From the NCBI GenBank assembly GCA_028278645.1, contig JANQDZ010000096.1, positions 1-64,000 on the forward strand: DNA of 64,000 nucleotides, given 5' to 3'. The stretch comes from Longimicrobiales bacterium. Its GTDB lineage: Bacteria; Gemmatimonadota; Gemmatimonadetes; Longimicrobiales; Gaopeijiaceae. Below, piece after piece: positions 1 through 64,000 of the stretch. Each line of letters opens with the position of its first letter. Position 1 is the stretch's first letter. The translations under genes were made by a program, and so were the position numbers. The notes beneath the pieces are model-generated. The model saw nothing but the letters and a program-made list of their open reading frames with translations. It did not search any database and had not been told where the DNA came from.

Positions 1-276
1 GGGAGTCTCCGAGTCGCAGCGGTTGGGAAAACCCCTGGCGTTCCCGTTGTAACCCAGAGCTACCACATGTTCCAAAGCGCCGTCGGTTATGACCGTACCG
101 ACCTGCAGCCGCGCACAGGTACTCCTTTTGGCCAACTCATCGGCCATCCGCATATAGACCTCATAGAGAGGGATCCGGTCGACCTCGTGCCCGTCTACCT
201 CCTCCTGCGAGACTTCCGGGACCACGTTCAGGTAGTGGGTGTTCTCTGGGATGCCGTCTTTGTGAAGAGTGGGCAT
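1..276 (-). CDS. dCMP/cytidine deaminase family protein, 3' part cut by window
   Basis: The reading frame starts at the ATG complementary to 274-276 and stays open to the window edge, giving 92 residues. The stretch RSTCARLQVGTVI followed by LGYNGNARGFPNRC matches the N-terminal half of the ComEB/dCMP deaminase family, which deaminates dCMP to dUMP for thymidylate synthesis. In that family, RSTC-x-R-x-VG and GYNG-x-x-x-G precede the zinc-binding His-Ala-Glu and Cys-x-x-Cys motifs. Those motifs would lie outside the window, so catalytic competence cannot be judged. The N-terminal 35 residues are poorly conserved and acidic. The family call is firm; the exact substrate is inferred. Confidence 0.8.
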   Translation of the reverse strand, partial: MPTLHKDGIPENTHYLNVVPEVSQEEVDGHEVDRIPLYEVYMRMADELAKRSTCARLQVGTVITDGALEHVVALGYNGNARGFPNRCDSETP

Positions 277-687
277 GCGTGGGTTTCCTGTGGCTTTCCG
301 TGCCCGATAAGGAATCGCGAATGGGGTACGGACGAACGGTTGCGCTGACTTCGGGTTTGCGATGACAGTCTGGGGAGGAGAGTCGGTGAGGGAAAGGGGA
401 GCGCGATCCGGCCTTCGATAGCCCTAGTCCGGGAGCCAACGACCGAGGCGGGATTCAGGTGCGGCGGGCTCCCGATGCCTGGGCAAAAACCTCTTCGTCT
501 CCTCTCATAACAAGATGGTAGGCAATGCAAAACAACGACACCGCCTCCGCAGGCATAATAGGATTCTGGACATGGTTCTCTCCTTTCTAAGGTCCCGCCT
601 TTTTTCAGCGACCCGGGTACCCCGGGGCCGAACGCCCCGAGGTATCCCTGGTCTGGTTGGCCCGGGACGCCGCTGGAAAACGCCGAG
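277..687. other. Intergenic stretch with no convincing gene
   Basis: About 410 bases separate the deaminase from the small membrane protein at 688-825. On the minus strand a good ribosome site (AGAAAGGAGAG) precedes an ATG at 573, but that frame gives only 22 residues, basic and cysteine-rich. A second frame from the ATG at 556 gives 33 residues with no clear ribosome site. If a base has been gained or lost near 560 the two could be one short gene; this cannot be decided here. I see no hairpin-plus-T-run terminator or tRNA. Confidence 0.4.
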
Positions 688-825
688 TCACACCATTCCT
701 GAGGAAGCTCGGATCACAGGAAAAAGGAGCAGCGCGAAGGCTCCGAAGTAAGCCAGGACGATCCCAACAGCGCCCATGACCCATCTCGTCCGCTCCCCGA
801 ACCTCGGATGTTCGTTCTTCTTCAT
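688..825 (-). CDS. Small single-span membrane protein (45 aa)
   Basis: The ATG complementary to 823-825 is preceded by a strong ribosome site (GAAGGAGGGC). The product has a basic, polar N-terminus (MKKNEHPRFGERTRW) followed by one hydrophobic helix of about 22 residues and a short tail. The charge pattern predicts an inner-membrane protein with its N-terminus in the cytoplasm. No family is recognised. The strong ribosome site and clean helix argue that it is real although very short. Its role is unknown. Confidence 0.6.
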   Translation of the reverse strand: MKKNEHPRFGERTRWVMGAVGIVLAYFGAFALLLFPVIRASSGMV

Positions 826-1001
826 GATGCCCTCCTTCGGTTATTGAGTAGATGGGGACCGTGTCTCCCCGTGAACCTGCCCACACGTTAAGGAGGGGAT
901 CTCAGAACGGACTCAGAATTGGCAGAAGGTGGGAGGCCTGGAATCAGACCTCCATCAGAAGGGCCTGTAAGTATTTTAATGACAGGTGGTTACAATCCCA
1001 C

Positions 1002-1517
1002 TCAAACCGAGACCGGGATGCGGCCCAGGATCTCTCTCAGCGTGCTCCGGCCCCGATCTCTGGCGAACCAGGCCCGGATTTTGGGGAACCTTTCCTCCCT
1101 GGGAAGGGGCTTCAGCTCCCGCAGAAAGAGCTCCTGGAGAGCTGCCGGGCGGGGGCCCCACCATGCCACCTCCTGGAATTCCTCGTCCAGCACCATGACT
1201 ACAGGAATGGACAGCGTGCCGTTGGTGAGGTGAGCGGCCATGAGGTCGGGGTTTTCATCCCGGGACAATATACGCAGCCGAAACTTGGGAAAAGCCTCCT
1301 CCAGGCGAGCCAGGTAGGGAAGGGTATGCACGGCGTCCCCACACCAGTCTTCCGCCAGGACCAGGAGATTCCACTGGCCATGGATAGAGGAGGCCAGCTC
1401 CTCGGCTTCTCTGGAAAGGCTGGCCCTTTCGAAGATCTGATGCCAGAGAGTTTGATGTGATTGAACGGAGTCCAGGAAATCCTGGAAGGTCTCAGCCTGC
1501 AGGAATCGCTCTTTCAT
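1002..1517 (-). CDS. Thioredoxin-fold family protein, single active-site cysteine
   Basis: This 171-residue cytoplasmic protein has the layout of the bacterial thioredoxin-like family with an EDWCGDA active site (residues 56-62) and a cis-proline loop at SIPVVMVL about 45 residues later. Where a classical thioredoxin has Cys-x-x-Cys, it has Cys-Gly-Asp-Ala, so only one redox cysteine is present and dithiol exchange is not expected. An N-terminal helical segment of about 40 residues precedes the fold. It lies directly upstream of typA on the same strand after a gap of about 80 bases reading the other way. The physiological substrate is unknown; a thiol-peroxidase-like or monothiol role is possible. 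Confidence 0.75.
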   Translation of the reverse strand: MKERFLQAETFQDFLDSVQSHQTLWHQIFERASLSREAEELASSIHGQWNLLVLAEDWCGDAVHTLPYLARLEEAFPKFRLRILSRDENPDLMAAHLTNGTLSIPVVMVLDEEFQEVAWWGPRPAALQELFLRELKPLPREERFPKIRAWFARDRGRSTLREILGRIPVSV

Positions 1518-1596
1518 GGTCTTCTTCTATCTCAAACGGGCCATCCCCGACCCGGCGCTTTTCCATTCCCTTCCAACAAAATCCGCCGGGCCCCGT

Positions 1597-3477
1597 CTAG
1601 GTTTCCTTTCCCGCCCGGACCGCCTTCCTCCTTTTATTCAGATCCAACTCGAGCTTTCGAAGTCGAATCGCATCAGGAGTGATTTCGATGAGCTCGTCTT
1701 CTTCGATGAACTCCATGGCCAATTCCAGCGTGAGCTTTCTGGGTGGCTCGAGCCGGATGTTCTCGTCTGAGGCGGTGGTTCGGATGTTTGACGCCTTCTT
1801 CTCTTTACAGGCGTTGACGTCCATGTCCCCCGGACGGACATGCTCCCCCACGATCATCCCACCGTATACAGGGACTCCAGGAGCCACGAACATTGTGGCC
1901 CGCTCCTGAAGGTTGAACAGCGCGTAGCCCACCGCCACCCCTTTCCGATCCGCCACCAAAACCCCCCGCTTCCTGCCCGTCATGATCCCCGTCCACGGGC
2001 CGTACTCCAGGAACCGATGGTGCATTATTCCCTCTCCCCGGGTGTCGGTGAGGAACTCGGATCGGTACCCGAAAAGACACCTCGTGGCGATCCTGAACTT
2101 CATGCGGGTCATGCCACGATCGGTGGGGAACATCTCTTCGACCGACCCGCCCCGACCACCCATCTTCTCCATGACCACACCGACCGTGGCCTCCGGCACC
2201 TCGATGACCACCTCCTCGTAAGGCTCCATCCGGCCGCCGTTATCCCCGGTTTTTATGATGACCCGCGGACGGGACACCTGGAACTCGTACCCCTCGCGAC
2301 GCATGGTCTCCATGAGGATCGTCAGGTGTAGTTCCCCGCGACCGGAGACTGCAAACGTATCCGGGGAGTCGGTCTCCTCTACCCGAAGAGCCAGGTTCCG
2401 CTCCAGCTCTCGGAAGAGCCTGTCTCGAAGCTGGCGGCTGGTGACGTACTTCCCGGATCGCCCGGAAAAAGGAGAGTTATTCACGGAGAAGTCCACGGAA
2501 AGGGTCGGCTCCTCTACTGCGATTCCCTGGAGCCGCTCCCGCGTATCGAGGGAGGTCAGCGTGGTCCCAATCTCCACTCCTTCCACCCCCGCCAGGGCGA
2601 CGATGTCACCAGCCCGGGCCTCCTCCAAGTCCAACCGGCGAAGGCCGGTGAACTCGTACAGCTTCATGACCCGGCTCTCCTGCGCGTCATCCTCAAGGAC
2701 CTCCCCTGGAGGCCCCAGGGGGAGGAGGGCGACCTGATCTCCCACCCTCACCAATCCCCGCTCGATCCGCCCGATGGCGATGCGGCCGACGTAAGACGAG
2801 AAATCCAGGGTGGACACGAGCATCTGGAAAGGGCCGTCGGGATCCACAGCCGGCGGATGCAGATGGCCCAAAACCGACTGGAAAAGGGGCGTGAGGTCAC
2901 GGGGGGGCTGCCCTTCTCCGCCCGCCGCGTCGCCTATCCACTTTCTCGCCTCCTCCAGCTCGGTCGTGGCCCAACCCTCCCTCCCTGAAGCGTAGACAAA
3001 AGGCGCATCGAGCTGTGCGTCGTTGGCGTTCAACTCCATGAACAGCTCGAGGACCTCATCGTGGACCTCGCTCGGCCGCGCATCGGGCCGATCTACCTTG
3101 TTGATGACCACAATGGGGAGGAGTCCGATCTCCAGGGCCTTCCGGGTAACGAACCGGGTCTGGGGCATGGGCCCTTCCGCGGCATCCACCAGAATCAACA
3201 CGCCCTCCACCATGCGGAGGATCCGCTCGACCTCTCCTCCAAAGTCGGCATGTCCCGGAGTGTCGACGATGTTGATCTTCACATCCCCCCAGTGGACCGC
3301 GGTGTTCTTTGAGAGAATGGTGATCCCCCTCTCCCGCTCCAGCGGGTTGGAATCCATTACCCGATCGGCCACCTCCTCATTGGCACGGAAAATCCCAGCC
3401 TGACGAAGCATCTGGTCGACCAAAGTGGTCTTCCCGTGGTCCACATGGGCTATGACAGCCACGTTTCGAATCTGCAT
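1597..3477 (-). CDS. typA: Translational GTPase TypA/BipA
   Basis: This 626-residue ribosome-associated GTPase has all nucleotide-binding motifs: AHVDHGKTT at 10-18, the RERGITI switch I at about 48-54, DTPGH at 72-76 and NKVD at 126-129. Beta-barrel, EF-G-like and TypA-specific C-terminal domains follow; length and order are normal for the family. BipA supports 50S subunit maturation and growth under cold or other stress. The start ATG is at 3475-3477, and the lysine- and arginine-rich C-terminus is typical. It is transcribed divergently from the membrane protein at 3677. No oddities are seen. Confidence 0.97.
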
Positions 3478-3676
3478 CTACCGGCCTCGAGGACGCCCAC
3501 CATCTTCTGGGAGGGAGGACAGTTGTTTTCGGAAATAGCCTTTTAAGTTAACCCTTTCTTCGTTAACGTGGTGAGCCTGATTCGGCTTTCCAACCCCACA
3601 AACAACCCCAGCGATGATCCGGCTCGAAGCCCCTGGAACGGGCCCCGCCGGGATGTGTTGAGGAACAGGACCTCCC

Positions 3677-4213
3677 ATGCAAAAGCCTCGTATCCGCCCC
3701 ACCTTTTCGGTCTTCTTGGCTCCCCAGGCCGATGAGGCCATGGCTGAGCTCCGTGACCGATTGAGGGGAACGGACTACGAGGGCTGCACCCGGTCCAAGG
3801 GTCGGTGTGCTGACTTTTTTGTTGATGAAGACCAACGCCGGGTATGGTCCCCCCACTTGTCCGTGCAGGTGGAGCCAACAAAGGAGGGCTCACTTCTCCG
3901 AGGCCGGTTCGGACCTCATCCCGAGCTCTGGACCCTGTTCATGTTCCTCTACACGGCCGTCGGGTTCATAGCCACCATCGGCCTGATGCTGGGCTTTGTA
4001 CAGTGGCAATCCGGGATGGAACCATGGGGTTTGTGGGGCTTCTGGCTCGGGGTCCCTGGCCTGGCGATCCTCTACGGTGTGTCGGCAACCGGCCAGCGCT
4101 TGAGCGCACACCAGATGGAGGAGTTGAAAGAGAGGGTCGACAGGTTGGTACAGGGACTGGAAGCCGAGGGCCGGGAGGACGGATCTCCCCAGCCTCAAGC
4201 TCCGAGGACGTAG
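3677..4213 (+). CDS. Conserved membrane protein with two helices
   Basis: The product has 178 residues. A soluble N-terminal part of about 85 residues contains a cysteine pair (GCTRSKGRC). Two adjacent transmembrane helices follow (roughly 93-115 and 122-143), and the tail is a short amphipathic helix (HQMEELKERVDRLVQGLE) ending in a polar stretch. No catalytic motif is visible and I do not recognise the family. The last 19 bases overlap the 3' end of the convergent deoxyhypusine-synthase-like gene, so the two messages are antisense there. Confidence 0.6.
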   Translation: MQKPRIRPTFSVFLAPQADEAMAELRDRLRGTDYEGCTRSKGRCADFFVDEDQRRVWSPHLSVQVEPTKEGSLLRGRFGPHPELWTLFMFLYTAVGFIATIGLMLGFVQWQSGMEPWGLWGFWLGVPGLAILYGVSATGQRLSAHQMEELKERVDRLVQGLEAEGREDGSPQPQAPRT

Positions 4214-5172
4214 GCAAACACCAGGGGCACGACGATGGTGGCGTCGGATTTAATGAGGAACTTGGGCGTCCCGGAGGCCAGCTTACCCCACGTGATTTTC
4301 TCATTGGGCACCGCACCGGAGTAACCGCCGTAGGATACCTCGGCATCGGTGATCTGGCAGAAGTAATCCCAGAACGGCACCTCCTTCTTCAGATCCTGGA
4401 TGATGCAGGGGACGGCGCAGATGGCGAAATCCCCGGCGATTCCACCCCCGATCTGGAAGAACCCCACCGATGGACGGCCCTCGTCGGCTCCGTGATTCAC
4501 CAGGTACCAGTCCATGAGCCGGTGGAACTGCTCCGTCCCCGTCACCACGCAGTCATGGTGAGGGAGTTGGCCCGACATCACCTGGGCTGCGAACATGTTG
4601 CCCAGAGTCGAGTCCTCCCATCCGGGTACAAAGACGGGGATCCCCGTCTCCTTCGCAGCCAGGACCCATGATCGTTCCGGATCGATCTGGAAGTGTTCGG
4701 TCAGCTCGGGACCTTCCAGCGCCTGAAACACGAACTCGGCTGGGGACTTCCGGACTCCGTCCCGGCATGCTGCGGACCACAGCGACAACATCCTGGCCTC
4801 AAAGTGCCGCATTACGGACTCCGGGATGCAGGTGTCCGTGACCCGGTTCATGCCCCGCCGGTAAAGCTCCTCTTCATCGGCCGCGGCCAGGCCGCGCCAG
4901 TCGGGGATCACCTCGTAGTCGTCGTGGGCCAGGAGATTAAAAACGTCTTCTTCCAGATTGGCCCCTGTGCACGAGATGGCGTGGACTTTCCCGGACCTGA
5001 TCATGCGAGAGAGGCTGATCCCGATCTCAGCCGTTGACATGGCTCCGGCAAGGGAAACCAACATTCGACCGCCGGAAATGGTGTGGCTCGCGTATGCCTC
5101 CGCAGCCGCCAAAGCCTCCCGGGCGTTGAAGTGGAGGAACTGCTCCTCCATGAACCGGCGAATGTTCTCCAT
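4195..5172 (-). CDS. Deoxyhypusine synthase-like enzyme
   Basis: This 325-residue protein follows the deoxyhypusine synthase fold: SLAGAMSTAEIG near the N-terminus, SCTGANLEEDVFN in the NAD-binding part, GGGIAGDFAI in the middle and SGAVPNEKITWGK near the C-terminus. The lysine of the WGK motif, the imine-forming catalytic residue of the eukaryotic enzyme, is retained, which suggests aminobutyl transfer from spermidine. Bacteria have no eIF5A, so the acceptor must differ; bacterial homologues have been linked to homospermidine synthesis, but that is not shown here. It follows the deacylase by 9 bases and is probably its operon partner. Confidence 0.85.
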   Translation of the reverse strand: MENIRRFMEEQFLHFNAREALAAAEAYASHTISGGRMLVSLAGAMSTAEIGISLSRMIRSGKVHAISCTGANLEEDVFNLLAHDDYEVIPDWRGLAAADEEELYRRGMNRVTDTCIPESVMRHFEARMLSLWSAACRDGVRKSPAEFVFQALEGPELTEHFQIDPERSWVLAAKETGIPVFVPGWEDSTLGNMFAAQVMSGQLPHHDCVVTGTEQFHRLMDWYLVNHGADEGRPSVGFFQIGGGIAGDFAICAVPCIIQDLKKEVPFWDYFCQITDAEVSYGGYSGAVPNEKITWGKLASGTPKFLIKSDATIVVPLVFAYVLGA

Positions 5173-5181
5173 ACGCGCCCT

Positions 5182-6780
5182 CTACTCCATCCCCTTCCTC
5201 AACACTTCACCGGCCAACACCCCGGTGAACTCCCGATCCTTGATCGCCGCCGTTCCATTCACGAACACGTGGACCATCCCCTCGGAAAGCTGATGAGGCT
5301 CGGTGAACGTCGCATGGTCGCGGAGGGTCTCCAGGTCGAAGACGATTACATCCGCGGCCATGCCCTCTTTGATGATTCCACGATCCGGGATTCGATAGAC
5401 CTGGGCCGGGAGGGAGGTCATGCTCCGGATGGCAAAAGCGAGATCGATGACCCCCTCCTCCAGGACGTATTGCCGGATTTTCCTCGGGAAGGCGCCATAG
5501 GCCCTGGGGTGAGGGACACCCTCCATCCACGTCACCAGGCTCCCGTCGGACGACCCTATGGTCCACGGTTGCTTCATGAACGTGTGGATGTCCTTCTCGT
5601 GCATGTTGAAGGAGACGATGGATGGGGAAGAGACCCTGAAGAACTCGATAGACAGGTCGATGGGGTCCATCCCACGTTCCTCCGCGACCTCGCTCAGGAG
5701 GCGACCTTCGATGGACGGATCCGGCCGGTAGCGCCTGAATTGTATCCGGTCCGCCCCCCCTCTTCGGGCCAGGTTCTCTACCATCTCCTCTCGAATTCGA
5801 GCCAGGGTCGATGGATCCTCCAAACGGGCCGTAAGGGAATCCTGGCCTCCCGCCTGAGCCCACCGGGGAAGGAGTGCGGCTGACAATCCCGTGGCCGAAG
5901 CCGGGTAGGGGTACTGATCGGCCCAGACTTCGACACCCTCGGCTCTGGCTCTTTCAATCCGATGAACGATGGCCTGGGAAAATCCCCACACATTGGGGCC
6001 CAGAACCTTGGCGTGGGTGAACACCCCGGGAATTCCGGCCTCCCGTGCCACCGTGATCACCTCCTCTACCGCGGCGATAACGCCCACCGTGTAGTCGGCT
6101 TCGTCCCTGACATGGCTCTGATAGGGCACTTCGAACTCCGCCGCCACCTTCCCCAACTCCACGTGTTCCCTCGTGTCCGAGTAGCTCCCAGGGGTATAGA
6201 AGGGGCCTGCAGAAAAACCCCAGGCCCCTTCTTCCAGGCCGGCACGAAGGAGCGATTTCATCTCCTCCAGTTCTTCGCCGGTCGCAAAGCGGTCCTCCAT
6301 GCCCATGACGGCCTGGCGGAGGGACCCGTGGCCCACCATCTGTCCCACGTTCACCCCCAGTCCGTCGCGCAGCAGAACCTCCCGCTGAGCACCCAGATCC
6401 AGAGGACTTCTCCCGTCGGGGTTCACAAGGACCATGGTGAGCCCCTGGGCCAGGAGAGGTCTGGCGTGACTGAGCTCCTCCGTGGCCAGGCCACCACCGG
6501 CATGGGTATGGGTGTCGATGAATCCCGGCGCTACATAGAGCCCGGTGGCATCGACTTCTTCCTCACCCCGTGCGTCGCCCAGATCCCCCACCGCGGCGAT
6601 GCGCCCACCTTCAAAGGCAACATCGGCATAGAGCCAGGGATTCCCCATCCCGTCGAACACCTTTCCGTTTCGGATAATCACATCGTAGGTCTCCTGGCCC
6701 TGGACCGGTGCGACCAGGAACGCGAGGGAAATGAAGAAGAGGAACCGGAACCGCCAAGGGGTCAGACCATTCTTACGCAT
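5182..6780 (-). CDS. Secreted N-acyl-D-amino-acid deacylase family amidohydrolase
   Basis: The frame extends upstream to 6921, but the ATG complementary to 6778-6780 is preferred. It begins a clear signal peptide (MRKNG, hydrophobic core, cleavage after APVQGQE) and gives 532 residues, normal for the family. The amidohydrolase core shows DVIIRNGKVFDGMGNP, the metal-binding APGFIDTHTHAGG and later HVRDEADY and FTHAKVLG. Family members are zinc enzymes that remove acyl groups from D-amino acids or act on related imides. A role in salvaging cell-wall or peptide D-amino acids in the periplasm is inferred. It lies directly upstream of the deoxyhypusine-synthase-like gene. Confidence 0.85.
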   Translation of the reverse strand: MRKNGLTPWRFRFLFFISLAFLVAPVQGQETYDVIIRNGKVFDGMGNPWLYADVAFEGGRIAAVGDLGDARGEEEVDATGLYVAPGFIDTHTHAGGGLATEELSHARPLLAQGLTMVLVNPDGRSPLDLGAQREVLLRDGLGVNVGQMVGHGSLRQAVMGMEDRFATGEELEEMKSLLRAGLEEGAWGFSAGPFYTPGSYSDTREHVELGKVAAEFEVPYQSHVRDEADYTVGVIAAVEEVITVAREAGIPGVFTHAKVLGPNVWGFSQAIVHRIERARAEGVEVWADQYPYPASATGLSAALLPRWAQAGGQDSLTARLEDPSTLARIREEMVENLARRGGADRIQFRRYRPDPSIEGRLLSEVAEERGMDPIDLSIEFFRVSSPSIVSFNMHEKDIHTFMKQPWTIGSSDGSLVTWMEGVPHPRAYGAFPRKIRQYVLEEGVIDLAFAIRSMTSLPAQVYRIPDRGIIKEGMAADVIVFDLETLRDHATFTEPHQLSEGMVHVFVNGTAAIKDREFTGVLAGEVLRKGME

Positions 6781-6860
6781 GCGACTCTCCGAGCCAGGAT
6801 GGGTCACCGAACGTGTGAATCTGCACTGTGTCAGGGAGCGGTCGCCAGGGTGGGGTGGAG

Positions 6861-6892
6861 AAAAAAAAGGAGCCCAACCGTAGTCGGGCCCC
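6861..6892 (-). terminator. Rho-independent terminator
   Basis: On the minus strand a ten-base-pair stem (GGGGCCCGAC with GTTGGGCTCC, two G-T pairs) with a four-base TACG loop is followed at once by eight T residues. It sits 25 bases after the stop of the small gene at 6918-7109 and terminates that transcript. Confidence 0.9.
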
Positions 6893-6917
6893 TTCCAGTT
6901 AACCGAGAACGAGGTCG

Positions 6918-7109
6918 TCACTCCTCCTCGATATACCCTCCCTCTCGAAGCAATTCCCGAAGCCGGCTCTCCCGATCAGGGAGAGAGGTCCGTGCGATCA
7001 GGCGCGCAAAGCGGATCCGGTCATCTTCCGTGACCTTGTCCAGCACCCCAATGGGAGCTCCGTAGCGGAGGAGAATCCTTTTGGCATCCACAGCCACTGA
7101 GTCGTTCAC
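6918..7109 (-). CDS. Small soluble protein of unknown function (63 aa)
   Basis: The frame is open to 7229, but a GTG complementary to 7107-7109 has a perfect ribosome site (AGGAGGGTAC) and starts the helical, charged segment; the upstream residues look like leader. The product is cytoplasmic, rich in Arg, Leu and Glu (LLREGGYIEEE at the end), and has no recognised domain. It ends just before a strong terminator, and apaG lies upstream in the same direction, so the two may be co-transcribed. Confidence 0.55.
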   Translation of the reverse strand: MNDSVAVDAKRILLRYGAPIGVLDKVTEDDRIRFARLIARTSLPDRESRLRELLREGGYIEEE

Positions 7110-7238
7110 GTACCCTCCTTTACCCTCCTTCTTCCGCCGAATGGACCAAGAGGCGGAATCACATAAGTTTAGCCCATTCGGACAGGTTTTCCAAACTGTG
7201 TTTTCCCCTGGAAGGGGGTGCGGTTCCACAGCACCCTT

Positions 7239-7643
7239 CTAGTTCATCTCCTTCTCTTCCGGACCCGGGAGATAGGCCGCCAGGGCGAACCGCGGCACCA
7301 GAGCTCTGAAGCGTGATCCGTCCGGCCGTTCGAAGGTATAGTGGCCTTCCATATACCCGGCTGGAGATTTGAGGACGCAGAAGCTTTTGTACTCGTGGGT
7401 CCCTCCCGGATTGAGAAGGGGCTGTTGGCCTACCACACCCTCGCCGTTCACCTCCGAGTCTTCCCCCGCCGAATCGTGGATTTTCCAATGGCGGAAAAGA
7501 AGCTTCGCATCCGCCTCTCCTCGGTTCTCCATCTCCACGTGGTAGGTGAAAACAAACCGCCCCTCGTCTACCGACGAGTCGACGAGAGAGAACGCCGGGC
7601 GAACCCGGATGAGGATACCATCGGTTGTCTTCTCGTAGTCCAT
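7239..7643 (-). CDS. apaG: ApaG family protein
   Basis: This 134-residue protein is a single immunoglobulin-like beta sandwich of the ApaG (DUF525) family: FTYHVEMENRGEADAKLLFRHW, the conserved GEGVVGQQPLLNPG turn and SPAGYMEGHYTF are all present. ApaG is genetically linked to cobalt and magnesium resistance and diadenosine tetraphosphate levels in enterobacteria, and the same fold occurs in an F-box protein; its biochemical action is unclear. It is transcribed divergently from the metalloregulator at 7837, with a structured intergenic region between. Confidence 0.93.
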   Translation of the reverse strand: MDYEKTTDGILIRVRPAFSLVDSSVDEGRFVFTYHVEMENRGEADAKLLFRHWKIHDSAGEDSEVNGEGVVGQQPLLNPGGTHEYKSFCVLKSPAGYMEGHYTFERPDGSRFRALVPRFALAAYLPGPEEKEMN

Positions 7644-7701
7644 TCCCTTGCCCAGGAGGTTTTGATGGGGCCAAACTGTCCGATCGCCTTTATCTTAAGT
7701 A

Positions 7702-7747
7702 CCCCGGACTCAAGCGGTGGATGCAACCGCTGAGGCAGTAACCCCGG
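7702..7747. promoter_or_regulatory. Nested inverted repeat between apaG and the MntR-type gene
   Basis: The plus strand can fold with an inner stem CTCAAGCGGT / ACCGCTGAG (one bulged A, seven-base loop) enclosed by an outer stem CCCCGG / CCGGGG, with an internal GCAGTAACC bulge. It lies about 90 bases before the regulator start and about 60 before the apaG start on the opposite strand. It matches no riboswitch I know. It could be a leader structure or the dyad operator of the adjacent metalloregulator. Confidence 0.35.
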
Positions 7748-7836
7748 GGCTTTCACCGTCGGGGCACTTGCCGTCGGATCCGCCGCCGCCAGAGCAGAAA
7801 CCACCGGGTCCGAGTTTCCTGAGGAGAGCCTGAATC

Positions 7837-8577
7837 ATGGCCGATGAGACCTCCGGTCTCTCACGTTCCGTCGAAGACTATCTGAAGGCCATCTACTCCA
7901 TTAGTGAATCCGGAGAGCCGGCCTCCACTTCCGCCATCGCCGAGGTCCTGGAGGTTCAACCGGCGTCTGTCACGGGCATGGTGAAACGCTTGGCCGAGAC
8001 AGGTTTTCTGGAGCACGTCCCCTATCGGGGCGTACGGCTTACCGAGGAAGGCAAGCGGGAGGCTCTTCAAATCGTCCGACGCCACCGGGTTCTGGAGACC
8101 TATCTCGCTGAGCGGCTCGGTTATCGCTGGCAGGACGTGCATGACGAGGCCGAGCGCTTGGAGCACGCTGCATCCGATCAGCTCATCGACCGAATGGCGG
8201 CGGCCTTGGAGCACCCGAGCCACGATCCCCACGGTGCCCCCATACCTACCTCCTCTGGGGAAGTGGAGGCGACGGGGTCTCTTACCCTCGCGGAGCTGAG
8301 TCCGGGGGACGAAGCCATCGTCCGAGCGGTTAGGGACGACGACAGTGAAGGCCTCCTGGCCGTAGAGGCGGCTGGGCTCCTCCCCGGAGCCAGGGTCAAC
8401 GTTCTCGGGCGCACTGCTTCGACCCACGTCTTCACCCTCAAGGTCGAAGACAAGGGAAAAAGTGGCGCGGGCCGTGCCTCACGGGATGGACCGGCGGGGG
8501 GAAGACTGGAGGTGCCTCTGGACATCGCCGAGCGAGTGTATGTCACCCTTTCGTCCCGCGGTAGGGACCACACGTGA
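7837..8577 (+). CDS. DtxR/MntR family metal-dependent transcriptional regulator
   Basis: This 246-residue cytoplasmic regulator has the DtxR layout. The winged helix at residues 5-65 contains SVEDYLKAIYSI and VLEVQPASVTGMVKRLAETG as recognition region. A dimerisation and metal-binding helix follows (VRRHRVLETYLAERLGY, then HDEAERLEHAASDQL with the usual His and Glu ligands). The C-terminal FeoA/SH3-like domain begins near 150. Such proteins sense Mn(II) or Fe(II) and repress uptake genes or activate export. Its target is not evident; the nested inverted repeat upstream may be its own operator. The 3' end overlaps the uridine kinase remnant by four bases (GTGA). Confidence 0.9.
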   Translation: MADETSGLSRSVEDYLKAIYSISESGEPASTSAIAEVLEVQPASVTGMVKRLAETGFLEHVPYRGVRLTEEGKREALQIVRRHRVLETYLAERLGYRWQDVHDEAERLEHAASDQLIDRMAAALEHPSHDPHGAPIPTSSGEVEATGSLTLAELSPGDEAIVRAVRDDDSEGLLAVEAAGLLPGARVNVLGRTASTHVFTLKVEDKGKSGAGRASRDGPAGGRLEVPLDIAERVYVTLSSRGRDHT

Positions 8578-8783
8578 GTAACCGCATCATCCTTGGGGTG
8601 GCTGGGGGAAGTGGGTCAGGTAAGACCACGGTGGTGGATCAGTACATGCAAACCGTTCGGCCCATGCACCAGGCCTTCGTCGAGGGGAGTCGGGCGTTCG
8701 CCGACATCCTCATCCCGGAGGGGGGAAGGAACCAAGTGGCCATTGACCTCCTGGTTTCCCGCCTGAGGACGGCCGTGGCATGA
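8574..8783 (+). pseudogene. udk: Uridine kinase with large internal deletion
   Basis: The 69-residue product joins two distant parts of uridine kinase. Residues 1-21 give the first strand and P-loop (GVAGGSGSGKTTVV). Residues 22-67 match the family C-terminus: QYMQTVRPMH, then ADILIPEGG and VAIDLL, compared with QYQKTVRPMF and ADIIVPRGG in E. coli Udk. About 140 residues carrying the substrate pocket, catalytic Asp and lid are absent, yet the frame is intact. A normal enzyme has about 210 residues. It starts at GTG overlapping the previous stop. The protein cannot phosphorylate uridine; a genomic deletion or an assembly collapse are both possible. Confidence 0.85.
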
Positions 8784-8813
8784 ACCGAGAGGGGGGAGGG
8801 TGACCCCCTACCC

Positions 8814-9905
8814 TCAAGGGGTGATGAGAGCCTTCGTAACCTTGAGAGCCTCGACGTCGGCCAGGGCCTGGTTCGCCTCGCCCAGGGAGTAGCTCTTCCC
8901 AACGATCTTCTGTAACGGAAGAGCCTCGCTGTGGCGGGCCAGAAGGGTCAGGGCCCGGGTCAGATGATGGAACCCGGTACCCCACTGGCCCAAGACCTCT
9001 GCATGCTTCCGGTTGATATCCAGATGGGGATTCACCGGGGCCGTCCCTACGTCGGAGTAGTGGCCGACGATGACGTACTTTCCACCATCCCTCATGAGAT
9101 CCAGGCCTTCAGGGATGGCGCTGGGATGACCGGCAGCCTCGATGACGACATCCACGCCCCTTCCGCCGGTGAGAGCGAGGACGCGGTCCTTCCTCTCTTC
9201 GGGCGAGGTCCCATTCAGATCGAAGGTCTCGTCGACGCCGAACGTCTCGCCCAAAGCCAGTCGGGCTTCCGGGGCTCCGATCATAAAAACGGCCGATGCT
9301 CCACCGAGGCCGGCGAAAGCAGCTGCCGAGAGTCCCACCGGGCCGGCTCCCTGGACGAGCACGGTGTCCCCCAACTCGAGCCGGCTGCGATCCACAGCGG
9401 CGAACCCGGTAAACAGGCCGCAGCCGCCACCGATGACCTGGTCCGCCGTGACGCCTTCCGGGATCCGGAAGACCTTCACACCGGGCTTCAGGTAGATCTG
9501 CTCCGCCCAACCACCCAGGAGCCCCTCCTCCGCCGAGTATGTGATCCCGTACACCTTCCGGCTTGCGCATCGGTTGGACTGTCGGGCTACAAGGCAGTGA
9601 TAGCAGGACCAGCAGGTCTCGTGGACGTCGTAGAAGGTTACCACGTCACCCGGAGACAACGGGTTTCCAAGGGCATCAGCTTCGATCCCGGGGCACTCCA
9701 GGACCCTTCCAACGCTGACATGGCCTGGGATGATGGGGTAAGGAACCCCCCCCAACTGGCCGTGAAGAAGATGGACATCCGTCCCGCAAACCTCGCTGGC
9801 GATGGTCTCCAGAAGGACCGAGCCCGGCTCGAGCACCGGGTCGTCCAGCTCCCACAGCTCAACAGGAGCATGGGGAGCCACCATGACTGCGGCTCGTACG
9901 CTCAT
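8814..9905 (-). CDS. Zinc-dependent medium-chain alcohol dehydrogenase
   Basis: This 363-residue MDR enzyme has the catalytic zinc ligands (VCGTD; PGHVSVG), the structural zinc cysteines CWSCYHC plus NRC about residues 94-109, and the NAD(P)-binding motif GAGPVG. The extra tract around CASRKVYGI and a GGGCGLFTG segment are typical of sorbitol/threonine-dehydrogenase-like members. It oxidises a secondary alcohol or polyol, but the substrate cannot be assigned from sequence. It is a single gene, convergent with the uridine kinase remnant and not linked to the lipoprotein gene upstream. Confidence 0.88.
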   Translation of the reverse strand: MSVRAAVMVAPHAPVELWELDDPVLEPGSVLLETIASEVCGTDVHLLHGQLGGVPYPIIPGHVSVGRVLECPGIEADALGNPLSPGDVVTFYDVHETCWSCYHCLVARQSNRCASRKVYGITYSAEEGLLGGWAEQIYLKPGVKVFRIPEGVTADQVIGGGCGLFTGFAAVDRSRLELGDTVLVQGAGPVGLSAAAFAGLGGASAVFMIGAPEARLALGETFGVDETFDLNGTSPEERKDRVLALTGGRGVDVVIEAAGHPSAIPEGLDLMRDGGKYVIVGHYSDVGTAPVNPHLDINRKHAEVLGQWGTGFHHLTRALTLLARHSEALPLQKIVGKSYSLGEANQALADVEALKVTKALITP

Positions 9906-9947
9906 GGCGGGGATAATACGGAACGGTGGGGTGGGCGGCTACAAGCC

Positions 9948-10928
9948 CTAGAAACAACTGGGTATCCCGCCCCCGACCATGCCGATCACCCGCACCGACC
10001 GCCGGACGGCCGAAGCCAGAACTCCAATCCCGTCACCCCGGAGGGAGGAAATCCGGACGGCTCCCGACGGGTTGAAGTTCCCGGTTCGCACCCAGTTCAC
10101 ATAGTTCCGGTCGAGAGCGGCAATCGCCACCTCACCCTGAGCTCCCTCGGGAAAGCCGGCTTGGAGTGCCAGAGCCACCTCCTGCTGCAGCTCAAACCGG
10201 TTGAAGACACCGAACTCCTTTGGGAAGGTGATGGCGGTGTCGGCCTCGGATACTGCTAAACCGAGGAGGGCAACAGAGTCCTCTTCAACTTCGATGCCCT
10301 GAGGGGCCAGGGCCTCTCTCAGCCCTTCGATCTCGGCTTCCGCAGAGTAAGCCCAAGCACCCGGAGACCGGGTCCAGGTAAACTCCACGTGCTGGCCAGG
10401 CGGAAGCCCACAAACGACCGGCTCGGCCGGCCGGAGAAGCTGGATCTCGCTCGGGATCAGGGTCCCCCCTTTCAACTCCCTTCCGCCCGGGAGCCGAATC
10501 TCCACCTCTGCTCGTGTCCCAGGTCGGAACACTCCCTCGGGGTCATCGGCCGGTGCATAGCACGCGCCTTCCACTTCGCCCGGTTCGTCGACTCGGAGAC
10601 AAACAAAGGGCTGTGTCGAGAACAGTGGTATCTCCTCACCACCCTCCGGAAACATCAGCACCTCGGCATCACGGAGGTCTTCCCTGCTCCCGGTACCTAT
10701 GGTCCAGTGCAGGAACGCGGTGACCTGGTCGGTCCCGTCTCCAACCCGGATGTAGACCTCAGCCACGAGTTCGTCCTCTTGCTCAGCCAGCTCGACCTCG
10801 GTCAGCTCGCACCCTGTCAGACCCAGGCCGGCCACCAGAGCGGGGAGTCTCCAGAGGAGGGAGCCGAGGGCTCTCCTTCGACAGGATCGGCTCAATCCGA
10901 TGGCCCAACTCCGAAAGGACCGGCTCAA
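9948..10928 (-). CDS. DUF4249-like lipoprotein partner of TonB receptor
   Basis: The 326-residue product has an N-terminal hydrophobic stretch ending in a lipobox (GLTGCELTE). Beta-rich sequence follows with AEVYIRVGDGTD and a long VEFTWTRSPGAWAYSAE strand region. Size, lipobox and position after a TonB-dependent receptor match the DUF4249-type surface lipoproteins of Bacteroidota and Gemmatimonadota. The start overlaps the receptor stop by four bases, so translation is coupled. It is inferred to sit on the outer membrane and help capture the receptor's ligand; the ligand is unknown. Confidence 0.7.
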   Translation of the reverse strand: MSRSFRSWAIGLSRSCRRRALGSLLWRLPALVAGLGLTGCELTEVELAEQEDELVAEVYIRVGDGTDQVTAFLHWTIGTGSREDLRDAEVLMFPEGGEEIPLFSTQPFVCLRVDEPGEVEGACYAPADDPEGVFRPGTRAEVEIRLPGGRELKGGTLIPSEIQLLRPAEPVVCGLPPGQHVEFTWTRSPGAWAYSAEAEIEGLREALAPQGIEVEEDSVALLGLAVSEADTAITFPKEFGVFNRFELQQEVALALQAGFPEGAQGEVAIAALDRNYVNWVRTGNFNPSGAVRISSLRGDGIGVLASAVRRSVRVIGMVGGGIPSCF

Positions 10929-13309
10929 AAGGTCACCTCCAGTCCGAGGGTAGGGAGGAATGGGAACATGGAGATCCCCGTCCGGACCGGGGGATCCCGG
11001 TCATACTCGAAGAAGTAGAAGAGGACGTTTTTTCGGTTGTACACGTTGAGGACACTGATATAGGGCACCAACCGACCCCATCCTCGATCCATGGTCCACC
11101 GCAGGCTCACGTCGAGGCGGTGGCGGGCAGGATACCGGGCACCGTTCCGCTGACTCAGGACTACCCCGTAACCGCCTTGGCCACCTGTCCCCTCCCCCTC
11201 GGTATCCCATTGCATTCCCGATCCGGGGATGATCCGCTGCGACAGGTACCGGTAACTCCCCAGGGGCCGAGTGTAAGGAAGCCCGGAGCCAAAATTCCAT
11301 CGAAGTCCGGCCCGCAACCCTCCCCCCAGGTTCCTCTGAAGAACCAGATCCGCATCCACACGGCGATCGAAGATGGGGGGGTAGGTCAGGTCCGGAGCCG
11401 GATCCAGTCCTGAGAGAAAGTCGGGGAAGGTCCGACTGGCTTCCAGGAACGACAGGGAGAGCCAGCCCGAGGTTCCCTCACCGGTATAACGGAGAAATAC
11501 GTCACCTCCCCACGAGACACCGGACCCCGGCAGGAAGTCGTCGGCTTCATCGTTCGGGTCGTCGGCAAGATTTGTCGTCACGACCCCATCAAAGCCTCGA
11601 TGGTAGGCCTCCGCCGAGAGGAACCATCCCTCACCTGGGTATCCCTCGAACCCCACCTGGACCTGGTCGGACACCACGTGAGGAGCTTGGTCCCCGGTCA
11701 GAATCCAAACGTCCAGGCCCAAAGGAAGCTCTTCGTCCCGGATGGAATGGAGGTATTGGTTATATCTCCCAGCGGAGGCCTTTAGCGCCCACTGGGTATC
11801 CCAGAGGAATCGCTTCACAGATACCCTCGGGGAGAGCTCCCAGACGCCCTCCCCCTCGGAAGGGACCCAGCGGTCGAATCGCGCCCCAACCTCCAAGATC
11901 CAAGAGGATGAGGGTGTCCAATCGGCCTGGAGGTAGGTGAAAAACTCCGTCCCCTTCCCATCCCCGCCGCCCAACTCCGTGCCACCGGATTCAAACCAAT
12001 TGTCGAAAGCCAATCGGCGGACCCCCAACCCGGTCCCGATGGAAAGGTACGGGGACGGACGGACCTCGAAATCCCCCTCCAGAGTCTTCTGTTCGATGGC
12101 GGTCCTGATGTCCGTATCGTCGAAATCGGGGAACTTGAGACCTGAGTCAAACCTGGAGAATCCAGACCGGACCTCCCACCACCCACCGTCCTCCCTGGGC
12201 CGGGTCCAACGGCCCCCAATGAGGGTATTCCCCCAATCCCAGTCGATGCGGAGGGGGAAGTCGTCCGGATCCAGTGTGGTCAAGTCCAGAATGTCCCGGC
12301 CTGAGTAAGCTGACAGAGAGATCCGGTCTCCACCCCCGGTCCAACCTTCAAAAAAACCCTGGAGATCGGTGAGGTGGTATGGGAAGTCCATCACTCCTTT
12401 CAGAATCTGGTCGAAATAGGACCTTCGGCCCGAGAGCCTCCACCGGCCTCTTCTCAAACCGGCCCAGTCCTGAAAGCCCTGAGGGAGACTCCCCCCCAGT
12501 GCCAACCGAGTCGCCAAAAGGGACACACCCGCGGCGCCTCCAAACTCGCCAGAGCCGGGATCGGTCTCGATGTCCAAAACGCTCGATACCCGCCCCCCAT
12601 AACGGGCAGGGAATCCGCCGGACCGCAGCTCAGCCCTCTGGATCATGTCCGCGTTGAATACGGAGAAGAACCCACCGAGGTGAGTCGGATTAAAGACTGG
12701 GATCTGGTCGAGCAGGATCAGGTTCTGATCGGCTGACCCACCCCGGACGTTGAACGCCGAGGAGAAGTCGGAGACAGTGGTAACACCCGGGAGGACTTCA
12801 ACGGCTCGAAGGGGGTCGGCCTCCACGAGTCCAGGGATCCCCTTGATCACGCTCCCTTCGAGTTCCTGGACCGTAAGGCCGGCTTCGTTCTCGAAACGGA
12901 CCCGCTCCCGACTCCGCTCCGCCTCGACGGAGATACCTTCCAGCTGCAGGGGAGCTGCCCGGAGGGAAAAGTCGGCCGTCAGTCGCTGACCTGAGGCCAC
13001 CTCCAGATCCCTGGTCTCCGTTTCCAACCCGAGGCGTGAGACCACGGCCAGATAGGCCCCAGGGGGAAGGGGTTCCAGGTGGTAGTATCCCAGAGCATCG
13101 GACTCGGCCCCCCGGAACGCCTGTTCCGATCCGCTTCGATAAAGAAGGACCAGAGCTCCGGCCGCCGGCGTCCCATCCTCACTCCAAATACGACCATGTA
13201 CGGACCCTGGGGGGATCTCCTGACCCTGCGCCACGGAGGGGAAAATCCCCGCGCAAGCCGAGACCAGCAAAGCCCAGGAGAGAAGGTTGGAGTGGTGGAA
13301 CGCCGGCAC
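10925..13309 (-). CDS. TonB-dependent outer-membrane receptor with carboxypeptidase-like domain
   Basis: The 794-residue product begins with a signal peptide ending near AQGQE. A carboxypeptidase-regulatory-like beta sandwich spans about 33-115 (GSVHGRIWSEDGTPA, then YHLEPLPPGAYLAVV). The plug domain spans about 135-250, with VRGGSADQNLILLDQIPVFNP and FPARYGGRVSSVLDIETD. A 22-strand barrel follows and ends in an aromatic residue (LGLEVTF), as required for outer-membrane insertion. It would import a ligand with energy from TonB. It is the first gene of a two-gene operon with the lipoprotein. Confidence 0.92.
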   Translation of the reverse strand: MPAFHHSNLLSWALLVSACAGIFPSVAQGQEIPPGSVHGRIWSEDGTPAAGALVLLYRSGSEQAFRGAESDALGYYHLEPLPPGAYLAVVSRLGLETETRDLEVASGQRLTADFSLRAAPLQLEGISVEAERSRERVRFENEAGLTVQELEGSVIKGIPGLVEADPLRAVEVLPGVTTVSDFSSAFNVRGGSADQNLILLDQIPVFNPTHLGGFFSVFNADMIQRAELRSGGFPARYGGRVSSVLDIETDPGSGEFGGAAGVSLLATRLALGGSLPQGFQDWAGLRRGRWRLSGRRSYFDQILKGVMDFPYHLTDLQGFFEGWTGGGDRISLSAYSGRDILDLTTLDPDDFPLRIDWDWGNTLIGGRWTRPREDGGWWEVRSGFSRFDSGLKFPDFDDTDIRTAIEQKTLEGDFEVRPSPYLSIGTGLGVRRLAFDNWFESGGTELGGGDGKGTEFFTYLQADWTPSSSWILEVGARFDRWVPSEGEGVWELSPRVSVKRFLWDTQWALKASAGRYNQYLHSIRDEELPLGLDVWILTGDQAPHVVSDQVQVGFEGYPGEGWFLSAEAYHRGFDGVVTTNLADDPNDEADDFLPGSGVSWGGDVFLRYTGEGTSGWLSLSFLEASRTFPDFLSGLDPAPDLTYPPIFDRRVDADLVLQRNLGGGLRAGLRWNFGSGLPYTRPLGSYRYLSQRIIPGSGMQWDTEGEGTGGQGGYGVVLSQRNGARYPARHRLDVSLRWTMDRGWGRLVPYISVLNVYNRKNVLFYFFEYDRDPPVRTGISMFPFLPTLGLEVTF

Positions 13310-13418
13310 TGAGGGTCTCGGAGTCAGAATGGAGGTTCTATGGACACAGGTTGAACACCCTACCTACGCCGGGGGTCCCCCCTCCCCAACCTCCACCGCC
13401 TTGATTAGCCTGTGGAGC

Positions 13419-14321
13419 ATGCGCCTCTTCTACTGTGATCACTTCGTCCTCCCTCTCCCCGAGGGCCACCGTTTCCCCATGGAGAAGTACGGGCTCTTGA
13501 GGAAACGGGTTGAAACTCTATTGGATAAGACAGCTGCGGCCCTTTCCGTCCCGCCGGGAGCCACCGACGGGGAGCTCGCCACGGTCCACGAAGCAGAGTA
13601 CCTGAGGAAGGTCCGAACCGGAAGCCTCTCCACGGCCGAGATCCGACGTATCGGCTTCCCCTGGTCACCGGCTCTGGTGGAACGGTCCTACCGATCGGTA
13701 GGTGGGACCTTGAGCGCCGCGAAGGCAGCCATGGACGACGGCCTGGCGGTGAATCTGTCGGGTGGAACGCACCATGCGTTCCCCGATCGGGGGGAAGGGT
13801 TCTGTGTGTTCAACGATGTGGCCGTTGCCGCAAGGGTCCTGCAGCGGGATGGAAAAGCACGGAAAACCGTGGTCCTGGATCTGGACGTCCATCAGGGCAA
13901 CGGCACCGCCTTCATCTTTCGGGGCGACCCGACGGTCTTCACGCTCTCCATCCACGGGGCCAACAACTACCCCTTTCGGAAAGAACCGGGAGACCTGGAC
14001 CTCGAGCTGCCCGACGGAGCCCGAGACGGGGAGTTCCTGCAGATCGCCATGGAAGGGATCAGGTCCGCCCTTTCCACCGCTGACTTCGATCTCGGCTTTT
14101 ATGTCGCTGGGGCGGATCCATTCGAAGGAGACCGACTCGGCCGGTTAGCGGTGTCGAAAAAGGCACTGGCGGAGAGAGACCGAATGGTCTTCGCTGCCTG
14201 CAGGGAAGCGGGGCTCCCTCTGGCTGTGGTCATGGGGGGAGGGTACGCCACCGACATCAACGACACCGTCGATATCCACTTCAACACGGTGAGAGCAGCA
14301 GTCGGTTCCACTCGGCGGTAG
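13419..14321 (+). CDS. Histone deacetylase/acetoin utilisation family hydrolase
   Basis: The frame is open from 13287, but the ATG at 13419 begins the conserved family start (MRLFYCDHFVLPLPEGHRFP) and gives 300 residues. Zinc-enzyme motifs are present: GGTHHAF with the general-base His pair, the DLDVHQGNGT zinc ligands, a third ligand region AGADPFEGDRLGRL, and a C-terminal GGGY. Bacterial members deacetylate small acetylated amines, polyamines or acetylated proteins. The target here is not evident. It is divergent from the TonB receptor. Confidence 0.9.
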   Translation: MRLFYCDHFVLPLPEGHRFPMEKYGLLRKRVETLLDKTAAALSVPPGATDGELATVHEAEYLRKVRTGSLSTAEIRRIGFPWSPALVERSYRSVGGTLSAAKAAMDDGLAVNLSGGTHHAFPDRGEGFCVFNDVAVAARVLQRDGKARKTVVLDLDVHQGNGTAFIFRGDPTVFTLSIHGANNYPFRKEPGDLDLELPDGARDGEFLQIAMEGIRSALSTADFDLGFYVAGADPFEGDRLGRLAVSKKALAERDRMVFAACREAGLPLAVVMGGGYATDINDTVDIHFNTVRAAVGSTRR

Positions 14322-14405
14322 TGCGTGGGCCTCCACCATTGCCTAGCTTTCATCGTTCTCAATAACACAGCTCGTAAACACGCATCAAAACCCTCGGAGG
14401 TTCCC

Positions 14406-16415
14406 ATGCGCTTCAAACCCTCCCTCCTGGCGGTTGCACTCCCATTCCTGGTACTGGGTTTTGTAGCTCCCAGCAGCCTGATGTCCCAGGACAAGACCCT
14501 CACACTGGAGATGTTCCTGGACCTCGAGTCGGCCTCGAATCCTCAACTCTCCCCCGACGGAAGTCAGATCATCTTCACGCGGGGTGGAGTAGATAACGTC
14601 AACGACCGCCGATATTCACAGGTCTGGATCATGAACTCGGACGGGAGTCGGAAGCGTTATCTGACGGACGGCTCCTCTCCAGTGTGGTCTCCAGACGGCA
14701 CACGAATAGCCTTCACGGCCCAGGGTGACCCGCGGGGAAGCCAGATCTTCGTGCGGTGGATGGACGCGGAGGGTGCGACCAGTCAGATCACTCGAGTGGA
14801 GAGGGGTCCCGGGAGCCTGCGATGGTCCCCGGACGGCACCCAGATCGCATTCACCATGGCAGTTGAAGACGCCGAGAAGTGGAACGTGAGTCTGCCCTCC
14901 CGTCCTGCGGGGGCCCAATGGACCGAGGGCCCCAAAATCGTGGATCGCCTGGTATATCGCCGGGACCGGCAGGGGTTCGTGGACACCAGCCACTCCCACA
15001 TCTTCGTGGTCCCGGCCGATGGCGGGACCCCGCGCCAGCTCACAGATGGTGAGTGGAATCACTCTGGCCCTCGGTGGGCACCGGACGGAACGGAGATCTT
15101 TTTCTCCTCACTCCGTGAAGAGGAAGCAGACTGGATGTGGAGGGAGTCTGAGATCTATGCCGTGAACGTCGAGACCGGCGCTTTCCGTCAGCTCACAACG
15201 CGGAAAGGCCCCGACTCCGGACCGGTGCCTTCACCCGACGGTCGACTCATCGCCTATCAAGGCCAGGACTGGTCAACCGACACCTACGTCGAAAATGGCC
15301 TTTATGTCGTGAACGCCGATGGGTCGAATCCCCGGCGCATCGCCGGTGAGCTGGGGCGGTCCCTTGGGAACATCACGTGGGCATCCGACGGCGGTGGGCT
15401 CTACTTCAACGCACCCATGAAGGGGAATTCGAACGTTTGGTTCGCTCCATTGAATGGAGAGCCTCGGGCGGTGACGGAGGGGAATCACATGCTCTCCTTC
15501 ACCTCCGCCGACGGAAATGGGAACTTCGCAGCCACTATCTCCAGCTATCACGAGCCTGGAGACATCTGGACCTTCAACGCGGCAAACCCGGCTCGTATGC
15601 ACCGCCTTACTCGGGTGAACGAAGACGTCCTTCACGGGGTGACCCTGGGCGAGGTGGAAGAGATCTGGTACAAGTCCACGGACGACCTGGACATCCAGGG
15701 TTGGATCATCAAGCCACCGAACTTCGACCCGTCCCAGAAGTACCCGTTGATCCTCACCATCCATGGCGGTCCCCATGGGATGTACGGCGTGGGCTTCAGC
15801 CATCGCTGGCAGAATCACGCGGCCGAGGGCTACGTGGTCCTTTATACCAACCCCAGGGGCAGCGCCGGCTACGGATCACCCTTCGGGAACGAGATCAACA
15901 ACGCCTACCCGGACAAGGACTACGATGATCTCATGAACGGAGTGGACGAGGTCATCGCCAAGGGATACATCGACGAGGACAACATGTTCGTCTACGGTGG
16001 CTCCGGTGGCGGGGTCCTCACCGCCTGGATCGTGGGTCATACCGATCGTTTCGCCGCCGCCTCCTCGAACTATCCTGTCATCGACTGGATCTCCTTCGTC
16101 GGCACCACGGACGGGGCCAGCTGGTATCGGAACTTCAAGAACTTCCCCTGGGAAGACCCCTCCGAGCACCTGGAGCGGTCCCCCCTCATGTATGCCGGGA
16201 ACGTCACCACCCCCACCATGCTAATGACCGGGGAGCTGGACTTGAGGACACCCATATCCCAGACGGAAGAGTTCTACATGGCCTTGAAGGTCCAGAAGGT
16301 GCCGACGGTCATGCTCCGGTTCAAAGGGGAATACCACGGGACGTCCTCCATCCCGTCCAACTACATGCGCAGCCAGCTCTACCTGCACGGCTGGTTCGAG
16401 AAATGGAAGAAATAA
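14406..16415 (+). CDS. Secreted S9 family prolyl oligopeptidase-type peptidase
   Basis: The start at 14406 has a ribosome site (CGGAGG) and a signal peptide (MRFKPSLL to PSSLMSQD); the frame extends upstream without support. Residues about 40-400 form a WD/TolB-like seven-bladed propeller, with repeats such as PQLSPDGSQIIFTR and SPDGRLIAYQG. The alpha/beta hydrolase domain follows, with nucleophile YGGSGGG, acid in GELDLRTP and His in GEYHGTS. These peptidases cleave short peptides in the periplasm. The gene is followed by a strong terminator, so it is probably monocistronic. Confidence 0.92.
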   Translation: MRFKPSLLAVALPFLVLGFVAPSSLMSQDKTLTLEMFLDLESASNPQLSPDGSQIIFTRGGVDNVNDRRYSQVWIMNSDGSRKRYLTDGSSPVWSPDGTRIAFTAQGDPRGSQIFVRWMDAEGATSQITRVERGPGSLRWSPDGTQIAFTMAVEDAEKWNVSLPSRPAGAQWTEGPKIVDRLVYRRDRQGFVDTSHSHIFVVPADGGTPRQLTDGEWNHSGPRWAPDGTEIFFSSLREEEADWMWRESEIYAVNVETGAFRQLTTRKGPDSGPVPSPDGRLIAYQGQDWSTDTYVENGLYVVNADGSNPRRIAGELGRSLGNITWASDGGGLYFNAPMKGNSNVWFAPLNGEPRAVTEGNHMLSFTSADGNGNFAATISSYHEPGDIWTFNAANPARMHRLTRVNEDVLHGVTLGEVEEIWYKSTDDLDIQGWIIKPPNFDPSQKYPLILTIHGGPHGMYGVGFSHRWQNHAAEGYVVLYTNPRGSAGYGSPFGNEINNAYPDKDYDDLMNGVDEVIAKGYIDEDNMFVYGGSGGGVLTAWIVGHTDRFAAASSNYPVIDWISFVGTTDGASWYRNFKNFPWEDPSEHLERSPLMYAGNVTTPTMLMTGELDLRTPISQTEEFYMALKVQKVPTVMLRFKGEYHGTSSIPSNYMRSQLYLHGWFEKWKK

Positions 16416-16470
16416 GAAGGAAGACCAGGATTCCCCGGGGAAGCGGAAATCCGCTTCACTAGGTGAAAGA

Positions 16471-16500
16471 GGGGCCGGCTGACTGCCGGCCCCTTCCTTT
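16471..16500 (+). terminator. Rho-independent terminator
   Basis: A perfect nine-base-pair stem (GGGGCCGGC, loop TGACT, GCCGGCCCC) is followed by TTCCTTTT. It lies 55 bases after the S9 peptidase stop. Confidence 0.85.
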
Positions 16501-16628
16501 TGCCTCCCTTCGGACCCAAGCCATTCGGAAGGCTTGCGCGAAAGCAGACAGGTGGTGGGTATTTGAAGTAGGCAGTTCATCCCCTCTCCTTCCCGGGGAG
16601 CCTGGCTCAACTCCGTTCTGGAGGTTCC

Positions 16629-18554
16629 ATGCAGGATTCCAATACACAACTTCGCCTCATCTGGCCCCCACCAGGCCTGGAAGGCTGTCAGGGTTTACTC
16701 TGGAGGAAAGCAGGAGAGTTGGGGTTCGGAAGTACAGTCATGGTGATCCCCTTCCTCTTGGCCACCACCTGGTCCCAGTCGTTCTCCAGCCTTGGTTTTT
16801 TTGGGGACGCCTGGTGGTTTTTGGGTTTTACCGCCGTTGGTGGGTTCCTGATCACGCTCCGGGCCCTGGCCGGAACTTTCAGGTTCTTCCGAGCCACGGC
16901 CGATGCTGCCAAGCATGGAATCGACCTGGAGACCGCTCTACAGGTGGGGGCTGATCACGCAGGGGACACCGGTGCCCTTCTCCGGGGAACCAGAGAGTTC
17001 CATTCCCTGGACGAAGGCCGACGCATCCGTGCCGTCCAGGCACGGATCTGGTCGTCCATCCTCCTCCTCGCCGCAGCTACGTGGATCAGCGTGGGTTGGA
17101 TAGCCTCGGTGCTGCTGGCCACCCGGGACCTTTTAGGGCCCACGGGAGCCTGGCTCCTCACGCTGGGACCTGCCGCGGTGGTCCTCCTGGCAGGCTTGGT
17201 CTCTCTGGGGTACGAGGGAACGCAGCTGGGCCCCGTCCGGGGGCCTTACTTCTGGAACCGGTGGAAAAACGCCGGACGAGAGAACGCCGCTCAGATATGG
17301 GGCGACGGCCTCCGAAAGCTCCGGATGGAAAGGGGAGAACCCATGGCCTCCGGGCGGGCGGCCGGCCGGATCGGAATGGCTTCAGTGGCCGCGTTCGGTC
17401 TCCTCACTTTTATCCCGGCTGCAAGCCTGTCGGTAGCCACCGCCATCGGCCCTGTGTTGGCCAACATGGCCATACCCAAGTTTTCAGTCACCCAGCAACG
17501 AGCCGTGGCCGCCCAGGCGTTGGAACGCTTCCGACTCCCCACGGACCCCGGGGTATCACCTCAGGATGCCGGTGAGGCTCTCCACGTGCTGGCCTCCGTG
17601 GGTCGAACGGACCCTGAGCATAGATGGTTCAAACCCGCCGCGAGAGTCCTGGAGGAAAGGTTCGTCCCCACGGATTCCCATGAGGTTGTGGGCATCAGAC
17701 TCACGGACTGGCCCACCGATCTCTTCCCGGTGGCGGCCGGTGGCCTTTCCCTCGAAGCCGAAGCTTTCCTGCGCCGGGTAGCCAATCATCCGGGGCTGGC
17801 GGAATTCGAGGTGCTCGGCAAGGCCGAAGCCATCGATGTGATGGGGACTCGTTTTTCCCTCCCCTTACCGGAAGACGCAACTGCCTTGGATGTCCCGATC
17901 CCCAGCCTGTCCGCGGTCAGAGAAGGCGCACACGCCATGGTGGCCAAGGCGGTAGTCCAATACCTGGACGGAGAGCTTCAAGCAGCCGAACTGACTCTTA
18001 TGTCGTTGATTTCCGCCGGGCTCCTTTACGGAAAGGATGCGTCGTTCCTCATCGACACCCTCATCGGATACGTCCTGGCCGGGTACGGGGCCGACGCTCT
18101 GGCGGGGTTTTATGAAGCGACGGGAAGGCATGAGGAAGCGGACGCACTTCGATGGGTCCGGGAGACCACCCAGGCCATGGGGAAAGCCACGCGTTCGTTT
18201 GACGTGGACGCCTCAACCGCTTATCAGGGGATGCCGTCGAGGATCTTGGATCCCAACGAAGTACGGGGCATTCGCTGGGAGTACTTCTGGCTCCTGTCGG
18301 GAATCAGCCCCTGCATCAATCCCCACCAGGCCGTCTTCGGGCCCGGCCTGACCCGAGAGGAGTTCATGCGCTCCGCTCAGGAGACCCTGGCCCGGTACCC
18401 GGCTGAAGCCGCGGTCTTGGATGTTCTGAAAGGTGGGTTCTTCGATATCCCGAAACCCGGCGGCTGGGACGGCTTGGCCGCTAAGGTCATGGGTGCCACA
18501 CTTGGCCCCAGGGCGGGGATGTGCGCTTCTATCTTCGCCTCGCCGTATCTCTAG
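16629..18554 (+). CDS. Large membrane protein of unknown function (641 aa)
   Basis: Residues 38-80 hold two hydrophobic segments; further pairs lie near 140-165 and 170-195, and a strongly hydrophobic stretch (FGLLTFIPAASLSVATAIG) lies near 255-290. The C-terminal 350 residues are soluble and helical, with Ala-rich amphipathic repeats such as YLDGELQAAELTLMSLISAG that resemble TPR-like hairpins. No catalytic motif or known family is visible. A scaffold or assembly role at the inner membrane is possible but unsupported. It stands alone between a terminator and a convergent Dyp peroxidase. Confidence 0.6.
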   Translation: MQDSNTQLRLIWPPPGLEGCQGLLWRKAGELGFGSTVMVIPFLLATTWSQSFSSLGFFGDAWWFLGFTAVGGFLITLRALAGTFRFFRATADAAKHGIDLETALQVGADHAGDTGALLRGTREFHSLDEGRRIRAVQARIWSSILLLAAATWISVGWIASVLLATRDLLGPTGAWLLTLGPAAVVLLAGLVSLGYEGTQLGPVRGPYFWNRWKNAGRENAAQIWGDGLRKLRMERGEPMASGRAAGRIGMASVAAFGLLTFIPAASLSVATAIGPVLANMAIPKFSVTQQRAVAAQALERFRLPTDPGVSPQDAGEALHVLASVGRTDPEHRWFKPAARVLEERFVPTDSHEVVGIRLTDWPTDLFPVAAGGLSLEAEAFLRRVANHPGLAEFEVLGKAEAIDVMGTRFSLPLPEDATALDVPIPSLSAVREGAHAMVAKAVVQYLDGELQAAELTLMSLISAGLLYGKDASFLIDTLIGYVLAGYGADALAGFYEATGRHEEADALRWVRETTQAMGKATRSFDVDASTAYQGMPSRILDPNEVRGIRWEYFWLLSGISPCINPHQAVFGPGLTREEFMRSAQETLARYPAEAAVLDVLKGGFFDIPKPGGWDGLAAKVMGATLGPRAGMCASIFASPYL

Positions 18555-18624
18555 GCATCGGGCGAGTGGACCTGAAACCGGCCCTTCAGGGTCGGGGTTG
18601 GCCCTTTGGGATTAGGGCCGGCCC

Positions 18625-19521
18625 TTACATCCCCAAGGCTGAGAGGTTGAGCTTCCCATCCTGGACGGGAGGGCACCAGAAGTAGGCGCCAGTCACGGGC
18701 CGGGAGAACCGGAAGAGCGCGTCCACCGTCCCGTCCTCCACCCCGGACATCCTGGTGAGCTGGGCTTCGAAGGAATCCAGAGTGGCGCCGAAAGCGACAA
18801 ACTCCAGCCCTTCATCGGTGGCGTCGGCCCAGGGCATGGACCGCCGCACCACGAAGGCTTCCGGTTCAAAGTCCTCCTGGGCCGTCCGTTTCACGTGGGC
18901 GGACTCGGGGGCGTCATCCAACTCTTCGTTGTCGCTCACCCGCCGGCCGATGACGTTGTCCCGGTCTTCCGCACCCATCCGGTGGAAGATGGAAAGGTCG
19001 TGGACCCATTTCTGGGTTGCGACAAAACTGGAGCCGTCCAGAGCCCGACCAACCCCGGAGAGAAGGGCGGCTTCCACCGCTTCGTCGTCCTCCGGGTTTT
19101 CCGTCCCGTCCTCATAACCGCTGAGGTCCCGCCCCATACCCTCCGGGGTTTCGTCGTGTGTGAACCCGTCCACCACCTCGTCCAACCGGAAGGCCGGCGC
19201 CAAGATCGCTTTGAGCTTGTTGGCAGTGTGAACCAGCTTCCCCGGGTCATCCCCCCTCAGCCAAATCCAGAGGGCCGCCGGCGTGGCGGGAATGTCCACA
19301 CCCGGACCAACCATGCTGGGAAATCCACGGAGCCCCACCACTTCCCCACCGAGGGCGGCCACCACCGACGGACCGATCCCCACCACCATCTCCTCTCCAA
19401 CCCCGAAGTCCTTCAGAGCGGTGAGAGTTGCCCGCGGATCCGCACCGGGAACCAGGCCGAACGTGAGGTACCGACAGCATGCTGGAACGGGAAGGAGGAT
19501 TCCGGGTTGAGCGGTGTTCAT
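18625..19521 (-). CDS. Dyp-type heme peroxidase
   Basis: This 298-residue cytoplasmic protein carries the diagnostic GxxDG motif (SGYEDGTENP), whose Asp acts in peroxide activation. The distal region RMGAEDRDNVIGR and the proximal heme ligand His in SAHVKRT are also present. Dyp peroxidases oxidise dyes, phenols and metals with hydrogen peroxide and are sometimes cargo of encapsulin nanocompartments. No encapsulin gene lies nearby and the C-terminus (GKLNLSALGM) has no clear cargo peptide, so a free cytosolic enzyme is favoured. Confidence 0.9.
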   Translation of the reverse strand: MNTAQPGILLPVPACCRYLTFGLVPGADPRATLTALKDFGVGEEMVVGIGPSVVAALGGEVVGLRGFPSMVGPGVDIPATPAALWIWLRGDDPGKLVHTANKLKAILAPAFRLDEVVDGFTHDETPEGMGRDLSGYEDGTENPEDDEAVEAALLSGVGRALDGSSFVATQKWVHDLSIFHRMGAEDRDNVIGRRVSDNEELDDAPESAHVKRTAQEDFEPEAFVVRRSMPWADATDEGLEFVAFGATLDSFEAQLTRMSGVEDGTVDALFRFSRPVTGAYFWCPPVQDGKLNLSALGM

Positions 19522-19664
19522 TGAACTGCCTCGACGGTGTGTGGTTGCCTATGTCCCCAACGGTTGACCGGGGCTTTCTCCCTCCTAGAACGGCAAAAAA
19601 CGTTCCGCGCTAGAAGGGTGTTGCGAAAGCGGGGGGCAAGCCGCGTTACGAGCGCCACACCCGT

Positions 19665-20876
19665 CTACACATCCACCTCCACCGCGACCCCCTGGGCTTC
19701 CAGAGCCTGTATGATCTCCGAAACGTGGTCCTGACCCCTGGTCTCGATTTGTATGACGATTTCAACGTCTCCGACGGAGATGTCCGCGAAGCCCCGTCGG
19801 TGATGGATGTCCAGGACGTTGGCTCCCCTGGCCGCCATGAGGTCGGTCAGGAAGGACAACGATCCGGGCCGATCCCGGACCTTCACCACCAAGTGGGTCA
19901 TCCTCCCGTCTCCCACGAGACCCCGCTCGATAATCCGGGAAATCATGTTCACATCGATGTTTCCTCCGCATAGGATCCCGGCCACCCGTTCTCCTTCGGC
20001 CACAGAGACCCTCCCGGCCAGCAGTGCCGCCAAAGGAACGGCGCCGGCACCCTCAACCACCGTCCGTTCCCGCTCGAGTAGAAGGAGTACTGCCCTCGCG
20101 ATCTCCTCTTCCTCCACGACCACGATGTCGTCCACCAACTCCTCGATATGGGGGAAAGCCAGGTCGCCGATCCGTTTGACGGCGATCCCGTCCGCCAGAG
20201 TTTCCGCGCTCTCGATGGCGACGATTTGACCCGCTTCTCGGGACGCTTTTGCCGACGCCGCCGCCCCAGCCTCCACCCCTATCACTCGTACCGAAGGTTT
20301 GAGGGTCTTTACGGCCACGGCGATGCCGGAGATGACACCACCCCCACCGATAGGCACTACGACCGTGTCCAACTCCGGAACCTGCTCAAGGAGTTCGAGC
20401 CCGATGGTGCCCTGCCCGGCCATGACGGTCTCGTCGTCGAAGGCATGGACGAGGACCATGCCTTCCTCCTCCGCCAGACGTTCCACCTCTCTCAGGCCAT
20501 CCGAGAGCGTGGCCCCCATCTGGATCACGTCGGCCCCGTATCCCCTCGTATTGGAGACCTTGATCAGGGGGGTGAACTCGGGCATGACGACGGTGGCAGC
20601 AATCCCGAGGCGGGAGGCGTGGAAAGCCACGGCCTGCGCGTGGTTCCCGGCGCTGGCCGTAACCACCCCTTTCTGCCTCTCTTCGGGAGTGAGCTGAAGC
20701 AGCTTGTTCAGGGCGCCCCGGTCCTTGAAGGATCCAGTGCGCTGAAGGTTCTCGAACTTCCAAAAGAGCCGGCAAGGAATCCGGTCCTGAAAAGCCTGGG
20801 ACTCTTTGCAGGGAGTATGGACGATCCCGTCCTGAATTCGGCCCCGGGCAGCGTGGATGTCAGCCAGTTTGATCAT
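19665..20876 (-). CDS. ilvA: Threonine ammonia-lyase (threonine dehydratase)
   Basis: The 403-residue protein is a type II PLP enzyme. The cofactor lysine lies in RTGSFKDRGALNKL, the asparagine loop in ASAGNHAQAVA and the phosphate-binding glycine loop in IGGGGVISG. A C-terminal ACT domain of about 75 residues (LVVKVRDRPGSLSFLTDLMAARGANVLDIHHRR) is present. It converts threonine to 2-oxobutyrate, the first step of isoleucine synthesis or of threonine breakdown. The single ACT domain and length fit the TdcB/IlvA short-form group. It follows the DEAD-box helicase by 24 bases on the same strand. Confidence 0.93.
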   Translation of the reverse strand: MIKLADIHAARGRIQDGIVHTPCKESQAFQDRIPCRLFWKFENLQRTGSFKDRGALNKLLQLTPEERQKGVVTASAGNHAQAVAFHASRLGIAATVVMPEFTPLIKVSNTRGYGADVIQMGATLSDGLREVERLAEEEGMVLVHAFDDETVMAGQGTIGLELLEQVPELDTVVVPIGGGGVISGIAVAVKTLKPSVRVIGVEAGAAASAKASREAGQIVAIESAETLADGIAVKRIGDLAFPHIEELVDDIVVVEEEEIARAVLLLLERERTVVEGAGAVPLAALLAGRVSVAEGERVAGILCGGNIDVNMISRIIERGLVGDGRMTHLVVKVRDRPGSLSFLTDLMAARGANVLDIHHRRGFADISVGDVEIVIQIETRGQDHVSEIIQALEAQGVAVEVDV

Positions 20877-20900
20877 GATTCACCGGTCCGCTGAGACTCC

Positions 20901-22169
20901 TCAGGACTCCCTTCCCATATTCAGAATCCGCTCCAGCTCCTCCGGGCTCAGGTCGTCGTCCAACCGGGATCCCATTCCGCGGGGAGACCGGGAACTGGCC
21001 CCCCTTCGACTCACGGCCCGGTCCTCCCGAATGGGCGCCCCGGCGTAGTCGAACTCCGGTAGGTGAATCCGCTCCAGCGGGCGGCCCAGATGGTACTCCA
21101 ACGTCTTGAACGCACCCAGGTCGGCGGCGGTGAGGAAGGTCACCGCCGTACCGGTGGCGCCGGCCCTTCCCGTCCGTCCGATCCGATGGACGTAGTCTTC
21201 GGGATCCAACGGGACGTCGTAGTTCACGACGTGAGTGATCCCCTCGACGTCCAGGCCCCGCTGCGCGATGTCCGTCGCCACTAGAACGCGGGTTTTTCCA
21301 TCGGCAAAACGTTCCAACGCTCTGGTTCTGTGCCGCATGTGCCGATCCGAGTGCATGGCGTCGGCCCGTACCCCCGCCTGGCCCAGACGGGCGGTCAGGG
21401 TGTCGGCCCCGACTTTCGTGCGACAGAACACCAAAATCTGATTCCAGTCCTCCTCTTCCAAAAGCTTCAAGAGGAGGTCGGGCTTCTTCTCGGGCTTCAC
21501 AGAGTACACAACCTCGGAGATACCCTCGGCGGTGGTTCCCGACGGGGCCGCTTCCAGCCACTCCGGCTCACTGGTGAGCTGTAAGGCGAGGGCGTGGACT
21601 CCGTTCGGCATGGTAGCGCTGAAAAGGAGCACCTGTGGTTTCTTTGAGATCCCCCGGCGAATGTCCTCGATCTGAGGACGGAACCCCATGTCCAGCATCC
21701 GGTCGGCTTCGTCCAGCACGAGGATCTTCAGCCCGGAGAGCCTGACCCGTCTTTTTCCCATGTGGTCGATGAATCGGCCCGGGGTTGCCACGATGATCTC
21801 GACACCCTTCTTCAGGGCATCTTCCTGGGGACCATAGGCGACACCTCCTACGATGGACGCGACACGTATCGACGTCCCCTTGGCCAGCGCTTCCGTGTCC
21901 TCCGCCACCTGCTGAGCCAGCTCCCGGGTGGGACATAACACCAGCACCTGCAGTCCTTTCCCGGCACGGATCTTCTCCAGGGACGGGATCATGAACGCTC
22001 CCGTCTTCCCGGTCCCGGTCTGAGCGACCCCGACAATGTCCTTCCCTTGTAGCGCGAGGGGAATAGCCTTCCACTGGATGGGGGTAGGCTCCACCCATCC
22101 GATGGCTTCCACCGCCGCCAGGCGTTCTTCGGAGAGGGACAGCTCCCTGAACAGCTCTACCTTCGCCAA
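20901..22169 (-). CDS. DEAD-box ATP-dependent RNA helicase
   Basis: The 422-residue protein has every helicase motif: Q motif (PTPIQWKAIPLAL), Walker A AQTGTGKT, PTRELAQQ, TPGR, DEAD within LVLDEADRMLDMGF, SAT, ATDIAQRGLD and HRIGRTGRAG. The C-terminal tail is short and basic-acidic (SSRSPRGMGSRLDDDLSPEE). It belongs to the RhlE/DeaD-type cytoplasmic helicases that unwind structured RNA in ribosome assembly or decay. It contrasts with the inactive-looking DEAD protein at 25632. Confidence 0.95.
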   Translation of the reverse strand: MAKVELFRELSLSEERLAAVEAIGWVEPTPIQWKAIPLALQGKDIVGVAQTGTGKTGAFMIPSLEKIRAGKGLQVLVLCPTRELAQQVAEDTEALAKGTSIRVASIVGGVAYGPQEDALKKGVEIIVATPGRFIDHMGKRRVRLSGLKILVLDEADRMLDMGFRPQIEDIRRGISKKPQVLLFSATMPNGVHALALQLTSEPEWLEAAPSGTTAEGISEVVYSVKPEKKPDLLLKLLEEEDWNQILVFCRTKVGADTLTARLGQAGVRADAMHSDRHMRHRTRALERFADGKTRVLVATDIAQRGLDVEGITHVVNYDVPLDPEDYVHRIGRTGRAGATGTAVTFLTAADLGAFKTLEYHLGRPLERIHLPEFDYAGAPIREDRAVSRRGASSRSPRGMGSRLDDDLSPEELERILNMGRES

Positions 22170-22370
22170 ACGTGTACCTCCGAGCTAAAGCGGGACTCCT
22201 ATAGCCATTTAATGTACCGGATTTCGGGGAAAACCGCGCAGGAAAAGCACTTCTGGTAACCGGCGGCCCAAAAAACACCCCGGCACGGTGGACCGGCGTG
22301 GAGCAAAGGGTTTTATTCTTCTTTCGTCCGGATCGGGCCCCGCCCACCCACACCCACAGGTTGTTCTCGC

Positions 22371-22865
22371 ATGCCACAGGAGATCTCGGTTCTATTCGTT
22401 TGCCTCGGCAATATCTGTCGCTCCCCTTTGGCCGAAGGTGTTTTCAGGCACGTCTTGGATGGAGAGGGGCTGTCCGACCGCTTCAAGGTGGACTCGGCCG
22501 GAACAGGCGGCTGGCACGTAGGGGAGAGCCCCGACCACAGGGCCATGCGCAGCGCGGCTACCCACGGTGTCACTCTGAGTGGCCACGCCCGGCAGGTCCA
22601 GCCGGAGGACTTCAAGAGGTTCGACTACATCCTCGCCATGGATCAGGCCAACCTGTCACACCTCGAGCGTTACCGGGATGGAGTGGGAGGAGAAGCCGCT
22701 CTCTACCTCCTCCGGGAGTTCGATCCCGAGGGGGGTCCTGGAGCAGAGGTGCCCGATCCCTACTACGGTGGCCCGGAGGGGTTTGAGCACGTCTATGAGA
22801 TGGTGGAGCGGTCCTGCCGGAGCCTCCTGGATCACATCCTGGAAGAGCACGGCACCGGGTCATGA
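22371..22865 (+). CDS. Low-molecular-weight protein-tyrosine phosphatase
   Basis: The 164-residue enzyme begins with the P-loop FVCLGNICRSPLAEG, a Cys-x5-Arg motif with catalytic Cys11 and Arg17. The general acid Asp lies in VPDPYYGG (residues 129-130). Length and order are normal for LMW-PTP, which dephosphorylates phosphotyrosine proteins or acts on arsenate or sugar phosphates. The stop overlaps the next start by four bases (ATGA), so it is coupled to the fructosamine kinase-like gene, a pairing seen in other bacteria and consistent with protein repair or regulation. Confidence 0.95.
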   Translation: MPQEISVLFVCLGNICRSPLAEGVFRHVLDGEGLSDRFKVDSAGTGGWHVGESPDHRAMRSAATHGVTLSGHARQVQPEDFKRFDYILAMDQANLSHLERYRDGVGGEAALYLLREFDPEGGPGAEVPDPYYGGPEGFEHVYEMVERSCRSLLDHILEEHGTGS

Positions 22866-23788
22866 CCCTCCCCCCCCCTGTGGCTTCCAGCGTGGAAGCC
22901 GCCCTGGAGCAGCACCTTGGGAGACCGAGCACGATCGAATCCGCGTCCCCGGTGGGGGGCGGGTGCATCAACCCGTCGGCCAAGGTAGCAACCGACACCG
23001 GAGACACCTTCTTTCTGAAGTGGAACCCCTCCTCATCCCCGGACATGTTCCACGCCGAGGTGGACGGACTCCAGGCCCTGGGAAAACCCAGGGCTTTGCG
23101 CGTCCCCGAGGTCATAGGGGCCGGGGGATCCGGGACCCGGGAAAATCCCGGTTGGCTCCTCATGGAGTTCATCCCCCAGGGGAGGCCGGGCCCCGATTAC
23201 GGGCGGAGGTTGGGTTTGGGGTTGGCGGCGCTCCACTCGGCTGTCGATCCGGGCGGAGAAACAGGCTACGGATGGGGAAGGGACAACTTCATCGGGTCAC
23301 TGGACCAGGCGAACGATCCCCGGGACGCCTGGCCCACCTTCTGGCATGATCTCCGATTGGAGCCCCAACTCCGCATGGCCCGGGACCGGGGACATTTCCG
23401 TGGCAGGCGCGGACAGGTCCTGGAAGAGCTCCTGTCCAGGTTGGACGAGGTCATGGCCACCGCCGGAGAGGGCGGGCCGGCCCTTTTGCACGGAGATCTC
23501 TGGAGCGGGAACTACTACCCGGACTCGGAAGGAGACCCGGTCCTCATCGATCCAGCGGTCTACAGGGGAATTGGCGAGGTGGACCTGGCCATGATGGAGC
23601 TTTTCGGGAGCTTCCCCCGGGGTCTCTGGGAGGCATACCACGATAAACGAGGGATCCCCCCGGAATACGACGCATTCCGGAGGGATCTGTACCAGCTCTA
23701 CTACCTCCTCGTCCACGTGAACCTCTTCGGGGGAGGTTACGTGGGTGGCTCCATCTCTGCCGCGGAGCGGATCCTTCGGCAGTTTTAG
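22862..23788 (+). CDS. Fructosamine/ketosamine kinase family protein
   Basis: The 308-residue protein follows the fructosamine-3-kinase pattern: GGCINPSAKVATDTGDTFFLKWN as nucleotide loop and ATP lysine, FHAEVDGLQAL, and the catalytic LLHGDLWSGNYY with the general-base Asp, then LIDPAVYRGIGEVDLAMMELF. It phosphorylates sugars attached to lysines so that the glycation adduct falls off. It is translated with the phosphatase upstream and convergent with the aminotransferase downstream, with only seven bases between. Confidence 0.93.
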   Translation: MTLPPPVASSVEAALEQHLGRPSTIESASPVGGGCINPSAKVATDTGDTFFLKWNPSSSPDMFHAEVDGLQALGKPRALRVPEVIGAGGSGTRENPGWLLMEFIPQGRPGPDYGRRLGLGLAALHSAVDPGGETGYGWGRDNFIGSLDQANDPRDAWPTFWHDLRLEPQLRMARDRGHFRGRRGQVLEELLSRLDEVMATAGEGGPALLHGDLWSGNYYPDSEGDPVLIDPAVYRGIGEVDLAMMELFGSFPRGLWEAYHDKRGIPPEYDAFRRDLYQLYYLLVHVNLFGGGYVGGSISAAERILRQF

Positions 23789-23795
23789 ACGGCTC

Positions 23796-24989
23796 CTAAC
23801 TCAGCGAGTCTACCGCCTTACCCAAACGCTTGATCGCTTCTTCTATCAGCTCGTCGGACGTGGCGTAGCTCATCCTCACGTACCGGTCGTCCCCGAAGGC
23901 CACACCAGGCACCATGGCGATCTCGGCCTCTTTGAGGAGCCAGGTGCAGATCGCGCTGGAATCGGACATCCCCTCCCGGAAGAGAGAGTCCACCCTGAAG
24001 AAGAGGTAGAAAGCTCCGTTCGGCTTCACATAGGGCAGCGACGGAACGAGTTCCTCGAACAGTCTCGTCACCAGATCCCGCCGCCGGCGGAAGGCCTCCA
24101 CCATCTTCCCGACTTCGGCCATTGACTGCTCTCGCTTGGTGTAAGCGATGAGGGCCGCCTCCTGGGCCGGACTGGACGGGTTGGAAGTGGTGTGGCTCTG
24201 GAACGCCGACATCTTCTTCGCCAGATCGGGAGAAGAATAGGTGAATCCGATCCGCCATCCGGTCATGGCGAAGGCTTTGGACACACCGTCGACCAGCACA
24301 TAGTCGCCCAGGGACTCCGCTGGAAGGTTCAGCACACCTGCCGACGGGCCATCCCCGAGGAAGTTGATGTACCGGTAGATCTCGTCCGCAATCAACCATA
24401 CGCCCCGATCGCGGGCCCACTCTGCCACAGCCTTCAACTCGTCGAAGGAGTAGACGCCGCCGCTGGGGTTGGACGGAGAGCAGAGAATCAGTCCCTTGGT
24501 TCGCTCGGTATATGCGGCATCCAGGTCTTCCGGTGTAAGCAGGAAGTCCTTTTCCTCGGACCCCGCCACGAACACCGGTTCGGCCCGGCTCAGGCTGACG
24601 ATCTGGGGATAGGATACCCAGTAGGGGGATCCGATGAGGACCTCGTCCCCCGGCCCGAAGAGGGTGAAACAGGCATTAAACAGCGAGTGCTTGGCGCCGT
24701 TGCTCACCACGACCCCGTTCCAGTCCGTATCGATCCCGAACTGGGCCTGGAGATCCTCGGCTATGGCCTGTCGCAGTTGGATCGTGCCCGGGGCAGGGGT
24801 ATACCGGGTTTTCCCCTCCCGAATCCCGGCGACGCCGGCATCCGAGATCCACTCCGGCGTATCAAAATCCGGCTCTCCGGCGCCGAGGTTGATGATATCC
24901 CGACCCTCAGCTTTGAGCTGCTTGGCCAGGGAACTGACAGCGATGGTTGCCGATGGCTGAAGGCGTTGGACATTCTGTGAGAAATCCAA
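23796..24989 (-). CDS. Class I/II PLP aminotransferase (aspartate aminotransferase type)
   Basis: The 397-residue enzyme has the family pattern LGAGEPDFDTPEWI, SNGAKHSLFNA, SPSNPSGGVY and the PLP lysine in VDGVSKAFAMTGWRIGF, with the substrate-binding Arg near the end (DRYVRMSYA). It resembles the thermophile-type aspartate aminotransferases (AspC/AatA, subgroup Ib), which may also act on prephenate. Start at 24989. It is a single gene; upstream lies a non-coding gap of about 320 bases. Confidence 0.9.
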   Translation of the reverse strand: MDFSQNVQRLQPSATIAVSSLAKQLKAEGRDIINLGAGEPDFDTPEWISDAGVAGIREGKTRYTPAPGTIQLRQAIAEDLQAQFGIDTDWNGVVVSNGAKHSLFNACFTLFGPGDEVLIGSPYWVSYPQIVSLSRAEPVFVAGSEEKDFLLTPEDLDAAYTERTKGLILCSPSNPSGGVYSFDELKAVAEWARDRGVWLIADEIYRYINFLGDGPSAGVLNLPAESLGDYVLVDGVSKAFAMTGWRIGFTYSSPDLAKKMSAFQSHTTSNPSSPAQEAALIAYTKREQSMAEVGKMVEAFRRRRDLVTRLFEELVPSLPYVKPNGAFYLFFRVDSLFREGMSDSSAICTWLLKEAEIAMVPGVAFGDDRYVRMSYATSDELIEEAIKRLGKAVDSLS

Positions 24990-25312
24990 GAGACGCTCCT
25001 CTTCTCGTTCGATGGTTTCCCCCCTCTGCGGCGGAAGACCGAGAGGGGTGGTCGCCCCCGGTTATTCTCTAACCCCGTTTCCGCTGCAGGCCCGAAAAAA
25101 GGGGCTAGAATCGAAAGCAAACAACCTGCCAGCTCCACGTCAACATTCTGTCTCCAGCCCATGTTGCTCACCCCGGCGAGGGAGACCACATTCGTTCATG
25201 ATCGACCCCCGGTCCAAGATGCGCCCCTTCGGGCTTATCTTGTGGGGGGCCGAGTCATCCGAGGCCTGGATGTCCCGGTGAACCGACAACATTCCTGAAC
25301 CGGTAAGGAACC
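24990..25312. other. Divergent intergenic region without a recognised gene
   Basis: The gap separates the divergent aminotransferase and the small protein at 25313, so it must hold promoters for both. A run of sixteen A/G residues (CGAAAAAAGGGGC) lies near 25095, and a short ATG frame of 27 codons at 25199-25281 has no ribosome site. No clear hairpin, tRNA or conserved operator is visible. Confidence 0.4.
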
Positions 25313-25615
25313 ATGGCTGGCTATCAGAGAAAGACGGCGCTGACTCCCAAGGAGGTCTTGGAGAAGGCTGATCAGGTCATTCCGGAGATCGTGGGACTCA
25401 CTCGTTCCAAGGCGACTTCTCACGAAGCGAGTTATTCCGGAGAGGAGGGCACAGTGACCCTCTCGGCCCACCGACACGGGCCATACACAGACGTGGTGGC
25501 GTCCACCGACAGGCTCCGGACCTCCCGTCTCGACTACGAGATCCAGAAGTTTCTCAACCTTCTTCCTTATGAGCCGGGAGACCCAGGAGATCCCAGCTCT
25601 CAGGAAACCAGCTAG
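25313..25615 (+). CDS. Conserved small soluble protein (100 aa)
   Basis: The product has 100 residues and its ATG is preceded by TAAGGAACC. It begins with helix-forming sequence (TPKEVLEKADQVIPEIV) and then has a beta-rich region (ASYSGEEGTVTLSAHRHGPYTDVVAST) ending in a helix. There is no signal peptide, metal site or recognised family. It ends 16 bases before the preferred start of the DEAD-box-like protein and is probably co-transcribed with it, so a role in RNA metabolism is conceivable but unproven. Confidence 0.55.
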   Translation: MAGYQRKTALTPKEVLEKADQVIPEIVGLTRSKATSHEASYSGEEGTVTLSAHRHGPYTDVVASTDRLRTSRLDYEIQKFLNLLPYEPGDPGDPSSQETS

Positions 25616-25631
25616 GGGGGCCGCCGCCTTT

Positions 25632-27254
25632 ATGGAGTCCTTCGAAGACTTGGGGGTGACCCCAGACCTGGTCGACGCCCTGACGGCGGAGGGGATCGAG
25701 ACACCCACCGAGTTCCAGGCCTCGGCTATCCCGGTCCTCCTACGGGGTAACCCCCTCCTGGCCCAGGCCGGGCCGGGAGCCGGCACTTTGATCGCCTACG
25801 GAATCCCCCTTCTACAGCGGGTGGATCCGGAAGCGAAATCCCCGCGCGCGCTGGTCCTCGCCGCCTCAGCCGATGGAGCGTCCCGGCTGGCAAGCTCCCT
25901 TTCCCGTCTTGCCCAGGTCACCGGGCACCGGGTGGGCGCTCTCGATTCAGGTTGGGCTCTTCCCGAAGTATCCAGTGTCCTTTTTTCCACACCGGAAATC
26001 CTCCTGGGAGCGGTGAAAGAATCCAGCATCTCGCTGGAAGAGGTCCAGGCAGTGGTGGTGGATGGGTTCACCGCCATCGAGGCCAGGGGACGCGGGGCGC
26101 TGGAAACGATCTTCGAAGCTCTGCCCAAGGACACCCACCGGGTTCTCCTAGGCCAACCTCTGACGGATGAAGCGGAAGCGTTCGGTAAGGCCCACTTCAG
26201 CAAAGCTGTTCACATTCCGCCAAAAGCTGCCCAGGCGGGCGAGGAGGCCACCCCACCAAAAAGGGGTGAGGTCTTCTACCGGATCGTCAGCGAAGGAAAG
26301 GAACCGGAGCTCCTCCAGGCGGTGGGAATCGCCTTCGGGGAAGGCGTCCGGCACGCCCTCCTGTTTTTTAGGACAGAAGACCAGGCGGCTGACGTGGGGG
26401 ATGTGTTGAACCTCCACGGCTATCAGGTGGGCCAGGTGGGGGATGGGGACGCTCCGGTTTGGCTGGCGGCTGACGAGCTCCAGGGAAGGAAGGCTCTGGA
26501 AGAGTGGCCTGATCCCGCGGAAGTTGTGACCGTCAGCGTGGACGTTCCGTCGGAACCCGACGCCCTGGACCGCCGACACGGGGGGCCGGAGTCCTCGGTG
26601 ATCCTGGTACGGTCTAGAGAACTTCCACATTTGAGGGATGTGGCGCGCCGCACGGGGTACCGCTTGGTCCCGGGCAAGGAGCCGATCCCCACCAGGGTTT
26701 CAGGGGAACTTGAGCGCCTGCGAAGCCTCGTGGACCGTGCCATCAGGGAAGAAGAGATCGCGCCATTTTACCTCGCCCTCGAACCTCTATTCCAGACTCA
26801 CTCCCCGGCTGAAGTCGCTGCCGCAGCCATGGCGCTCCTGAATCGGTCTCAGGGCAGCGGAAAGACTCCGGCCACCGGGCCCGAACGAGGAGCCACCGAA
26901 GAGTCCAGCAGTGGCCCGCCGCCCAAGACCTGGGTGCGGTTGTTCATGGCTGTCGGTGAAAAGGACGGAGTGGGCCCGGGTGACCTGTTGGGGGCCATCG
27001 CGGGTGAGGCAGGTGTGGAAGGTTCCCAGGTGGGCAAGATCGAGATCCGGGAGACCTTCTCCCTGGTGGAGGTGAACCCGGCCCAGGCGGACAAGATCAT
27101 TCGAAGTCTGAATGGCACGTCCATCAGGGGTCGAGCGGTCCGGGTGGACCATGACCGGGGTGGGCCCCGGGGCCGGGGGGGATCGGGGTCGCGAGGAGGG
27201 CCCGCGGGCCGCCCCAGGAGAAAGCTGAAAGGGGACAGGCCGTCAGATTCCTGA
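25632..27254 (+). CDS. DEAD-box-derived protein without ATPase motifs, with DbpA-type RNA-binding domain
   Basis: The ATG at 25632 is preferred over 25569, which overlaps the previous gene. The product has 540 residues. The Q motif is present (PTEFQASAIPVLL), but Walker A reads AQAGPGAGT (residues 44-52, no Lys), the DEAD box reads DGFT (144-147), SAT is replaced by GQP and the HRxGRxGR arginine finger is gone. The C-terminus holds an intact DbpA/CsdA RNA-binding domain (WVRLFMAVGEKDGVGPGDLLGAI, then KIEIRETFSLVEV) and a Gly-Arg-rich basic tail. It cannot hydrolyse ATP by the known mechanism; binding to ribosomal RNA as a non-catalytic factor is inferred. Confidence 0.85.
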   Translation: MESFEDLGVTPDLVDALTAEGIETPTEFQASAIPVLLRGNPLLAQAGPGAGTLIAYGIPLLQRVDPEAKSPRALVLAASADGASRLASSLSRLAQVTGHRVGALDSGWALPEVSSVLFSTPEILLGAVKESSISLEEVQAVVVDGFTAIEARGRGALETIFEALPKDTHRVLLGQPLTDEAEAFGKAHFSKAVHIPPKAAQAGEEATPPKRGEVFYRIVSEGKEPELLQAVGIAFGEGVRHALLFFRTEDQAADVGDVLNLHGYQVGQVGDGDAPVWLAADELQGRKALEEWPDPAEVVTVSVDVPSEPDALDRRHGGPESSVILVRSRELPHLRDVARRTGYRLVPGKEPIPTRVSGELERLRSLVDRAIREEEIAPFYLALEPLFQTHSPAEVAAAAMALLNRSQGSGKTPATGPERGATEESSSGPPPKTWVRLFMAVGEKDGVGPGDLLGAIAGEAGVEGSQVGKIEIRETFSLVEVNPAQADKIIRSLNGTSIRGRAVRVDHDRGGPRGRGGSGSRGGPAGRPRRKLKGDRPSDS

Positions 27255-27299
27255 TTCTGACAGGCCTGCCTTCATCTGGCCTTGTAAACCAGGAGGACC

Positions 27300-28328
27300 A
27301 TGCGCCGATACAAGCTCCGGTTCTTAGGGGTGGCCCTCTTCTTCACATGCCTCCTCGTGATAGGCTCGATCGGGTATACCATGGTCCAGGACTGGTCCTG
27401 GGGAGATTCCCTCTACATGACGGTCATCACCGTCACCGCTGTCGGGTACAATGAGATCCACCCCCTTAACCCAGCGGGCCGGTTGTTCACGGGCTTCATC
27501 CTTTTCGGCGGCATCACGGGAATGGGTCTATGGTTCGCGTTCCTGACCTCCTTCATCGTCGAGTTGGACCTGGCCAAAGCCTTCCGCAGGCGCAAAATCC
27601 AAAAAAAGGTCAAAAAGATGAAAAACCACGTCATCCTTTGCGGGGCCGGCCGTACCGGGAGTCAGGTCATTGAAGAGCTGCTCATGGCCGGCGAAGAGTT
27701 CGTGGTGATCGAGCGGGACCGTGGAATCAATCAACATCTGGAGGAAACCCTCCCCGACCTGAACGTCATCGAGGGGGACGCCACGGTCGAACACTTCCTG
27801 GAAGAGGCCGGCTTGGATCAGGCAAGGGGGCTCATTGCCTGCCTGAGCAAAGACACCGACAACCTCTTTGTTTGTCTCTCCGCCCGGACCCAACGAAACG
27901 ATTTGGAGATCGTGGCACGGGCCTACGAAGAAGAGACCGTTCCCAAACTCTACCGCGCAGGCGCCGACCATGTGGTGAGCCCCAACGCCAGCGGCGCCAT
28001 CCGCATGGCCTCCTATATGCTCCGGCCAGTAGTCGTGTCTTTCTTGGATGTGGCCACGAGGTCGCCGGATCTTACCCTGCGGATGGAGCAGGAGACGGTG
28101 TCCAGCACCTCCCCCCTGGTCGGGAAGAAGCTGGCCGACATCAAGCTGCCTCAGTACACCGGTTTGATCGTAATAGGAATCCGAAAAAAGAACCCCCCCG
28201 AAGCCGAGGAGGATTTCACATACGTCTTCAACCCCCAGGCGGATACCCGCCTGGACGTTGGAGACATCATGATCGTTTTGGGGAAACCGGAGCAGATCGA
28301 CAAGCTGAGGAAGTTCGTAAACCCCTAG
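27300..28328 (+). CDS. Two-helix potassium channel with RCK (TrkA-N/TrkA-C) domains
   Basis: The 342-residue protein has an N-terminal helix (residues 8-30), a pore loop with filter TVTAVGYNE (44-52) and a second helix (60-90). A linker rich in Lys follows. The TrkA-N Rossmann domain starts at HVILCGAGRTGSQVIEELL (nucleotide-binding GxGxxG) and a TrkA-C domain comes after about residue 255. This is the MthK/Kch architecture, in which the cytoplasmic ring gates the pore in response to ligand. The filter has Asn where most channels have Asp after GY. The start ATG has a ribosome site AGGAGG. Confidence 0.92.
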   Translation: MRRYKLRFLGVALFFTCLLVIGSIGYTMVQDWSWGDSLYMTVITVTAVGYNEIHPLNPAGRLFTGFILFGGITGMGLWFAFLTSFIVELDLAKAFRRRKIQKKVKKMKNHVILCGAGRTGSQVIEELLMAGEEFVVIERDRGINQHLEETLPDLNVIEGDATVEHFLEEAGLDQARGLIACLSKDTDNLFVCLSARTQRNDLEIVARAYEEETVPKLYRAGADHVVSPNASGAIRMASYMLRPVVVSFLDVATRSPDLTLRMEQETVSSTSPLVGKKLADIKLPQYTGLIVIGIRKKNPPEAEEDFTYVFNPQADTRLDVGDIMIVLGKPEQIDKLRKFVNP

Positions 28329-28352
28329 CTCGCCCCTCTTACGCAGCGCCCT

Positions 28353-28532
28353 TTACGCCTCCATCTCTTCCGTCTTCTTCCCGTTTAACCACTTAAGCAG
28401 GAGGTAGACGGCCCCGATCACCAAGCCAACCTTCAGCGCCATCGCAAGAAGCCCGACAAACATCGCGGCCATCACTTTCCAAAGGACGATGACGGCTGCT
28501 CCGGCAAAGAGCACTTTCCCTGCGGCTTGCAT
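28353..28532 (-). CDS. Small membrane protein (59 aa)
   Basis: The ATG complementary to 28530-28532 is preceded by an excellent ribosome site (GGAGGAGAAG). The product is nearly all hydrophobic (residues 7-47, probably two helices separated near residue 19-24 or one long hairpin), with a charged tail LNGKKTEEMEA. It lies convergent with the potassium channel. The family is unknown; the clean ribosome site and codon use argue for a real gene. Confidence 0.65.
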   Translation of the reverse strand: MQAAGKVLFAGAAVIVLWKVMAAMFVGLLAMALKVGLVIGAVYLLLKWLNGKKTEEMEA

Positions 28533-28889
28533 CTTCTCCTCCGATGTGAGGGCCCTCCATTGGATCCGATCCTCTCTACGGAGCAGGATCAGCTACAGTT
28601 TCAGGCCAAACCTCCCATGACGCCATGGTTTTGCCCCACTCCACCCCCGTGGCACGACTCGTGGAGAAAGACAGAACAGGGGAGTTGGAACGGAAGTCCA
28701 GAGAGACGCAGAGACGCTGCTTCGAGTTGGGCTTTCACAGGATCGGGCTCTCTGAGTCCACTGAACTCCATGGCGCGCCTGACCAGTTTCTGCCACTTCT
28801 GACCACACCAAGCCGCTAAAGCGCCCCTTCCCCGTCCGCCGGCCATATGCGTGGCCGGGCACACGGTCTCTTATCATGAAGGAGGTGTT
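28533..28889. other. Intergenic region, no gene supported
   Basis: About 357 bases lie between the divergent genes at 28353-28532 and 28890. A 64-codon frame at 28625 has no ribosome site and no recognisable sequence. TGGCACG at 28650 looks like half of a sigma-54 promoter, but the -12 element is GG instead of GC. Nothing else is seen. Confidence 0.4.
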
Positions 28890-29213
28890 ATGCGGAACCG
28901 CTCACTATCTCGCCCGATTCTATGGGGGTTCGTCATCCTGCTGGGACTCGGCCTGTTTCTCCCTGCCCAGGAATTACCGGCGCAGGACGCCGTGGGTTGC
29001 CACGCAGTGGACATGAAAGGCTTCCCCCGGGATTGCACCTTCCTGGAGGAGCATGGGGCCTGCCTCTGGAATGCCCTGGATTCCTACGCTTCCTGCCGGG
29101 ACAGCGGCGACGGATTTCTGGATAGGGTTTCCTGTGAGGTGGGAGTCCAGGTGGACCTCCTTGCGTGCAACCTCGGAATGCCGGTCAGACTGATCAAATC
29201 TCTACTCACTTGA
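28890..29213 (+). CDS. Secreted cysteine-containing small protein (107 aa)
   Basis: The start at 28890 is chosen for its ribosome site (AAGGAGGTGTT) and signal peptide (MRNRSLSRPILWGFVILLG, cleavage near PAQDA). The mature part of about 75 residues has six cysteines (GCH, DCT, ACL, SCR, SCE, ACN), probably three disulfides, and is otherwise acidic and helical. No heme motif is present. No family is recognised. A hairpin follows its stop. Confidence 0.6.
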   Translation: MRNRSLSRPILWGFVILLGLGLFLPAQELPAQDAVGCHAVDMKGFPRDCTFLEEHGACLWNALDSYASCRDSGDGFLDRVSCEVGVQVDLLACNLGMPVRLIKSLLT

Positions 29214-29238
29214 CCGAATCCCATTCGGGTTGAGACGG

Positions 29239-29269
29239 GAAGGGGGTGGGGCAAGGCCCGCCCCCTTCT
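29239..29269 (+). terminator. Possible terminator hairpin
   Basis: GAAGGGGG-TG-GGGC can pair with GCCC-GCCCCCTTC across a three-base loop, 25 bases after the small secreted protein. The T-run is weak (TTCTCCCC), so efficiency is doubtful. Confidence 0.45.
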
Positions 29270-29359
29270 CCCCTCCGGGGCATTACGGCGTCCAATCCCC
29301 CGGCCGTCTCGTTCCCGACAAACCATGGAGAGGCCCCTCGGGAACAGGACCTTCAGCCA

Positions 29360-30508
29360 ATGAAGACCAAGACCAAGAAGTGCCTGAAGTGGAAGGCGGT
29401 ACCCCTGGGTTGCCTTCTTCTGATCAGCCTCCCGCTGGCATCGACGTTGGGCTCGATCTGGCTCACTCGTCCCAAGGTCGACCTCCCCTCCGACCGACGC
29501 CTTTCTTGGGCTCAGGACCTGGCCTCCCACGCGGCGCCTCCGGCCGATCCGAGAGAGGTGACCATCTCACCCATGACGGCCAGTTTCGTCCTTCCCGAGG
29601 TGCTGTCGGTGGAAGACGCAACCGAATGGGGAGATGGCTGGATCCTCCTGGATCGTATTTCGGGACAGATCCATTTCCTCCACCCTGACTCAGGGATCAC
29701 AAAAACCTTGGGAGGGGAGGGAGAGGGGCCCGGGGAGCTGCAAAACCCTGTAGCCCTGGCGGTCATGGACTCGACCCTCTGGGTGGTCAACCAACGAGGC
29801 CTAGCTCTGGACCGTTTCCACGTCGGACGGGGATTCGGGGCTCGACTCAGGATCCGGGGGGGAGGATGTCAGGCGGGGCTGACCAAGGACCTTTCGGTCC
29901 TGCCCGGGGGAGAGATGTTCGTTCTCCGGGTCTGCCCATCCCCGCTCGTGGGGCCAGGGACGGCCTTTTGGGAAAGGGTTCCCCCCGACGGGGTCCTGGA
30001 ACCTCACCTGGTTCTCCCTTTGGGCACCCCTGGGTCCAGGAAGCTGCACATCCTCCGACAACCGGCGGTGGCGGCCCGCGGAAACCGGACTTTCCTCGGC
30101 ACCTGGGACACACCATGCCTGGCCGAGCTTCGACCGGACGGGTCGGTTGCGGGGCACCGGTGTTTGCCCGAATACGACCGACCGCACACAGAGGAAGAGG
30201 ACCGAGTGAGCCTGTCCGATCGATTTCGGACCATCACCAGGTTGGGGTTCCTCCCGGTGGAGATACCGGAACACCTCCCTTGGTATGACCGAGTTTTTGC
30301 CACTTCCCGGGGCCCGGTTGTCAGGAGAGTCCGTGGAGAGGAAGAACGGGACCTGGTCCTCCTGCCACAGGACGGGCGGGGCACGGCCACCAGAAGGCGG
30401 TTCCCCGAAAACACCTACGTCGGAGAGCGGACCATCCTGGCAGTCAGGGATCTGGTGGTCGGAACTCAGATCCAGGTCTACCCCAATCCCTGGCAAGAAC
30501 AGGACTGA
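29360..30508 (+). CDS. Six-bladed beta-propeller protein with N-terminal anchor
   Basis: The ATG at 29360 begins a basic N-terminus and a hydrophobic helix (CLLLISLPLASTLGSIWL); upstream codons have no support. The 382-residue product then shows the propeller motif GEGEGPGELQNPVALAVMDSTLWVVNQRG typical of NHL/6-bladed propeller proteins common in Gemmatimonadota and Bacteroidota. Four scattered cysteines may form disulfides. It is anchored by an uncleaved helix or secreted. Ligand and role are unknown. It is convergent with the sigma-54 activator gene. Confidence 0.75.
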   Translation: MKTKTKKCLKWKAVPLGCLLLISLPLASTLGSIWLTRPKVDLPSDRRLSWAQDLASHAAPPADPREVTISPMTASFVLPEVLSVEDATEWGDGWILLDRISGQIHFLHPDSGITKTLGGEGEGPGELQNPVALAVMDSTLWVVNQRGLALDRFHVGRGFGARLRIRGGGCQAGLTKDLSVLPGGEMFVLRVCPSPLVGPGTAFWERVPPDGVLEPHLVLPLGTPGSRKLHILRQPAVAARGNRTFLGTWDTPCLAELRPDGSVAGHRCLPEYDRPHTEEEDRVSLSDRFRTITRLGFLPVEIPEHLPWYDRVFATSRGPVVRRVRGEEERDLVLLPQDGRGTATRRRFPENTYVGERTILAVRDLVVGTQIQVYPNPWQEQD

Positions 30509-30517
30509 GCTACGCGC

Positions 30518-31645
30518 CTATTGGAGCCTGTACCTTTGGAGGCGGAGCCTGAGGGTGTTCCTGGCCATGCCCAGCTCCCGGGCAGCCTGGGTCTTATTCC
30601 CCCTGGCCCGAGCCAAAGCATTCAGGATCATCTCCCGCTCCTCCGATTCCGTCCCAAGGAACGCATAGCGGGCTTTTTTTTTGCCCTGGGCTTTCGGACC
30701 CGGAGGTTTCGGGCCGCTATCCTCAGCTCCCGGCAGATCCTCCGCCCCGGCTTCCCCCCTGCCCGTCATGGCTTCCGTCGCCAAAAGGGTTTCCACGGAG
30801 AGCGTGTCGGCCTCTGAGAAAACCAGGGCAGCCTCCAGGAGATGAGACATCTCCCGGATGTTTCCCGGCCACGACCTCTCCTCCAGGTAGCGAATGACCT
30901 CGGGGGAGAGTGAGCCGATGGACCGATCGTGCCGCTTTTCCAGGGCTCGAAGGAACCGCCGGGCAAGAAGAGGGATGTCCTCCCGCCGTTCCCTCAGCGG
31001 AGGCATAAAACAAACGAGGACCGCCAGGCGGTGATACAGCTCGCGCCGAAACCTCCCGGCATTCATTTCACCGACCAGGTCACGGGAGGTCGCCGAAAGA
31101 ACCCTGACGTTCACCCGAACGGACCCTTCTCCACCAAGGCGCCGGACCTCACCCTCCTCAAGGGCGGTAAGGAGCTTTGCCTGTTGGCCGATGGAGAGCT
31201 CGCCTACCTCATCGAGGAAGAGGGACCCCATCTGGGCCTGCTCCAAGTATCCTTTTCGAGCATCCCGGGCCCCGGTGAACGCCCCCTTCTGATGCCCAAA
31301 AAACTCACTTTCGAAGAGGGAATCCGGGATTCCAGCGCAGTTGATGGCCAGGAACGGAGAAGGCCTACGGCCACTCTGTTGATGGATCACTTTCCCGAGA
31401 AGGCTTTTCCCGGTTCCCGTCTCACCGAGAATGAGGACAGGAGCGCTCACCTTCGCCGCCCGGAGTGCAAATGACCGAACTCTCTTCATGGCTTGGCTCT
31501 GCCCGAGGAGAGCCCCAATGGTTTGCCCCACCGCACCCTCGTACCCGAGAATTAGAAAAGGATGGAAGAGCTCCACCGCGGAGAGCAGCGAGCCCTTTCT
31601 GAACCCTAATTGTGGTGGAGAAAGACGGGCGGTCCCATGGACCAA
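30518..31645 (-). CDS. Sigma-54-dependent activator lacking a receiver domain
   Basis: Up to 375 residues, but the first start is a TTG with no ribosome site, so the true start may lie up to 45 residues later. The AAA+ domain has Walker A GETGTGKS, the sigma-54 contact loop GAFTGA, Walker B GSLFLDEVGEL and the RERREDIPLLARRFL sensor region. A flexible proline-lysine linker leads to a Fis-type helix-turn-helix (NKTQAARELGMARNTLRLRLQ). There is no receiver, PAS or FHA domain, so activity is probably set by another protein or by expression level. It would open promoters bound by RpoN. Confidence 0.9.
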   Translation of the reverse strand: MVHGTARLSPPQLGFRKGSLLSAVELFHPFLILGYEGAVGQTIGALLGQSQAMKRVRSFALRAAKVSAPVLILGETGTGKSLLGKVIHQQSGRRPSPFLAINCAGIPDSLFESEFFGHQKGAFTGARDARKGYLEQAQMGSLFLDEVGELSIGQQAKLLTALEEGEVRRLGGEGSVRVNVRVLSATSRDLVGEMNAGRFRRELYHRLAVLVCFMPPLRERREDIPLLARRFLRALEKRHDRSIGSLSPEVIRYLEERSWPGNIREMSHLLEAALVFSEADTLSVETLLATEAMTGRGEAGAEDLPGAEDSGPKPPGPKAQGKKKARYAFLGTESEEREMILNALARARGNKTQAARELGMARNTLRLRLQRYRLQ

Positions 31646-31876
31646 GAGGCGCGACCGCTGAGGATTGAGGAGGAAGAGATGGGAGGAGCACTGACCCCGG
31701 CCGAAGAGAAGGCAATCAAAGAAGCGCTAACGGGAGGCGTAGCTTCCTGTCCGAGGTGTGGGGCACGTCTCAGAACAACCCCCATCTCGCCACGACCCGA
31801 CACTGCCTATGTCCGCAAGCGGGCCCTCCTGGAGTGTGACGGGTGTGGGTTGAGGGCCGCCCTGGATACCGGATGA
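31637..31876 (+). CDS. Small zinc-ribbon protein (79 aa)
   Basis: The ATG at 31637 is preferred over an upstream TTG. The product is acidic at the N-terminus and ends with two cysteine pairs, CPRCG and CDGCG, spaced by about 28 residues, which form a zinc ribbon. No other domain is visible. It may be a small nucleic-acid or protein-interaction module. Its 5' end overlaps the proposed TTG start of the divergent sigma-54 activator, another sign that the activator begins further in. Confidence 0.55.
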   Translation: MDQEARPLRIEEEEMGGALTPAEEKAIKEALTGGVASCPRCGARLRTTPISPRPDTAYVRKRALLECDGCGLRAALDTG

Positions 31877-31970
31877 CCGTCTGGGCAGGCCCTTTCCCTC
31901 ACCAACGGTTGCGGCCGGCATCACTTGGCCCGACGTTCCATCGCCCCGACACCAGAACCCAGAGGAGCCA

Positions 31971-32954
31971 ATGACGGCCCTTTTGTTCGATAAAACCACT
32001 TCATCAACTCACCGAAAACCAACGCTCCTCGGGCTCTTTGCCCTGCTCCTCGTGTGGCCTCTCCCGGTGGAGGCTCAATCTCGGACGTGGGGCCCCATTC
32101 TCCTTGAGATCCCTTCCAGCACACGGGCGTTGGGGTTGGGAAATTCCTTCTCCCTCACTTCCGGTCTGTCTGAAGCGGTGTTTTATCAACCCGGTGCCTT
32201 GAATCGAGTCCAGGGGTATTCCGCCTCGATCCAGAGGTTCGGTACCCCCTCCACACATGTTGTTGCTTCCGCCGGCGGGAGCTGGGGTTCTGGAGGAGTG
32301 GCCCTGGGCGTCCAGCATCTGAGTTTTGGGGTTGATGTAAACGACCTTCTCGTCGACGACGGTCTCCTTCACCTGCCTGCAGACATCGGGTCTCTGAGGA
32401 CCAATGGGAACATAGCCGTGTCGGAATTGGCGGTCTCCCTGGGATACGGCCGATCCGTGAAGGGGATCCAAGCCGGGGTAGTCGGCAAGCTCATCGAGCA
32501 ACGGTTCGGCCGTCAAAAAGATGCGACTGGAGCCGTCGATATCGGCCTGGCTGCCTCCCCGGGACCCGTGGTCGTGGGTTTGGCCGTCCAGAACCTGGGG
32601 GAGAGCTTGACGATCGGTACCGACGACGTGCCCCTTCCCGTTCGGTATTCACTGGGAGCCTCCACCCAAACCGCCCAAGTCGGTCCCCTGGACCTCTCGG
32701 CTTCCGGGGCCCTGGTCTATCGGGAAGAGGAGAGTGACCTGATCCCGTCCATGGGGCTGGAAGTGGCCTATTGGCCGGTGACCGGCCGGACCTTCATTGG
32801 CCGAGTTGGGGTCAGGCACCTAACCGACGGTCAGTCGGCCTCTGCTTTCACCTTTGGAGCAGGTTTCAGGGGGGACAACATCCTCCTGGACTACGCCTAC
32901 GAGGGCTTCAAAACAGGTAGCCCGACGCACCGCATCGGGATCGGGTGGCGTTAG
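31971..32954 (+). CDS. PorV/PorQ-like outer-membrane beta-barrel protein
   Basis: The 327-residue product has a signal peptide (hydrophobic stretch ending PVEAQS) followed by IPSSTRALGLGNSFSLTSGLSEAVFYQPGAL, the N-terminal pattern of the PorV/PorQ family, then alternating barrel strands to a C-terminal Trp-Arg. PorV-type proteins act as shuttles for proteins leaving the type IX system or as porins. No type IX genes are seen here, so only the fold is assigned. It is convergent with the esterase gene. Confidence 0.75.
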   Translation: MTALLFDKTTSSTHRKPTLLGLFALLLVWPLPVEAQSRTWGPILLEIPSSTRALGLGNSFSLTSGLSEAVFYQPGALNRVQGYSASIQRFGTPSTHVVASAGGSWGSGGVALGVQHLSFGVDVNDLLVDDGLLHLPADIGSLRTNGNIAVSELAVSLGYGRSVKGIQAGVVGKLIEQRFGRQKDATGAVDIGLAASPGPVVVGLAVQNLGESLTIGTDDVPLPVRYSLGASTQTAQVGPLDLSASGALVYREEESDLIPSMGLEVAYWPVTGRTFIGRVGVRHLTDGQSASAFTFGAGFRGDNILLDYAYEGFKTGSPTHRIGIGWR

Positions 32955-32970
32955 CAGGAAACCTGCGGGG

Positions 32971-35001
32971 TCAGCGGGCAGCCGACACCTTCAGGAACGC
33001 CTCTCTCATGTTCGAGAATCCAATCTCGTCCATGACCACTGCCCCGGCTCTGGTCTCGTCGAAAAGGAACTGGATTTCAGCCAGCTTCGACAAATCCAAC
33101 CCGTCCTCCGACCGGGCAACAAAATCCTCCATCGGGATGGAAAAGCTCTGGAGGACCATCTCGGTATTCCCGGCATACTGCTGGTCGTCTCGCCGCTGAA
33201 TTCGGATCTCGATGGGGCGCCGAACGGGTCCGTAACGGTTCAGAAGAACCTTGCCGGACCTTCCATTGGCATCGACCAGTCGGACTGAGAGCCGGAGAGG
33301 TGGCTTCTCCTCTTCCTCCTCGTCCGGTTGCGGGGAGAGGAACGAGAAGAGCCCGGAAAAGAATCGGCCGACTCTGGATCCTCCCCGGTCTCCCCCGGCC
33401 TCCGTTTCCTCATCCGTAGCCGCTTGCTCCACCTCTTCTTTCGCCTCCTCTTCCTCCTCCTTCTCGGCGTCAGGGTCCTTCCGCGGTCCGGGAATCAGGT
33501 CCAGAGCGGTCAACAAGAAGTCCAATGTGGTGCCTGGACCCACACCCCACTCTTCGGGGAGGTCTTCGGGAAGCCGAACCGCGAATGCTGCCGGGGGACC
33601 CATCCTTGTGGTGTCTTTTCCGGCAATCCTGTTGTTCCATCCCACCCAAACGGCCTGGTTCTCCTGGGAGCTCGACGAGGTCCCGGACCGAGATCGGAGT
33701 GGCAGCACGTCTTCCTTCCACGTCGCCAGGCTATCGCCTCTGATCCTGATTCCTGGGGCTACTCCGGTGGTCACGTCGATATCCTCTTCGAACGTGACCA
33801 AAGGCCGGAAGCTGCTCTCTTGGAACTGGGTGATGTACATCGTCTTCGGGAGCCACCCCCCCGCAATGCGGTGATCCCGGAAGAGAGGAAGATAGTCCTC
33901 CCGATCTTTCAGCGAGGACTCGAGGAACGCCGTGACGTAGACCAAAGCAAACTGTCGTTGTTCCTCTCCTTCCAAAAGACCCCTCAAGTCCAATGAGCGG
34001 CCGCTCCGGGGCCCGCGGTCGTGTGGGCCCCACACCGTATTCCACTGACCGTGGTTCGCCCGATGTACGTAAACGGAAGCTTTGAAGTGGGGGTCCCCGT
34101 CGGTGAACCGGACCCGCTTGTACGTACGGAGTCCGGAGAAGCTGGAAACGTCGCCGTCGTGGGTCCCGTGGAAGACCAGGTAGTTGACGTTCCCGACCGG
34201 GGCTAATCGACTCGTGGGCCGGTACTGGCCGTCTACCGGTGCGATGGCGATGACAGCCTTGATGTCGAAGCCGAAGTCCCAGGTGAGGGTAGCATCGTCC
34301 GGATAACGGGAAAGGTGATTGAAGGCGGCGGCGTGGCCCACGGCTTCCCCACCTCTGGAGTGGCCGATGATTCCGAGGTTGGCCATGTCCACCATGCCCT
34401 CGAAGGGATTTCCTTCCTCCGAGTTGAAGCCCTCCCAGGCCTGGAGGTGCTTCAGAAACAGCCAGCCCCGGGCGTCGTTCTCGCCGCGAATTCCACCGTT
34501 GATGAAATTCATGTCCAGGGAAGCCAGTATGAATCCACGGCTGGCCAGATGCCGGCCCAGGTACTCGTACCCTGGATCCGAAAAGTCCTTCATGTCGTGG
34601 TTCCCGTGGGCCACCAGGATAAGGGGATAAGGCCCGGGCCCGTCGGGGTACCACACACGGGCATTAAGTGGAAAGGAGTCCGGCTTAAACCCCCAATACT
34701 TGTTCCGGCTTTTAGCACTCCCTCCGAGGCTCACCAGCTTGGACGCATCTACCACTTCCGTAGTGAAAGCCACCGAATCCCGGTATTCGGGCCGGTTCTT
34801 GTCGGTACCGCTGCCGTAGTACAAGGCCTTCACCTGCAGATCCCCCACTTCCAGAGGGCTGGGGACATCAAGGAGGTGGCGGGCCAACACCCGGTCTGAA
34901 TCGTCGGGAGCCAGCTCCAAGGCGCCCATGCACCCGACCAGCGCCAAGCCCACCAACCCGGGGAGGAGCAGGGAAGAAAGGAGATGATTGGAGGGTTTCA
35001 T
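32971..35001 (-). CDS. Alpha/beta-hydrolase lipoprotein with acidic insertion
   Basis: The start complementary to 34999-35001 has a ribosome site (AAGGCGG) and a lipoprotein signal (VGLALVGCMGAL), giving 676 residues. The hydrolase core shows the oxyanion region ILVAHGNHDM, nucleophile elbow IIGHSRGGEAVG, acid in HGTHDGDVS and His in RANHGQWN, as in PAF-acetylhydrolase- and dienelactone-hydrolase-like enzymes. The second half is a beta-rich domain interrupted by a Glu-rich, low-complexity insertion near 33298-33480. It is probably a periplasmic or outer-membrane esterase; the substrate is unknown. Confidence 0.8.
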   Translation of the reverse strand: MKPSNHLLSSLLLPGLVGLALVGCMGALELAPDDSDRVLARHLLDVPSPLEVGDLQVKALYYGSGTDKNRPEYRDSVAFTTEVVDASKLVSLGGSAKSRNKYWGFKPDSFPLNARVWYPDGPGPYPLILVAHGNHDMKDFSDPGYEYLGRHLASRGFILASLDMNFINGGIRGENDARGWLFLKHLQAWEGFNSEEGNPFEGMVDMANLGIIGHSRGGEAVGHAAAFNHLSRYPDDATLTWDFGFDIKAVIAIAPVDGQYRPTSRLAPVGNVNYLVFHGTHDGDVSSFSGLRTYKRVRFTDGDPHFKASVYVHRANHGQWNTVWGPHDRGPRSGRSLDLRGLLEGEEQRQFALVYVTAFLESSLKDREDYLPLFRDHRIAGGWLPKTMYITQFQESSFRPLVTFEEDIDVTTGVAPGIRIRGDSLATWKEDVLPLRSRSGTSSSSQENQAVWVGWNNRIAGKDTTRMGPPAAFAVRLPEDLPEEWGVGPGTTLDFLLTALDLIPGPRKDPDAEKEEEEEAKEEVEQAATDEETEAGGDRGGSRVGRFFSGLFSFLSPQPDEEEEEKPPLRLSVRLVDANGRSGKVLLNRYGPVRRPIEIRIQRRDDQQYAGNTEMVLQSFSIPMEDFVARSEDGLDLSKLAEIQFLFDETRAGAVVMDEIGFSNMREAFLKVSAAR

Positions 35002-35206
35002 TTGTCCGCCTTCAAGAGTCGACGAGCTTTTTCGGACCGGAGAAGGTTGGGGCAGCCCCGGCTTCGGAGCAACAGGAGGTGACACGACCGGTGGACCGGG
35101 GGCCGGTTGATCCGCTCGCCGGTTTGGTTACCCTTATCGGGCCTGGCAAGCAATCCCTGAAACCTAGCCGGAAGTCTCCGGGAATACCGAATGGAAAGAG
35201 GAACCT

Positions 35207-35680
35207 ATGGCCAACCCAGCCGCTCAGTTCAAAACCAACCTCGGGAGCTTTACCATCGAGCTCTTCGAAGACAAAGCCCCCAAGACCACGAAGAACTTCA
35301 TTGATCTGGCCGAGAAAGGGTTCTTCGACGGGGTCATCTTCCACAGGGTCATCAAGGACTTCATGATCCAGGGTGGAGATCCCACCGGCACTGGCCGGGG
35401 GGGACCGGGCTACAGCATTCCCGATGAGTTCCATCCCGAGTTGAAACACGAGGGCCCGGGAATCCTCTCCATGGCGAACGCCGGTCCGAATACCGGTGGC
35501 TCCCAGTTCTTCATCACCCTGGACGCCACTCCGTGGTTGGACGGGAAGCATGCGGTGTTCGGCACGGTGACCGACGGAATGGACATCGTGGAAACGATCG
35601 GGAGCACGCCAACGGCAAGGGGAGACCGACCCTTGGAGGACGTGGTGATGGAGTCTGTAACCATCAGCGGAGGTGAGTGA
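35207..35680 (+). CDS. Cyclophilin-type peptidyl-prolyl isomerase
   Basis: The 157-residue cytoplasmic protein is a compact bacterial cyclophilin: [25 protein letters not shown], then [18 protein letters not shown] with the catalytic and substrate-binding Phe, Gln and Asn residues, and [12 protein letters not shown]. It catalyses cis-trans isomerisation of prolyl bonds during folding. Ribosome site GAAAGAGGAACC. It is followed by a strong bidirectional terminator. Confidence 0.95.
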
Positions 35681-35732
35681 ACCTCCGGATGGCTCCCCGC
35701 GAAAAGCTCCTCCGCAATCGCAGGCCCATAAA

Positions 35733-35765
35733 AAACCCCCGGGGATGTGCGGTCCCCGGGGGTTT
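35733..35765. terminator. Bidirectional Rho-independent terminator
   Basis: AAACCCCCGGGGA and TCCCCGGGGGTTT form a perfect 13-base-pair stem with a seven-base loop. On the minus strand the stem is followed by six T residues; on the plus strand by three. It separates the convergent cyclophilin and small membrane protein genes. Confidence 0.92.
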
Positions 35766-35787
35766 CACTCGTGGGTAGGAAGGGGCC

Positions 35788-36099
35788 TTAACCCTCTTCA
35801 TCTCCATTGGCTTCAGGCTCCGACTCCTGTCCCGGCTCCAGCGACTCCCTTCCGGGTGGCATCGGGTTCAGCCTACGATCTCTGCGGATCTCCGCCAGAA
35901 TCGCGTCGGCGTCGTCAGGGATCTCCTCCAACTCCACGGCGGACCCTTCCCTCACGAGGAAGAGCCAGAGCCAGGTCATGGGAATTCCCATCCAGAAGAG
36001 GACGATCCGACTCCAGCCCGGTTTCCCTTTCCTCTTTAGATCGATGTAGAGGATGTTGGCCAGCAACCAGATTACGCCGCCGAAGAAACCTTCGAACAC
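35788..36099 (-). CDS. Small membrane protein with acidic tail (103 aa)
   Basis: Two hydrophobic segments (residues 3-18 and 31-47) flank a basic loop (LKRKGKPGWSR). The remaining 55 residues are acidic and unstructured, with LEEIPDDADAILAEIRRDRR and a Glu-rich end. No family is recognised, but the layout (tight helical hairpin plus cytoplasmic acidic tail) resembles inner-membrane adaptor proteins. It is the last gene before the terminator at 35733. Confidence 0.6.
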   Translation of the reverse strand: MFEGFFGGVIWLLANILYIDLKRKGKPGWSRIVLFWMGIPMTWLWLFLVREGSAVELEEIPDDADAILAEIRRDRRLNPMPPGRESLEPGQESEPEANGDEEG

Positions 36100-36237
36100 T
36101 TTGTCACCCCAGAAATCCGTAGGAGGGAGACCCTACATGCGACTCTCCCCGAAACTTATCGTGAGGTCACCGACGACCAAAGGGTGAAAGGGGGACCCCC
36201 GCGCTTGGCGGGAGCCCCGACCCGTTACCCGAAGGGC

Positions 36238-36681
36238 TCAGTCTCCTATCAGCTCCCGGACTTTCTGAACCAACTCCTCCGGATCGACCGGTTTGTCGAT
36301 GAAGGCTTCGGGACGCTCCACCCCATCTTCCCGCATGTGCTGGATCCCTCTTCTCAGGAGGTCCCTCAGGTCCTGGTATTCCGGTTCTTCTTCGGCCAAG
36401 CCGTCTTGCCCTTCGAGTACACTGGAAACCGCCGTGAGCATGATGACCGGAATGGACTTCAGGTCGTCGTCCTTCCGAAGCTGTCGGAAAACCACCCAAC
36501 CCGTTTTCTTCGGCATCATGATGTCCAGAACCATGAGGTCCGGACGACACTCAGCGGCTTTTTCGAAGCCCTCCTTTCCGTCATGCGCACCAATCGGCTC
36601 GTACCCGCTCCTCTGAAGAGCCAGGGAAAGGTACTCGACGGTGTTAGCGTCGTCGTCAATGACGAGAACTCTCTTGGACAT
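36238..36681 (-). CDS. Stand-alone response-regulator receiver protein
   Basis: The 147-residue protein is a single CheY-like receiver: acidic pocket VIDDD at 7-11, phosphoacceptor Asp53 in LDIMMPKKTG, the Thr switch in MLTAVSS and the Lys in FIDKPVD. It carries an extra loop (EEEPEYQDLRDLLRRGIQHMREDG) before the last strand. There is no output domain, so it must act by protein contact or as a phosphate sink. It overlaps the 3' end of the heme-sensor kinase gene by 26 bases and is its likely partner. Confidence 0.92.
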   Translation of the reverse strand: MSKRVLVIDDDANTVEYLSLALQRSGYEPIGAHDGKEGFEKAAECRPDLMVLDIMMPKKTGWVVFRQLRKDDDLKSIPVIMLTAVSSVLEGQDGLAEEEPEYQDLRDLLRRGIQHMREDGVERPEAFIDKPVDPEELVQKVRELIGD

Positions 36682-38590
36682 TTAGCTCCTCCTCCCGTTC
36701 TTGCCATGCACCGACAGGGAGAGAAAACCTGAAGGTACTGCCGCGATTAAGCTCAGATTCGACCTCGATGGTCCCCCCGTGCGCTCGGGCGACGCGAGAA
36801 GCCAAAGCAAGGCCCATACCCGTTCCGGTAGACATTTTTGTGCTGAAAAACGGGTTGAAGATGTTCTCTTTGACTTCGTCCGCGATGCCCTGGCCGTTGT
36901 CGCGCACCAAAAAGAGGACCTCTCGGCGATCCTCGGTGCGGTAGACGCTGAAGACCACCTTCGGGTTTTCAGGTTCCTCGTAGTCCTTCCATTCACAGGC
37001 CTCGATGGCGTTAACAACGAGGTCCATCAGCGCCGACCGGATCAGCCTCGGATCGCATTGGATGGTCACAGGTTCAGGTCCCAACTCAATGCAAACCTCG
37101 ACGCCCTTGCCACGGGCCAGATTCCTCCCTGCGCGGTGGACCGAGGCCACCAGTTCTCCCAGGTCGGTTTCTTCCAGTCGAGGCCCCCATTCTTTGACGT
37201 ACTCCAGCATCTCCGATGAAAGGCCGGTGACGTGACCGATTCCCTCCTGGACCATTTTCCAACCTTCTCCCAGGAGGTTCCGATCGTCCTCTTTCAGGCC
37301 AAGGTTGACCATGTACGATCCGCCCCGCAGGGCGCCGAGCATGTTTTTCAGTGTATGGTGCATCCCAGTGACAGCTTCCCCGACAGCGGCCAATCGTTCC
37401 TTGGAGATCAACTCCTGTTGGAGCCTCTTTTCTTCGGTGACGTCCTTGCTGATTCCGAATGTGCCGACCGGCTCACCGTCTGGGGTTCTCAAGCGAGAGA
37501 GGGTGAGGATCACGTCCCTGACATCGCCGCCTTTGGTCAGGAAGTGGGTTTGGTAGTTCACGACATGGTCGGTGTACCTCAGGCGCTCGATCGCCACATC
37601 CCGTTCCTTCGGATCGGAGAAGAGCATCTCGATCCTTTTCCCGATTACCTCCTCTCTCCCATAACCCAGGACGGCCTCAGCTCCGGTGTTGAAAGTCTTG
37701 ATCAAGCCGGACGGATCGACAGTGATGATCACGTCGGCAGAGCTCTCCACGATCCCCTGCAGGTACTCCTTCGTGTTGGTTAATTCCGAGAGTGTGTCGG
37801 AGAGCTCGGACACCATGTTGTCGAATGTCCCGGACAATTCCGCTATCCCGTCCCCCCTCGGGTCATTGAACCGGAAACTGAAATCCTTCCGGGAAACCCT
37901 CTCCGCTCCCTCCCTGAGGGTCCGAATTCTTCGACCAACCAGCCGGTCGGTCACCCACCAGGTGACACCGGCGCCGAGTGTGATAGAAGCCAGGAGGACC
38001 ACAAGAGTGTGTAGGAGACGTTGCGCGATGACGTCGTCGACCCTCGCAAGGGAGTAGTCTGTCTGGAGGAAACCGAGGACCGTCGAGTTTTCGACCTCGG
38101 TGTGGCAGCCGTTGATCCCGCAACCGTCTTCCCTGTGAATGGGAGTGACCACAGACAAAAAGCTCCCGCCGGAGCCGGATTCAAACATCCTATCTAGGGG
38201 GTCGTTGCCCAGATCGGCGATGCGGCCCGAGGAGGTGTGGCACGCGCTGCAGGGCCAGGTGTCTCGGGCAAAAATAGAGGGGCTGACATCCGGACGTGAC
38301 CCAACCACTTGGCCCCCGTGAGAAACCAACCGGACATCCCGAAAAAGAGAGCTGTCCGACATGAGACGGTCGAATAGCTCCTCCATGCTTACCGTGTCCC
38401 GGGTCATCATCAGGCCTCTGATGGCTTGCACGAGGGTTCGAGAGGCGAGCGTGGAAACATCTCGAGCCGACGACAGCGCGTCCGCCTCAAATGCCCGGTT
38501 CGCTACATAGGTGGAGGCCCCCAGGACAATCACGAGGACCACCAGGATCACCCCGTTCACTTTCCAGACGAGTTGGTTCTTGCGGAACAT
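36656..38590 (-). CDS. Membrane histidine kinase with two c-type heme motifs in its sensor domain
   Basis: The 644-residue kinase has one N-terminal helix (11-31), a periplasmic domain of about 155 residues, a second helix (about 191-212), HAMP, PAS (near 285-395), the H-box MHHTLKN and a GHKL ATPase (VVNAIEAC, DNGQGI, GTGMGLALA). The periplasmic domain contains CSACH at 114-118 and CGINGCH (Cys-x4-Cys-His) at 157-163, sites for covalent heme attachment. It therefore probably senses redox state or a gaseous ligand outside the inner membrane. It is the first gene of a two-gene unit with the receiver protein. Confidence 0.9.
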   Translation of the reverse strand: MFRKNQLVWKVNGVILVVLVIVLGASTYVANRAFEADALSSARDVSTLASRTLVQAIRGLMMTRDTVSMEELFDRLMSDSSLFRDVRLVSHGGQVVGSRPDVSPSIFARDTWPCSACHTSSGRIADLGNDPLDRMFESGSGGSFLSVVTPIHREDGCGINGCHTEVENSTVLGFLQTDYSLARVDDVIAQRLLHTLVVLLASITLGAGVTWWVTDRLVGRRIRTLREGAERVSRKDFSFRFNDPRGDGIAELSGTFDNMVSELSDTLSELTNTKEYLQGIVESSADVIITVDPSGLIKTFNTGAEAVLGYGREEVIGKRIEMLFSDPKERDVAIERLRYTDHVVNYQTHFLTKGGDVRDVILTLSRLRTPDGEPVGTFGISKDVTEEKRLQQELISKERLAAVGEAVTGMHHTLKNMLGALRGGSYMVNLGLKEDDRNLLGEGWKMVQEGIGHVTGLSSEMLEYVKEWGPRLEETDLGELVASVHRAGRNLARGKGVEVCIELGPEPVTIQCDPRLIRSALMDLVVNAIEACEWKDYEEPENPKVVFSVYRTEDRREVLFLVRDNGQGIADEVKENIFNPFFSTKMSTGTGMGLALASRVARAHGGTIEVESELNRGSTFRFSLPVGAWQEREEELNVQESSRH

Positions 38591-38802
38591 CTCGAGAACC
38601 TCGGTGCCCGAGCACTTCCTTCAAGGCCCAGTCCGAGTCGAGGGCCCCTCAAAACCTCCAGCCAGGAGACGAGGGATGTTTTTCGGCTAGGCCGTTATGG
38701 GATCAGAGACAGCAAAACCCGCTCCAAAACGGTTAGTTGGGAAGTAAGGAGAAGGGTGGGAGGCCTCGAGAAGCCGTATCTGGCTCCGCCGATTGAAGGT
38801 CC

Positions 38803-40155
38803 TCAGATCCCGAAGGTCTTGAGTTTCCGATAGAGATTTCTCTCCGAGATACCCAGAATCCGAGCGGCCTTCCCCCTATGACCACTCACCGAGTCGAGGA
38901 CCTTCTGGATGTGGTCCCTTTCCATGTCTGCTAGGGAAGACAGGGAGCCGTCACCCTGGGAGGACCTGAATGAACCCGAGTGGGGGTGGACCGCCCTCGG
39001 AAGGTGCTGTGGGAGAATCTCATCTCCTTCACAAACGATCATTGCACGTTCGACGGCATGGAGGAGCTCCCTGACGTTCCCCGGCCAATCGTGCCCCAGG
39101 AAGAGGGTCATGGCTTCATCGCCCATCCGCCTATGGAGCCCGAACCTCTCGTTCAGGAGTCCGACGAAGTGCTGGGTGAGGAGGTCAACATCCCCGCTCC
39201 GTTCCCTGAGTGGGGGTAGGGTAAGGATGACGGTGCTCAATCGGTAGTAGAGGTCCTCCCGGAACAACCCCTTCATTACTCGGTCTTCCAGGTCTCGGTT
39301 GGTGGCCGTAACCACCCTTACATCCACTCGGATCTCCTTTGTCCCGCCCACATGACGGAAGGTCCCAGTGTCAAGAACACGTAGGAGCTTCACCTGCGTG
39401 GCGGGACTGACCTCACCGATCTCGTCGAGGAAGATTGTGCCTCCGTCGGCCACCTCAAAAAGGCCGGCTTTCCTCCGGTCGGCTCCGGTGAAAGCGCCGC
39501 GCTCGTGGCCGAACAACTCGCTCTGAAGCAGCTCCTCCTGAAGAGCCGCACATTCCACCACTACGAAGGGTTTCTTTCCCCTGGAACTCCGGGAATGGAG
39601 CAGTTTGGCGATCATCTCCTTCCCGGAGCCGGTCTCGCCGTTGATCAGTACCGTTGAGTCGCTGGTGGCCACCTTGGTGGCGAGCTCGATGAGGTGTAAA
39701 AACTCCGGGCTTGCGCCTACCAGCCAGTCGCCCGGGTCGCTGGGAGTCAGGCCTCTCTCAAGGACGCTGGTCCGACGGTTCAGCTTCTGGCGCTCCAGAG
39801 CCCGCTGGATGCGCACCTCGAGCTCGTTGATGGGGCACGGCTTCGATACGTAGTCGAATGCACCCCGCCGGATCGACTCGATGGCCGTGTCCATCGAGCC
39901 ATGACCGGTGAGCATGATCACTTCGCTTCCTGGGCTTCTCTCTACCGCCGCCTGCAAGACGTCCATGCCGGAGATGTCCGGGAGCTGGAGGTCAAGGAGA
40001 ATGATGTCAGGTTTCTCCGCATCGATTTCCTGCAGCGCTTCACCACCGGAGCTTGCCGTGGCTACCTCGAAGCCCCGATGGCGAAGCTCGCCGGCCATAA
40101 CCACCCGGAACGGATCGTCGTCGTCGACCAGGAGAAGCCTGGGAGTCGCCGTCAT
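38803..40155 (-). CDS. NtrC-family sigma-54 response regulator
   Basis: The 450-residue protein has a receiver domain (acidic pocket VDDDD, phosphoacceptor Asp55 in LLDLQLPDISG), an AAA+ domain with GETGSGKE, GAFTGA and GGTIFLDEIGE, and a C-terminal Fis-type helix-turn-helix (HRGKAARILGISERNLYRKL). Phosphorylation should drive oligomerisation and opening of sigma-54 promoters. Its start overlaps the stop of the second heme kinase by four bases, so the two are a cognate pair. Five candidate promoters of this class lie in the cytochrome island downstream. Confidence 0.95.
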   Translation of the reverse strand: MTATPRLLLVDDDDPFRVVMAGELRHRGFEVATASSGGEALQEIDAEKPDIILLDLQLPDISGMDVLQAAVERSPGSEVIMLTGHGSMDTAIESIRRGAFDYVSKPCPINELEVRIQRALERQKLNRRTSVLERGLTPSDPGDWLVGASPEFLHLIELATKVATSDSTVLINGETGSGKEMIAKLLHSRSSRGKKPFVVVECAALQEELLQSELFGHERGAFTGADRRKAGLFEVADGGTIFLDEIGEVSPATQVKLLRVLDTGTFRHVGGTKEIRVDVRVVTATNRDLEDRVMKGLFREDLYYRLSTVILTLPPLRERSGDVDLLTQHFVGLLNERFGLHRRMGDEAMTLFLGHDWPGNVRELLHAVERAMIVCEGDEILPQHLPRAVHPHSGSFRSSQGDGSLSSLADMERDHIQKVLDSVSGHRGKAARILGISERNLYRKLKTFGI

Positions 40156-42038
40156 CTCTCACCACCCGTGACCTGATAGGATACTTCGCCGTCCGGAAGG
40201 ACTATTTCGAAAACAGACCCTGCCCCCGCCTCACTTTGCACAGAGATATCCCCTCCCCATTGCCGCACGAAATTGAGGGCCAGGAACAAACCCAACCCGG
40301 TCCCGTCCCTCCTGAAGCTAACGAACGGTTCGAAGATTCGGTCGAGCTCAGAAGGGGGAATCCCGCGTCCGGTGTCCTGTACCCGAATCCTTGCCCCTTC
40401 TTGGGCTTCCACCCCCACTGTAACCTCACCGCCGGCCTCACATGCCTCAACGGCGTTTAGGACGAGGTTGATCAGCGCGTGCTGCAGATCCGCCTCGTTG
40501 GCCCGCACCTGAACGCCGGATGGGCCCGGCCCAGCGCGGAGCTCTACACTCCGGTCTTTCGCCGTCGGCGCCACCAACCCCATTACAGCCTCCACGACAG
40601 TCCCCAGATCCACTACCTCACTCGGAGACGGCTGGCCCCGAGACAGTCTCAGGAAATGCTGAGTAATTCCCCTGCACCTCATCACCTGGTCACGAGCAAT
40701 CGAAGCGGACATTTCGATATCGGAGAGGGTTCGGTCTGCCTTATCTTCCGCTCCCGCTTCCCGCATGATCCCCTCGAGGCAGGTCAAAACCGTTGCGAGG
40801 GGAGTACTCATCTCATGGGAAAAGCCCGACGCCAACAAGCCGAGGGAGGCGAACCGGTGGGAATCGGCCAAACGAGCCTCTGCCGCCCGCCGTTCGGAAA
40901 TGTCTCTCCACACCTCAACCACTTGCACCACCTCTCCATCCAGACCTCTGATCGGAGATGAGTGTACCTCCTCCCATACGACGCTTCCCGAGGGTTCCGA
41001 ACGGCTACAGATTCTGGTTTGTGAGAGGCCCGTTGCCAGGCAGGCCAGGGTCGGGCAGTCGGTGGCTGAGCAGGAATCGTCGGCGATCAGGCTACAGCTG
41101 CATCCCAACACCTCATCCCGCGAATGGCCCGTCCTCTCCAGGAAAGCGGTATTGGCGGCCAGGATATTCCTTGCCGGGTCCAAAACCACGATTCCATCGT
41201 CGATACTGTTGATCACGGTTTCCAGGCGTTCTCGCTGATGACGGACCTCCCCCAGGAGCCCCGTCACCGAATCGGCCATTCGGTTGAACTCCCCTCCGAG
41301 CCAGGAGATGGTGTCGGAGCCAGTCACGGGCACTCTCTGCTCGAGATCCCCTTCAGCGATCAGACGGGCGGCCGTCTCAAACCGGTGGAGGCGCCGTAGA
41401 ACGAGGACCTGGACTACCCCGGCAACGGTGCCCACGAGAAGCATCGCCAGTAGAGCGCTACCCCCGATCATCAATCGGAGATCACGGCCCACCCCGGCCC
41501 TCATGGGCTCGATGTTGTTATCGAAGATGAGAAGGCCGTTGACACTTTGAGCTGGATCGTGGCAGGACTGACAGGGCCCCTCATTCGTGATGGGGAGGAC
41601 CACCCGCAGGATCGCTTGCTCATCGACCTGGACTATCTGACCGAAGGTCCGATCCTCCGGCGGAAGGAGATGGCAACCTTCGCAGGTAGGTGAGTTCTGG
41701 TCCAGGGTCGTACCCACGGTCCCCAGATCCGTAGAATGTCTGACCGTGCCCTCGTGGTCGAGAATCTCCAGGCTCTCCACCTCGGTCCGATCTCCAAAGC
41801 CCTGGATCATGTTCCGGATCAGGTCCTCGTCCTTATCCAGCATCTGGTGCTCGAGGGCTTCCAGGATGGTCTCCCCCTGGACCTTCGCGGTCTCCTCAGC
41901 CGACTCGAGCAGGGTCGCGAAGTAGTGTTTCGAGTACAGATAAGCACCCACGGCGAAGGCGACGGTCACCGCGAGCGTGATGGGGATCGCCAGGGCGGCG
42001 GTGGTGCGGGTAATGTGGCGCTTCACTTTTTGCTCCAT
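40152..42038 (-). CDS. Membrane histidine kinase with diheme periplasmic sensor and cysteine-rich PAS
   Basis: The 628-residue kinase has a helix (12-34), a periplasmic domain with CEGCH (119-123) and CQSCH (156-160), a second helix (about 188-210), HAMP, PAS, H-box FSHEMSTPL and a GHKL ATPase (VLNAVEAC, DTGRGI, GTGLGLFLA). The PAS domain contains an unusual cysteine cluster (CSCSLIADDSC, TDCPTLAC, TRIC), which could bind a metal or cluster. Two covalent hemes point to redox or ligand sensing in the periplasm. It is co-transcribed with the NtrC-type regulator and preceded by a perfect 49-bp palindrome. Confidence 0.92.
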   Translation of the reverse strand: MEQKVKRHITRTTAALAIPITLAVTVAFAVGAYLYSKHYFATLLESAEETAKVQGETILEALEHQMLDKDEDLIRNMIQGFGDRTEVESLEILDHEGTVRHSTDLGTVGTTLDQNSPTCEGCHLLPPEDRTFGQIVQVDEQAILRVVLPITNEGPCQSCHDPAQSVNGLLIFDNNIEPMRAGVGRDLRLMIGGSALLAMLLVGTVAGVVQVLVLRRLHRFETAARLIAEGDLEQRVPVTGSDTISWLGGEFNRMADSVTGLLGEVRHQRERLETVINSIDDGIVVLDPARNILAANTAFLERTGHSRDEVLGCSCSLIADDSCSATDCPTLACLATGLSQTRICSRSEPSGSVVWEEVHSSPIRGLDGEVVQVVEVWRDISERRAAEARLADSHRFASLGLLASGFSHEMSTPLATVLTCLEGIMREAGAEDKADRTLSDIEMSASIARDQVMRCRGITQHFLRLSRGQPSPSEVVDLGTVVEAVMGLVAPTAKDRSVELRAGPGPSGVQVRANEADLQHALINLVLNAVEACEAGGEVTVGVEAQEGARIRVQDTGRGIPPSELDRIFEPFVSFRRDGTGLGLFLALNFVRQWGGDISVQSEAGAGSVFEIVLPDGEVSYQVTGGER

Positions 42039-42090
42039 GCAGGGCTACGGCCAAATACTCATCTCGATCCCCCCGTCCGTCAACCGACCT

Positions 42091-42139
42091 TGATTCCTGA
42101 CAACCTGTCAGGCGTGGCCTGACAGGTTGTCAGGAATCA
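42091..42139. promoter_or_regulatory. Perfect 49-bp palindrome made of two tandem operator dyads
   Basis: Two 23-base arms (42091-42113 and 42117-42139) are exact reverse complements around a GTG centre. Each arm is itself a dyad, CCTGACA-N3-TGTCAGG, so the element is two adjacent copies of one site. It lies between the divergent kinase and NrfD operons. Its centre is about 107 bases upstream of the expected start of the sigma-54 promoter at 42195, the usual place for an NtrC-type enhancer. It could also serve as operator for the kinase promoter on the other strand. Confidence 0.85.
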
Positions 42140-42194
42140 GCAATCTGGTCCTCCGAAAAATGATTCTCGGGGCCAGCTTTTTCAAAACAAAAGG

Positions 42195-42211
42195 TCGGCA
42201 CTCCCCTTGCT
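42195..42211 (+). promoter_or_regulatory. Sigma-54 promoter for the NrfD-type operon
   Basis: GGCAC-N5-TTGCT with GG at 42197-42198 and GC at 42209-42210 gives the obligatory ten-base spacing. It differs from the consensus only at the first T and the G after CAC. Transcription should start near 42222, 25 bases before the first gene. Confidence 0.8.
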
Positions 42212-42246
42212 CCCCGGAAAACCGAATCCATAAAAAAGGGGAGATC

Positions 42247-42561
42247 ATGGATGCGATACTGATCATCTTTGCGATCTGTCTTTTCGGCGTCCTTTTCACG
42301 GTCATGATCTTCGCCATCGCGATGCGCCCTGTGCTGGACGAGGAAGAGGAGCCTCCCCAGCCAAGACCATCCCCTCCGCCCGAAGATTTTTTCTTGGAAG
42401 ACCGGGATCGTGAGGTGGGCGGTCCGGGCTCACCGTCGAACCCGCTTTTGGTGCAACTGGAGCACCACGTTCGGGCTGAGCACGGAGCAGCATCAACCTT
42501 CCTCCGGATGCCAAATCCCGAGACTCTTCACGCCCCATCCGACTCCACCCTTTCGCTCTAG
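42247..42561 (+). CDS. Small membrane protein with acidic-proline tail (104 aa)
   Basis: The start at 42247 has a ribosome site (AAAAGGGGAGATC) and begins a single helix (AILIIFAICLFGVLFTVMIFAIAM). The rest is disordered, with DEEEEPPQPRPSPPPEDFF and a polar C-terminus. The N-terminus faces the periplasm or cytoplasm with no strong charge bias. It is the first gene of the tetraheme/Fe-S/NrfD operon, so it may be an accessory subunit or assembly factor. No family is recognised. Confidence 0.65.
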   Translation: MDAILIIFAICLFGVLFTVMIFAIAMRPVLDEEEEPPQPRPSPPPEDFFLEDRDREVGGPGSPSNPLLVQLEHHVRAEHGAASTFLRMPNPETLHAPSDSTLSL

Positions 42562-42572
42562 GGGGCTCTCGG

Positions 42573-43043
42573 ATGTTGGTCATGGATGCGGACATTTTCG
42601 CCAGCCTCTCCAGGGAAGAGGTCGGTAGGATCCTGTCGATGGCGTCTCCGAGAACCGTACCGGCTGAAAACGTGGTCTTTGGACTCGGCGACGAGGCAAT
42701 CAATCTTTTCCTGGTCGAGAAGGGAGCGGTGAAGTTAACCCTCCCGATCACCGTTGCCGGAAAAACTCTGGACACCCTGGTGGAGGAGAGGCTGCCCGGT
42801 CAGCTCCTGGGTTGGTCCGCCCTTGTTCCACCGCATCGATACACGCTCCGGGCATCGGCAACGGTGGACTCCGAGCTCCAATCGATACCCCGCAACTCCT
42901 TCTTTGACCTCTTGGATTCCATGCCTTCGGTGGGTTACACCGTATTCACCAACCTCGCCGCGATTCTGGGAGAAAGACTCCAGCTCTCCCAAACCATGTG
43001 GATAAGGGAGATGCAGCGTCGTCTCTCGAACCGTGGTGGCTGA
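42573..43043 (+). CDS. Cyclic-nucleotide-binding-domain protein without DNA-binding domain
   Basis: The 156-residue protein is one cNMP-binding-fold domain, as in CRP/FNR: FASLSREEVGRILSMA, VFGLGDEAINLFLVEKGAVKLT, LPGQLLGWSAL and the C-helix region (VGYTVFTNLAAILGERLQLSQ). The canonical cAMP phosphate cassette (GExx plus Arg-Ser/Thr) is not preserved and there is no helix-turn-helix, so it cannot act as a classical transcription factor. It sits inside the electron-transfer operon and may sense a small molecule or protein partner. The stop overlaps the next start by 11 bases. Confidence 0.8.
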   Translation: MLVMDADIFASLSREEVGRILSMASPRTVPAENVVFGLGDEAINLFLVEKGAVKLTLPITVAGKTLDTLVEERLPGQLLGWSALVPPHRYTLRASATVDSELQSIPRNSFFDLLDSMPSVGYTVFTNLAAILGERLQLSQTMWIREMQRRLSNRGG

Positions 43044-43653
43044 GGTGAAGGACGCCGTGGAGGAGCGGGTCCATCTACTCCGGTCCAGGCACCTTCCCTG
43101 GGCAGTCGGGGTGCTGACCGCCGTTCTTCTTACCACCGGGTGCGGAGCTGATCGTGACGCGAATCCGGACCCCGAGCACCCCCCAGTCCCTAGTGGCTCT
43201 GGGCAGGTGGTCGGGGAAACCCTCGAGGTTCCCCCGCCTCCGTTTTCCGTGGGGGTTTTCCCCTGTTCCAACTGCCACGGGATGATTCCCCCGAATCCCG
43301 TGCGGAGGGAACTCACTGGTTTCCATACCGAGATCGTTCTCCACCACGACGAAGACAACAGGTGGTGCCTCGATTGTCACGATACCGAGGATAGGGACCA
43401 ACTCCACCTTGCAAGCGGGGCCTTGGTTCCCTTCGAAGAGTCGTACCGTCTGTGCGGCCAGTGCCACGGCGAAAAGTACCGAGATTGGAGGGCCGGCGTG
43501 CACGGGCGGCGATCCGGGGACTGGAACGGACAGAAAACCTACCTCCTTTGCGCCCACTGCCACGACCCACACCAGCCCCGGTTCAAGGCCATGGAGCCAA
43601 TGCCCCCCCCCGTTCCCCCACATCAGACCGTTGGCAAGGGGGTGGCACGATGA
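43033..43653 (+). CDS. Tetraheme c-type cytochrome lipoprotein
   Basis: The 206-residue product starts at GTG within the previous gene. A basic N-terminus and helix end in a lipobox (VLLTTGCG). Four Cys-x-x-Cys-His motifs follow: CSNCH, CLDCH, CGQCH and CAHCH. Early His residues (FHTEIVLHH) may serve as distal ligands. It is coupled to the Fe-S subunit by an ATGA overlap, giving the order cytochrome / Fe-S / NrfD found in multiheme quinone oxidoreductases. It would exchange electrons with periplasmic carriers. Confidence 0.92.
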   Translation: MVAEVKDAVEERVHLLRSRHLPWAVGVLTAVLLTTGCGADRDANPDPEHPPVPSGSGQVVGETLEVPPPPFSVGVFPCSNCHGMIPPNPVRRELTGFHTEIVLHHDEDNRWCLDCHDTEDRDQLHLASGALVPFEESYRLCGQCHGEKYRDWRAGVHGRRSGDWNGQKTYLLCAHCHDPHQPRFKAMEPMPPPVPPHQTVGKGVAR

Positions 43654-44534
43654 CCGACCAAAAACCCATCCTGGAAAAGGAGTTCTCCCGGAAGAGGTTC
43701 ATATCGGTGGCGGCTGCCGCAGCCGCCGGATATCTCCTCACCGGATGCGGCCCAAAGCGCCTTTATGAAGTGCCCCCGGACCGTTTGCGGGAACTGCTGG
43801 ACGAGATGGAAAGGGACCTGGCGGCGAGACTCGGTACCGAGGTGGCAATGTCCGGCGCCGGCCCCATGCCCGGTGTCGAATTCGCCTACGCCCTGGATAT
43901 CTCCCGCTGCGTCGGATGTAGGCGCTGTGTCTACGGCTGCGTAGAGGAGAACAATCAGTCCAGAGATCCCCAGGTCCACTGGATTCGGGTCCTATCCATG
44001 GAGCTGGAGGGTGGTGTGGACTTCTCCGAATCGGATCCCTACTACGACCCCGAAGAGGTCCCGCAGGAGGGCCATTTCTATGTGCCCGTTCAGTGCCAGC
44101 AGTGCCGAAACGCCCCGTGCACCAAGGTTTGCCCGGTGGGAGCCACGTGGACCGAGCCCGACGGGATCGTGGTGATTGACTACGACTGGTGCATCGGATG
44201 CCGGTACTGCATGGCCGCCTGCCCCTACGGAGCCCGCCATTTCAACTGGCAGGAGCCAGCCCTATCCCAGGAGGAGTTGAATACGAACATGCACTACCTG
44301 GGCAACCGGCCCAGGCCAGCCGGAGTGGTGGAGAAGTGCACCTTCTGCATTCAAAGGACGAGGGAGGGCCGCTACCCAGCGTGCGTCGAGGTTTGCCCCG
44401 TGGGAGCAAGGAAATTTGGCAACCTCCTGGATCCGGAAAGCGAGATCCGGTACATCCTCGAACACAAGCGTATCCTGGTTTTGAAGGAGGAGCTGAACAC
44501 CCTCCCGAAGTTCTTCTACTTCTACGGGACTTGA
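43650..44534 (+). CDS. Periplasmic four-cluster [4Fe-4S] subunit (NrfC/DmsB type)
   Basis: The ATG at 43650 is chosen for the ATGA overlap and the signal; the product has 294 residues. The N-terminus (SRKRFISVAAAAAAGYLLTG, then Cys) is a Tat-like signal with Arg-Lys-Arg in place of the strict twin arginine, plus a possible lipobox. Cysteines for four clusters follow: CVGCRRCVYGC, CQQCRNAPCTKVCP, CIGCRYCMAACP, and CTFC with CVEVCP. It passes electrons between the NrfD-type quinone site and the tetraheme protein. Confidence 0.93.
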   Translation: MTDQKPILEKEFSRKRFISVAAAAAAGYLLTGCGPKRLYEVPPDRLRELLDEMERDLAARLGTEVAMSGAGPMPGVEFAYALDISRCVGCRRCVYGCVEENNQSRDPQVHWIRVLSMELEGGVDFSESDPYYDPEEVPQEGHFYVPVQCQQCRNAPCTKVCPVGATWTEPDGIVVIDYDWCIGCRYCMAACPYGARHFNWQEPALSQEELNTNMHYLGNRPRPAGVVEKCTFCIQRTREGRYPACVEVCPVGARKFGNLLDPESEIRYILEHKRILVLKEELNTLPKFFYFYGT

Positions 44535-44540
44535 GGGCAC

Positions 44541-45779
44541 ATGGATACGCTCCGGATGTTCTTCAAGTTCTATTCAGGCAGTCTTCGCCTGGTTTCGAAA
44601 GGGAATCGATATTACTGGGCCTGGATCACGCTCCTCCTGGTCCTGATAGTGTCGGGGAGCCTCGCTTACGTGGATCAGGTCACAGAAGGGCTCACCGTCA
44701 CTGCCATGCGGGACCAGGTGAGCTGGGGCCTTTATATCGGGAACTTCACATTCCTCGTAGGGGTGGCGGCTGCCGCCGTGGTCTTGGTGATCCCGGCCTA
44801 CATCTACGACTGGAAGCCCATCAGGGAAATTGTCATTTACGGCGAACTCCTGGCCGTAAGTGCGATCATCATGTGTTTGCTGTTCGTCCTCGTGGATCTG
44901 GGCCGTCCCGACCGTTTCTGGCACCTCCTTCCACCGGCCGGCCACCTGAACTTCCCCTCTTCCCTGCTCGCATGGGACGTTCTGGTACTGAACATCTACT
45001 TTGTCATCAATTTTGTAGTGGTGACACACATCCTATACCGTGCATTCCACGGCAGGGAGTACAACCGAAAGCTGGTCGCGCCGCTGGTCCTTCTCTCGAT
45101 CCCGATGGCCGTCGGGATCCATACGGTGACAGCGTTCCTTTTTAACGGCCTAGCCGCGAGGCCCTATTGGAACGCTTCGATCCTGGCGCCCCAGTTCCTG
45201 GCCTCCGCTTTCTGCTCCGGTCCAGCGATTCTGCTGATGGTACTCCAGATCCTTCGGCGTTTCACGCGGTTCGAGATCCAGGATGAAGCCATCTGGAAGA
45301 TCGCCGAGCTCATGGCCTATGCCATGTTCCTCAACATCTTCCTTCACGGGGCGGAGGTCTTCAAGGAGTTTTATTCCGACACGGAGCACCTGCTCTACAC
45401 CCGGTACTGGTTCCTGGGTCTGGGGGAAGAAAGGACCCTCGTGCCTTTCGCCTGGACCGCGGTCGGCCTGAATCTGGTGGCCTTCGGGCTCCTGGTGGTC
45501 CCAAAGACCAGGAAAAACTGGATCACCTTGAACATCGGGTGCCTGGCCACCTACTTCGGGGTGTACATCGAGAAGGGAATGGGGCTGATCATTCCGGGCT
45601 TGACGCCCGATGCATTGGGCGAGATCTACCGGTACTTATTCACCAGCACGGAATTCCGCGTGGCTGCAGGGGTTTTTTCCATCGGGTTCCTGGTGTTCAC
45701 CCTGATGTTGAAGGTGGCCGTTCCTATCACCCTGGGTGAGTTCCAGTACGGATCGAGTCGATCTCCCATACCCGAATAA
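44541..45779 (+). CDS. NrfD/PsrC family membrane quinone-binding subunit
   Basis: The 412-residue protein has about ten hydrophobic helices and the NrfD-like features WGLYIGNFTFLVGVAAAAVVLV and LVDLGRPDRFWHLL in the first half. It binds quinone without heme or metal and couples to the Fe-S subunit. Together the three proteins would form a (mena)quinol:cytochrome c oxidoreductase similar to the NrfCD, PsrBC or ACIII core. Direction of electron flow cannot be told from sequence. It is the last gene of the operon that starts at the sigma-54 promoter. Confidence 0.93.
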   Translation: MDTLRMFFKFYSGSLRLVSKGNRYYWAWITLLLVLIVSGSLAYVDQVTEGLTVTAMRDQVSWGLYIGNFTFLVGVAAAAVVLVIPAYIYDWKPIREIVIYGELLAVSAIIMCLLFVLVDLGRPDRFWHLLPPAGHLNFPSSLLAWDVLVLNIYFVINFVVVTHILYRAFHGREYNRKLVAPLVLLSIPMAVGIHTVTAFLFNGLAARPYWNASILAPQFLASAFCSGPAILLMVLQILRRFTRFEIQDEAIWKIAELMAYAMFLNIFLHGAEVFKEFYSDTEHLLYTRYWFLGLGEERTLVPFAWTAVGLNLVAFGLLVVPKTRKNWITLNIGCLATYFGVYIEKGMGLIIPGLTPDALGEIYRYLFTSTEFRVAAGVFSIGFLVFTLMLKVAVPITLGEFQYGSSRSPIPE

Positions 45780-45806
45780 GGTGATCGGACCCCCGCGAAG
45801 ATCCAG

Positions 45807-46526
45807 CTAGCGCACCTCCCAGACGATCCCTCCTGAGAACACGAAGTCGTTCTGGGTCTTGGCCCAGTATTTATTGATGGAATCCTTCATCTGGGCATCC
45901 CATCTCAGGCCGAACAGGGTGAAGGTGAGCCCCGCTCCGAGCTCGAGACTGTGGGTGAATCCATTACCAGGGAGAATGGCCTCGACCTCGTTTGTTATGC
46001 TGGGATCGCCAAAGCTATACCATTTCCCAGCGTAACCAGCCAGGACATAGGGCTCGATGCCACGGTATTCCAGGCGGGTTGGCAATACAGCCTGGAGGCT
46101 CAGGAAGGTGATGTTGGCCCGAAGATCGAACCAGGTATTCACCACTTGGGGGGGTTGGAAAAAGACGCGGGGTATCAGGATTCCGTGCCCGGCCGTGAGC
46201 CAGCCATCAACCGACCGAGCCACCTCGGCCCGTACGAGGAACCCGGAGCCTTCGACCTCGGCTTCCACACCGAGCCCGACGTAGGCTGCCCGACCCAGGG
46301 CGGCAGAGGTCCACTCGATGTACCCGTCTCCGGAGAAGTTCTTGAACTGGTCGTAAAAGAGGTCGTCAGGGGCCAGCAACCCGAACCTTGGGATCAGCCG
46401 AAGGTTCAGCTCCTCGATCCATCTTCCGCCAGACTCCTCCTGAGCCGAGGCGGGCAACACCACCCCGAAAACCCCGCTCATCGCGATGGCCAAAAAGACT
46501 GGACTGACGCCTTTGTGTCTTAACAT
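45807..46526 (-). CDS. Outer-membrane beta-barrel protein of unknown function
   Basis: The 239-residue product has a signal peptide (FLAIAMSGVFGVVLPASAQE) and a mature part of alternating aromatic strands, such as FSGDGYIEWTSAALGRAAYVGLGVEAEV and YRGIEPYVLAGYAGKWYSFG. It ends in VFSGGIVWEVR. This fits an eight- to ten-strand outer-membrane barrel. No family name is assigned. It is convergent with the NrfD operon and divergent from the collagen-like cytochrome. Confidence 0.65.
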   Translation of the reverse strand: MLRHKGVSPVFLAIAMSGVFGVVLPASAQEESGGRWIEELNLRLIPRFGLLAPDDLFYDQFKNFSGDGYIEWTSAALGRAAYVGLGVEAEVEGSGFLVRAEVARSVDGWLTAGHGILIPRVFFQPPQVVNTWFDLRANITFLSLQAVLPTRLEYRGIEPYVLAGYAGKWYSFGDPSITNEVEAILPGNGFTHSLELGAGLTFTLFGLRWDAQMKDSINKYWAKTQNDFVFSGGIVWEVR

Positions 46527-46722
46527 GGGTCGTCTTCGCCGAAAAATGCGTTCTTGACTGCTGGGGCCCCAGGGAGCCGGGACGAAACCACCTGATCTCT
46601 ACCCCGGGGAACCAAATATGTGGCCAGGGTGAAGCCGACCCCCTGGCACCTCGGAATCTCCTCTCGGGCTCAGCGAGAGACGGACCAAGTTTCTGGGTTT
46701 TATGGAATATTTCGGGAGTTTC

Positions 46723-46738
46723 TGGCGCGATCATTGCT
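46723..46738 (+). promoter_or_regulatory. Sigma-54 promoter of the collagen-like cytochrome gene
   Basis: CTGGCGCG-ATCA-TTGCT matches the sigma-54 consensus at nearly every position; GG at 46724-46725 and GC at 46736-46737 have the required ten-base spacing. The predicted start near 46749 leaves a leader of about 140 bases. Confidence 0.85.
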
Positions 46739-46783
46739 ACGGTCTTACACTGATTTGGTCGGGGAACGAAAAAAAGGTAAAAA

Positions 46784-46838
46784 CTATTTTCGTTGAAAAT
46801 AGACCTGTCGGATTATTATGATTCGCCTTCCAGGCGAA
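46784..46838 (+). promoter_or_regulatory. Two leader hairpins in an AT-rich 5' region
   Basis: CTATTTTC-GTT-GAAAATAG (46784-46802) and TTCGCCT-TCC-AGGCGAA (46822-46838) are perfect short hairpins between the sigma-54 promoter and the start at 46891. The surrounding leader is far more AT-rich than the genome. They may stabilise or regulate the message. The rest of the 46527-46890 gap holds no gene. Confidence 0.5.
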
Positions 46839-46890
46839 CCCGAAGAGGCAAATAGACGTATACCTTTACCCGTTCAGCGGTAGGAGAGTG

Positions 46891-47985
46891 ATGATGAGAC
46901 GGAGGCTTCCCTTACTCGTTGCTGCGGTGTTTTTGGTGCCGCTGGTGACGGGGTGCGAGGGACCCGTGGGCCCGGAAGGCCCCGCTGGCGCCCAAGGGGC
47001 TCAGGGCCCGGCAGGGCCCCAAGGTCCCGTCGGACCGATTGGACCGGCTGGGCAAGACGCCACCCAGACCTGCACCCAGTGCCACACCAATAACGTCGGG
47101 CTATTCGCGAAGCAGGTTCAGTACGAGCAATCCACACACCGGCTGGGCGGTAACTTCGAGAGGGCAACGACCAGTTGTGCGCCGTGCCACACCCACCAGG
47201 GATTCCTGGAGAGGATCGCCACCGGCGGGACCAGCACGGCCGCTACCATCCTGGACCCGGCGCCCATCAATTGCCGGACCTGTCACCAGATCCACACGAC
47301 CTACACCAACGCCGACTACGCGTTGACGGTCAGTGGGCCCAACGCCATGGTCTTCAACCCCACCCAGGGCCCGAACGACCTCGGTGAGATCGGGAATCTC
47401 TGCAGCCAATGCCATCAGGGGCGTTCGCTGAATCCAGTTCCCGTACCCGGTGGCGCTGACGTGACCGTTACCTCTTCCCGCTACGGCTACCATCATGGTC
47501 CACAGGGCCAGGTCGTCGCTGGTGTTGGGGGATTCGACCTGGGTGGTGGTGCCACCGAAGGTCCCATGGCCCACGGGAATCCGGGAATCAACCAGGGCAC
47601 CTGCGGCACCTGCCACATGGGTGAGGCTTTCGGTGAGCAAGCCGGCGGGCACACCTGGAAGATGACCTACGAATATCGTGGCCGGGATAATGACAACGTC
47701 GCCGGGTGCGAACCGTGTCACTCGAGCATCGATGACTTCGACTACAATGACGTCCAGACCACGGTCGCTGCCCTCATGGAAGAGCTCAGGGTGGAGTTGG
47801 TCCGGATCGGCATCAAGCGAGATGGGGACAACTGGTACGCCAACGCTGGTACCTGGCCGGCCGATGTGGCTGCAGCCCAGGTGAACTACCAGATGGTGGG
47901 TGAAGACCGGAGCCTCGGCGTCCATAACCCCGGCTATGTGATCCCGCTGCTTCAGGGGTCCGTTGCCAAGATGAAGACGTACTGA
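46891..47985 (+). CDS. Hexaheme lipoprotein cytochrome with collagen-like stalk
   Basis: AGGAG precedes tandem ATG codons at 46891 and 46894; either fits. A lipoprotein signal ends in LVTGCEG. Eleven consecutive Gly-X-Y triplets follow (GPVGPEGPAGAQG and on, nt 46960-47058), a collagen-like repeat expected to form a trimeric rod. The globular part carries six heme motifs: CTQCH, CAPCH, CRTCH, CSQCH, CGTCH and CEPCH. The C-terminus has GVHNPGYVIPLL, also seen in the nine-heme protein at 53858. It would be a lipid-anchored, rod-raised electron carrier in the periplasm or on the surface. Confidence 0.92.
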   Translation: MMRRRLPLLVAAVFLVPLVTGCEGPVGPEGPAGAQGAQGPAGPQGPVGPIGPAGQDATQTCTQCHTNNVGLFAKQVQYEQSTHRLGGNFERATTSCAPCHTHQGFLERIATGGTSTAATILDPAPINCRTCHQIHTTYTNADYALTVSGPNAMVFNPTQGPNDLGEIGNLCSQCHQGRSLNPVPVPGGADVTVTSSRYGYHHGPQGQVVAGVGGFDLGGGATEGPMAHGNPGINQGTCGTCHMGEAFGEQAGGHTWKMTYEYRGRDNDNVAGCEPCHSSIDDFDYNDVQTTVAALMEELRVELVRIGIKRDGDNWYANAGTWPADVAAAQVNYQMVGEDRSLGVHNPGYVIPLLQGSVAKMKTY

Positions 47986-48055
47986 TCCGAATTCACTGGC
48001 TTTCCTCGGCGGATGTGCCGGAAAGGAAGCCTGGTTCGCGTCAGAACGAAGAAGT

Positions 48056-48094
48056 GAGAGGCCCGCACCAGGGAGGTTCTGGTGCGGGCCTCTC
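48056..48094. terminator. Long bidirectional terminator hairpin
   Basis: GAGAGGCCCGCACCAG and CTGGTGCGGGCCTCTC form a perfect 16-base-pair stem with a seven-base loop between the convergent cytochrome and DUF1207 genes. A run of GCGTTTGG follows; the T-run is short on both sides. Confidence 0.85.
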
Positions 48095-48108
48095 GCGTTT
48101 GGTACCGG

Positions 48109-49017
48109 TTAGAGGTAGCCCTGCAAACCCAGAGACAGTTGAGTAGTCGTTCCGTGCTGGAACTGGCCCACCGGTGAAGGTCCCCAAAGAGCACCAAAGG
48201 CAACCCTGAGCTTCCGCTCTCCCCGGACCGGCGGGAGCCAGAAACCCACCTTTGCATCCACCCTGACATTTGGAGTGGTGTCTTCATCCCACTCAAAATC
48301 CGCAGCGGCGTAAGGGCGGATCCCGTCCCCACGATCGCGGGCCTGAACCTCCAACCCACCCCGGAGGGCCAGTTTCCCCGATTCTTCCGGATGTACGTTG
48401 TAGGAAAACCGGAACCCTCCGTAGATCCCGACCCGGTCTCCCGCCCGATAGTACGCGAACAGGTCCCCGGCGTCGCGGGCGAAGTTCACCCCGGCATCCT
48501 CGAACCGCCTCGCATACTCGTCCCCCATATGGCCGCTGGTATGGTAGAATCTGAAACGGACCCAGCCCCACTCCTTGGGCCAGACCGCGGGGATCATGAA
48601 ATACCAGTCGGTTCCGATGAGCTCCCGCTCCAGAACCTGGAGGCCAAATCGGGCGAAAACCCCGGCCTCCACGCCTAGCAAGAGTGTTGGGGCCCCTTCA
48701 GGGCTCCTGAAGAGCAGGACCGGCAGGGCGTGGCCGAGAGAGACCTCCACTTCAACGCCGTCCCCATGTTGGTTGGGGTTTTGCAAAACCCCCAGCACCG
48801 CCGCCGATGCCACCGGGTCCCTTGGACCCGCCAGGAGGCGTGGGAGGGTGGCATCTCCCGGAAGGAACTCCTTCTGCGTCTGGGCCAAAGCTCCGCTGGG
48901 GGAGAACGCCAAGGGAAAGAGGACGGCGAAGAACAGCACAACCTCGGAGAAGCCGAGGAACGACGGAAGGGTCCGGTTGGGGAGATTCGACACGACACGT
49001 CCGTGGATTGGGTTCAT
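48109..49017 (-). CDS. DUF1207 outer-membrane protein
   Basis: The 302-residue product has a signal peptide (LFFAVLFPLAFSPSGALAQ) and the DUF1207 signature FLPGDATLPRLLAGPRDPVASAAVLGVL, followed by barrel strands (YYRAGDRVGIYGGFRFSYNVHP) and a C-terminal LSLGLQGYL. DUF1207 members are predicted outer-membrane barrels related to lipid or phospholipase-like barrels; function is unknown. Confidence 0.85.
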   Translation of the reverse strand: MNPIHGRVVSNLPNRTLPSFLGFSEVVLFFAVLFPLAFSPSGALAQTQKEFLPGDATLPRLLAGPRDPVASAAVLGVLQNPNQHGDGVEVEVSLGHALPVLLFRSPEGAPTLLLGVEAGVFARFGLQVLERELIGTDWYFMIPAVWPKEWGWVRFRFYHTSGHMGDEYARRFEDAGVNFARDAGDLFAYYRAGDRVGIYGGFRFSYNVHPEESGKLALRGGLEVQARDRGDGIRPYAAADFEWDEDTTPNVRVDAKVGFWLPPVRGERKLRVAFGALWGPSPVGQFQHGTTTQLSLGLQGYL

Positions 49018-49137
49018 TGCAGGATCTGCAGGAAGCCTCGGGTTTCAGTTACTCTATAACGACCCGGTTCGGCGCCGGGACCACCCCCGGGGCCTGTAAG
49101 CCCTCCAGTTCAAAAAAAAGCCCGATAGGGAAACCCA

Positions 49138-49656
49138 ATGAACGGAAGTCGGTTCCATTTCCTTGTCCTTCTCTTGTTCACGGGTGCTTGTTCCGGACCG
49201 ACACCCGGCGGCCTCTCCTCATCCGAAAGGGCAGCCGCTGAAGGTGAAGTGCGGGCAGCGGTGGAGGAAGTCACCGCTGCCATGAACGCCCACGATCCGG
49301 ACCGACTCTTCGCCCTGTATCTGCAAACGGACGAATTCGTTTATGTGGGCTGCACAGAGCCTCTTTTCGGCTTCGGCGGCTTCTCCGCCCGGGTGGGACC
49401 CTACTACCGGACCAGAGTGGACGTGGTGTTCGAGCAAGAGATCCTCGCCCTCCAGGTCATGAACCCGACTTCGGCCGTGGCCACTCTCCGTGGGAGTTCG
49501 ACGGAAGCGGAGTTCCTTTTCTGGACCCTGGCGTTCGTAAAGGCGGAAGACGGGCGTTGGCTCATCGCCCACGAACACGAGTCCTGGCCCGGTTGTTCCG
49601 AGCCTTCGCCCCTGCACCCAACCGGAGTGGGCGAGGGGTTGGGCGGCACCCTCTGA
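49138..49656 (+). CDS. Lipoprotein with SnoaL/NTF2-like domain
   Basis: The 172-residue product has a lipobox (LLLFTGACSGP) followed by one alpha-plus-beta cone domain of the DUF4440/SnoaL type: EVRAAVEEVTAAMNAHDPDRLFALY, then strands ending in AFVKAEDGRWLIAHEHES. Such domains bind small ligands or act as accessory subunits. No catalytic residues can be named. The next gene starts 12 bases later. Confidence 0.75.
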   Translation: MNGSRFHFLVLLLFTGACSGPTPGGLSSSERAAAEGEVRAAVEEVTAAMNAHDPDRLFALYLQTDEFVYVGCTEPLFGFGGFSARVGPYYRTRVDVVFEQEILALQVMNPTSAVATLRGSSTEAEFLFWTLAFVKAEDGRWLIAHEHESWPGCSEPSPLHPTGVGEGLGGTL

Positions 49657-49668
49657 CGGGAGTCCGGG

Positions 49669-51528
49669 GTGAATCTCGGCCCATCTTCCGGAACGAAGGC
49701 CCATGACCCTCCTCGGCTCTCAGGACCCGATTGGGTTTGGTGGACCTGGTCCATCCTTCCCGCCGTCCTGGCGGTCGGCGTTTTTGCCCAGACCGTAGCT
49801 TTTGGCTGGGTTTTCGACGACCAGATGGAAGTGGTTAGAAACTCCTTGGTCCACTCCTCGGGTGCTCTCGGCCAGATCTTCGGTTCCACGGTGTGGGAGG
49901 GGAGCGGGATGGAGACCTACCTCTACCGCCCCCTCACGGTTCTTTCCTACGCCCTGAATCACAGCCTCGCGGACCTCCGAGCCTGGAGCTACCACCTGGT
50001 GAACGTCCTCCTATTCGCGGGATGCGCCACTTTGGTACTCAGGCTGGGCCTGTTGTGGAAGCTTCCCGTTCTGGCCGCCGGTATTGGCGCCATACTGTTT
50101 TCGGTCCACCCCATCCACGTTGAGGTAGTGGCACCGGTTTTTGGGCGAAAAGACCTCCTCGCAGCCTTTTTCACACTAGCAATGGCTCTGAGCCATCGAA
50201 AGGCCCTGGCCGGGACCACCGGGTGGTATCTGATGCCCACGACGTTTTTTGCAGCAGCTCTCCTCTCGAAAGAGGTGGCGGTGGCTGCCCTGCCTCTGGT
50301 GGTTCTTCAAGACTGGCTCCTGGCCGAGGACCGGAGGCGGTTCTTCAGCCAGGCGAAGGTTCCCCTCCTCTACGCGGCCTACCTGGTCGTTTTCATAGCT
50401 TATGTCGTCGTGAGAAACCTGGTTGTGGGGGGGTTCTCGGTCCCGGACACGGCCTTTTTCGACAATCCTCTCGTGGATGCAGACCTCCCGGTACGGGTCG
50501 GGACTGCTCTGGTGGTCACGGCTAGGGGGCTTCTCCTGCTCCTTGCACCGGTAGGGCTTTCCCCTGACTACTCATTCAACGCCATCCCCGTGGTGGAAAC
50601 CGTGGCCGATCCCCGGCTGGGAGCCAGTCTCCTGGGGATCGCTGCGCTCCTTGGCATCGCCTTTTGGAAGGGTCGGAGTTCGGTGGCCTTGAAGGTTGGC
50701 CTGGTCTGGCTCCTGCTCCCGCTGTTGCCGACGGCGAACTTGATCGTCCCCGTGGGCACAATTTTCGGCGAAAGATTCCTCTTTCTTCCGAGTATCGGAT
50801 TCTGCCTCTTGGCGGGGTGGGGTTTCTGGAAGATCCTGCAGATTAGACCCAATCCATCCATCGTGGTCGGTCTGATCATTGCGGCCCTGTTCGGTATTCA
50901 GACCGTCAGATACACCCAGGCCTGGCGGAACGATGTGGCCCTTTTCTCCTGGGCTGTGCAGCGCGTGCCGGAATCCACCAAAGCGCACCACAAGCTGGGG
51001 GAGGAACAGCTCCGCGTTGGCCAACTGGGAGACGCGGTTCGTTCACTCCGCAGGGCGTTGGAGATCGCCCCGGAGAACCAGTTTGCCGCCATCACGATGT
51101 CCCAAGCCCACAGCAGGATTCTGGAGCGGTTCCCAGTGGCTTCAGATCCCTTTCCGCATGACCCCGACGTGCTTTACGTCCTGGCCCAAGCCAGGAATCA
51201 GGCTGGAGACATGGAAGGGGCCGTTGCCTTCTGGGAGGAGGCGGTGCGGATCGACCCCGCACACGCCGAGAGCTTGGGAGATCTTGGGGCGGCCACAGTA
51301 ATGATCCTTGGTGACACTATCGGCGGACTTCTGCTCCTGGAGCAGGCAGTCCAGGCCAAACCTGACCATGCCGTGGCCTGGCTGAACCTCGGCCGAATCC
51401 ACCTGTCCCTGGGCGACACCACCTCCGCCCAGGCGGCCCTGGCTCGTTTCCTGGAAACCGCAGACGCCCGGCTACGAGCCGAGGTCAACTGGGCTCGAGG
51501 AACCCTGGCAACCTGGGGCGCTCGTTGA
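49669..51528 (+). CDS. Multispan membrane protein with TPR domain (TMTC/O-mannosyltransferase-like)
   Basis: It starts at GTG and encodes 619 residues. About ten hydrophobic helices fill residues 20-410, with the early DDQMEVVRNSLVHSSGALGQIFGSTVW acidic loop and VFGRKDLLAAFFTLAMALSHRK typical of the TMTC/DUF1736-like glycosyltransferase fold. The C-terminal 190 residues are TPR repeats (HHKLGEEQLRVGQLGDAVRSLRRAL). The acidic pair early in the loop suits a GT-C type polyprenyl-sugar transferase. Acceptors are unknown; it may modify secreted proteins. Confidence 0.8.
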   Translation: MNLGPSSGTKAHDPPRLSGPDWVWWTWSILPAVLAVGVFAQTVAFGWVFDDQMEVVRNSLVHSSGALGQIFGSTVWEGSGMETYLYRPLTVLSYALNHSLADLRAWSYHLVNVLLFAGCATLVLRLGLLWKLPVLAAGIGAILFSVHPIHVEVVAPVFGRKDLLAAFFTLAMALSHRKALAGTTGWYLMPTTFFAAALLSKEVAVAALPLVVLQDWLLAEDRRRFFSQAKVPLLYAAYLVVFIAYVVVRNLVVGGFSVPDTAFFDNPLVDADLPVRVGTALVVTARGLLLLLAPVGLSPDYSFNAIPVVETVADPRLGASLLGIAALLGIAFWKGRSSVALKVGLVWLLLPLLPTANLIVPVGTIFGERFLFLPSIGFCLLAGWGFWKILQIRPNPSIVVGLIIAALFGIQTVRYTQAWRNDVALFSWAVQRVPESTKAHHKLGEEQLRVGQLGDAVRSLRRALEIAPENQFAAITMSQAHSRILERFPVASDPFPHDPDVLYVLAQARNQAGDMEGAVAFWEEAVRIDPAHAESLGDLGAATVMILGDTIGGLLLLEQAVQAKPDHAVAWLNLGRIHLSLGDTTSAQAALARFLETADARLRAEVNWARGTLATWGAR

Positions 51529-51558
51529 CCAACGGGCCCGTGGCCGGGCTCCGACCTC

Positions 51559-52215
51559 TCACCGAGGAAGACCTCCCGTGGCAGGTACACCTTCCACGGT
51601 GGCGGCCGGCACGGATACCCTGACCAAACCTCTGAAGTCCCCTGTGGAATACCCTGTTGCCAAATCCTCCGGATAGAGTTGGCCAAGGGCGTCTCTGACA
51701 TCCGGTTCGAGAGATTCGGCTTCCCCGTGACACCGGACGCAGACCTCGGCGACAAACAGAGGTCGATAATAACGGTACTCCGAATGTGATACCCGCTGAA
51801 CCAGGTTCGCCGGAGCCTCCCCATCCAGCAGGATCCTCTCCTCGAAGAACAGGAGCGCGTCCTCATCTCCTTCGTCAGGGGCGTTGGCCGGATTCCGCAC
51901 CCTGAAGGAGGTTCGTTTCAACCCTAGCCCTCCCTCGAGGCCCAACTCTACCCCCCTGGTCAAAGGAAGGGCTTCATTCGAGCAAAACCGGAGTGCGTGG
52001 ACCGCTCCACCCTCCTCAACCGCCGAGGTGAGCCGGCCAACGAGGGTCCGAAGAAGCTCGGACGCAGCGGGCTCGGCGAGGGAAACCACTGCGCCAGCCT
52101 CCTCGGGAAGAATGGCGTCCGGATCATCACCGCAGGCCAAGGCGAGAGGAAGACCGAGTACCACCAGGAATTTCACAAGGGGGGGCCACCTTCTGTTCTG
52201 TCTGACGTACCCCAT
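51559..52215 (-). CDS. Tll0287-like (DUF3365) monoheme lipoprotein
   Basis: The 218-residue product has a lipobox (LGLPLALACGDD) and the DUF3365/Tll0287-like sensor-type domain: AVHALRFCSNEALPL, LKRTSFRVRNPANAPDE, YYRPLFVAEVCVRCHGE and YPEDLATGYSTGDFRGLVRVSVP. One c-type heme attaches at CVRCH. In other proteins this domain senses redox state or ligand in kinases; here it is free and lipid-anchored. It follows the ferritin gene by 15 bases. Confidence 0.87.
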   Translation of the reverse strand: MGYVRQNRRWPPLVKFLVVLGLPLALACGDDPDAILPEEAGAVVSLAEPAASELLRTLVGRLTSAVEEGGAVHALRFCSNEALPLTRGVELGLEGGLGLKRTSFRVRNPANAPDEGDEDALLFFEERILLDGEAPANLVQRVSHSEYRYYRPLFVAEVCVRCHGEAESLEPDVRDALGQLYPEDLATGYSTGDFRGLVRVSVPAATVEGVPATGGLPR

Positions 52216-52230
52216 TGGAGCCTCCGTCGG

Positions 52231-52731
52231 CTACTCTTCTTCCTCTGGGGTGCGAGCGCCGAATTCCCTGTCGAGCATCAGGAGCGCCACCTGGTCGTCA
52301 CCGGCCATCCTGAGCTGATCCACGGCCCTCCCGGTGTTCTCCTCTTCTTCTACCTGCTCGTCGATAAACCACTGGAGTTCCAACTGGGCGGCCAGGTCAC
52401 TCTCCTCCTGGGCCATCCTGTACAGATCGTGGATACACCCCGTGATGTGCTGCTCATGCGCCAAGGCCTTCTCGAAGGTCTCGAGGGGAGACCCGAAGTC
52501 CACCGGGGGTTCGCCGATGGACTTCAACACCACCCGGCCCCCACGGCGGTTCACGTGGTCGAACAGGCGCTTTGCATGCATCACCTCTTCCTGGGCCTGC
52601 AAGTTCATCCAGGCCGCACAGCCTTCGAGGTTCATTGCTTCAAAATGGGCCGTCATCGCCAGGTAGATGTAGGCGGAAAAAAGCTCCTCATTGATCTGAT
52701 CGTTAAATGCCTGCTGCATCCGGTCGTTCAT
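52231..52731 (-). CDS. Bacterial non-heme ferritin
   Basis: The 166-residue protein is a four-helix-bundle ferritin with ferroxidase ligands in NEELFSAYIYLAM, EEVMHAKRLFDHV, HEQHITGCIHDLY and the C-helix EEQ motif (DEQVEEEENTG). It stores iron as a 24-mer in the cytoplasm and has no bacterioferritin heme Met. Its place among heme-protein genes suggests iron buffering for massive heme synthesis. Confidence 0.95.
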   Translation of the reverse strand: MNDRMQQAFNDQINEELFSAYIYLAMTAHFEAMNLEGCAAWMNLQAQEEVMHAKRLFDHVNRRGGRVVLKSIGEPPVDFGSPLETFEKALAHEQHITGCIHDLYRMAQEESDLAAQLELQWFIDEQVEEEENTGRAVDQLRMAGDDQVALLMLDREFGARTPEEEE

Positions 52732-52839
52732 GCCTCACTCCGTCCGCAATTGGTTGGAAGTCGTGACGTACAGCGGATCCCCCGGAGTCCGTTGATGCCC
52801 GAACCCGAGCAGAGGATCCAAGGAATAAAATAACAAAGA

Positions 52840-52868
52840 GCGCCGGGATCAGTAGTAGATCCCGGCGC
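52840..52868 (-). terminator. Rho-independent terminator of the tetraheme gene
   Basis: On the minus strand GCGCCGGGATC and GATCCCGGCGC form an 11-base-pair stem with a seven-base loop followed by CTCTTTGTTATTTT. It lies 75 bases after the stop of the gene at 52943. Confidence 0.85.
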
Positions 52869-52942
52869 CCTTCAGGGCATCCTCCGGACCCTAGCCTCGA
52901 GTTCCGGAGAACCCTTAGTCTGGGAGTCCTACCCCCTTTGTT

Positions 52943-53344
52943 CTAGCCGGCCTTCGTGTGGCACCACAGGCAGGTCTCGTCGGCCCTTCCCTCATGGCTC
53001 TCCGGCGCATCCGGCACTGGAGGCATGACCCCAGGCGCATGGCACATCAGGCAGGCCTCTTTCCCTTCCAGGTCGTGGCTGGTCTTGGATGCCCCGGTGG
53101 TCTGCATGGGGGAGTCGGCGGCATGACACCACTGACAGGTCTCGTTCGCCCTCCCTGCATGGGTTTCCGGCGGCACATCCGGGACCGGGGGCATGATCTC
53201 GGGAGCGTGACACATCAGGCAGGCCTCTTTCCCCTCGAGATCATGCGTGGTGACCGGGGGCTTCTCCTGAGCTCCCAGTGACCCAGCTGCAAAGGTCAAG
53301 ACGCAGAAAAACCCAATCAGGCTAAGAATACTACGATTCATCAT
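52943..53344 (-). CDS. Tetraheme cytochrome built from an internal duplication
   Basis: The 133-residue product has a signal peptide (FCVLTFAAGSLGAQE) and two near-identical units at residues 34-77 and 90-132. Each reads HDLEGKEACLMCHAP, PPVPD and ETCxWCH, so each binds two hemes (CLMCH and CQWCH or CLWCH). The repeat is so similar that the duplication looks recent or homogenised. It is probably a soluble periplasmic electron shuttle. A sigma-54 promoter faces it from 53454-53470. Confidence 0.93.
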   Translation of the reverse strand: MMNRSILSLIGFFCVLTFAAGSLGAQEKPPVTTHDLEGKEACLMCHAPEIMPPVPDVPPETHAGRANETCQWCHAADSPMQTTGASKTSHDLEGKEACLMCHAPGVMPPVPDAPESHEGRADETCLWCHTKAG

Positions 53345-53453
53345 CGACCATCCCCTTCAAAGAAATGCGGTCCAAAACAGCTTCTGCTGGCCAGGAAGGC
53401 TGACCAGCATACCTCCCCCGGAACTCTTCCTGCAAGCTTCAACCGAATCCACG

Positions 53454-53470
53454 AGCAAAAACCTAGCCAA
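53454..53470 (-). promoter_or_regulatory. Sigma-54 promoter for the tetraheme gene
   Basis: The minus strand reads TTGGCTAG-GTTT-TTGCT, with GG opposite 53467-53468 and GC opposite 53455-53456 at the required ten-base spacing. Confidence 0.75.
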
Positions 53471-53555
53471 ATCCCGGTGAAACCCGGAATACGTGAGGAT
53501 GATAGCACCGGAATCCGTCCAGGGTTCCGATTAATCCCAGAAAACCGGTGGATCC

Positions 53556-53571
53556 GGGCATTGAACTTGCT
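53556..53571 (+). promoter_or_regulatory. Sigma-54 promoter for the porin-cytochrome operon
   Basis: GGGCATT-GAAC-TTGCT has GG at 53557-53558 and GC at 53569-53570. It points toward the nine-heme / barrel / twelve-heme operon and is divergent from the promoter at 53454. Confidence 0.75.
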
Positions 53572-53857
53572 AGGACTTCAACTCGACGGGAGGGAACGAA
53601 CAACGGATTTGTCGGGGCACACCCCTCGTTCCTCTTCGCGCGGCCCAGCCCCCCCAAGGTCGGTCGGATACCTTGCGGAAGATGGTGCTCCGACTGAATT
53701 GTTTCCTTAGATATTTACGCTGATTGGCAAAAAAGGGTAGGAGGAGCCTGATTTTGGGCAACAGAAACCTCGGATGTCACGAATCGGAATGTCCCCGTGG
53801 AGCCCACCCGTGGTCGCCTCAGATCCGATTGAGTGCGACGAGATGGGGAGCCTGCTT

Positions 53858-55354
53858 ATGAAGATGGGAAGTCAAATCGGAGTGGCTGGGATTATCCTGT
53901 CCATGTTGTCGTTGGTAGTCCTGGCGGGCTGTGTGGACGGGGACACCGTCTACACGGACCAACCCGAATGGGAGGAGTCGCCACCGGGCGGTTTGGGGTT
54001 CCTGGGCTACGAGCCGTTCAAAAAGGGCGAAACCCTCTGTGGGCAATGCCACGTTGATTACCAGGCTCGGTGGATCGGAACCGATCATGCCGACGCCTGG
54101 GAAGGCCTCCAGTCCAGCAGTCATGCCGCTTCCTATTGTGAAGGGTGCCACACGGTCAGTCACCTGGGTAATGAAGTGACCGACCCGAACGTTGCGTGGG
54201 CCGCCACACAAGACAACCGCTTCCGGGACGTCCAGTGCGAGAGTTGCCACGGACCCGGGATCGAGCACGTCTCGGCCCCCGCTGCCACACAGCCCTTGGC
54301 TTCCTTCGAAGCGGGTATCAACGCGTCGAACGGCTGTGGCGAGTGCCATAACGGGACCCATCATCCGTTCGTGGAACAGTGGGCACAGTCGGCCCATGGC
54401 TCCGGTCCCCACGTTGCCTACGCGGGCACCCGAAGCTACTGCGCCGGGTGTCACGAAGGGCAGGCGGCTCTCGAGCAGACGTTCGGAGTTGACACGGATT
54501 ATCTGGAGAAGGGGGATGGTGAGCTGCGCACCATCACGTGCATTGTCTGTCATGATCCCCATGGCTCTCCGTTCGACGGGCAACTCCGGGCTTCGATTCA
54601 GGTTCCGGATCGCACGAACCTCTGCATGCGATGCCACACACGTAGGGGTGAGCCCTGGTCCTCCCACGGACCTCACGCGGCCCAGGGACTCCTCATCCTG
54701 AGCGAGGATGTCGGTTATATCCCTGAAGGTTTCAGCCGGGCGATCGCCGACGTACCCAACCCCCACGGGCCTCGAAACAACAACGAACTTTGCGCCCGCT
54801 GCCATGTGTCGGACTTCACAGTGACCGACGAGACCGGAGGATTCCTCCTCCATAGCGTGGGACATACGTTCGAAGCCATCAGTTGTTTGGATGACGAAGG
54901 CCTACCGGTGTACGACGGGAATTGCGCCGTCGATGACCGGACCTTCGCCACCTGCGCCGGATCCGGCTGCCACGGGTCCGAAAGCATGGCCAGGAACGCG
55001 TACGTCCAGAACCGGGCACGGCTCAACGTGCTCCTGGACGAGCTTTGGGAAGACTCCAACCTGAACCACATTATGGAGGCGACGGACAAAGGCCTCCTCC
55101 CGAAGGTCATCGCCAACGGCCACGGGGCAGATTTGGACCCAAGCAACTCCACCATGAACCCGGCCAAAGGCGCTCTATGGAACGGAATGCTCGCCTGGAC
55201 CGGGGACCGGACCCATTGGTCCGACGGTGAAGTCGGAGGGGTTCATTTCTCCTCACATCCCAACAGCGGGAACGGCGTCCATAACCCTCACCTCCTCGAG
55301 GCCCTCCTGCTGGCCTCAATCGGGGAAGTCAGAGCAGCTTATGGACTCCAATGA
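53858..55354 (+). CDS. Nine-heme c-type cytochrome lipoprotein
   Basis: The ATG at 53858 has GGGGAG at proper distance and begins a lipoprotein signal (LSLVVLAGCVDG); the frame is open from 53774 without a signal. The 498-residue product has eight standard motifs (CGQCH, CEGCH, CESCH, CGECH, CAGCH, CIVCH, CMRCH, CARCH) and one Cys-x4-Cys-His (CAGSGCH). The beginning (DYQARWIGTDHADAWEGL) resembles cytochrome c554-like folds. The C-terminus has GVHNPHLLEALLLASI. It is first in a barrel/twelve-heme operon; a place on the outer membrane is inferred. Confidence 0.93.
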   Translation: MKMGSQIGVAGIILSMLSLVVLAGCVDGDTVYTDQPEWEESPPGGLGFLGYEPFKKGETLCGQCHVDYQARWIGTDHADAWEGLQSSSHAASYCEGCHTVSHLGNEVTDPNVAWAATQDNRFRDVQCESCHGPGIEHVSAPAATQPLASFEAGINASNGCGECHNGTHHPFVEQWAQSAHGSGPHVAYAGTRSYCAGCHEGQAALEQTFGVDTDYLEKGDGELRTITCIVCHDPHGSPFDGQLRASIQVPDRTNLCMRCHTRRGEPWSSHGPHAAQGLLILSEDVGYIPEGFSRAIADVPNPHGPRNNNELCARCHVSDFTVTDETGGFLLHSVGHTFEAISCLDDEGLPVYDGNCAVDDRTFATCAGSGCHGSESMARNAYVQNRARLNVLLDELWEDSNLNHIMEATDKGLLPKVIANGHGADLDPSNSTMNPAKGALWNGMLAWTGDRTHWSDGEVGGVHFSSHPNSGNGVHNPHLLEALLLASIGEVRAAYGLQ

Positions 55355-55394
55355 ACCCAAGACTCGATCCCATGCCCCCCCGCGGAGGTATGAC

Positions 55395-56855
55395 ATGAGT
55401 TATCGGACGCCCCTTGTCGCCTTGTCCCTGTGTATTTTGCTGCTCCCGGGGCTGGCCACGGCTCAGGGGATCAACGGACGAGCAAGAACCTATCTCAGCC
55501 ATCTCCAAATCCGTGATATGGTGCTGGACAGTGTTCCTGAGGGCACGGTTTCGGGAGAGGGGGTCCAACGCACTCTCCCGGACGGCACTCCCCTCACCTG
55601 CGGGGAAGAATACTGCCAGTATTATCGCTCCGGCCCCGAACTCGGGGTGATCCCTTTCCTCGTGGACCTGGAGTTGAACGCCTGGACCGGAATAACGGGG
55701 CTCCGGGCTTACACCCACTTACGGGCCAGGGATCACCTAGGTGATTTTCGGGTGATTTGGCCGAAAATGAACGAACCTTTCGAGGCCCTCACCCTATACG
55801 TCGAGTATGGGAGGTCCTTCTACCGGGTCAAGGCCGGTCGGCAGTGGCAGACCACCGGCCTGGGCATGTACAACTACGATGGTGGATCGGTCCGCATGCG
55901 GCTGCCTCACAACCTCGATGTCGAAGTCTATGGGGGACTGAGCCTGGTCAGAGGGCTGAACGAGTCTCACTACACCAACCTCATCTCTGACGTGGAATCC
56001 CTCTTCCCCAGGGAGGATGCTTGGCTCGGAGGAATTCACGTGCGGTTTCGGCCGTTCCCCCAGGTCGCCGGTTCGTTCACCTACCAGCGGGAGGAGGCCG
56101 CCGGCTCCGACGGCCTCTATTCCGAGCGGATCGCAGCCACCACCAGAATTCTGGCGGGACCAATTACTCTCGACGGAGAGTTGAAGTTCGACCTGGCAAC
56201 CCGACAAACCAACCTGGCGAAACTGGCCGCCTCTTTCCCTCTCGACAAAGGATTCAGCGCGAGTGGCGAGGTCCGTACCTATACGCCGTTCTTCGAGCTC
56301 TGGACGATTTGGGGAGCCTTCTCGCCGGTGGGATTCAACGAGGTGAGGGGACGGCTCGACTGGATTGCACCTTCCGGGAAACTCTCGGCATACACCTATG
56401 GCAGCCATAGGAGTTATGAAGAAACCTCCACCCAGATCCCCGGTTCTCTTTCCATCTCCGACGAGAGTTGGAGGTGGGCCTTCGGTAGTCGGTATTCGAT
56501 CCTGACGGACCTCACACTGAGCGCTGAGTACCGCTATGACGATGGGTACGGCGCCAGCCGCCACGGGGGGGACCTATCCGTCCAGAGGTTCTTCGGCCGG
56601 AGCTCCTACCTGGCGCTACGCGGCACTGCTTTCCAGACGTTCTCCGAGTTCCGCGTCGGATCGGGGGGAGTTATCGGTGGCGGCCTACAAGGCGCGTTCC
56701 CGCTGGCCTCGGCGAAGGTCCACGGAAGCGTAATGTACTACCAACATGATCAGATCGACCGGCCCAGCCTCCTCGATCTCAACCAGCTGCGCATGAACCT
56801 CTCGTTGGAGATACCCATCGGCGGTGACCCCGGCCTGAGAGGAGGAGGAAACTGA
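55395..56855 (+). CDS. Outer-membrane beta-barrel protein between two multiheme cytochromes
   Basis: The ATG at 55395 has a strong ribosome site (GGAGGTATGAC) and a signal peptide (LCILLLPGLATAQG); upstream codons belong to the 3' end of the previous gene. The 486-residue product is alternating amphipathic strands, about 18-22 in number, with acidic and aromatic loops. It shows no plug domain and no TonB box. Its place between a surface-type lipoprotein cytochrome and a periplasmic twelve-heme protein matches porin-cytochrome conduits such as MtrCAB/OmbB-OmaB-OmcB, though no sequence family is assigned. Confidence 0.75.
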   Translation: MSYRTPLVALSLCILLLPGLATAQGINGRARTYLSHLQIRDMVLDSVPEGTVSGEGVQRTLPDGTPLTCGEEYCQYYRSGPELGVIPFLVDLELNAWTGITGLRAYTHLRARDHLGDFRVIWPKMNEPFEALTLYVEYGRSFYRVKAGRQWQTTGLGMYNYDGGSVRMRLPHNLDVEVYGGLSLVRGLNESHYTNLISDVESLFPREDAWLGGIHVRFRPFPQVAGSFTYQREEAAGSDGLYSERIAATTRILAGPITLDGELKFDLATRQTNLAKLAASFPLDKGFSASGEVRTYTPFFELWTIWGAFSPVGFNEVRGRLDWIAPSGKLSAYTYGSHRSYEETSTQIPGSLSISDESWRWAFGSRYSILTDLTLSAEYRYDDGYGASRHGGDLSVQRFFGRSSYLALRGTAFQTFSEFRVGSGGVIGGGLQGAFPLASAKVHGSVMYYQHDQIDRPSLLDLNQLRMNLSLEIPIGGDPGLRGGGN

Positions 56856-57811
56856 TGAACCGTGCATCCAGATGGTCCCTGGCGGGTCTGGCTTTGGCGG
56901 GGTTTGCGGTTCCGTCTCTCCTGGCGGGTCAGACGTTTCCTCACAACACGCACGAGGCGTTCTTCTCCGAATGCACTGCTTGTCACTCAGGCGTCATGGC
57001 CGATCCCGAAACCGGTCCCTATCCCGAGTTCTCCACCTGTGCGGCGTGCCACGACGGACAGTCCGGGCCGGCCATTGAATGGCAGGATCCCGGGTCCCGG
57101 GCATCGAGTCTGGCATTTCCTCATGCTCCTCACGACTTCGGATGTAACACGTGCCACGCTCCTGGAGGTGACGAGAACCCGGGATCGTTCAGCTTCCCTG
57201 AACCGGAAACCTGTTTAAGCTGTCACGCTCCTCAAACCGAGCACCAGGCGGCTGAATGCAGTTTCTGCCATGCGCCGGTCACCGATTTTCGCCTTACCCG
57301 GGACGGGACTCAGGATCCCTTCCATGGCGCTGCTTTCCTCAACAACCACGGACCTGCGGCTGCATCCGGGCAGCCGGATTGTGCTTCGTGCCACGCCGAG
57401 AACACCTGCACCCAATGTCACGACGGAATGGCCTCATCCGAGTTCCATCCGACGAATTTTGTTCTCTCTCATTCGACAGAAGCCTTCGGTCGGGTGAGCG
57501 ATTGTACCTCCTGCCACACCTCTGAAGCGTTCTGCAGGGAGTGTCACCTCAACCTCGGAATGGAGGGTGGTGGAGGGTTCGTTGCGCCGTTCCACGACAA
57601 CCAGGCGATCTGGATTTTGAGCCACCCCCAAGCGGCCCGGCAGGACCTGGAAAGCTGCGTGACATGCCATCAACAGAACGACTGTATGCGCTGCCACTCC
57701 GCGTCGGCCGGGATGCGGGTCAGCCCCCACGGACCGGGTTTCCGGGGATCGAGCATCTCAGACCGGAATCAGGCCATGTGCAAGTTTTGTCACACGGGTG
57801 GAGGAGGATAA
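56855..57811 (+). CDS. Twelve-heme periplasmic c-type cytochrome
   Basis: The start overlaps the barrel stop (TGATG) with GAGGAGGAGG upstream. The 318-residue product has a signal peptide ending near LLAGQTFP and twelve heme motifs: CTACH, CAACH, CNTCH, CLSCH, CSFCH, CASCH, CTQCH, CTSCH, CRECH, CVTCH, CMRCH, CKFCH. One heme per 26 residues gives a tightly packed wire. It is probably the periplasmic element that fits into the barrel, by analogy with MtrA, although MtrA has ten hemes and no sequence identity is claimed. Confidence 0.95.
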   Translation: MNRASRWSLAGLALAGFAVPSLLAGQTFPHNTHEAFFSECTACHSGVMADPETGPYPEFSTCAACHDGQSGPAIEWQDPGSRASSLAFPHAPHDFGCNTCHAPGGDENPGSFSFPEPETCLSCHAPQTEHQAAECSFCHAPVTDFRLTRDGTQDPFHGAAFLNNHGPAAASGQPDCASCHAENTCTQCHDGMASSEFHPTNFVLSHSTEAFGRVSDCTSCHTSEAFCRECHLNLGMEGGGGFVAPFHDNQAIWILSHPQAARQDLESCVTCHQQNDCMRCHSASAGMRVSPHGPGFRGSSISDRNQAMCKFCHTGGGG

Positions 57812-57835
57812 CCCGGCCACATTCCCCTCAGAATC

Positions 57836-57870
57836 AAGAGTCCTGGCGGATTTCTCTGCCAGGGCTCTTC
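57836..57870. terminator. Hairpin between convergent cytochrome operons
   Basis: AAGAGTCCTGGC and GCCAGGGCTCTT pair over 12 bases with one G-T pair and a ten-base loop, between the two convergent stops at 57811 and 57908. Only short T-runs follow on either strand. Confidence 0.6.
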
Positions 57871-57907
57871 TCCGTCCTGGGGTTTCAGAAGCACGACCTG
57901 GACGCCC

Positions 57908-60049
57908 CTAACCTCCTCCGCCGGGCAGCGGCGGGATCTCATGGCACAGCGTGCATTCCATGCCTCCGCTGTGTTCCTCGTTACCCTGGTGGCATACCAG
58001 ACATACAGACCTGCTCCACTTCGTGATTCCGGCTTGGTCTGGAGCAGTATGGCAGGCGGTACAGGCAGTTATATGGGCCAACTCCGCCATATGCTTGTCC
58101 TTCGGGTCTTCCGTGTGGCAAAGCCGGCAATCGGTGTTGACTTGGTGGTGGAGCGTATGACATGTGGCGCAGACATCGGGGTTCGTCCCCGCTCCTGGTT
58201 CGGTATGGCAGGTAGTGCAATCAAATCCCATGCTCTCATGTGGTTCGTGAGGGAACGTGCCAACCTCGGTGAGGAGCGGATCAGCCGGGACCTCAGAGTG
58301 GCAGAATTCACAGGTGGCCGAAGGGGTGTGATGGAGTTGATGGCAGGGTGCGCACGTTTCCTGATCCACAGCCATGGACGGGCTTTGATGGCAGGCGTCG
58401 CATCCCAAATCCATAGAGAGGTGGGGATCGTGAAGGAAGTTGGAGGAGGCGTAGGCCAGCGTGTCCGCTTGGGGAGGGGTGTGGCAGAGCACACATGCTT
58501 CCTGAGATTCAGAGATATGATGACAACCGTCGCAGGACGCTGCTGAGGAAAGGGTGAGGCCACCGTGGTCATCCATGGGCGTGTGGCACGTTTGACAATC
58601 CAACCCAGCATTTACGGTGTGGCGGCGATGGGGGAAGGGTCGACCTTCCCAGACGACGATACCGCCCCCATCCACGCCGAAATGGCAAGACTCGCACGAA
58701 CCGGCTTCCAGCGGTTGCCCCAGGTTCACCGATGCCAGCCTGGGGTCCCTACCGTCGGCCTCAGCCGCCTCCCGTGCCATCTCTACGGCCGCCCTCAGTA
58801 ATTCGTCGGCGTACGGGACGTTGTGGGCCCCCCGGCCTACACGAACCAGCTCCACGTTCTCTTCGGCGGCCTGGATCAAAGAATCGGCAGGTGGGGCGGG
58901 GCGGGCACCAACAGCACGCCGGACCCGCCCAACGACGTTCGAAGCGGCGTTGAGTCGGGCTTCCAATTCTTGCTGCCATCCGGGTAGGATGCCGGCGAAC
59001 TCGACTCCGTGGCAGGAAAGGCAGGTCGCCTCCCCAGCCATGGACACCCCTTCGTGCCCAGGCAGGTCACCGGGAAGAGAGTGGCAGCTTTCGCAGGTCA
59101 CCCGAGCCAGAAACATTCGACTCGGAGTCTCATCGACACTGTGACCCCCACTGCCGGCAACCAGAGCACGCTGGGCTTCATGGGCGCCGGTGTGGCAGCC
59201 GGCGCAATCCAACTCCAGGGTTTCTTCCAGGGCCACCACCTTGTGCTGGATCTCGGTGTGACACTGCTGGCACTCGATGTTGTGTTCAGCGATATGGACC
59301 TCGTGGAGAAGGGTGGGGTTGTCGAAGGCTTCAATTCTCTCGGGGAGGTTATGGCAGGTCCAACAACGCTGCTCCTCCGCAATCCCATCTCCGACGGCAA
59401 CGTCCGAGTGACACTTGGAACATGAAACCATGTCCCGCACGATCTGATCGTGGTCGATGGGCACCCCCTCGTATTCCACGTTGGGAGGTGAGGGGTGGCA
59501 GCCCAAGCAGCCACTCAGAGGTTGTCCGACCGGTCGGTCTTTGAAATGACAGAGGTTGCAGGTCGTGGACGTGACGGTCAGATGTTCGCCCTGGACGATC
59601 TGTGAGTGGCAGGACGTGCAGCGCAGGTCCTTCCCCCTCCTCAGTTCACCCAGGTGTTGGGCGTGATCGAACCGGACGCCTTGGAAAGAGACAATCCCCA
59701 AACGCTGTTCGATGTGGCACCCTTCCCTGGTACAGGCCGCGTCCTCGATCTCGGCCCAGGGCTTCTCCTCATAGGTCCTGGTAACGTATTTCACCACTTG
59801 ATTCGCGGCCTGCACCTTCCCCATCGCCTCGGCTTTGATCCCCGGCGCATAATGGCATTGGATGCACGGCACCATGTTGTGGGAGGAGGTCAGCCAGGAC
59901 TGATAGTACGGCTCCATGTTGTGGCAGTTGTTGCAGAAGCCCGGTTGGGCCGAGTACTCCAGGAACCCGACGGTCCCCGCAACCCCCAACACGGCAAACA
60001 CAACGGCCGCCTGTACGGAGATTATCAGGAGCTTTCTTCGCTTTTTCAC
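57908..60049 (-). CDS. NapC/NrfH-type membrane cytochrome extended to 25 hemes
   Basis: The 713-residue product starts with a basic N-terminus and one uncleaved helix (LLIISVQAAVVFAVLGVAGT), then CNNCHNM, the NapC/NrfH signature in which Met or His ligates the first heme, then CIQCH. In all it has 24 Cys-x-x-Cys-His motifs and one Cys-x4-Cys-His (CTREGCH). Two heme-rich blocks are separated by a helical linker near residues 355-430. It would take electrons from quinol or cytochrome b and carry them far into the periplasm. It is last in a four-gene operon, overlapping the nine-heme gene by four bases. Confidence 0.95.
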   Translation of the reverse strand: MKKRRKLLIISVQAAVVFAVLGVAGTVGFLEYSAQPGFCNNCHNMEPYYQSWLTSSHNMVPCIQCHYAPGIKAEAMGKVQAANQVVKYVTRTYEEKPWAEIEDAACTREGCHIEQRLGIVSFQGVRFDHAQHLGELRRGKDLRCTSCHSQIVQGEHLTVTSTTCNLCHFKDRPVGQPLSGCLGCHPSPPNVEYEGVPIDHDQIVRDMVSCSKCHSDVAVGDGIAEEQRCWTCHNLPERIEAFDNPTLLHEVHIAEHNIECQQCHTEIQHKVVALEETLELDCAGCHTGAHEAQRALVAGSGGHSVDETPSRMFLARVTCESCHSLPGDLPGHEGVSMAGEATCLSCHGVEFAGILPGWQQELEARLNAASNVVGRVRRAVGARPAPPADSLIQAAEENVELVRVGRGAHNVPYADELLRAAVEMAREAAEADGRDPRLASVNLGQPLEAGSCESCHFGVDGGGIVVWEGRPFPHRRHTVNAGLDCQTCHTPMDDHGGLTLSSAASCDGCHHISESQEACVLCHTPPQADTLAYASSNFLHDPHLSMDLGCDACHQSPSMAVDQETCAPCHQLHHTPSATCEFCHSEVPADPLLTEVGTFPHEPHESMGFDCTTCHTEPGAGTNPDVCATCHTLHHQVNTDCRLCHTEDPKDKHMAELAHITACTACHTAPDQAGITKWSRSVCLVCHQGNEEHSGGMECTLCHEIPPLPGGGG

Positions 60050-61305
60050 GACTCAGTCCCCTCTCCCTGCCCCACAGAAGAGTCCTCTACGGGTGCGACC
60101 AGTTTACGGCGTTTCCGCAGGGCGAGGAGGATTCCGAAAACGAGAAGCACCCAGGCCGGGATGGCCAAGAGCTGCCGCTCCCATCGGTGCTCCTCCACCA
60201 CGTCGGCCCTCTCGCCAATCTCCGTGGAGAGGGAAGAAATCCTCCGTACCAGGTCATCCAACGCTTCGGGTTCCAGGGCGTGGGCCTGCACCAAGAGCTC
60301 CCGAAGATGGGTCTCGACCGTCAGGAATCTGACCTCCTCGTCATCGATGGTTTCTCCCGCCTCGGCTAGGATATGGAGCGCATCTCTAGCCCTTGACCCG
60401 GCTGCCTGAGCCCGGAGCACCTGTTCCTGCAGTTCCAGCCCGGCGACCCCGGCGGAAGATCCTTCCTCGTGGCACGAGACGCACACGGACCCAATCTCCG
60501 AGAGGGGTGGCATGGTTGTCTCGTGGTTAGCGTGGCAAGCCGTACAAGGAATCCCCCCGCTCGAGCTCGGGCCCGCCTGGCCGTGCGGGCCGCGGAAGTA
60601 GGTCTCTCGAACGAGCTGGTGGCACTTACCACAGACGTTCGGGATCTCGAGGACGCCCGGAGGGAGTGCGGAGTGGGATCCATGGCACGACGCACAATTG
60701 GCGGCCCGTTCATTGTGCCCCGCCATGAGGGCGACACCGTGGGCGCTCTCTTGCCACTGCTCAAGTTGATCTGTTGGGAGGCCCTCCGGCACACGGGTGG
60801 GATCCGAATGGCAGGAAGAGCAGGTCTCCGGGATCCTTGCAGGATGAACCGGACTCCGTGGATCGGTTCTGGGCAGTATGGCGTGGGACCCGTGACAATC
60901 GCCGCAGGACGGGGCAAGGAGATTCCTGTCTTCCAGCAGTGCCCGGCCGTGCCGACTGAACAGAAATTCTTCCTCCGTCACCGGTTCCAGAGCGAACTGC
61001 CTCATCTGCGGAAGATCCCCATGACACGAAAGACAGAGATCGACCGCCTCCGTCTTTGACATGGATCCGACGAATCCCTCTGTATGGGCGGCATCGGCCT
61101 CGAACTGGGAAGGGTCGCCCCCATGACAGTCGGTACAAAGGATCCCCCGCCCCGAGTGGACCCCCTGCAGGAACCCGGTCCGCATGTCCGTGTGGCACAT
61201 GATGCAGGAGTATTCCTCTTGGAGGAACCCGGCCATCGTCTCCTGCGAAAGGGCCGGGGTGACCCAGGAAAGGACTGCGATGGAGCTCACCAAAACGGAG
61301 CGCAT
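60046..61305 (-). CDS. Nine-heme cytochrome with C-terminal membrane anchor
   Basis: The 419-residue product has a signal peptide (VLSWVTPALSQE), nine heme motifs (CIMCH, CTDCH, CLSCH, CGDCH, CSSCH, CASCH, CGKCH, CTACH, CVSCH), a long coiled helical segment (ELQEQVLRAQAAGSRARDAL and on) and a final helix (LLAIPAWVLLVFGILLALRK) followed by a basic tail. The topology is periplasmic with a C-terminal anchor. It takes the place of cytochrome c1 in a bc-type complex. The stop is two bases from the cytochrome b stop-start junction. Confidence 0.94.
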   Translation of the reverse strand: MRSVLVSSIAVLSWVTPALSQETMAGFLQEEYSCIMCHTDMRTGFLQGVHSGRGILCTDCHGGDPSQFEADAAHTEGFVGSMSKTEAVDLCLSCHGDLPQMRQFALEPVTEEEFLFSRHGRALLEDRNLLAPSCGDCHGSHAILPRTDPRSPVHPARIPETCSSCHSDPTRVPEGLPTDQLEQWQESAHGVALMAGHNERAANCASCHGSHSALPPGVLEIPNVCGKCHQLVRETYFRGPHGQAGPSSSGGIPCTACHANHETTMPPLSEIGSVCVSCHEEGSSAGVAGLELQEQVLRAQAAGSRARDALHILAEAGETIDDEEVRFLTVETHLRELLVQAHALEPEALDDLVRRISSLSTEIGERADVVEEHRWERQLLAIPAWVLLVFGILLALRKRRKLVAPVEDSSVGQGEGTES

Positions 61306-61307
61306 GG

Positions 61308-62450
61308 TCAGTTACCCCCTACCGAAGGAGGAACGCCTGGACCGAGCCCCGCTATCAGAGACACCATCAAGAGGAGGAGGAAAAGTGCAAACAGGCCCAT
61401 GGCTACGGGTCTCCGGGTGAAAGCTGACTCTCCTGTGCGAGCCACTAGAGGTAGAGCGGCCAAGGCAATCAGCAGGAGCGGGAGGCCGTAAAGGCCGATT
61501 CCTAGCGGCAACCGGGCCGCGCCCACCAGGATCAACACAGGAAAGCCGAGCGCAGGGAGTTCTCCAGGGACCGTGAAAGGATCCGCCGGGGGCCCGAAAG
61601 GCCTGGGAAAGAACGCAGCCAGCGTGATCAGGACAGCGAGGGTGATCAAAGCCACCACCAGCTGCCGAAGCATGTGGTGAGGAAAAAACGGTTCCCCCTC
61701 CCCGCTGACGTCTCCTTCCAAAGCAACCCCATGCTTCCGAATGAGCTGAAAGTGAAGGGAAAGGAGGAGGAGAAGGACCCACGGAAGAAGGATCACGTGA
61801 GTAGCATAGAAACGACTCAGCGTAGCTCCACTCACGAACTCATCCACACTGAACAGCCGGGAGAGGAGCCCGCCAACCACCGGATACTTCGCCAACTCGT
61901 CAAGCCCGTACGTGGTGGTCCAGTAAGCCCACTGATCCCAGGGCAGGAGATAACCTGAGGTGACGAAGGCCAGAAGCGTGATGAGGAGCATGATCCCCAT
62001 GAGCCAGGTCGTTTCCCTGGGAGCACGGTAGGTTCCCGTCAGAACCACGCGGAACAGGTGAACCAGAGCAGTGAGGACAACGAGACTAGCTGCCCAGAAA
62101 TGAACGTGACGGACCAGCCAGCCGAAGGTGATCTCCGACTCCAGGTACTGGAGGCTGGGGTATGCCTCGACCGTGGATGGTCTGTAATAGAAGCTCAACA
62201 TCACCCCGGTGAGGACCAGGATCATGCAGAGGAAGTACGTAGCGCCTCCGAACGCGTGCTTCCAGCCGACAGAGGCCGGGAGCCTCCTCCTCATGGAGGC
62301 TCTCCATGCTTCTCCCAGCGGAAGGCGGTCTTCGATGGGTCCGTAGAGGAGGCCAAAAAGGCGGGGGATTGACAGGATCCGGGCATCGGTGGCCTCTTCG
62401 AGCCACTTCAGGATCCTGCTCCGCCCTTTGTTCTGATCGGATTCGGTCAC
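61308..62450 (-). CDS. Cytochrome b of bc type lacking the PEWY motif
   Basis: The 380-residue protein has the four heme-ligand histidines of a bc cytochrome b: His117 and His131 on one helix, His218 and His233 on the next, and the conserved PWDQWAYW loop after helix C. About eight helices are present, including the subunit-IV-like part (PPADPFTVPGELPALGFPVL). In normal complexes that part carries PEWY with the Qo glutamate; here it reads LPALGF, so the glutamate and tyrosine are absent. Quinone oxidation at a standard bifurcating site is unlikely. It overlaps the Rieske-like gene by four bases. Confidence 0.93.
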   Translation of the reverse strand: MTESDQNKGRSRILKWLEEATDARILSIPRLFGLLYGPIEDRLPLGEAWRASMRRRLPASVGWKHAFGGATYFLCMILVLTGVMLSFYYRPSTVEAYPSLQYLESEITFGWLVRHVHFWAASLVVLTALVHLFRVVLTGTYRAPRETTWLMGIMLLITLLAFVTSGYLLPWDQWAYWTTTYGLDELAKYPVVGGLLSRLFSVDEFVSGATLSRFYATHVILLPWVLLLLLSLHFQLIRKHGVALEGDVSGEGEPFFPHHMLRQLVVALITLAVLITLAAFFPRPFGPPADPFTVPGELPALGFPVLILVGAARLPLGIGLYGLPLLLIALAALPLVARTGESAFTRRPVAMGLFALFLLLLMVSLIAGLGPGVPPSVGGN

Positions 62451-62881
62451 GTTCCACTCCCGATGCTGATGACACCGTCGCGAATCAAGACTGGATACCG
62501 ATGAAGATCTCTGTTGTCCAACCCCGCCACCACAAAGCCATAGGGGTTATAGATCTGATAGCTACAGGGGGAGAAAACCCGGTAGAGCTCATCGTCCCAC
62601 TTCAGCTCGCAGCCGTCCGCGGGAGACCGTCCCTCAACGGCCGTCACCTCCCCGGACGCCATCCTGATGACCAGGATCCATCGGTCCCCCCAACGCTCCA
62701 GGCGATCCGAGTTGACGGGGAAGTCATCCAACTCTGCTATCCGGAGTGAGGCTTCCACGTCTGGGATTACCAAGGGTTCCTGTGGCAGCGCATACAGGAG
62801 GAAGACGAAGAGGCCGACAGCCACGATAAAGACCCCGAGGCCGGCGAGACACCAATCCCAAAAATCCCATTGTTTCACCAC
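62447..62881 (-). CDS. Rieske-fold membrane protein lacking all four cluster ligands
   Basis: The 144-residue product has one helix (residues 10-32) and a small beta domain that aligns with the Rieske fold. The first loop, normally CxHxGC, reads SPADGC (86-91), and the second, normally CPCH, reads SPCS (104-107). Both cluster Cys and both His are replaced by Ser or Ala, while the two cysteines that form the loop-bridging disulfide (91 and 106) remain. The downstream RDLHRYPVLIRDGVISIG strands are typical. It is the first gene of the operon with cytochrome b. It cannot bind [2Fe-2S] in the normal way. Confidence 0.85.
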   Translation of the reverse strand: MVKQWDFWDWCLAGLGVFIVAVGLFVFLLYALPQEPLVIPDVEASLRIAELDDFPVNSDRLERWGDRWILVIRMASGEVTAVEGRSPADGCELKWDDELYRVFSPCSYQIYNPYGFVVAGLDNRDLHRYPVLIRDGVISIGSGT

Positions 62882-63018
62882 GACCCCCCGGATCCAGAGC
62901 GGCAGGAAACATCAAACAAAGTCATAATCCATCTTGAGAAACATATGGTGCCCCATGGCTCGACACCGCAAGGGTACAGGCTCTGGCTATTCTTGATTTC
63001 TTTTGTTTTGCCGTCCCC

Positions 63019-63034
63019 TGGCATACATCATGCA
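63019..63034 (+). promoter_or_regulatory. Sigma-54 promoter for the terminal multiheme gene
   Basis: CTGGCATA-CATC-ATGCA has GG at 63020-63021 and GC at 63032-63033 with ten-base spacing. The expected start near 63045 gives a leader of about 100 bases. The surrounding DNA is AT-rich. Confidence 0.75.
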
Positions 63035-63143
63035 CTTCGGTAAATGCTGGTTTATTTGATTTTCGGGCCGATTCGGAGAGCGGAGTGCATGCGGATTACC
63101 CTCCGGGATCGGCGCCCCTGGCTCGGTTGTGGGAAGGATGAAG

Positions 63144-64000
63144 ATGCGGATTCTGGTGGGAGCCACACTGATGTTCCTGGGACTTTCCGTCCCGGGTGGG
63201 CCAATCTGGGCACAGGCTGATGATCAGATGTGCCTCATGTGCCACGGTGATCCGGCTATGCTCCAGGGCACAGGCAGAGAGGCTCAGCTTCTGGTCACTC
63301 CAGAGGATCTGGCCGGATCGGTCCATGGAGCGGCCGGAGTAGGGTGCACCCTATGCCATCAGGATATCCCGTTCCCCCACAGCGCTGTGGACGTCCCAGC
63401 GGTGGACTGCGGCTCCTGTCATTCCACTCAAAACCGACTGCATGACCGGTCCCTTCATGGCCAGGCCGCCGCCAGAGGGGATTCCCTGGCCCCGTCCTGT
63501 GTGGACTGTCACGGCGGGCACTCTATTCTCTCCAGTCGAAATCCAGCCTCATCCACATCGACGATGAACGTCCCTCTCCTTTGCGGTGAATGTCACCGAG
63601 AGGGAAGCCCGGTCTCGAGAACCCACGAGATCTCCCAGGACCGAATCCTGGAAAACTACTCCATGTCGATTCATGGAGACGGCCTGTTCCGGGCGGGTTT
63701 GACCGTCACCGCGGTCTGCACGTCATGCCACACCTCCCACAACATCCTTCCTCACACAGACCCGCGTTCAAGCATTCACCACGAGAGGGTGGCGGCCACC
63801 TGCACCGCATGCCATGCACGGATCGAGGAAGTGCATGTCCAGGTGATCGAGGGGCGACTCTGGGAGGAGGAGCCCCACAAGATCCCGGCCTGTGTGGACT
63901 GCCACCAGCCCCACCAACAGCGCCGTGTCTTCTATGATCCGGGGGCGGCGAACCAGGACTGTCTTGCCTGCCACGGGGACCCGACTCTTGTCGGGTACAG
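63144..64000 (+). CDS. Multiheme c-type cytochrome, at least nine hemes, cut by window end
   Basis: GGAAGG lies six bases before the ATG at 63144; an ATG at 63138 is also possible. The frame is open to the window end (285 residues). A signal peptide (hydrophobic core ending GGPIWAQADD) is followed by nine heme motifs so far: CLMCH, CTLCH, CGSCH, CVDCH, CGECH, CTSCH, CTACH, CVDCH, CLACH. The pattern of one motif per 30 residues with GHSILSSRN and SIHGDGLFRAG blocks resembles the nine-heme protein at 60046. It is divergent from the Rieske-like operon and under a sigma-54 promoter. Confidence 0.93.
   Translation, partial: MRILVGATLMFLGLSVPGGPIWAQADDQMCLMCHGDPAMLQGTGREAQLLVTPEDLAGSVHGAAGVGCTLCHQDIPFPHSAVDVPAVDCGSCHSTQNRLHDRSLHGQAAARGDSLAPSCVDCHGGHSILSSRNPASSTSTMNVPLLCGECHREGSPVSRTHEISQDRILENYSMSIHGDGLFRAGLTVTAVCTSCHTSHNILPHTDPRSSIHHERVAATCTACHARIEEVHVQVIEGRLWEEEPHKIPACVDCHQPHQQRRVFYDPGAANQDCLACHGDPTLVGY

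Follow-up and report, generated by a model that had tools for sequence, protein, structure and literature searches.

The four-gene operon at positions 57908-62881 on the minus strand of the window—the whole stretch of 64,000 nucleotides of a Longimicrobiales bacterium that was analysed—raises the question of what a cytochrome bc-type complex may do once its parts for electron bifurcation are missing. Electron bifurcation in the Q-cycle, which is among the most conserved reactions of respiration, is carried out by two working parts, namely the Rieske cluster and the PEWY loop. The operon is composed of the following genes:

62447..62881, minus strand: Rieske-fold protein, 144 aa, with one N-terminal TM helix
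61308..62450, minus strand: cytochrome b, 380 aa, b6 plus subunit-IV-like, with ~8 TM helices
60046..61305, minus strand: nine-heme c-type cytochrome, 419 aa, with an N-terminal signal and a C-terminal TM helix
57908..60049, minus strand: 25-heme c-type cytochrome, 713 aa, with a NapC/NrfH-like N-terminal TM anchor

Two of the junctions are 4-bp overlaps and one is a 2-bp gap, the coordinates and the tight packing of the four open reading frames given in the first-pass annotation thus being reproduced. Since greedy gene calling missed genes owing to the long antisense ORFs present at high GC, the genes in the individual loci were read from stop-to-stop frames. The Rfam search across the window yielded zero matches.

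Distribution and origin of the operon

Within a sample of 298 genomes of the phylum, the operon was identified in 18 genomes besides that of the window, the clade spanning six families of the sample. The scan of 84,980 species revealed 32 operon loci, a set overlapping that of the phylum sample and coming from Gemmatimonadota MAGs only, as defined by the two cytochrome b peptide patterns used; the Rieske alignment contained no stretch conserved enough for the scan, so that cytochrome b was taken instead. A sister operon, often located less than 10 kb away, retains the Cys and His ligands of its Rieske protein (CxHxxC/CxCH) and, in its cytochrome b, KPEWY or RPEWY wherever readable.

In the trees of both subunits, the change is placed on one branch (SH-aLRT 100 and 99), which indicates a single event kept by descent rather than repeated independent losses. 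The values of dN/dS, ranging from 0.05 to 0.29 (about 0.1-0.2 for cytochrome b), reflect purifying selection and, together with the conservation across six families, exclude decay, in accordance with the selection suggested in the first-pass annotation.

The Rieske-fold protein and cytochrome b

The segments of the two proteins that differ from their canonical counterparts are as follows:

62609..62626, minus strand: first ligand loop of the Rieske-fold protein, S86-P-A-D89-G-C91 (canonical sister: CTHLxC)
62561..62572, minus strand: second ligand loop, S104-P-C106-S107 (canonical sister: C[PA]CH)
61542..61553, minus strand: PEWY slot of cytochrome b, A300-L-G-F303, mostly (V/L)-S-(T/S)-W in other members

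The ligand slots of the window protein thus read SPADGC and SPCS in place of the CxHxGC and CPCH of bc1/b6f. Among the 35 distinct Rieske-like proteins of the clade, none keeps a ligand cysteine and all keep both loop cysteines (C91 and C106 in the window), so that the loss of cluster ligands alongside the two preserved loop cysteines, first noticed in the window, extends to the clade. The position of the last His is variable, just one protein (L097) having a His there, and that of the first Cys is occupied by Ser, Ala or Gly; Asp89 and the S104-P-C106 segment are invariant. Restoration of CxHxGC/CPCH in relatives, a possibility raised at the outset, was seen in no clade member, and the near relative L098, 78-81% identical, exhibits the same pattern. 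The proposed Rieske fold, for which a structure prediction had been called for, was obtained with both AlphaFold2 (mean pLDDT 91.6) and Foldseek, the top match being a Rieske protein from Chlorobaculum (8hn2_A; TM 0.84 on target, rmsd 1.5). The Tat motif, present in 30 of 34 canonical Rieske proteins, is not convincing in any member of the clusterless clade, the TM helix of which is more hydrophobic than that of the canonical proteins; the Tat signal serves the export of folded cofactor proteins. What is shown is that the membrane-anchored Rieske-fold protein of the clade is incapable of ligating a Rieske cluster as known Rieske proteins do.

Concerning cytochrome b, it belongs to the Pfam family PF00033 (E 4e-44) and has its best solved match in the cytochrome b6 of b6f (E 1e-51). 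The loss of PEWY in the window applies to the entire clade (0/34), although the Trp is retained in 32 of these 34 proteins, and it is fixed together with the ligand loss in every member where both are readable, the two losses being conserved jointly, as the first-pass annotation had surmised. The four heme-b histidines (H117, H131, H218 and H233) are invariant in all clade members, the heme-ligand and core columns being unchanged. The conserved columns lost only in the clade include the Phe two positions before GYLLPW, one Val of the cd1 helix, the Gly before the ATL motif, replaced by the invariant Asp203, and WYF, replaced by WVV at the ef loop. By bc1 numbering, the lost columns presumably lie mostly on the quinol-oxidation (Qo) side; a large share of the cd region on the P side (WDQW.YW, ATL.R) nevertheless stays invariant. 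It should be noted that APWY, i.e. PEWY without its Glu, occurs in other bc complexes of the set that have intact Rieske ligands, and loss of the Glu alone is therefore no proof of lost Qo chemistry.

Multiheme subunits and neighbouring genes

The nine-heme protein contains 9 CxxCH motifs, and the large cytochrome contains 24 CxxCH and one CX4CH motif (CTREGCH). Every listed homologue carries the CX4CH, in the form of CLRSGCH, CTREGCH or CTRSGCH, so that the counts of 25 hemes and 34 c-hemes hold. In most homologues, the large protein has 21+1 heme motifs, the number of 24+1 being found only in the window and L098, so the c-heme load of the operon is about 31-34 across the clade. The large protein matches PF03264 (E 3e-9) and TIGR03153 (E 3e-13, under its cut-off); it combines an N-terminal TM anchor with a NapC/NirT-type heme domain carrying CxxCHxM, and its first heme site, CxxCHxMxPYY, is seen in all homologues listed. 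In several long-read assemblies (loci L040/L079, L053/L082 and L071), the downstream heme genes are interrupted or unrecognised.

No monoheme cytochrome c1 or f was found as a partner, the nine-heme protein occurring instead, likewise in the PEWY sister. Of the claim that c1 has been replaced by the nine- and 25-heme proteins, the heme counts stand; the arrival of the nine-heme protein with the loss has to be rejected, because the canonical sister has the same partner. Judged by sequence comparison, the hallmark of the clade is the CxxCHxM-anchored 22/25-heme protein and not the nine-heme partner.

The operon is flanked by the following genes:

63129..64000, plus strand: start of a CbcL-like protein, divergent, with 19 c-hemes and a b561/FdnI-type six-TM domain
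56855..57811, plus strand: MtrA-like 12-heme cytochrome, facing the operon in convergent orientation
55395..56855, plus strand: large outer-membrane beta-barrel with many long strands (AF2 pLDDT 77)
53774..55354, plus strand: 8-heme c554-like cytochrome, its synteny kept in many loci

The CbcL-like protein (PF01292) has 940 aa in full and extends beyond the window to C13:65951. A homologue of the beta-barrel adjoins the MtrA-like gene in related loci; many barrels match it in Foldseek, the Mtr complex chain 6r2q_B being at rank 35, so that the match is not MtrB-specific. The synteny of the barrel with the MtrA-like and CbcL-like cytochromes points to extracellular electron transfer.

Proposed function and comparison with known systems

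On balance, the operon appears to encode a bc-derived quinone:multiheme-cytochrome oxidoreductase operating without electron bifurcation; both this mode of operation and the stoichiometry of the complex are what we infer. With both Q-cycle parts lost and ~31-34 c-hemes joined, the complex is probably a plain wire between the membrane quinones and the cell outside. One quinone site would be left, most likely that on the cytoplasmic side (Qn), and electrons would follow a one-way path via hemes bH and bL to the nine-heme subunit and the 25-heme wire of the periplasm, then on to the putative outer-membrane conduit. As for the Rieske-fold subunit, it may act as a fixed structural cap filling the former Qo/docking surface and keeping the nine-heme subunit close to heme bL. 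Electrons from outside could reduce quinone on the cytoplasmic side in an electrogenic step; alternatively, quinol could be oxidised there, proton-motive force being spent for the reduction of low-potential acceptors. A Gemmatimonadota-wide bc lineage without the Q-cycle, having a cofactor-free structural Rieske protein and a one-path quinone-to-multiheme wire to the outer-membrane conduit, is somewhat favoured.

Survival of bifurcation at a remodelled Qo site, passing one electron to the nearest heme of the nine-heme protein and the other to bL, with the Rieske fold as a scaffold, is rather unlikely: both b hemes, much of the cd loops and most of the PEWY tryptophans are retained and the nine-heme partner already worked with the bifurcating-type sister complex, but replacements affect both the Glu and the Tyr of PEWY as well as the Phe ahead of GYLLPW and the cd1 Val and, without a mobile cluster, nothing stops both electrons from sharing one path. 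It is also improbable that the anchor of the 25-heme protein handles quinol, cytochrome b and the Rieske-like protein providing a second point of entry for electrons or a platform for assembly; NrfH/CymA-type proteins are quinol oxidisers (PMC6295460) and the NapC/NrfH-like N-terminus with its invariant CxxCHxMxPYY fits such a role, yet cytochrome b, keeping all heme ligands under the low dN/dS given above, is more than a scaffold.

The invariant Asp89 and Ser104-Pro-Cys106 could suggest that the Rieske-fold protein holds some other cofactor via Asp89, Ser104 and neighbouring groups; the loss of the Tat signal, typical of cytoplasmic cofactor loading, and the variation at the last-His and first-Cys positions make this very improbable. 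A local mutation, an error of sequencing or decay of the gene set, in favour of which nothing was found save oddities in some long-read assemblies, is counted as refuted, since the 35 distinct homologues from independent assemblies agree, the genes are under purifying selection and the fold is predicted with high confidence.

If the reading of a non-bifurcating oxidoreductase is true, a conserved Rieske subunit free of its cluster would, to our knowledge, be seen here for the first time in a bc-type complex; the literature searches found no published description of a clusterless Rieske protein within a bc complex, nor, as previously claimed, of any complex of such make-up. The joint loss, with both b hemes kept and selection maintained, represents a natural experiment on the bc scaffold without bifurcation, and a direct comparison is possible with the bifurcating-type sister alongside in the same genomes with the same nine-heme partner. 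It also suggests that extracellular electron transfer may draw on another class of quinone oxidoreductase of the inner membrane, in a phylum barely studied in this respect. NirD, the small subunit of the NAD(P)H nitrite reductase, has a Rieske fold without an iron-sulfur cluster, and Foldseek also matches the Rieske-like protein to 4aiv (the NirD comparison); NirD, however, stands outside the quinone enzymes and has no membrane anchor, whereas the clade protein is of the bc type and keeps both loop cysteines.

With bc1/b6f and the canonical sister, the clade shares a homologous cytochrome b with all heme-b ligands and a membrane-anchored Rieske fold and, with the sister, the same nine-heme subunit; it differs from bc1/b6f in being without the cluster ligands, PEWY, the Tat signal and c1/f and in having the 22/25-heme subunit added. 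The bc cluster GSU2930-2937 from Geobacter, the Rieske protein of which is annotated as an Fe-S protein (PMC2825233), and the anammox clusters Kuste4569-4574 and Kustd1480-1485, the Rieske proteins of which were measured to bind [2Fe-2S] (PMC12954380), likewise bring together Rieske, cytochrome b and multiheme c subunits, although, in the parts of these reports consulted, cluster loss such as that in the window operon is not reported. A functional parallel may be seen in CbcL/MtrH/MtoC, for which non-bifurcating quinone-to-multiheme transfer via b hemes has been proposed, beside a porin-cytochrome system (PMC6295460); their HydC/FdnI-type b cytochrome fused to c-hemes is, however, unrelated to the bc fold, the cytochrome b of the operon belonging to PF00033 and not to PF01292.

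Operon genes and predicted fold of the Rieske-like protein

The operon, proposed in the first-pass annotation to consist of four tightly packed genes (57908-62881), was borne out by an ORF check of the window, which places all four on the minus strand. The first product, a protein of 144 aa, could be aligned with Rieske proteins of known structure (8hn2_A, E 1e-6), and its ligand residues prove to be replaced, SPADGC standing at the position of CTHLGC and PCSY at that of PCHG. An AlphaFold2 model computed from 32 aligned homologues (pLDDT 91.6) also shows the Rieske fold suggested for it; with this model, Foldseek gave a Rieske domain from Chlorobaculum as the top match, further matches being the anammox protein kuste4569 and NirD-type proteins. 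For the cytochrome b, matches were obtained to cytochrome b6 (E 1e-51) and to subunit IV; the slot of PEWY, the motif of the quinol-oxidation (Qo) site, is occupied by ALGF. The third gene encodes 9 CxxCH motifs and the fourth one (57908-60049) 24 CxxCH motifs plus one CX4CH, the latter overlooked by standard CxxCH counting. Since this CX4CH (CLRSGCH/CTREGCH) is present in every homologue listed, it is probably a real heme site.

Homologues and the canonical sister operon

When 298 genomes from this phylum were searched, strong matches appeared in 18 further genomes, with one more (G131) truncated at a contig end, covering six family groups with that of the window included. Scanning 84,980 species with a cytochrome b alignment yielded 32 loci of the same kind, all from Gemmatimonadota MAGs; a further six, from Chloroflexota and Planctomycetota, are more distant and not of this kind. 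The two collections overlap; after merging and removal of redundancy, the Rieske-like proteins number 35 distinct sequences, and the cytochromes b whose PEWY slot is readable number 34. The losses noted originally in a single operon hold throughout this set: a ligand cysteine is found in 0/35 Rieske-like proteins and PEWY in 0/34 cytochromes b, a histidine at the last ligand position being seen once (L097). Both loop cysteines are kept in all 35, and the position directly preceding the GC pair is aspartate in every one. The PEWY slot mostly reads (V/L)-S-(T/S)-W, with the tryptophan retained in 32 of the 34; the window and L098, a near relative, have a slot of the PALG type. Gene order (Rieske-like protein, cytochrome b, 9-heme protein, 22/25-heme protein) is identical across the loci not truncated; the downstream heme genes are interrupted or unrecognised in a few long-read assemblies (L040/L079, L053/L082, L071).

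Many of the same genomes also contain a canonical sister operon (9-heme protein, Rieske protein, cytochrome b) with intact CTHLxC, C(A/P)CH and KPEWY motifs, often less than 10 kb from the clusterless one; the two lie close together at L037-L039, L044, L045, L051, L073, L074, L078, L080, L081, L090, L094 and L101. Such genomes offer a ready-made control pair for experiments. The 9-heme protein, accompanying both kinds of operon, thus predates the loss or is independent of it. In two genomes with the canonical sister only (L055:9702-11519 and L065:3653-5611), a 17-18-heme protein occurs with a distant NrfH-like anchor and an adjoining barrel; it may correspond to the 25-heme protein.

The PEWY-less cytochromes b form a single branch in their tree (SH-aLRT 100), as do the clusterless Rieske proteins in theirs (SH-aLRT 99), computed with the ligand motifs masked. 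The correlated loss is, judging from both trees, most simply one event passed on by descent, so that its evidential weight is that of long retention under selection and not of repeated origin.

Qo site, selection and export signal

Among the cytochrome b columns conserved in both the canonical sister and other bc complexes, those of the core and the heme ligands are unchanged in the clusterless clade. Lost at the PEWY slot are the Tyr and Phe that follow the Trp, and elsewhere the Phe two residues ahead of GYLLPW, a Val of the cd1 region, a Gly preceding the ATL motif (where Asp203 is now invariant) and, close to the C-terminus, a Thr. The Phe before GYLLPW, the cd1 Val and the Tyr and Phe at the PEWY slot we assign, by bc1 numbering, to the Qo site; with the losses lying mostly there, the comparison supports the view that Qo chemistry was lost specifically and not through general drift. 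In the Chloroflexota relatives L102-L105 the Rieske ligands are intact, yet cytochrome b carries APWY, so a missing Glu alone is no sign of a dead Qo site.

Pairwise dN/dS of close pairs ranges over 0.05-0.29 for both subunits, the exact ratios being approximate because some dS values are near saturation. An addition to the original observation concerns export: a twin-arginine (Tat) motif precedes the TM helix in 30/34 canonical Rieske proteins (of the other four, three have Arg-Lys and the fourth has no TM segment), and the motif search found no convincing Tat signal in the 35 clusterless ones. Two of these matched the pattern, L053 well upstream of the TM helix and L088 with RRDFG, and were rejected, neither resembling such a signal. 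The TM helix is also much more hydrophobic in the clusterless clade than in the canonical proteins. The Tat pathway carries out proteins that have folded around their cofactors beforehand, and loss of the signal is as expected if no cluster is inserted.

Genomic setting and proposed function

Next to the operon, in the window and at many of the loci, there is an outer-membrane barrel gene together with genes for a protein with 8 hemes, an MtrA-like one with 10-18 hemes and a CbcL-like multiheme/b561 protein, either whole or split. The barrel was predicted as a beta-barrel with medium confidence, its model having matches to many barrels of the outer membrane, including Mtr but with no specificity for it. 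Further genes of the region are:

43452-45779: ferredoxin-type (Fer4) and NrfD genes, adjoining a six-heme cytochrome gene (46888-47985)
52943-53344: small tetraheme cytochrome of 133 aa with an internal repeat; homologues in L042, L044 and L045
L057:4674-10229 (C13:66674-72229), beyond the window: sulfur-transport/rhodanese gene, then NrfD, four-cluster ferredoxin and molybdopterin oxidoreductase genes

The first entry, with its six-heme gene, is possibly another quinone-linked module; the last, just downstream of the window, is polysulfide/thiosulfate-reductase-like.

We infer that the operon encodes a quinone:multiheme oxidoreductase with a single electron path: its b hemes would link a quinone site on the cytoplasmic side to the 9-heme and 25-heme proteins, with the Rieske fold serving as a structural cap. 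Rival explanations are that bifurcation persists with a c-heme replacing the Rieske cluster, that quinol is handled by the NapC/NrfH-like anchor of the 25-heme protein, or that the clusterless Rieske protein holds a replacement cofactor. Rieske proteins that do bear the ligands are encoded elsewhere in the genome of the window, at two other Rieske/cytochrome b loci on a different contig, so the organism itself can make Rieske clusters.

In the literature searched, which consisted largely of openly accessible papers, no passage was found that describes a bc complex with a clusterless Rieske subunit. Multiheme-associated Rieske/cytochrome b clusters are known in Geobacter (PMC2825233) and in anammox bacteria (PMC12954380), the quinone enzymes of extracellular electron transfer being the subject of a review (PMC6295460).
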